Assembly: GCF_011397635.1 (NCBI RefSeq)
Contig: NC_064770.1
Location: 29,225,098 to 29,289,097 of the forward strand
Origin: Epinephelus fuscoguttatus
Taxonomy: Eukaryota; Chordata; Actinopteri; Perciformes; Serranidae
Direction: 5' to 3'
Length of the DNA: 64,000 nucleotides
Position numbers and translations under genes: made by a program. Below, piece by piece: positions 1-64,000 of this stretch. The notes beneath the pieces were generated by a model. It did no database searches. It was not told the origin of the DNA and saw only the letters and a program-made list of their open reading frames with translations. Each line of letters opens with the position of its first letter. The first letter of the stretch is position 1.

Positions 1-435
1 CTAGTTTGAAGCACCAAACTTTACTGGCTGATTCATGCTTATTGTGAATTTAAACAGAGGAAATCCACACAACAGCTTTGTACAGATGATCTGACAAAAG
101 GATAATTACACATTAAAAGCCTGTTATGTAAATGTTCTTCAGGTCTATAGGAGGCAGAATATGACTGTTTAGTGTCAGCTACAGGAGACCATAACTTGTA
201 CAATGGTTCTATTGACTGGTCACTGAAAAAAAAAAAAACCCCAATGAACAGTCACCAGTATGTTTGTTAGTGTGACCACACAGCGGCATCTGCTGCCAAT
301 TACAGGCCATACAGAGCAGCTTCTCCTCCTGCTTCCCAGATTAGTATGTAGGTTTTGTTATTCTAAATTTAAACATCTTATTTTCTTCCCTGACATTCTA
401 AATTTACAAATGAGTAACACGTAGCGCTGCCATAC

Positions 436-11892
<11,457 letters not shown>

Positions 11893-12180
11893 TCTTCCTC
11901 TCCAAACCGCTCCTGCTCTGTCACTGTGTTTCACCGAGGGACCACCGACGCTCTCAGCACAGATTAACGTTTGTCCGGAGCTTTAACCGAGCGGATTGTT
12001 TGATTGACGGAGCAAAGCGACTCGATCAGGGCCCTCTCTACTACCGGAGTGTAAATGGATTTCGTGCGCGAGCGCGGATTTGGTCTCAGCACCGAGCGTA
12101 AATGCGCGTGCCAAACTACGGTAATACAGGTGCGTTAGATATGGTTCCCAGGGTGACTTGCTCGGGCGGAGTCGCGTCAG
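11893..12180 (-). promoter_or_regulatory. mapk3 5' flank, CpG-rich promoter region
   Basis: The stretch just upstream of the mapk3 start codon is rich in CpG and GC-box-like runs and contrasts with the AT-rich surroundings, as expected for a housekeeping promoter and 5' UTR. No TATA box is obvious. The exact transcription start cannot be set from sequence alone. Confidence 0.55.
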
Positions 12181-12381
12181 TTGGCTACAGGCACCGCCTG
12201 GTCAGCTCCAATGTTACAGCGAAACAAGCGCAATCTGCAAAATAAACATGCAGCAGCAGCCACGAGTGGGCGTGCCGAAATATGTTGCATGCTGCCTGTT
12301 GAGACAAGAATAATAGACTTTATGATCAAATACTCATTTTATGCATTTGTTTGTGATTATCCACCCCTGTATACCACCAAC

Positions 12382-12389
12382 TGACGTCA
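12382..12389. promoter_or_regulatory. Full CRE palindrome TGACGTCA upstream of mapk3
   Basis: A perfect cAMP-response-element palindrome is followed directly by a second TGACG half site. It lies about 490 bases upstream of the mapk3 start codon, in the divergent mapk3/nudt9 spacer. It would bind CREB/ATF-type bZIP factors if used; use is inferred. Confidence 0.4.
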
Positions 12390-12412
12390 TGACGTTATGC
12401 TATAGAACAGTT

Positions 12413-12640
12413 CACCTCCTGGGCACTGCCGAGGTGCCCTTGAGCAAGGCACCGAACCCCCCAACCGCTCAGGGCGCCTGACCAAGGGCAGCCCCCTTAC
12501 TCTGACATCTCTCCACTTTGTGCACGTATAGGTCCTGTTTGTGCATGCGTGTGTCTTTCGGACCTGTGTGTAATTGACAAGCAAGAGTGAAAACATTGAA
12601 TTTCCCCTCAGGGGGATTAATAAAGTAAATAAACTTAACT
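12413..12640 (+). repeat. SINE-like repeat with LINE-type 3' tail
   Basis: Contains the AGGTGCCCTTGAGCAAGGCA and CCGAACCCCC block common in fish SINE cores, and ends with GGGGGATTAATAAAGTAAA, a tail shared with fish LINEs. The 5' head is not recognisable. Confidence 0.6.
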
Positions 12641-12732
12641 CTTTGTTTACATGTATAAGGACTTTGGTGTATAGCACTGTTTATGTAATGAAAAACATTA
12701 TATAATTATTATTGTTGACAATAAACAACAAT

Positions 12733-13204
12733 ATATCCTCCTGAGACCCGAACCTTTGTGCATTTTTAATTTCTCCTTGCTAGTTGAGATCAGTATGACC
12801 TGATAAGTATAAAAAACTATACATTGTCAATGATAATTAAGTCCCAATGTCCTCAAATGAGTACTTCCTAATCAAGACTGTCTTAGCGTGTTACTGTTGC
12901 TAAAATTGGTCAGATTTGTTGCCATATTAAACTACAAACTTCATTAATCATGAATAAACAAGTTCAACCCTAAAAAGTGATCAGGTTTTGGACATTGTCC
13001 ACTTTAGTATCAGGATTGGCTGCAGGCTGACTTGGCACAGATGGCTGCCATTTTGTTTTTACATGGATTAGTGTATTGAGGTGGCACAACAAAAGGGTCC
13101 ACAAATGAGGACAGCAGATCTAAGTTAAGTAGAATTAAGTATAAGGTCAGGTAGACCCAAAATGTGATGTCCTCATATGAGGACACAGGGTCTCAGGAGG
13201 ATAT
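12733..13204. mobile_element. MITE with 17-bp inverted ends
   Basis: Left end ATATCCTCCTGAGACCC; right end is its exact inverse complement at 13188-13204. 472 bases, no coding capacity. Confidence 0.82.
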
Positions 13205-13249
13205 GTATTATGCAGCCTTATATTTTATATATTTTTATGTTTGATCTAT

Positions 13250-13284
<35 letters not shown>

Positions 13285-14269
13285 TTTTTTACCTTCCCAT
13301 GAAGTTACAAATATTGACTGACTGACTGACTAACTAGAGGAAAATACATCAACCTCCCTCCACCACATGTCAGTTGTTAGATTTTAAAAACTTCCTCTTG
13401 GATGATTTAAATTTGAAAGTTGAAGATCAAATCCTGGAGTTGGAAAAAGCTATGGCTTTTTTTTTTATTCTTGTTTGGTATGCTGGTTAGTTGGTGCAAA
13501 TTGTTGCAAATTTTATTTTTGCAAAATTTTACATGAAACATGTAGAATTTTGATGAAATATCACTATTTTAAGCTTTGATTTGTCTTGGGTTTTTTTTTC
13601 TGAGTGAAGCATTCCTCCCACATAATCTGTTCAAGGATTTCTGAAATTTACAAATCCAATGATGATTCCTGTTTTCACAGTTTCTGGTCAGCAGGTTTGG
13701 ATAGAGGCATGTTTTCTTTAAAAATCTGTGCTAAAATAAATACAAAATACAGCCATTTAAAGCTGTATGCCCCTCCCCTTAGCCAAAATAAACAACATAA
13801 GTCCCTCCCCGCTGCTTAATATGCCTCCCCCTTTTTACACCACCCCTCCCCTCTTATAAATAACGAACAGTCCCTTAAATATATTGACATTAATGTATGA
13901 GGAAACCTGGTATTATAATTGTGGGCTTCCACCTAAAAGGCCAATGCGGTTTTCCACCTCACAACTGACATTACAGCAAAATAGATACTGACTAGGTGGG
14001 TAATTGTCCTTTTTCAACCCATCAACATCTGATTGTTAATTTAGCTTCATTGACAAAAGGAATTTACTAGTTTTTAAATGAAATATTTATAATTTAGATA
14101 CACAAAAACAGATGCAACAAAATTGTTTCTTGTGTCTAATTTATAGCTATAAAATATAGCGTTATATCGGTTTCAACCCATCTATGTATAATATTTTTAC
14201 CTTTATTGTGGTACACTTGAACGTTATCACCATGGAAACGAGTGCGACTGCCGTAACCACACCCCTTTG

Positions 14270-14277
14270 TGACGTCA
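14270..14277. promoter_or_regulatory. Full CRE palindrome in the nudt9 promoter
   Basis: TGACGTCA lies 79 bases upstream of the nudt9 start codon, in a short CpG-rich island that also carries an ACACCC (KLF/Sp-like) box just upstream and an X-box-like CACCATGGAAAC sequence near 14228-14239. Position and composition fit a core promoter; factor use is inferred. Confidence 0.5.
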
Positions 14278-14355
14278 CCGCGTCGGGCGGAGCACTTCCT
14301 GGTTACTTGGCGCTGCGTGTTGTGGTTGTTAACTATTGATTTATTTGTCCAAGGA

Positions 14356-17300
14356 ATGGTACATTTTCTTCTGCGACGGGACTGGTTCGGTCGTCTTCGT
14401 CTGGCGCTCACTCTCTTCGGACTCCAGTACACCGTGTGCTCCCCCGGAGTTAGGTATGGACGGTAGACAGTAACGTTTCTTATATAGATTTAACCAACGT
14501 TAAAAACTGTGACTATTTGACATTATAGGACAGTTTCAGTTTTAAGCTGACACTATACTTGAAAGTGGTCATAGGTATGTGCTGCAGTAGCTGTTTCTGT
14601 CAAAGTCCTTGATCAATGCCTGGCGTTATGATTGAAGTCAATACTTACGTAGACATAAGCATTAGCTAACTGTTTATTATCGTTGTACTGTATTTTAATG
14701 TTGCTTATATGCAAAAATGATAGCCAGGCTTTGTTTCCTTTTAATATGATAATAATATGAAACGTTATGTCGTGCAAAATTCAACAAATCATAGCTAAAC
14801 CATCATGCAACAGATGTGTATTGCAGTATAATTGCAGCTGTCCTGCTGTTCTGGTATGATCTGCAAGTGTTTGGTTTCCCTCTGAATTAATGTGATGTCA
14901 GCTTATGTCAGAAGATTAACACTGCCATTACTTCATTAGGAAAGTGTTTCCATTATTTGCAGAAGAGCCAGGGGAGCAAGGAGTGCATGTAGGTGGTGGC
15001 CGGCTGGGACCATGCTGCTGCAGGGAAGGCAGAGCGCGCCTTACTTACTTATTGGATTTCCATGTCTCATATTTCCTCCCTTGCAGGTCTGCCATCTCCT
15101 GCTCATCTTCTCACCCTTTCAGAACCATCAGACCCATCAGTGCCAGTTGCTGTCACCTCTACACGACCAGTGTCCGGACAATGCCTTCCTCAGCAGCGCC
15201 TCATGTCAAGTCCAGATGTCCTCAGTATCCAGGGTCCAAAGTCAAGCGCTTACTCGTGCCTGATGACAAGGTGGACTGGAGTCAGAGCTGGCCGCAGTAT
15301 AATCCAGTCTCCCACACTGACCCTTCAGTATTAAAGAAGCCAGCATGGGCGGACCCTGATATTGGGTGAGCAGTAGGTTGATATGTATGTTGGTAGTTAC
15401 CAAGTAGTTACTGTCTTGGCTGCTGTGAGATATTCTGACTGTTACACATGCTGTTTGTTTTCAAAGCAGCAGCTGGAGATTTTTCATGCCAGTTTTGATG
15501 ACTTTTGCTCGCAGCTCTTTCTCTCCAAAGTTCAACACTGTGGACGGTGGCGTGGACAGGACCAGCTTTGGCGGCACCTACAAAATAGAAAAAGGAAAGC
15601 CACTGTAAGTTATAGAGAAATTGTTCTTACACTCTCAGTTGGTTTTGCACAAAAACAGGTAGTTCACATCTACAGTCAGTGATTTACATGCCTCATAATT
15701 AGAGAGTAGACTCCAAAAGAGAGTTAGAAGTAACAAGACGATGTATATTATGTCAGATTTTATATTTTTGATGGCTAATGACATAGCAAACTCTTTCCTA
15801 ATGTTACTTTCAGTAGCAGCAGCTGCATAGAGCTGCCAATGGGGATGATGATTCTCTCTAGTATTAGCAATCCTTTCACATTACATTAGTCATTTCATTG
15901 AATGTTAATGTTAAAGATGTTGCTTATAGGAATACTTCCACCATAAAATGACCATTTGTATTTAATTTACTCAGCCCATGTTACCTTGAATTTGTGAATA
16001 TGTTTAAGCATCTGTTTATAAACTCACACAACTCAACAGTATTATCCAAGTTTCATTTATCCAGTCGTATGCTCAGTACTTCCCAAACAGACAGTCCTGT
16101 TTGACTGGGAACTGAACAGAAAGTCAAACGTATCAATGCTCCCTTCAGAACCAGACTTCATTGACAAGAACAGTAATTTTACCTCACTGAACAAGGGAAC
16201 TGCTGGTCTACTGCTGCCTAGATCAGTAGTTTGTTTGTGTTTGTGTTGTTATGTGACTTGAGGGAATCTGAACTAACCCTTTAAAACACCAAAGTTACGC
16301 AGTAATGCAAAAAATTTGATGAAGGCAGCAGTAGAGCAGCAGCTCCCATGTTAAATGAGGTGAAATTATTGTTTTTGTCCATGGAGTCTGGATTTGAAGA
16401 GAGCACAGATAGGTTTCACTCTCCAATAAGTTCCTGGAAAGGGCTGTCTGTTTGGGAAGTACTGAGCATAACACTGGATGAATAAGACTTGGATTACTCT
16501 GCACAAGTTTTATAAGCTTGTAAATGGATGTATTGATATAGTTTTCTGTTGTTAAACCGGCCCCCCTTTTACTTCAATCCATCAAAAATGTTTGCTGTCT
16601 TTTGGTTTCTTTGTTTACTGTGGAGGCACACGCACAAAAGGTAACAACGGATTAGTAATATATATATACCAATGGTCATTTTGTGGGTGAAGTATTCCTT
16701 TAATGAATATTTAACAGTAATACACATGTCAGGATGAGAAGCCAGAGCAGGCCTGTGATCACTTCTTCTAAAAACTAAAGAGTTTAATTGGAAGCTCTAC
16801 AGTGCTCTTTGTGCCCTTTTCTGATGATTTTTGTGTTTGTAAAATATTTAGATTTTTGTAAACGTATGCTCTTAAAACTGCTCATAAACAAATACTTTTT
16901 ACCCATGTAGAAATCCTCATGGCCGCACTGGGGTGACTGGTAGAGGTTTGTTGGGACGATGGGGACCCAATCACGCAGCTGATCCCATTGTCACCAGGTA
17001 ACTTTTTCTTTATTTTACACATCGGTATCATTATCACACTTGGTGACCATAGTTCATTACTCAATTTAGTAACATAAAAAATTATTCAACCAGGGAAAAC
17101 CCAGTCAATAATTCATTACAACCAGGCAACGTAAGGTTCTTCCAAAACATGGTATCACTGTATCAGATCAGTTGTCTTTCATGTCAGAAAAATGGATAAC
17201 TTTACGCACTTAGCAGTTTGTTTGTTTTTTATAAATGCCTGATGGTCTAATGTGTGTCATCGTCTGGCAGATGGAAAGTAGATGCCAAAGGAGCAAAGGT

Positions 17301-19067
17301 GTCTCACTTAGTCTCCAAGCGGCCTATCCTGCAGTTTGTGTCCATCAAGAGGAAAGACTGCGGGGAGTGGGCCATTCCTGGGGTTGGTGGCTTTTTTACT
17401 TCTTTTACAAGCTTCACTGATTAGGGTGTGCCTATTATGATTTGCTCACAGCTATTCAAGAATGCTCAGGGACAATAAAAAGAATTAAATGTTAAGACAT
17501 GGACAGGTTTGAGTGGTTTCTGGTATGTAAGGTGTCACGGCCATGTGACTTGCCTATTTATTTGTGTGCGTGTGCTTGTTTTGTAGGGCATGGTAGATCC
17601 AGGGGAGCAGGTCTCTCTCACGCTGCAGCGGGAGTTCTCAGAAGAAGCGTTGAATTCGTTGGCAGTCCCGCCAGCAGAGAGAGTGAAGATCAGTGAACGC
17701 ATCACCAAACTCTTCAAATCACCAGGGTTTCAGGTCAGCAGTTCACTCACTTGTTCACTGTCACATTTTATTCAACAAATGCTTCCATGAGGGAATCAGA
17801 AATATATTTTTTTTCTTCCTCAGGTCTATAAAGGCTATGTGGATGATCCTAGAAACACTGACAATGCTTGGATGGAGACAGTTGCTGTCAACTTTCATGA
17901 TGACTCAGGTATCAGTAATGAAGAAGAATGAGCCTCATTCACCAATATCTCTAAGTTAATTCTTAGTTTTCTTTTCTTGAGAAAGGTCTGAAGAAAAGTC
18001 TAAGTAAATGCCCTGAGAAATCCAAATATAAGTGTGTAAGACTACATGGCTATATTAATGCACAGAAACTGAAAATAAAAGTTGAGAGAATTAAGCACGC
18101 AGCTGATCAAGTAGGTTGTGATCTCAAATCTGAGGCCAAAAAAAGCCAAACACAGAAGAGAGACTCTGACCACCTCTCAGTCTCTGCAAATAGATCTACA
18201 CAGTCCTGGAAGATGCATTCCCTCCCCAGGGCTTAATCTGCAACATCTTGCAGCAGCAATAAATCTGCCACTGTGCAAATAGACCTGGAATGCAGAAATA
18301 GACCTACTTTGGGCCTATACATAACATGATCAATCACTAAGTATTGGATGGCACTGAAATCAAACAGTAAAATTAGACAGCGCTGATCAAATATAAACCA
18401 AGATTCTGTTACTGCGTTGCTGATATCTGGCCTCAAATGTTTTCTGAAGCACATTTTAGCTGGCAGTTTAAAGGCACTTTGCATTACTTTACCCACTAGT
18501 GGGAGTGTTTATTGGTCTGGTGCAGCGCAGTGCATTCTGGTAGTCAGGGGCCTAGCACAAAATTCTGGATCCTGTTCACAGGCTTTCTCTGTGGACCCAT
18601 CTGTACATCCACAGCTATTATTCATTCTAGTATCTCTGTGGGCTCACCTCACATGAGGGCCTTGAATACCACAGCCCACGTCATGTAGCACCAATTTCAA
18701 AAGTATTTGCATCTTTCTACTGTATAGACAGCACAGTTCTATGACAAGGCTGTCCTTCCAGCAGTGAAATGCTTCTTTAACAGTTGCTGAATGAGGCCCA
18801 ATGTTTTTTTTCCCTTTCTAACTATCCAAACCCTGTTACAGTTCTTGAGGTATTTTCTCTCTAGTGGCAACAAATGGGGTTTTTGTAGGACAATGACATA
18901 TCTCATATGTCGTTACCGTAGGCAACAGTGTGAGCGAGCTGCCGCTCCAAGCTGGCGATGACGCAGGACAAGTCCAGTGGGTTGATGTTGACTCGTCCTT
19001 CCCGCTCTTTGCGAATCATTCCCATTTCCTGGAGCTGGTTGCCAAAGAGAGGAAAGCTCACTGGTAA
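14356..19067 (+). CDS. nudt9: nudt9, ADP-ribose pyrophosphatase (Nudix hydrolase)
   Basis: Hydrolyses ADP-ribose to AMP and ribose 5-phosphate; the family enzyme is mitochondrial with a cytosolic form. Eight exons: 14356-14453, 15087-15365, 15515-15604, 16911-16997, 17271-17382, 17587-17733, 17824-17908, 18922-19067, giving 347 aa (human 350). The N-terminus is basic and hydrophobic with many Arg and no acidic residue near the start except one Asp, as in a mitochondrial presequence. Hallmarks seen: [45 protein letters not shown], and the Nudix box G223-x5-E229-x7-R237-E-F-S-E-E, then [19 protein letters not shown]. As in NUDT9 generally, the box ends EEAL rather than with the usual Gly. An internal Met65 just after the presequence could give a cytosolic form. 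The exon 5 donor (GTTGGT) is weak. The last intron holds a MITE. Confidence 0.95.
15928..16700. mobile_element. Fold-back MITE in nudt9 intron 3
   Basis: The left end AGGAATACTTCCACC...AAAATGACCATT pairs with the right end AATGGTCATTTT...GGGTGAAGTATTCCT. Internal arms pair as well: CAGT-GT-TGCTCAGTACTTCCCAAACAGACAG on the left versus CTGTCTGTTTGGGAAGTACT on the right. Pieces of the same family recur near 49015 and at 56900-57000. Confidence 0.75.
17928..18802. mobile_element. MITE in nudt9 last intron
   Basis: Imperfect inverted ends: GAGCCTCATTCACCAA on the left, GCTGAATGAGGCCCAA on the right. About 875 bases. A partial copy lies at 4010-4345. Confidence 0.6.
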
Positions 19068-19363
19068 CTAAGGACGACGGACTCTGACATGTCAATGAAG
19101 GAAACATTAAGAGCCTTGTGTGCTGATGCATTAAGGATGCATGACACCTAAACTTTTGTGAATCTTCCCTTGCTAATTTAAACCCAATAATCATAGTCAT
19201 TGAAAGCCTTATATGCACTCATACGTATTCCCCCTGTACAATCTACAGCAACATTGTGACTGTAGGTTTAGATTGACATAGCAAATTGTATGAAATGAAT
19301 GTAACAGCATGTTGAAAACTTTGCCACAGAGGACATGGCTCAGCCCATGTACGAGCTGCAGAA

Positions 19364-19369
19364 AATAAA
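19364..19369 (+). terminator. Candidate poly(A) signal of nudt9
   Basis: AATAAA lies about 300 bases after the nudt9 stop codon at 19067, on the coding strand. It is the first canonical hexamer I noted downstream, so a 3' end near 19385 is likely but unproven. Confidence 0.45.
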
Positions 19370-20082
19370 ATGAAAGAGAAGAAATGTACATTTTCATAAA
19401 AAAGATTTTGATTCATTGCTTGGAAGAAGCTTAACATGAGACTGTAGAACGCAAGATGCTACTGAGTGGCACACTGTACTGTTTCTGTTGGCACTAATTA
19501 TGCTAATTTATTCAATGTTAACAAGGATCACATTAACCCAGCGTGATCATGTAAGAACAAACACAATGAGCTGCCGAACACAACACATACTACATTAATT
19601 TAAGTGTGATAAGGCGTGGGGGCAATCAAAATGAAAAAGTGTCGATTGACTTTGATCTTTAGATGTGAAATGAATATAAAGATGTGGTGGAGCTCCACAC
19701 ACAGCCGAACAATGTGCTGAAGCTGAGCACAGACAGGCCAGAAGCTGGAGGACAAACATGTTTTCAAGTGGCAACAGACGGTGGAAGCAAAGGCCATTTC
19801 ACACTCGACAGCCTGTCTTTTCCAAAACATTCACATCAGTAAGTGTCATCTCACTGCTGTGCGTACTTTGTGATGAATTACGCATTAAATGGCTTGTATC
19901 TGTGAGGATTCATGACACAAACACTAACACATGGACACTTCTGTTATCAGAAAGCAGCCAACAACAGAAAAACATTTCTTAAAGGGACAGTTCACCCCAA
20001 AATCAAAAATACATATTTTTCCTTTTACCTGTAACGCTATTTATCAATCTTGATTGTTTTGCTCAGTGTTGGACATAACAGC

Positions 20083-21080
20083 CAGAGGTTCACTTCCAGC
20101 CACACTCTTGTTCCTTTCCCACAAGTGCCTTTTTGGCATCTTCACTACAGCACACAGATTATTAATACCGCCTCTTATGAAATCTGTTAAAGGGACAGTT
20201 CACCCCAAAATCACAAATACATATTTTCCCTCTTACCTGTAATGCTATTCATCAGTCTAGATTGTTTTGGTGTGAGTTGCTGAGTGTTGGAGATATCAGC
20301 CATAGAGATGTCTGCCTTCTCTCAAAGATAATGGAACGAGATGGCACTCGGCTTGTGATGCTCAAAGCGCCAAAAAATACATTTGAAAAACTCCAGCAAT
20401 GTCACTTTCCAGAAATCATGACCTACTTAGGATAATCCACAGACCTTGTGGACAGTTTCATGTAGGAACTATTTTCTCTCTACCGAACTACATCTGCCAA
20501 CTACATCACTGCGCACAAGGAAGTTTTGTTAGCTCACCTAGCACCACAAGGCTAGCCAAGGAGGACGCTATTAATGTTTACATTTCGCGCTGTCACAAGC
20601 ACGAGCATCTCATCCATGAGTAGATGTACACTTTCTTCTGCATAGTAATATGTTTGGCCGGTGTAGTTCAGTGGAAAGAAAATAGTTCCTACATGAAACT
20701 GCTCACATCAAGGTCTGTGGATTATCTTGAGTAACCAGGTCATGATTTCTGGAAAGAGACATTGCTTTTGAGTTTTTTAAATGCACTTTGTTGGCACTTT
20801 GAGCATCATAAGCCGAGTGCCATCTAGTTCCATTATCTTTGAAAGAAGGCAGACATCTCTACGGCTGATATCTCCAACACTCAGCAACTCACACCAAAAC
20901 AATCTAGACTGATAAATAGCACTACAGGTAAGAGGGAAAATATGTATTTGTGTTTTTAGGTTGAACTGTCCCTTTAACAGATTTCATAAGAGGTGGTATT
21001 AATAATCTGTGTGCTGCAGTGATGCCAAAAAGGCACTTGTGGGAAAGGAACAAGAGTGTGGCTGGAAGTGAACCTCTTAC
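20083..21080. repeat. Large inverted repeat, arms about 400 bases
   Basis: The left arm begins AGAGGTTCACTTCCAGCCAC and the right arm ends with its inverse complement. Arms continue to match inward through AAAGGGACAGTTCACC, the GATATCAGCC block and TCATGTAGGAACTATTTTCT, leaving a loop near 20500-20655. A partial extra copy of the AAAGGGACAGTTCACCCC block precedes it at 19981-20082. Confidence 0.85.
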
Positions 21081-22650
21081 AAGAACAACTTATTAAATTA
21101 GGTCCACAATAGTTTGATGTAATGCCACAATTCCTACAAGTCCTTTTTATTTGCTCTCACCCCTGCTCAGGCTACAACATTTGCCTGCATGACATGATAT
21201 TCAAAAGGTGCGATACCAACAGCTGTGTGTGCTGTTCAAACGTCACTAAAATACAGCAGCTGCCTTATATAGCGTAATCTTAAAAATGTTCACACCTATG
21301 CAGATGCACATTCAGCTCTGATAGACTTCCTGTGCACTCAGACTACTTACCAGCTCCACAAGAGCATTTACAGTCGGAGCACTAATAACATTTATTGTTG
21401 CAGGAAGGGCGAGTATTTCCCAGTAAGATTGCCCCAACTGTACTAATTCAAACTGGCAACCTGCCAGTCACAAAATCCTCTAACCTTTGCCTTCAAAAGT
21501 TTTCACTGATTTCTTTTCTGCCTCATGATTTTGGCTTGTGGTTAGTACAAGAAAAAATAAATAAATCGTAGGAGGAGTTATACGTGAGGCTTTGCTGATT
21601 TGATTGTCTGTATATGCTATAATGTGAAGATGAACCAAGAGGTGTCCACTTACTAAACTTGCACTGAAAGTGTCTGCTCTCGTGTTTTTTGTTATTCATT
21701 TGACTCACTTGAAATTGTAAATCAGTGTGAATTCTTAAGTTGATTTTGTACTTTCCCCATAAAGTATGTGCTCGTCTTAAGGATTATTATACACTCTCCA
21801 CTGTATTTATTGTCTTACTGTACGCGTAACATCAGCTGTCTTTATGTCTCACATTAGAAGCCGTCATCACATATTTATGCACATCTTGAGACCTCATGCA
21901 TTATCAAGTGCTACAAAACCAATAAAAATGAAATTCATTTTTGTTTGATCTTAGGTGATCTACATCAATGTCTAGTGTGTTTCTCTTCCAATTGTGAAAA
22001 GGTTCATTTTTGACAGCTAAATAAAAACTATGGAAAATTACATTTCGATTGGACAAATATCTGTTCATTGTACATTGTGTACTGTCTGTGTAGTGTGCAC
22101 TGAGACTGCTCTTCTCACCAGCTGGATACAGGCCAAAACACTCTCTATAGGCTACTTCTGTATAATGGGTGGTCATGTTTGTAATGATTTACTAAACTGT
22201 AATGTTTTCCCTGAGTGGCCTTGAACCACACAGATACTTTCCTCAGACAGCAGCAGGATATACTGCCTCATTACATATGGAATATGTAAGGTCAATTCAG
22301 TAAGACAGGCAAGGAGGTGCAAAAGATTATTTCAAAGTTGGGAACATTTAAATTATACACTGTATTTGCATGGTGTTAATGGCTATGTTTTCAGGCCATG
22401 CTCAGTGATGAACACATTATAGCAACATGGATTTAATTTCCAGACATAGGACTTTAAGTATTTCATAATCTTAGGGTAAATGGTTGCCTGTAAATTTACT
22501 GCAGCCATAACTGCATTAGTGCAGCAGACAGTCTTACCAAGTCTTGAAATATAGTCATGACTGTTGAACAGGACATGAATCTTTATTGCACTTGTGTTTT
22601 TTTTTCTTCTTACAAACTTACTTTTATCCAGACTCTCAATTTCAGATGCT

Positions 22651-22702
22651 GCTGTTTAGCTTCAGACAATAAAGGTGCCTTTATTGTCTGAAGCTAAACA
22701 GC
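22651..22702. repeat. Perfect 25-bp hairpin with AATAAA on both strands
   Basis: GCTGTTTAGCTTCAGACAAT plus AAAGG, a 2-base spacer, then the exact inverse complement. Each arm carries AATAAA in one orientation. Located about 350 bases before the GTPase start codon. Confidence 0.8.
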
Positions 22703-22864
22703 CATCCATTCATTTAAAACAGTTTTAAAATTGTATTTATTGAGGCATTATATTCTTGTTATTTTTACTTGTTTACTTATTTTTTTAATGTTTAGGTTAT
22801 GTGATTGCAGAAAAACCAAAAAATCAAGCAAAGTCAAAGTGGCCTACATTAACTCAGTGGAAGA

Positions 22865-22882
22865 ACTACATTACCCAGAAGC
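22865..22882 (+). promoter_or_regulatory. ZNF143/THAP11-type SBS motif before the GTPase gene
   Basis: The sequence ACTACATTACCCAGAAGC matches the known ZNF143/THAP11 core-promoter motif (ACTACA-N-TTCCCAGAATGC type) with few differences. It lies about 170 bases upstream of the start codon at 23048 and is followed by a CpG-rich stretch. This marks the likely promoter; binding is inferred. Confidence 0.55.
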
Positions 22883-23047
22883 CTGTGCGACAAAAGCCGC
22901 TTTCGCTGACGACGTGGCCGGTGTACGTCTCAGCCCCGTGTTTCAACGGACCGGGGCGATTCAAATAAGGCAAACCGGCTTTGTTCACAGCTTGTTCAGA
23001 GAGTCTCCTACTTCAGCAAGTCTCTCCAGAAGTTTGATACCATCACA

Positions 23048-26000
23048 ATGTCTGGGAAGATCAAGAGCCGGAGTGCCGCTAACGCAGAGTCGATAAGCGG
23101 CGGGGTGTCCTGCGATGAACGCATCCTGAGGGATTGTCACCAACTGTACACGGATCCCGACAGTGGTGAGTTGGCTGACATATTTTGCTGGACTCAAACC
23201 TTCGCTGGAAATCCCTTCAACACTGACCTAATTGTCAATATAATAAAGCTAGCAAACTGTTTGCTGACCGGGGGTTAGCTAGCTAGCTTAGTAAGTTTGG
23301 AGACCTTATCCGTGCTACAGGGGGCTAACCGTTAGCTAACGTTAGCTGTTAAGCAAGGACTTTATGGATTGGCTGACGTTGTGCAAGCTAGCATTAATGC
23401 TAGTTTTAACAGCCAGCTGCCAATTAATTACTGATGAGTCAGCTACACGTTAACAGCGTTTTTGCAGTTGTACCTCATTATAAAGTGAGTTTTGGTTGGG
23501 GTCAGTTTATAAGAGTCCATCTAGGGGCGTCGCTAGGAATTCTGGGTCCCCGGAAAATTAATGAATGAATGAAATTAAGTACCGTGAACGCACTAAAAGC
23601 AATAAATGCTTTTATAAATGAAAATAACTACTCCTACAGAAGTGATTGTGGCCCTTCTCCAGCCCAGCTCACTCAAGCAGCAGTCTTGGTCCTGACTGCC
23701 TGACCTGAGTCCTGCAGGTGCAACCACAGCACCATGATGGCTCCAGTCTAACTTGATAGGTGTATTCTTTAATTTACATAAAAAAATAAAATAAAAAATC
23801 ATTGTGTTTTTTCCAGGCTTGATCACAGTCGCTGAATCTGTTGGTGTGAAGTTGCTGCCTCCCCGAAAAAAGATCACTGTGATGCTGATGGGCAACCACT
23901 CTGCTGGGAAAAGCTCCTTCATCAACTGGTAAGTATGTTGTAAGAAAGGATGTCCCAGTGTAGTTTACAGAGAGCAAGTCTGCCCACATTAAGCAAACAT
24001 GATCAAGATCAAGATTAACTTTATTGTCCCACAGTGTGGGAAATTGTCTTGGGCCCTACACCCATACTGCAGCCATAGAAATACAACATACAACATAATA
24101 CATAGACAAATCAACATCATACAAAACACAAAAGAGATAGATAGATAACATCACATGCTAAAAATACCTCTACAAAAATGCAAATCAGCAAATCATCATA
24201 ATCAAATTCCAGTTCTCTATCTGCCATTGTTTTAAAAGCTTTACAGACAGAGGTATGAATGGTTTTTAAATATGTCGAGTCTGCGATGAGGCACTCTAAA
24301 GCTCCTACCACAGGGCAGCAGCTTGCACTCTGTATGCAGAACATGAGAGGAGTCATTGATGATCTTATTGGCTTGACTTAGAGTAGCTTGCTCAAAAAAA
24401 TAGACTGCAAGGAAATGTGCTCTTTGACACCTATTATTCTCCAGTCTGTATTTTAACTGCACACAGAGGTTACCAAACCAAGCTGTGATACTGTACCTAA
24501 GTAGGCCCTCTAACAATGCCTGATAAAAAATTATCATAAATTTTTGATCATCACCATGAACTCTCAAAGTAAGAAATGCAACTGTTGTTGTAATCTGCTG
24601 CAGAGACTATCAACATGTGTGTTCCTGGTTAGGGAGGTGTCAACAAAGACTTCGAGATATTTATATGATGGGACCTGTGCCATGGATTGGATGTGGATGA
24701 CATCACAAAGTGACAAACGTGACAAAATGTTCTTGTCCAAGCCTGTACAGCTGATTTTGTGTGTGTCCTTGGTACTGTCCTTTATGCAATTTATTGGAAC
24801 ATTTAGCTGATAAATGCAATCCATAATGCATGAGTGCAGCTAAGATTTTACTGTGATCTTTATGTCAGCCAATACAGACTATTGATTTTGTAGAATAGTA
24901 TAGTTTTAATTTATTTAGCTTGGACAGTGGACAAAATATTTATCCTCCCCTGGAGCATCACTAAATTGTTTGTTGTGACCTGTTTTTTTTTTTTTTGGTC
25001 AGGTATGTCGAAGAGCACATCCAGCGCACTGGAGTGGCTATTGAGACCCAAGGCTTCAGCTTTGTAACAAGTGGGCGCAAGAGAGAATCTCTCACAGTAA
25101 GTGCAACAGTACAAAAACAATAAGGTGCCATTTGTTGTAAGTTGAGTTTATATTCACAAGGTAAAGGAAGCGTGAGCGTGACGCCTACTCCATCCTGTCC
25201 CTGAATAGCATCCACATTGAACGTCTTACAGATTACAAATACCTTGGCATCTGGCTAGATGACAAGCTTTCATTTAAAACACACGTGCTTAAGCTCACAA
25301 AGAAGGTGAGAATTAAATTGGGGGCATTGTACAGACTTTGGTCATGCTTCTCTTTAGAAAATAGAAGGACAATTATTCAGCCTACTATAGTCTCAGATTA
25401 TGGCGATATTTTGTATATGCATACAGCTCAATCCACATTAAAATCATTTGATAGCGTCTACCACAGTTCTCTCTGTTTTATTACTGCGGATGGTTTTATA
25501 ACTCACCACTGTGAGCTATATCAGAATGTGGGATGGTGTTCTCGCACTGATAGAAGGGAAAACATTGTCTCCTTTTTGTTTTATAAGGCATTGCTTGGAA
25601 AGATGCCCTTCTACCTCACTTCTCTTTTTAAAATCAAATCCATCTCTCATCAAACACACTCACAGGGATTTTTATCCCTTGAAACTCCTCAGATCACTTC
25701 AAAGCTCGGTAAATTAGTTTTTAGTTTTCTCGCAGCAAATAAATGGAAGGAGTTACAAGAGGTATTTAAAGTAGATAGGTATGTGTCATTAGGTTATATC
25801 AAGTATATGCTAGATGATATGGTTGTTTTACAGTGTTCCTGCTTTGGTTAATTGACAGACATGCTTTTCTACATATTACTATTTTTGTTGTTGTTGTTGT
25901 TATGTATCCGTCCTTTATTGCAGACTCTATTCTTAATATTTAATTTTTCATCTTTATATGATTGGTTTTTTATTGCTGTTTATAATTCTTGATACATTGC

Positions 26001-29000
26001 TGCTACTTACTTGTTTTTGGGTTTTTTAAAATATATTTTTTGGGACATTTTTGCCTTTATTGTGCAGGACAGGTAAGCGTGAAAGAGGGAGAGAGAAGGG
26101 GGATGACATGCAGCAAAGGGCCACAGGCTGGATTCGAACCCGGGCCGCTGTGGCAAGAGCCTTGTACATGGGGCGCCTGCTCCAACCACTAAGCCACTGA
26201 CTCCCCGCTACTTATTTGTTTTTATGAACTTTTTCCATCACTTTATTGCAATTGCTATCATATATTTGAATCCCCCTAGCCCGTTGAATGTGAACTCAAG
26301 ACATTGCTGTAAAAGAGCTTAATGCGCAGTCAGTTTTCCCTGAATAAACAATGGTTTATTGATTGATATTTGGTTGAGGGAGAAGTAATGTGAAATTCAA
26401 ATGGACTTGTTACATCAACTTGAATTAGCTCCTCTGAAGTGTTTTCAGTTCTTCTGGAGATCCTGACACCTGCTTCACAAACTATCTCTGACAAATTTGT
26501 TTCTGTTTTTCTGTAGGGCAATGCCACCCTTCATCTATATCCACACTTCAAGCCTCTGCAAGAGTTCAAAGGTGAGATTGCTGCTCGAATCACAATCCCT
26601 CCCTGTTCTATTCTAAAGAGTTACCACAATGATGCACTTTGTCCCCCCTCAGGCTGCCACCACACTGATCCACTCCCAAATTCCCGGCATTTTGATGGAG
26701 AGATTTGCTGATTTGTTGCTTGGCGTAGTTTTTCTGCAGCCTGTTTAGGACGCAGCAACAGCACAGATTGGATCAAAGTGGCAGCACCCTCACATTTTTA
26801 TCCTTTGAAGACACTGATACAGTCCCTTGTCTTTATGGAAGAAAAACAAGGATCAAAAAGCAGAAAGCATTCACATTACTATGCTGCAATTGTGTTAAAG
26901 CCAAATGAAGGAACTTATTTGAAGCATGATGAATTTAATGCTCAGAGATCTGTACTGATTTGATCTCTGATCTGTTTGAATTGATATCTAGGTGTTTCAG
27001 AGTACTTGAGCACAGAGATCTGCACGTCGCGACAGAAACGGTTCAGCCTGGTGACATTTGTGGATTCACCGGGGTTGGTGGACGGTGACATGAAGTATCC
27101 CTTTGATGTGGACCAGGTTATCATGTGGCTGGGTGAGTGGCCACTAAATGACCTTGCTTGTTGTCATACTGTAGTTAATAAGGGTCCCCTAGGGCTTCTG
27201 TGGCAGCTGGTGTTGTGACACCGAGTTATTTTAAATGGCATTGTAAAAATAATACAAGTATAGAGGAGCAGTTCTGTTGAATGTGTGATGTCTTCAGTTA
27301 AAGTGAGATACCAGCCTCTAAAGGCACCAGGCCACGGTTATTTCTGCCACAGTATTTGTGTGCCATTAGTGATCTTTTGTCAAGTTGGCTACTGATCTCA
27401 CCACTTCCTTTGCGAACTAGCTTTTGTAAGCTTCTTTTTTTGTAAGCTAGTTTTGTAATCATCTTTCTGTGCAATTATATTGTCACAGTGTGATGAAACC
27501 GCACAATGATACAAAACTCTAAGTAATGAGCAAGTAAAACAATTAAAGAACTTTATACAATCCTACAGAAAAGTTTAATGAGTATCACTCAGGAGTTCTC
27601 GCTCTGACATCAAACTTCCATTACCATACGTTTTAATATAATAATAAGAAGATTTAATACAATAGACATTGTGTAAGAATCTGTTGTGGTGTAATAGTCC
27701 TTCCCACTTTCCCTCTCAGGTGATCTCTGTGACCTGATTCTGGTCTTCTTTGATCCCATGGGTCAGGCTTTGTGCAAGCGCACCCTCAACATAGTGGAGA
27801 GCCTGAATGAGAAACATGGAGATCGTCTGCGTTTTTACCTGAGCAAGGCTGACGAGGCTGGAGGAGAGTCGGACAGACAGGTACGCTCAGCAACAGCTCA
27901 CTTTAAAAGCCCATTTTTTTAGGACTGTCATCATTCTTCATTCACATGTATACAAATGCATTTTTTACTCACCTCAGTTAAAGGAGTTTCCACATGTATA
28001 AGAATTTTAAAAACAGAGGAGGAGGAATAATAACCTAAAACAGAGCATGTCCTCTTCATGTTAAAGTGTGTGGGTAGTTGAAAGCTGCTGTCGAGTGTCT
28101 TAACCAATGCAGGTTTTAAAGTATGTATGAGCACAGAAGTAGGGCTGTAACTCACAATTATTTTTCAGATTAAATGTTTTGTCTATAAAATGTAAAAAAA
28201 AAAAAAAAAAAAAAAAAAAGAGGTGAAATATTGCCCTGTCTAATTTCCCAGGGCCTAAGGTGACATCATTTCATTTGACCAACAGTCTAAAAGTCCAAAG
28301 CTTTTTAGTATGTTGTCATGTTTGATCAAAAGAGCATCAAATACTCATATTTAAGAAGCATGAAACCTGTAGATGTTTGGCTTGTTTTGCTTTAAAAGGA
28401 TTAAATTTGATGATCAGAACAGCAGCCAATTAATTTTCTGTCCATGAACTAACCATAAATTGACTGACTATTGCAGCTCTTTTCAGAACACACAAGTAAA
28501 TGAACATTCTCTCCCATAAAGTAAAGTCCGTTTGACCAGAATTATTAGCCATTGTCTATATCCACTCAAAAGGACCTATTTGTCTTTTTGTGTCTGTCTG
28601 TCTCAGAGAGTAATGATGCAGATTGTTCAGGAGCTCTGCAAGCGACCAGGACTGAACAAATGCGGTTTTGACATGCCCACCATCTACATTCCTAATCCAA
28701 GTAAGGTAAGGGTCGCACTTCATTGAGCTTCAGGTGATTGTATGCTGTTAATGCTCATGTCTCTGCTACCTCAACTTGTTCTTTGTAATTCCAATTATTT
28801 AAAGGTTAATATAAACATAATGATGGGCGCACATTGTAATTTGTTGTCTTTGTTCACAGCCAAGTCGCTGTGTGAACCAGATTGAGGAGGTTTGTCGCAC
28901 CGTCGAGAAAACCATAAACCAGACAGTCCAGAATACACTCAACTCCCTGGAGAAGGACTGTGAGATTATCAGTGAGGCCATCACTGATACACTCAATAAT

Positions 29001-30730
29001 GACAGGTAACACACAGAAACAGTTTGTGCCTCAGAATGCAGTATAGTTTCATGACCTGACATGCTTTATTGTTGCACTACTAAAAAAAATTATGTTCAGT
29101 GTTTAACTTGATTGAAAAGAAATGTGTGCAGCAGCCAGTTGAGGTCACTGTCTTTGCACTTTTGTTTCATTGACTCCTATTCATCCCAACTGTAAGCGCC
29201 ATCCTGTGCAGATATTTAATCTTACTGAGACACATGCACAGTAGCATCAGTCCATGATGCCTTCAGAGAATAATCCGACCCTCTGCTCTCACAGGCAGAC
29301 CGGTACTAGGAACCGACGGGCGCGCTGTAAGAGCTGCTTCCTGACTCTGCTGGGCTTCACCATCCCCATGGCTCTGATGGCCTTACTGGTGCTGGGCCTT
29401 CTGTCCCAGGAGCTGCTGGAGGCGGCTATGGGCCGCGAGGGCAGAGAGATGCTCTCACTCTACCTGGTGAGTGTTCAAGGGAGTGCACCACACGCTGTTG
29501 TTTTGTAGGCGTTGCACAGTCGACATAAAGCAGTCAAGTCTGATTTTTAGCTGCCCTTGTAATCCACAGGCTCCTGTAGTGAGAGTACTGGAGTCCCTCT
29601 CTGTGGAGCAGCAGCTTTACAGTTGTGGCGGACTGGTCCTTCTCTCCTTCCTCCTGCTCATTATCGCACGCTTCTCCTTCAGGTAGGACAGCACCATCAT
29701 CTGCTCATCTACTGTTATTGTAATGTCACCATTTTCATTCATTGTAATATATTTTATTCTACATGAACTCTCAGTCCTCATTTACCCTTTGCTCTAGTGC
29801 AGTTTCATCTGCACAGTGCACACTTCAAGTTCAAATGTACATACTTGACAGTTAAATTTTTAAGAAAAAAATGCCTGTATCCAAGTTTCATAATGTATTT
29901 TATTTTATTTCATGTTATTTATTTTATTTTATTAAAAAATAAGAAAGAATCAAATAACAAACTCTCTTTAATCTTTTCAGCCTTGTCACTGTCTCGAAAG
30001 GGACTTCTCCGTCCGTTTAAGAGAGTATTCTCTAGAGTTTGTTGCTTCGATGCTGCCTTTGCTTTAGTCACCTGAATTAACTGTATTCCAGTGAAGGTTT
30101 AAATTCGTTGCCGTCATTACGTTGCTGTGCATGAAAGCCTCTTGAGTAAAAACACTTGTGTGACAGATGACATGAAACAAAGGATCAGATTGGGCCCAAT
30201 ATAGTCGACACCAGTCAGTAGTACAGTTTGGTACATAAACTACATTTGTACTGTATGTAGTATCTTTGTATCTGAGATTGTTTTGGTGTCTATTTTCTCT
30301 TGCCCGTGGTATTTTACAGGTTGTTGTGTTTTTTTACTGCAGCTGTGACACTTTGATTTCCCTTTGTGGAATCAAGAAGATAATCTGTTAAGCAGCTGCA
30401 TGTGATCTGGGCTCCCTGTGATTTTGCAGCACTGCTCATGACAAAGGATAAAAACAAACTTTCACATTTCTTATCAAACTCCCTTCAATTCTTTGCAGCA
30501 CTCAACCAACTCTGTCAGGCAAACAAAAAAGGCAACTGCAGGAGAAGCTGGAGTACATCCAGGAGGTGGTCAAGACCAAAAAGGTATTACAAGTGTGTTT
30601 GAGTATGACTAAAACGGTACTAATAGAAATGCATTATTGGGATTTTAAACTGTCTAATCTTTGCCTGTAGAAAAAGCTGTATGAAGATTACCTCCGTCAG
30701 AGTGTCAGCGATCAGGACATGGACTTGTAA
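23048..30730 (+). CDS. Unrecognised dynamin/EHD-like GTPase with C-terminal transmembrane hairpin
   Basis: Twelve exons: 23048-23165, 23817-23928, 25003-25096, 26517-26571, 26992-27132, 27720-27880, 28607-28705, 28860-29005, 29295-29466, 29570-29682, 30499-30583, 30671-30730. All are GT-AG and in frame, giving 451 aa. Seen: P-loop GNHSAGKS (65-72), DSPG switch (151-154), LILVFFD strand and SKAD G4 motif (215-218), a helical segment (about 228-305), a basic Arg/Lys/Cys cluster (309-323), TM helix about 324-345, a 38-residue loop, TM helix about 384-400, and a charged coiled tail (about 405-451). The G4 context and the YPFD..Q..W stretch resemble EHD proteins and sarcalumenin, but sequence agreement is modest. 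TM pair plus coiled tail resembles atlastin and mitofusin. By inference, a membrane-remodelling or tethering GTPase of an internal membrane. I do not know a named orthologue. Start context has A at -3. Confidence 0.85.
24001..24845 (-). pseudogene. Non-LTR retrotransposon 3' fragment, broken
   Basis: On the minus strand, pieces such as FYQALLEGLLRYSITAWFGNL match the region after the reverse transcriptase of fish CR1/Rex1-type LINEs. Further pieces (QANKIINDSSHVLHTE) follow, then a 3' tail with TTTCCCACACTGTGGGACAA and TTAATCTTGATCTTGATC. Frames are broken. Lies in intron 2 of the GTPase gene. Confidence 0.65.
25160..25855 (+). pseudogene. LINE reverse-transcriptase C-terminal fragment
   Basis: Encodes ..YKYLGIWLDDKLSFKTHVLKLTKKVRIKLGALYR.. 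in one frame, the thumb region of non-LTR reverse transcriptases, then an open stretch from 25285 to 25851. Truncated at 5'. Lies in intron 3 of the GTPase gene and is not an exon. Confidence 0.7.
26030..26212 (-). mobile_element. tRNA-derived SINE
   Basis: Reading the minus strand: GGGGAGTCAGTGGCTTAGTGG carries a pol III A box, then CCGGGTTCGAATCC is a full B box, followed by a pyrimidine-rich body and an AATAAAGGCAAAAA end. Typical of fish tRNA-derived SINEs. Confidence 0.8.
28140..28485. mobile_element. hAT-like MITE in GTPase intron 6
   Basis: Left end TAGGGCTGTAACTCACAATT; right end reads ACTGACTATTGCAGCTCT, roughly its inverse. Contains a long poly(A) run at 28194-28219. Ends resemble those at 8152 but match less well. 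Confidence 0.55.
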
Positions 30731-30789
30731 AGAAAGACGGTGATGCACACAGCGATTCCACATCCCCACACTGACGTCGGACCAAATGA

Positions 30790-30795
30790 AATAAA
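30790..30795 (+). terminator. Candidate poly(A) signals of the GTPase gene
   Basis: AATAAA lies 60 bases after the stop codon at 30730. A second AATAAA at 31446-31451 could serve a longer 3' UTR of roughly 720 bases. Which is used cannot be told from sequence. Confidence 0.45.
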
Positions 30796-33700
30796 AGCTT
30801 TGCCAAGGTTTCACACCAGCCGTCATGTCACTGACCACTAGATGCTGCATACTGTGGAAGTGTGCAGATGTACATTTTAAGCACATGGTACACTTGTAGA
30901 AAAGCTTTGGTGCTTTGGATACTGTAAAGTTTGTTTACGTATTAGATGGTGTTACCTCTGTAAACGCTCCAAAACCACACTACCTGCAGATGATTAGTGT
31001 TTGGAGATGACCTTTTGTTACTGATCACTTATTGTTGTAAGCATTTATATACATGTATTTTGTGCCTCTGCACCAGTCAAATGAATACCACTTTAAGATA
31101 TTTAAACATTTTCAAACTATTTATAATATTTCTTTATCAGAGAAATTGTATTTTGGTTATATGGCATATAGCACTAGTTTATATGAGTCACTTTGTATGA
31201 GTTTCCGAAGACTTTCACCAGCATTTTTATACAGTACTCTGGCTGCTTGGTATCATGAAGTTACAGTTTGAGGTATTAATCCAGGTCTCATCATGAATGT
31301 CTGTGAAAGGTAATGTGTAGAATATTCAATTATCCACACAACTCTTGTTATTGAAGTAAATATCCAGCAATCGAACATTTTATCAGTGAAGTTTTTGTAC
31401 TTTCCTGTTCTATATTGTGACCATGTTTTAACTACAAATGAATTAAATAAATAGTGTTCAATATACTGTCGGAGGTTCCTTATTGAGATTAAGGCCCCAT
31501 CTACACGCATGCAGATATTTTTGTAAATGGATATTTTTCTCTACGTTTTGGCCTCTTTTCCACGTGTAAACAGACAAAAACAGAGATTGATTGATTGATT
31601 GATTGATTGAGGTGAAGATTTTTAAAAAAAAAACAAAAAAAAACTAGAGGGGTCTAGATGCAGTCTTGCAGACTACTCACTTCACCACAAGAAAGAAACA
31701 AATCTTAAGAGGAGTGCATTTCAGGTTTTAGTTGTGCATGTGATCATTTCTCCGTACTTCTAAATTCCTTGACTCTCCGGTTTGAATAACAAGTCAGGTA
31801 CCACCCTGAAGATCTTAGATACAGTCTCTGCAGAAAATGTCTGCCTCTAGTGGACTGATGCCTTTACAAAAGGGTTAGTGCCACATTTTGGGATATCCTT
31901 TGTTTTGATTTTCATTAGGTGGGAGTAATGACATGATGCTCTGCCCAAATCCTGTTTGAAAATATCTGCATTTGAAGATGACAGATGATTATTGATTATG
32001 TGTAACCATACAAAAATGTGTGTTGTTTGGGAAAAAGTGTTCTGAAGTCGCCACATCAGAATCAGAGTAAGGTTTATTGCCACGTTGGTTTTCACATTCA
32101 GTGAAAACCAACTTGATGTTTTGATGCCTACAATTAAACTTTTTAAAGGAAATAAAAACAAAAGCAAGTCACCGGAAATGTGAAAATACACAATAAAATG
32201 GTTATAGTATATCTGCAGGGTGTCTTAAATTCAATTTTATAAATATTTGGCCTTAAAAGTCATTAAATAGAATTTGTGAGGTCTTAATTACTTATATGTT
32301 GGCAAAATGTAGATTAACCCAACTGGCTTTAACAACCATATTCCTACATACCTCTCTCTGCACAAGACCACATGTATACTACTTACATTTATACTTTCTT
32401 TAAATGTTTGATCAAGCAAAATATGATTTGTCCCAAAAATCGGTCTCAAGTTTAGTTAAAAATGTCTTAAAATCATAAAATGTAAGACCTTATTGTTATG
32501 TTTTTCTGTTACCAAATTTCATTCAGTAATTTGGATGTATGATGACACAGTAGCAAAGTTTCATGTTTTTCTTTTTCAGGGATATTAATCCTGCCTGAGA
32601 CAGCATCTGTCACAAATATCAGAGAGGTTTGGATAGATCTTCGATAATCTAGCTTTGCTAAAATGGATCCTGTGAAGAATTATCATGATCTGTTTTAATT
32701 TGTAAGATTGTACCTATATTTCTTCTCTGCTTCATAGTTTTGTTCTTGCCACACCCGTTTGACTGCAGATGAATAGGGGCAGGATGCATGCCATCCTCGA
32801 TATCAGATTTCTAGATGAAGAGATGAAAATCGAAGAGAGGCATGTAAGAGTATCAGGGCTGGAAAATGAAGTTGGATCAAAATAGACTCGCAGGTTTGGC
32901 CAGGGCATATAAATGGAAGGATTCTGCTGTAATCACAGGTGAAAACTGTTTATAGCATGTGGTTTCCAGTTTGGTGAGAACAGTGATTTCAAATCTTTTG
33001 TTTTAAATTGAAAAGCAAACAGAGGAAACTATAAACCTTGTAGTCATGCCTTTGTCAAGCAAAGGAAGCAGGTGCAAAAGGACTGCTGCCAATAAAACAC
33101 TGTTTTCCAGTTTCAAGGTTATTACCAAGCTTGACTTTTAACATCTCTGTCAAACACTGCCAAGTGAAATAATTTACAGATGAAGTTTATGAATCACTCA
33201 GATAGAGTTCTGCTCTTTTCTTTTATAAGAGGGATGATTAACCGCAAAGTGAAACATTATGAAGTCCCTCTAACATAACTCATATTAATTTAAGGTGTTG
33301 AACACATGATGTCATGCACATACAGTACGTTATTACATAATCTTTCCTTTGTGAAGGACAACAGAGGACTTCACATCATATCAACATGCAGTATGAAAAG
33401 TGACCTGCTTGCCAAAGCTGATAACACACAGCTGAAGCTCATTGTGCACTGGTATGTAGCACTGTGAACAGAAGAAACAGATTTCTGTGCTGATAGTTTT
33501 TTGTTGAATGGAGGAATTGCACTGGAAGCACTGGGAGCCATGACAGAGCAACACAGCCACATCTTTCATCATGACACAGAGTCCAAGAGACACCATTTCT
33601 GATCAGCAGGACCTTCCTCCTGCACACTGCCTTCAAAATAGGAGCTACATTTGAATTCTATCCTACATAAACTGAGGGATAATCTGAAAAAAAGAGAGAT

Positions 33701-34077
33701 GTGATTTGCCGTAATATTTGGATTTTTCTTCTTAATACATTCCTCTTTAATTTTGAAAAGGTAACTTGCAAAGGATATATATCAGTGCTGGGAGCAGTAA
33801 TAACATACCATTCACGAGGACCAAAATATAAAATAACTTAAAATTGTCTTCCTCCACCAGAGGGTATCCTTATTAGAGAGGAAAAAGTCATTTTTCAATA
33901 CCTCCATATTGCTTTCATCAAAGAGGTTACAGTAGTGTTACAGTAATTTTAAGTTCTTCTCTTATATATGTCCAAGAAAATTGAGAAATGCAATTTTTTT
34001 TATCACACACTAACTTTTTTTTTTTATTTCTGACATTAAAAACTTGAAAATTTTCATATATGATAATAATATATAGG

Positions 34078-34493
34078 CTATTTTGTTTTTGTTCTGCAGT
34101 TTACAGTGAGTCCACAAGACTATCTCGGAGAATTAAAGGATCTGTTTCAAAATCACAGTGCCCCATCAGCAAAAATAAATAAAGATAAAAAAAAATAAAA
34201 TAAAAATATAAACTAATAATAATAAAAAATAATAAATAAATTATTATTATATGCTGATCAAATAATAATAACAATAATAATGATAATGATAATGAAAATA
34301 ATAACAATTGGTGGGCCATATAAAAAAAATTATTCATTTTTGTTATTTATTATTATTATTATTATTATTAGTTTATATTTCTAGTTTTATTTTTGAACTT
34401 TTTTATTTATTTTTGCTGATGGGGCAAAGATCCTTGAATTCTGTAAGATAGTCTCAAGGACTCACTGTAAACTTCAGCACTTAAAACAAAATA
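34078..34493. mobile_element. Fold-back element rich in AT
   Basis: Left arm TTTACAGTGAGTCC-ACAAGACTATCT pairs with right arm AGATAGTCT-AAGGACTCACTGTAAA; the arms extend outward to TATTTTG/CAAAATA. Interior is A/T-rich with triplet runs. It is followed directly by an (ATCT)n microsatellite. Confidence 0.7.
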
Positions 34494-34495
34494 GC

Positions 34496-34568
<73 letters not shown>

Positions 34569-34717
34569 GATATAGATATAGATATATATAGATATATGTG
34601 ATCATTTTCCATTTAATGTCGGAATTAAATAACAAAAGTAAGTGCGTAATTAGTAAATATCAGCTATCGTTCTTTAATAATAATGAAAATAAAAATAAAG
34701 ATAAAAATAAAAATGAA

Positions 34718-34758
<41 letters not shown>

Positions 34759-35082
34759 TAATTATTATTATTATAAGAATGAGTAAATAATAAAATATAA
34801 TAATAAATGAATGAATGAATAATGAATAACAATACATAAAACAAGAAATAAATAATGTTACAGTATATGGTGTATTATTTTTGTGACGTACAAACTGGGG
34901 TTCAGTGACCCCCAGCGGTCACCAAACAGTGGACATGATGACAGGATGCCTAATGTCCAGGGAGTGGCAGCAACATAAACCAAAGCTGTGGTCACTTTTC
35001 TTGGTATTTTAACCTCCATAAAATCCGGTCAAATCAGAAGCCAAAGCGCACAGGGCAAGGCACTCGTGAACAGGAAGGAGGT

Positions 35083-35090
35083 TGACGTCA
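35083..35090. promoter_or_regulatory. Full CRE palindrome with adjacent ETS core before rabep2
   Basis: TGACGTCA is followed at once by TTTCCG (an ETS-type core on the other strand), 165 bases upstream of the rabep2 start codon. The surrounding 35030-35250 region is likely promoter and 5' UTR. Use is inferred. Confidence 0.5.
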
Positions 35091-35254
35091 TTTCCGCAGG
35101 CTTAAACCGGGGAAAGTTGTTTCCTGAAGTTGACACTGCGCTGATCATTTCCACACCTAAACTCTGCTGCTTCTACAAAATGACTCCGAAAGGTTTCCCG
35201 GATTTTTGATAGATATGTTTTTTTTATCGTCAGGTGAAGTCTGTCTGACAAAAA

Positions 35255-38200
35255 ATGAGCTCCAGCGGTGAAGACACAGGTAATAAAAACTGCAGCGGTA
35301 AACTTTAATCTGCTTTACGTGTAACGGGATTGGTTGTGAGGTGATGTGCTGTCACCTTTACAGTTTGAGTTTTTAGTATACAGTAATGTAAACTTGTTGT
35401 TTGTCTGCACTGTGACTGAAACCTGTTGATTGTGAAGCAGCTGTGGTCAGTAAACCGTTTAACGGCCTGTTAGCATCGTTGACCATAGAACAGGCGCTGC
35501 TAGCCGCTAGCTAACACTTTAGCTTAACTAAGTTAACTGTCAAAACTGGGGTCCAGCACCTTCTATAAACCGCGTTAATTCAGTACAAGAGCTTAGTTTC
35601 ACTTCCTTCATTTGCTAGTATCATAGACAGTGGTGTGACTACTGTACCAAGTCATATTTGTCACAACAGATTCTTCTCTATGTGCTGCAGGTGGCTTCAT
35701 TAGCAGTTTAGCAACTTTAGGTCCCTTATCATGTTAAGTGTTTACCCGTTTGCTAAAACATGAGCAACAAGTGTTACTGTAAAGTTGTCGAACATAATAA
35801 GACAGATTCTCAGCTGTGCTTTGCCACATTAGTCAAAGAAATACAACGAAGTGTGTGTGTGTGAGTGTGAGTAAAGTCTCTACATATAATGGCAGCAACA
35901 GTAATCCTAATGTTGTGTTCAGGGTCCAGGAGATCCAGGGATCTGACAGCTAAAAAAAAAAAAAAGATAGGCCTCCTTAAAGGTCCAGTGTGTAGAATTC
36001 AGGGCATCTATAGGCAGAAGTGGTATATAATATCTATAATCACCTGAAAATAGGAATTGTTGTGTTTTCATTACCTAACAATAAGCTGTTTATATGTACA
36101 TATGGAAGGGATCCTCCTCCACAGAGTCTGCCATGTTGAAAATGGATAAACCAAACACTGGCTCCAGATAGGGCCATTTGCATTTTCATGTCAGCCACAA
36201 TAATTTTCCTAAACGCTTGGTGCACAGGAGAGATTTCAGCACTGTAACCTCACTGCTAGATGCCACTAAATCCTAAACACTGGACCTTTAAAACAGATAT
36301 TAAATTAAATTGCAGATTGATAAAAAAAAAGTGCAAGGGATTTATTTCAGCCTTATATTATTTAACAAATTGAACATTGAACTTAACACAAAATACACAT
36401 TAAACAGGATGACAGTTACATTTTAAAGTGCAGTTTTCTACTGATATTCTCTTTTACAGTGTGTTTATTGTGCAAATTGAAATCACGATGACAATGAAGA
36501 AAAAATATATGGTACAGCCCTACTACATGCATTGTATTGTGTAATGCATTCACTTGAGAATAATGGCTTGGTCGACCCCCAGCTACTCAGCCCCATCCTG
36601 GGCTTCACTTGCGATCTTGTTGGCTGTGACTCCCACTCGCTGCACTTAGTGGGGGCAAATCAAAGCAGATTTTTTTTCCTCAAGTGAATGCATTACGCTT
36701 TTGTAATTATCACATCACCCAGACACTGAATATTAACATAATAACTTAGAAAACTGATTTTATTTCATCGCCTGTTATGGTCTATTTGACCCCAGATCTA
36801 AGCATGAACAGTAAATTTACATACTGTACATGTCTTTATCTGTGATTGACAAAAGGAATATATATGTATTGATTTGATTTGAATATATATGTATTGATTG
36901 ATTTTATTCTAGTGAAGTCTTGTCTTGCTTACAAGAGCAGCAGGATGAAAGCTGAAGTGTTTGGGGCTACATTATCTGCTCAGATTCAACCAAACGCTTC
37001 AAAACTCATTGGACGATGCTTCACAGTGCAGTTGGACAATGACCTGAAGCATACTGCAAAAGCAACCAAAGACATTTTTAAGGCAAAGAAGTGGAATGTT
37101 CTGCAATGGCCAAGTCATATCATCTGACCTGAATCCAAGTGAGCATGCAGTTCTCTTGCTGAAGCCAAAACTGAGGGCAAAACACCCAAAACACAAGCAG
37201 GAAGTGCAGATGGCTGCAGTAAAGGGCTGGCAGAGCATCACCAGGGAAGAAACCCAGCATCTGATGATGCCTATGTGTCCAACACTTCAGGCAGTCATTG
37301 ACTGTAAAGGATTTGCAACCAAGTATTAAAACTGACTGTTTAATTGATGATTATGTTAGTTTGTCCAAATACTTATGAGCCCTTAAAGTCGGGGGACTGT
37401 GTGAAGAAATGGTTGTCATTCCTACACGGTTCATACTATATTTTTGAAAAAAAGCCTTAAATGAAAGCTGAGAGTCTGCACTTTAAGCAGGTATTTATTG
37501 TTTCATTTAAAACCCATTGTGGTGGTGTACAGAGCCAAAATGATGACAACTGTATCATTGTCCAAATAATTATGGACCTGACTGTAAGCTTCATTCTCCT
37601 CATTGATCTCCCTCTGTACCAAACAATGTGATCAGCTGGTTATGCTCCTGTCATACACTCAAACAACTAAGAATGTTGTCAGATTGGGTCAATCATGGAC
37701 TAATCCTTGCTCATAAATACACATACACACCATTACACAACTGGCAGACTTGCATGCAACTTTCAAACAGCTCTATCAGTCTACTCTGTGCACAGATAAC
37801 AAGGATGACATAAACATGCTGTAGTTTTACAAAAGTGAGTGATGCAAAGAATTTAGAGCGGCGTCCTACAAAGTTCCCAGCACATAGATCCGTGACATCA
37901 GATTGCTTTCTTCTTATCTTACAGTTACATATTTAAAGGTCTTGTCTGATAGCTAGTAACGCAGATTCCTTTTTGTTGCATCACCTCACTGTTTCTCATA
38001 CTGGTGTGATTCCGACCCTACTGATGCAGACATCCTCAAGACAACATAATGAAGGCAAAACACACGACAACCTGCTGTTTATCATTTTTCAGAGGCGAGC
38101 CTGCAGGCCCAGCTAGCCGAGTGCCGAGCTCAAGTCGAACACTGGCAGGGCGTGGCGACGATCTGTGAGCTGAGCAAACAGGAGGAACTGGCAGAGCTAC

Positions 38201-41200
38201 AAAAACAATGTGATCAAGAGATCCAGTCTCTCCAGGAGGCTCTCAGAGGTCAGTATGTGTGTAAGTGTGGTTGGCTGTGCCTTCGTGTTTGCATGTGCCT
38301 GATAAGCACAGTGAGTTTGTTACAGTCCTTTTTTGTCTAATTATATATGGTTAAATATTTTTTATATATTTCTTTCTTTTGTAAATCAGAGCCTAAATAA
38401 TTTGGATCTCCTTTGGATATGTTTTAACGATAAAAACCTGTTGAAGATGATACTTTTAAACTGCAAAAAATACTGATACTGTGTTTTTAAGGGATTTTTT
38501 TTTAAAAAACCTGAACAGCTCTAGGTTTTATGATTTTCTTTTTTTGTTCCTCTTTGTGTAGTTTCTAAACTTCCAAATGAATTAAGTAATATTAATTACA
38601 ATGTTGACTTTCAATCAATAGTATTAGTTTAACATTTAATACAAAGGTCAGAAGGAACTGACTAAAATGTTGGTATGTTGCCAAGCTATTCAATAAGGTG
38701 AAAGGTCAGAAGAGGAGTGGGAAACATTGACATGCTCCTTTTTAAAACAATGAAAGTTTGCAATGGTGTTAAAACATACTATAACTAACATATTGTTAAC
38801 AAAATAGGAAGTAACATAAAATGCAGCTACACTTTTTTTAAAGGTATTGTGAGCTTTTAATCTCGGCCTTTTAGCTAAACCAAATATTGTTCATCTGTCT
38901 GAGTAAATTGTTTCATTATTATTTTATTATCCTGTCGTGTTTACAGAGACAGCAGCACAGTATGAGGCCAGGATATCTGTTCTCCAGTCTCAGCCTGTGG
39001 AGTGGAGAAGAGCCAGTGGGCAGAGCATGGTCAGTGTTTAATGTTGTGTCTTTACTCTTGAATTGTTCCCAATGTTCTGGACTTAATCCCAGCTTTTTTT
39101 TTGTACCTGTCAGATGAGTGGAAGGAAAGGCAAGATGGAGGCAGATGAAATGAACAGAACACACACAACCAACAGCCTGACAGATGCCGAGGCCACGGCG
39201 TCACCAGACAGAAACTCACACCAATCAGCGGAGCTCGACACAGTGGCGGAGGGAGAAGGACCATCGCTTATAACAGAAGGGTATTTTTCACTGCGGCACT
39301 GTGACTCAGCCTCGCTGTCGTCATTCTCCTTAGACACGCCGTCTCTGCCCAGAAAACTCAACGCACAGGACGACACTGACTCTCTGCTCTCCACTGGAAC
39401 TTTGGTGCCTGAAGCCATCTACCTGCCGCCAGCCGGACACAGATTGGTCACGCACAACGACTGGGATTCACTAAATGCTCAGGTATGTATGTAAAACTAT
39501 GATATGAGAGATCAGGTTTCTTATATGAAAAAAAGAATATTCACGCCATTCCATGGGGCTCATACACATGTCGTGTCTTTCACTTCCTGGAAAACGTGAG
39601 GTCAGGTGCTGGGTGCTACACTTGTGCTAAAAATTGATTTGACAGCGCAAAAATGCAGCATGTGTTCAGGCCCTTACACTTAAATCTGTGTAGTTTTTCT
39701 GATTATAGCAAGATTTTGGTCCGACTAAAATCTTCCTCATAGACAGATGACTTTGTGGCGTAATGACGTGACGGTGTGGTGTGTTGGGCAGGTGTCAGAG
39801 CTGCGAGTGGAGGTGAGTCGACTGCAGGCTGAGAAGGAGGAGCTGGAGAAAGAACTGGACACACAGACCAACCACACACACAAACAGGTGAGCAGTGCTG
39901 CTCTGAGTGTGGGTATACAGCACATACAGTACTTCACAATAAAAACAGAGCACATTAAACATGGGGAGAATCAAAGAAACACCAAAAACTAAACATATTT
40001 AAAAGTCGTAAAACATAAATGGAATCACAGAGAAGACATTTTAAAAAAGCGGGTTATGAAAGTGATTTAAAAGATCAGAGTTTGCAGCCCTGATCTCCTC
40101 AGTGGGGTCCTTTCAGACTCCAGGAAATCTGACTGCACAGGCTCTATCACCTTTGTGAATTAATTTGGACCTTGGAACAACAAGACACAATGCATCTGAT
40201 TAGCTCAGGCTGCGGGAATGGACAAAGGGCAATTAAAAATATGATAAACAACTTGGGATGAGGCCTTTCAGTGCTTTGTACATAATCAATAATCTTGAAC
40301 TCAATTCTAAAAGTAACATGTAGCCACTGTAGGGAAGCCAGGATCAGTGAAACGGGATCATGTTTCTTTGCTGTAGTCACGGTGGCAGAGTTCTGGACGA
40401 GCTAAGGGTGGTAGAGGATTTGCTGATGTCAGAGAGTAAGGGAACATAGTCGTCAGATCGACTAGTTATGACAGTATATACACGTTAATTTTTTTGTTTG
40501 TGTGTGTGTGTTCAGGTATCAATGCTCCAGTCACAGGTCCACACTTCAGAGGCCCTTCTCCAGGATCTGCAGAAATCTTTTAGCCAATCACAGAACGCTG
40601 TCCAGAGTCGGCTGGTGAGTGATGATGATCCTACAGAGTGTGTGTGACTGTGTCAGGGATTGTCCTTAAAGAAAAAATTCACCATTTGGGAGATACACTT
40701 ATTTGCTTTCTGCCTGAGCGTTAAATCACTACCAAGCACACGTCTCTCCAGTAGTTATGAAGCTGCAGCTAGTAAGTTTAGCTTAGAATAAAGAGTGGAA
40801 ATCACTCAACCACACATACAAAAACGCAGTGTGAAAGCAAGTTGCTTGGAGGTACTTGCCTTTGCACGGAGCCAGGTTAGCACTTCCCCCCCTTTGTCCA
40901 GTTTATGCTCAGCTAAGCTAACCGTCTGCTGGCTCCAGCTACATATTTATAGTACAGACACAAGGGTGGTGTTGATCTCTTCATCTGACTCTGCAATAAA
41001 GAGAATACATGTATTTCTTATAGTTATTTCAACCATCTTGATTAAATATGGAAAGATGCCAAGAAAAGCAATAAAGTTGTGGCTCTTAAATTGTATTTTT
41101 GCCATGAATGTGTAACCCAGGTGCATGATGACTCACTCATCCACCACACACTAATTTAGCCAACAGTAGTCAATTGATTCCCAAAGCAAGACTATATAAT

Positions 41201-43418
41201 TACCCATAAAGTAAGATAAGGTTTATTAGTGCGTTATTCAGTACAAGTAGTTGTTCAAACCTGTATCTGTGTGTCCAGGCAGAGCTGTCCTTTTCCCAGA
41301 GGAAGGTGTGCAGTGAGCTGTCCAGACTGAAAGGAGAAGAGGTCGAGGACCCTGAGCAACCAGACTCATCATTCCCAGCAACACTGCAGGTACAGTTACT
41401 GTTCTGGGTTTTTATTTACAGTGCTGCAGCAAGGAATCAGTTTTCTTAAAACTCATATAAACTTGTATCGTAGCACAATGAGTAATTTATTTGACACCGT
41501 CTTGTCTCACATCTTGTTGAATGAGGATAATGAGATAAAGAGTTTCACATAGCATCATAAAGGGAACAGAAACCAGTGAGAAGCTTGTTTATGTGACTTC
41601 CCTTTAGTTGCTGCTTTTCTTCATTTCAGAAAGTTCTTGGGATGACTGTAATTGTCTGAGCCCTTAGATTGTATGTTTGTCAACTTTTATGTGTGGACAA
41701 AGGTTTAATTTTGTGACCAGGTTGTCACTGCTCTGTCTCTGGAAGTACCTTGACCATCTCTCGGTAGTTTCAAATATTTATTTGGTTCCTTCAAGGTTAT
41801 ACTATGCAGGAATTGTCAGTTAGTGTTTTTAAACACATCATTCTAACTTGGCCTCTTCTCCCTACGCTGCTTATTTACACTGCAAGCTACTGTACTGTTG
41901 TGAGAGTGTTACATTTGTTCAAATGGAAAAACTGATCTATTAGCAAGCTAACAGCTGGTCTTCAATACAAGTTGTGAGATAGTGTTTGTGTTTTGACACC
42001 TTTTATGAATAGTAATGCTACCGCCTCATTGCTGCACAGCTTTATTGCAGACAGTTATTGTACTGTATGTGCCTGCTTGTGGTGTATGTATGTGTGTGTG
42101 TGTGTGGTGATTTTTGACCTGTAACCTACAGGGGGCACACAATGAGGAGCGTCTCCGCATCGAGATTGTCAACCTGAGGGAGCAGCTGGACACCCGGTCA
42201 GAGGAGAACGGTCTGTTGATTTTATTATTATTCAGGGCAGGTTTGCGACACTGACTGCTGTGACACTGACACATGTTTTATTTCCTCCTCCCTGCTCCCA
42301 CCTGCAACGCTGATCATCAGAAGTTTTAGAAGGTGAGTGAACAGCTCATGCTTATTATTAGTCTGGGAAGCCAATTAGTAGGTCTTGTGATTGGTGTAGA
42401 TGCACATTTCATTCAGCCTTTTTCTCACATTTAAAATTTTTACCCCCCTTGGTGAGACAGAAACTGAGAAAATGAGACCAACTTGTAATAAACTGTATTT
42501 TTTCTTTAATCATAATCTGCTTTGTTTGTGTGTGCAGTGCAGCTCTCCAGTCTGAAGACGGAGACAGAGAAGATCCAGGCTCAGAAGGACCACTTGCAGG
42601 CTGAAGTGCTGGCCTGCCGCACTGAGCTGGAAGCCCTGCGGGTGGCACTGTCTCATGTGCAGAACACCAACAAGGCCATTGGTAATGATAAAGTAAGTCC
42701 AATCTGTTCAGTTACTGCTGATGCTTCACACTTTTGTCTCAGTGACATCTGTAGTGCTGTTATTTGAACTGGTGCATTCGAGTCGTGTGAGAGTTTGTGA
42801 ACGGACGTTATGGTATAGTTTTGCTGTTAAACGTGGAGGCCTACAACTTAAATTCATCAAATGAAACCCAATCTTGTCCAAGATTCTACAAGTTTACATT
42901 GTGAATAGTATAAATGGTGATATCCACTGCTGCTGTTAGAGTAACTTTTGTTGATACTCCCACTGTGAGTCGCTTAAGTAATACATTGTCAAATCTGTTT
43001 TCTTGTGACTGTCAGGCGGCCCTGCATCAACAGTGTTTGGAGCTGCGCAGCCAAGTAATCAGTCTGCGCTCCCAGGTTGACACCAGCCAGACAGTACAGA
43101 GGGACTTTGTCCAGCTCTCCCAGTCGCTGCAGGTAAGAAGCAATAGACGGCTGTAGAAGTCAGCTTGAGTGGAGTAGGGATAGTGAAAATTGAAAAAAAA
43201 AGAAAAAAAAATAGCTAAAACTTTTTCTTGCTCTTGCAGAAACTGGTACAAATTAGTTCCATATTTTATCATTGACATATTTATGTTTTACTGACCCCTC
43301 TCTCCCCCTTCAGGTGAAGCTGGAGGTAATTCGGCAGGCGGAGACTATTGAACAAGTCAAAGAAATCCTGGAGGGGGGAGTCAGTAAAGGTGGTTCCCCA
43401 CCTGCAGACGCCTCATGA
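35255..43418 (+). CDS. rabep2: rabep2, Rab GTPase-binding effector 2 (rabaptin-5 beta)
   Basis: Coiled-coil effector of Rab5 on early endosomes; the family joins Rab5 and rabex-5 in endosome fusion and recycling. Twelve exons: 35255-35279, 38093-38248, 38947-39029, 39114-39482, 39792-39887, 40516-40614, 41279-41389, 42132-42210, 42321-42332, 42538-42692, 43016-43132, 43314-43418, all in frame, 468 aa. Diagnostic stretches: DSASLSSFSL, LLSTGTLVPEAIYLPP, ERLRIEIVNLREQL, and the C-terminal QRDFVQLSQSLQVKLEVIRQAETIEQV, which mirrors human RABEP2. Heptad-rich helices occupy exons 2-3 and 5-12; exon 4 is Ser/Thr-rich and low in structure. It is about 100 residues shorter than human (569): an N-terminal coil segment between exons 3 and 4 and part of the central coil are missing. 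One exon is only 12 nt. Start context has A at -3. Confidence 0.92.
35977..36291. mobile_element. MITE, family A copy 2
   Basis: Left end TTAAAGGTCCAGTGTGTAG; right end ACACTGGACCTTTAA. 315 bases, in rabep2 intron 1. Shares internal text with 8847 and 44279. Confidence 0.88.
36905..37587 (+). pseudogene. Tc1-like transposon remnant, 5' truncated
   Basis: Encodes pieces of a Tc1-type transposase: QLDNDLKHTAKATKDIFK, KKWNVLQWPS, and in a shifted frame QEVQMAAVKGWQSITREETQ and QAVIDCKGFATKY. The catalytic DD and E region is interrupted by stops and frameshifts. The 3' inverted end with AATTATGGACCTGACTGTA is present near 37587; I do not see the 5' end. In rabep2 intron 1. Confidence 0.8.
40655..41000 (+). 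repeat. Common teleost dispersed repeat, copy 1
   Basis: Text such as TTCACCATTTGGGAGATACA, TTATTTGCTTTC and GTTTAGCTTAGAATAAAGA recurs, diverged, at 45580-46450. No coding capacity. In rabep2 intron 6. Confidence 0.55.
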
Positions 43419-44278
43419 GTTACAGAGTCACATAGGAACCAAAGAGCAGCCCAAGATAAAACAGCAGTGACCAGTAAGGACCAATTAACCACCTCCACAT
43501 GAGACACTGTCGTGACCACTGGGATATCACAGCCGGTGCTGTGAGCACATCTAACATTTGATGGATACTCCTACAGAGACATTATTTATCTGTTTGTTTC
43601 CGAGGTGATGGTTCGGTGTCAATGGCCGATACTGTTTCTTAGCGACCAAAGTGACGTTCAATTAACCATGAGGACACTTAACTTTTTTCGCGCACTCTTT
43701 TTCTTACATCCAGTAACATGTTTATTCCTCTACTAATACACTTGTAAATGTATCTGTTGTTAAAACTGACTTGACTCCAGCAAAACACTCGACATTCCAA
43801 CACTTGACTTTTCACTGTATCAGTAATTGATATGCAAACTACGCAGTTATCTTTCCATGCAAACACTTTTTTGCATCTTCTTTGTGAAGGAGGAGCTCTA
43901 ACAGTGACAGATCACAGTGCAGTAATGAATAATAGGGATACTAAGTAGAAACTCTCCTAAATTAACTGCATTTCAGATGCAATTTTTATTACATACTTTA
44001 ATTTGTTGTCTTTTTATTTTAATTAGCATCATAAACTATTCCTGTTCTCACCACAACCACACTAGCTTCTAAGCTAATTTATGGATGTGGATTAGGAAAG
44101 AAGCTAAGAAAATAATCATGAAGAAATGTGAATATGTAACATCATGTCAGTTTGTTTTGTGTTAATAATACATATTGAGAAGTAAAAATAGGCTGTCACA
44201 GTCTTTTCTTCAACCTTTGAGTTCATAATCAAATACTCTGATAAAGTTTCTCATCGCTAGGCTCCATTCAGAGTCACT

Positions 44279-44935
44279 TACAGGTCCAGCGTGTAGGATT
44301 TAGGGGCATACACCGGCAGAAATGTAATATAATATTTATTATTATGTTTTCTTAAATGTATAATCACCACAACCTAAGAATCATTGTGTTGTTGTTAATT
44401 TAGAATGAGCTGTTTATATGAAGCAAGTCCAACTCCATGGAGTCTGCCATGTTGTTTCTAGAGTAGCCCAGAACAGACAACAAAACCCTGCTTGGCTGCG
44501 TCTGCCACTGTAGTTCCCTTAAGCCCAGTTCAGACCAAGGGTTTGCGACAAGATGCATTGAAACAGGCAACTACAGAGCATCTGCCAAAGCTAGCGAACA
44601 CGCCGTCTACTGTCATTTTGGCTTAGCCAATGGACTTCACTACAAGTCGATTGGTTGTAGAAACAGGTGACGTGCTTTATGTTCTAAAACCAGCCGCCAA
44701 CGATTTGATCAGCTCAAGGTACAGGTGACACATCAGCCGGCTTGAGTCGGGCTCCGACCGGCCAATTCACACCGCTGCAACTTTTCTCTGCAACGTTCTA
44801 AAACAGTTTCTTCTTGTCGCGAATCTTTGGTCTGAACTGGGCTTTACATGCTTGGCACACGGGAGAAGCTTCAGTTGGATGCACTCTGCAACATTACAGC
44901 TAAGGTGCCGCTAAATCCTGTACACTAGATCTTTG
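44279..44935. mobile_element. MITE family A copy 3, split by another MITE
   Basis: Left end CAGGTCCAGCGTGTAGGATT, right end AAATCCTGTACACTAGATCT. Internal text matches copies at 8847 and 35977, but it is interrupted from 44520 to 44846 by a second element. Confidence 0.82.
44520..44846. mobile_element. Nested MITE inside family A copy
   Basis: Left end AAGCCCAGTTCAGACCAA; right end TTGGTCTGAACTGGGCTT, an exact inverse. About 327 bases. Absent from the other two family A copies, so it inserted later. Confidence 0.85.
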
Positions 44936-45199
44936 ATATGAAAAAGCAGTCACAGGAAATCTATAACATGGATATGCACAGTAATATATTTCTTTACACT
45001 GTCTAATTTAATAAAATAGATTTAATATACTGTATAATTTGGTTATTGCCTTTTCACCTATTTGGAAATACATGTATGATCTTAAAATTCATTGCAAAAC
45101 ACAGCTGCTGCAAATTCAACCCCAGGTTTTAAAAAACTGAATAATGTAAAGAGTTAACAACACTGATATCCAAGTCTCATATTTTCTTTAATACATATC

Positions 45200-45205
45200 T
45201 TTATT
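45200..45205 (-). terminator. Candidate poly(A) signal of atp2a1
   Basis: On the minus strand AATAAA lies about 285 bases beyond the proposed atp2a1 stop at 45487-45489. This gives a 3' UTR of about 300 bases and leaves roughly 1.8 kb to the convergent rabep2 stop codon. Confidence 0.5.
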
Positions 45206-45486
45206 CTTTAAGAATAGAATCAACACAGAATAGTTTTAATAACTGTTACCTATATATTAACTTCAGTACATACACAGAAAAAAATATTTTGCAGCTTTCT
45301 TTTGGTGTATTTTCAGATGGCTTATGTGTTTTTCTTTTTTATTCATGCCACTAGATGTTTTGATCACGTCGAGTGACTGTTGGCAGGCTCTCTTTCAGTG
45401 GGAGTGCTCAGCCTTTTTCTCTCCATCCTCTGTGTGTCAGCTCTCTCTTCTCTTTTGCTTCAGCCGCTCTCTGTCACACTTTGCTT

Positions 45487-64000
<18,514 letters not shown>

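Follow-up and report, generated by a model that had tools for sequence, protein, structure and literature searches.

The EHD proteins, which bind ATP, are grouped with sarcalumenin (SRL), a protein with an N-terminal signal for entry into the lumen of the sarcoplasmic reticulum (SR). In mitofusin/Fzo, a membrane-anchored dynamin-superfamily G domain has helical parts on either side of the membrane part. The EHDs and sarcalumenin are thought to derive from a bacterial dynamin-type GTPase, and their closest bacterial relatives carry a pair of transmembrane segments (PMC7016017). Sarcalumenin itself is a luminal calcium-binding glycoprotein (PMC10000884), and atlastin consists of a G domain, middle helices, two transmembrane segments and a tail (PMC10954664).

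The gene analyzed here lies in a 64,000-nucleotide stretch of the genome of the grouper Epinephelus fuscoguttatus (the window). The best explanation, to which we assign a probability of roughly 0.6, is that it is a functional gene of an old duplicate pair, and that the pair encodes a two-pass dynamin-superfamily membrane protein, which would make up a third branch within the EHD/sarcalumenin group. The third-branch reading is drawn from the presence of separate EHD and SRL loci, from the G-domain identities and from matches to EHD2 and EHD4.

A twelve-exon gene and its paralogue

The gene occupies positions 23048-30730 of the window on the forward strand, and the twelve exons with intact frame and splice sites described in an earlier note on this DNA were recovered, with GT-AG boundaries at all 11 of 11 introns. 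The joined exons (1356 nt) give 451 codons and one terminal stop, against 23 stops in each of the other two forward frames; the gene is real and was correctly read. Exon 1 (23048..23165, 118 nt) holds the start codon and encodes an N-terminus with no hydrophobic signal-like stretch. The G domain follows, with the P-loop GNHSAGKSS in exon 2 (23817..23928, 112 nt, equal in length to its counterpart in the paralogue described below), the switch I region (IETQGF, T92) in exon 3 (25003..25096, 94 nt), further G-domain sequence in exon 4 (26517..26571, 55 nt), the G3 motif DSPG (DTPG in the paralogue) in exon 5 (26992..27132, 141 nt), the G4 motif SKAD in exon 6 (27720..27880, 161 nt), and the end of the domain in exon 7 (28607..28705, 99 nt). 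Exon 8 (28860..29005, 146 nt) encodes an amphipathic helical middle segment at residues about 261-309. The inter-helix loop is divided between exon 9 (29295..29466, 172 nt), which also encodes a basic stretch and the first hydrophobic segment (about 323-345), and exon 10 (29570..29682, 113 nt), which also encodes the second hydrophobic segment (about 383-401). A basic C-terminal tail, probably helical, is encoded by exon 11 (30499..30583, 85 nt; 88 in the paralogue) and runs to the stop in exon 12 (30671..30730, 60 nt; 54 in the paralogue). An AATAAA polyadenylation-like signal is located soon downstream of the stop on the same strand (30790..30795), with a second at 31446.

A full-length paralogue of 448 aa, likewise in 12 exons, is found on C6 of the same genome (22.1 Mb). 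Exon phases are equal between the two copies and exons 2-10 are identical in length. The two proteins are 60% identical overall, with 81-82% identity in the G domains and 22% (19/85 columns) in the membrane regions. Across exons 3-8 (696 nt) the copies differ at 190 sites, distributed as 36, 29 and 125 over codon positions 1, 2 and 3, and the dN/dS values are 0.34/2.72 by NG86 and 0.32/1.66 by LWL85, with dS near saturation. The common 12-exon layout and the third-position bias argue that the observation is more than chance, and these comparisons support the view that the gene bears marks of purifying selection. A pseudogene was rejected given the open frame, intact splice sites, paralogue and third-position bias, and the same four features make it most improbable that the locus is a non-functional relic or an artefact of the gene model.

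The G domain compared with EHDs and sarcalumenin

The earlier note had proposed an EHD-like dynamin-superfamily G domain with P-loop, DSPG and SKAD motifs in that order, and both parts of the proposal hold. The motifs stand at residues 65-72 (GNHSAGKS), 151-154 and 215-218, and Pfam Dynamin_N is matched at 32.6 bits (cut-off 27), with both copies (2/2) matching the family. The protein is a member of the dynamin superfamily, showing the three expected motifs (P-loop, DxPG and xKxD) in a G domain of Dynamin_N type. A search of solved structures (E<=10) returned seven chains, six of which were EHD2 or EHD4 (E 6.5e-11 to 2.3e-10); these are the only confident solved relatives, and the best match covers residues 58-222 at E 6.5e-11. 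The first residue of G4 is serine rather than asparagine or threonine, an observation that counts against the best explanation.

Judged by its sequence, the product is not an EHD and lies about equally far from EHD and sarcalumenin. Over alignments of 156-161 columns, its G domain shares 25% identity with EHD and 28% with an SRL fragment, as compared to 37-40% between EHD and SRL. In both copies switch I reads IETQ where EHD has EPTT, G4 reads SKAD where EHD has NKAD, and the additional residues that EHD (three) and SRL (two) carry after DxPG are absent; unlike EHD, the protein also has two hydrophobic segments. In Pfam (E<=10, HMMER filters on), neither copy matches DUF5600, the helical domain that follows the G domain in EHDs, or any EH or EF-hand family, the EH domain being C-terminal in EHDs, and none of the 16 matches in a DUF5600 search of the genome falls at C19:29.25 Mb or C6:22.1 Mb, the positions of the two copies. 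EHD membership was rejected, with neither DUF5600 nor an EH domain found and IETQ and SKAD in place of EPTT and NKAD. The same genome holds five separate EHD-type loci. When an EHD4 fragment was searched against the first eight Dynamin_N loci (L001-L008), a single chance match was found (E 0.32); nine further regions yielded one clear EHD exon (L037, 5e-44) and otherwise chance-level matches (E 0.5-0.75).

Two stretches of the G domain, VTFVDxPG and DLIxVxFDP, are common to SRL and not to EHD, and they leave room for a placement on the SRL side, a point counted against the best explanation. The SRL query fragment, from the sarcalumenin G domain, is confirmed by two distinct SRL loci in the genome, at C19:23.46 Mb and C3:31.67 Mb, whose best exons are 98% and 88% identical to it. 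None of the 18 matches of this query in the genome falls at the present gene or its paralogue, and a diverged fish sarcalumenin was rejected because two real SRL loci exist elsewhere. The protein also differs from sarcalumenin in having no N-terminal hydrophobic signal and in carrying two hydrophobic segments near its C-terminus.

These comparisons also bear on the idea that the gene is no third ancient branch but a sarcalumenin or EHD paralogue that diverged and acquired its membrane pair secondarily. Such an origin would fit the alignment of the G domain with both families over these columns, the stretches held in common with SRL, and the standing of EHD as best solved match. It would not readily explain the near-equal distance from both families, nor why EPTT and the additional residues after DxPG occur in EHD and SRL and in neither copy here. 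Furthermore, an EHD intron near the FLNR/F junction is, by eye, seemingly not common to this gene, and DUF5600 picks up the EHD loci and neither copy. We consider secondary gain unlikely, if still deserving of serious weight.

A probable membrane pair and its precedents

The membrane segments were defined solely by a hydropathy scan (19-residue windows, >= 1.6), in which the C-terminal-side windows cover residues 321-354 and 380-406. The earlier note had placed a closely spaced pair at about 324-345 and 384-400, near these hydropathy-based positions, and the basic tail that it described after the pair is indeed there. In both copies the two segments are about 37 residues apart. A third hydrophobic stretch (166-187) falls within the G domain, where it is probably buried and not a transmembrane segment, and no window upstream of residue 166 reaches 1.6, leaving the N-terminus without a hydrophobic signal. 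Charge is net positive before the first segment, net negative in the loop and net positive after the second segment in both copies, a pattern that fits a cytosolic location for both ends.

The earlier interpretation, which likened the pair to an atlastin-style hairpin, is partly supported as a whole. As in atlastin, a G domain is followed by a helical segment, two hydrophobic segments and a tail; beyond this order the likeness fares less well, given the spacing of the segments and Pfam matches for the two copies that contain neither a GBP/atlastin family (E<=10, HMMER filters on) nor Fzo_mitofusin. The inter-helix loop is longer than atlastin's and the G domain is of EHD type, and atlastin membership was rejected for want of a GBP-type G domain match. 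Mitofusin/Fzo offers the likeness of a membrane-anchored dynamin-superfamily G domain with flanking helical parts; at 451 aa the present protein is much shorter, and mitofusin membership was rejected with no Fzo_mitofusin match. That the protein is a true membrane-fusion GTPase, promoting homotypic ER fusion like atlastin, would agree with the layout given in PMC10954664 and with the moderate hydrophobic moment of the tail in both copies (0.49 and 0.51). The Pfam results, the loop length and the loose conservation of the membrane region argue against it, and we regard it as improbable. With that looseness the region resembles a spacer or anchor more than it does a part active in fusion, which also counts against the best explanation.

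A better precedent than the atlastin hairpin may be the transmembrane pair of bacterial EHD/SRL-type proteins, since an EHD/SRL-like G domain followed by such a pair fits the layout in PMC7016017, as matched by description. Pattern scans, which can pick up a relative only if short exact words have been retained in it, gave 30 and 52 matches in a prokaryote collection and 4 and 68 in a virus collection, among which tblastn identified no relative. With the G domain as query, tblastn found one plasmid record at E 0.3, from Calditerrivibrio, whose annotation is dynamin family protein, and four phage records at E 0.1-0.3, which carry no dynamin annotation. The Calditerrivibrio protein is distant, aligning with just the first 119-120 G-domain residues at 26% identity, and the same scan gives it a single 34-residue hydrophobic stretch near the C-terminus (434-467) rather than two separate ones, which weighs against the best explanation.

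Under the best explanation, a cytosolic nucleotide-binding G domain would lead, by way of the short amphipathic segment, into two membrane helices. The loop between these, short and acidic, would lie across the membrane, and the basic tail, as a helix, would return to the cytosol. The protein would stay fixed in an endomembrane at all times, most probably that of the ER or SR. Nucleotide binding could drive dimerisation or oligomerisation through the G domain, and hydrolysis of ATP or GTP might then be used to tether or reshape the membrane in an atlastin-, mitofusin- or EHD-like way. A role in membrane tethering or remodelling is inferred.

The genomic neighbourhood raises one further alternative. 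A codon-usage scan served to choose neighbouring genes, whose names were assigned by eye; four in the window are backed by sequence search: ERK1/MAPK3-type, SERCA1-type, ADP-ribose pyrophosphatase and rabaptin (the last by one of the two stretches tried). The SERCA1-type gene is about 21 kb downstream of the GTPase gene, and this proximity, together with the kinship to sarcalumenin, would suit a membrane-anchored regulator of calcium stores that acts near SERCA in parallel to sarcalumenin, from the cytosolic face. With no N-terminal hydrophobic signal the protein is not expected to be luminal, two SERCA exon queries gave no match at E<=0.01 within 70 kb around the C6 copy, and adjacent vertebrate genes are rarely functionally linked; such a role seems quite unlikely.

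Significance for the EHD/sarcalumenin group

The literature search, made without a name for the gene, yielded no paper on it by title or abstract among the matches listed. We tentatively suggest, at somewhat less than even odds, that the gene represents an uncharacterised third branch of the EHD/sarcalumenin group in animals. This branch would have retained the pair of membrane helices of its bacterial ancestors, been duplicated early in the history of vertebrates, and either disappeared from mammals or escaped notice in them, making it a membrane-bound remodelling NTPase with no studied member. If so, an animal protein that joins an EHD/SRL-type G domain to two membrane helices would stand as a living intermediate, and would make a compact model in which to study the workings of membrane-anchored and soluble family members. 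The protein is possibly an unstudied membrane-remodelling factor of vertebrates, and should zebrafish or medaka have both copies of the gene, these could be removed there.

A pair of twelve-exon genes

The gene at 23048-30730 on the forward strand has 12 exons with GT-AG boundaries at all 11 introns, and its spliced exons form an open frame of 451 codons followed by one terminal stop, bearing out the gene proposed at these coordinates in an earlier note. The two other forward frames of the same exons contain 23 stops each, and a polyadenylation-like AATAAA lies past the coding end at 30790. Some 350 nt before the start codon there is a perfect inverted repeat with 25-nt arms and a 2-nt spacer (22651-22702), perhaps part of a mobile element, and intron 3 contains open frames (25168-25851) that by eye resemble the end of a non-LTR retrotransposon reverse transcriptase.

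With the window protein as query, a translated search of the same genome gave 19 exon-sized matches at E<=10. Twelve of them fall at the window locus and the other seven on contig C6, where a paralogue was reconstructed from C6:22116564-22135555. Exons 2-8 were taken from these genome-wide matches, exons 1, 9, 11 and 12 rest on weaker local tblastn matches (E of 9e-4, 0.018, 2e-4 and 1.4, respectively), and exon 10 was chosen by eye from a list of open frames. The resulting gene encodes 448 aa in 12 exons, with GT-AG at 11/11 introns and the same phases as the window gene; exons 2-10 are identical in length in the two genes, the length differences for exons 1, 11 and 12 are 6, 3 and 6 nt, and intron lengths vary freely. 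This agreement in splice sites, phases and lengths supports the weakly matched exons.

The two proteins are identical at 270 of 447 positions (60%), with 28/54 in the N-terminal part, 168/204 in the G domain, 33/59 in the helical middle, 19/85 in the membrane region and 22/45 in the tail. Within exons 3-8, the copies differ at 36, 29 and 125 first, second and third codon positions, and dN/dS is 0.34/2.72 (NG86) or 0.32/1.66 (LWL85), a ratio that is only rough because dS is near saturation. The comparison argues that both copies are now, or were until recently, under selection for protein sequence. The two are a real and unusual gene pair, and probably a functional one.

Surroundings and age of the duplication

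Sequence searches placed an ERK1/MAPK3-type kinase gene (3400-11970, reverse strand), an ADP-ribose pyrophosphatase (NUDT9)-type exon (17587-17715, forward) and a SERCA1-type gene (51800-60725, reverse) around the window gene. Rabaptin-type exons lie at 38092-43135 (forward), where one of the two stretches tried scored above the Rabaptin cut-off, and a codon-biased open stretch at 18909-19043 (reverse) had no Pfam match. Human MAPK3, RABEP2 and ATP2A1 all lie on 16p11.2. Near the paralogue, PLBD2-, RBM19-, SLC2A- and AIFM3-like exons were recognized by eye, two of them supported by Phospholip_B and Rieske profiles; five exon queries from the window neighbours found no match at E<=0.01 in the 70 kb around it.

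Sarcalumenin (SRL) loci also occur as a pair, on C19 and C3, the window gene and its paralogue being on C19 and C6. Over two exon pieces the SRL copies are identical at 84/92 and 72/79 positions, a closer likeness than the 81-82% between the two G domains of the window/C6 pair. Because of this, and because dS is saturated, the window/C6 duplication would likelier be an old one, perhaps from the early vertebrate rounds, than the teleost one.

The G domain and its relatives

The window protein scores 32.6 bits with Dynamin_N and 25.9 with MMR_HSR1, above the respective Pfam cut-offs of 27 and 21.9. Among 12 Pfam families at E<=10, neither copy matched EHD-specific, GBP/atlastin or mitofusin families, in a search whose HMMER filters drop most weak matches. 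Seven solved chains matched at E<=10, six from EHD2/EHD4 (6.5e-11 to 2.3e-10) and one from Toc34 (0.11), with the EHD matches spanning at most residues 58-222; a two-sequence profile gave 16 chains at E<=10, again led by six EHD chains. Pairwise G-domain identity, which does not give branching order, is 40/161 to EHD4, 39/157 to EHD2 and 44/156 to SRL, and that between SRL and the EHDs is 60/164 and 65/162. The description "EHD-like" in the earlier note therefore holds in that EHD2/EHD4 are the best solved matches, but is too narrow alone, since identity to SRL is comparable.

Both copies contain GNHSAGKSS, D(S/T)PGLVDGDM and, at G4, SKAD instead of NKAD; the earlier note read the motifs of the window protein correctly. 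Switch I is IETQGF in both, its Thr aligning with the second Thr of EPTT. At D(S/T)PGLVDGDM the EHDs have three more residues than the pair, and SRL two more. VTFVDxPG and DLIxVxFDP (DLIFVFFDP in the paralogue) are common to SRL and the window protein but absent from EHD, which makes strict equidistance from the two families doubtful.

The SRL fragment used as query was borne out by the genome itself: it led to two SRL loci, one at C19:23.46 Mb whose best exon is 98% identical to it and one at C3:31.67 Mb (88%), and none of its 18 matches fell at the window gene or the C6 copy. The window gene and the C19 sarcalumenin locus (23456161-23458613) share a contig and are some 5.8 Mb apart. DUF5600, the EHD helical domain, gave 16 genome matches, 12 of them above the cut-off of 26.6 bits. 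Fifteen lie at five EHD-type loci, of which two are on C5 and one each on C9, C11 and C14; the remaining match, at C11:20.85 Mb, is a weak one of 22.2 bits. Neither the window gene nor the C6 copy was matched. These separate loci indicate that EHDs and sarcalumenins coexist with the pair in this genome. One published tree leaves sarcalumenins out as highly divergent (PMC11789081). Among the papers listed in literature searches, none dealt with the window gene by its title or abstract; a predicted entry for it may well exist in sequence databases.

The membrane region and a possible action

The earlier note's membrane pair was recovered by a hydropathy scan in both copies, as two C-terminal segments each (window protein, 321-354 and 380-406; paralogue, 316-346 and 376-401). 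Its term "atlastin-style hairpin" fits insofar as a membrane pair follows the G domain, but is loose given the lack of a GBP/atlastin Pfam match. Persistence of both segments despite so few identical positions suggests that hydrophobicity rather than sequence is kept here. Net charge is +5 and +2 (window protein and paralogue) ahead of the first segment, -3 and -5 in the loop, and +2 and +3 beyond the second. Positively charged flanks of membrane segments face the cytosol (the positive-inside rule), so both protein ends should be cytosolic. A luminal location like that of sarcalumenin is unlikely, because the scan found no hydrophobic window before residue 166 of the window protein. In both copies the hydrophobic moment of the tail is moderate (0.49 and 0.51). 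A weak AIG1 profile-end match of the window protein's tail, at residues 408-446 (16 bits; cut-off 27), absent in the paralogue, is probably a chance likeness of helical sequence.

The closest bacterial relatives of EHD and sarcalumenin are reported to carry a transmembrane pair in the same layout as the window protein, a likeness drawn from the printed description rather than sequence comparison (PMC7016017). Pattern scans of prokaryote contigs recovered no transmembrane-pair relative of this kind. The sole bacterial dynamin-family protein found, from a Calditerrivibrio plasmid (L046), aligns, at 26% identity over 130 columns, to no more than the first part of the G domain, and has one 34-residue hydrophobic stretch by the same scan, versus two separate ones in the window protein. 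The plasmid carries two adjacent dynamin-family genes (2372-4072 and 4085-5366) beside IS200/IS605 genes; a single long hydrophobic stretch lies close to the C-terminus of the protein encoded by the first.

The probable model is a permanently membrane-anchored protein, dimerising in a nucleotide-driven manner, that would tether or reshape an endomembrane; atlastin exemplifies how such a layout works (PMC10954664). An anchor combined with G-G interaction fits better than a specific fusion helix, because the G domain is strongly kept and the membrane region only loosely, and on that ground tethering or remodelling is a likelier action of these proteins than fusion.
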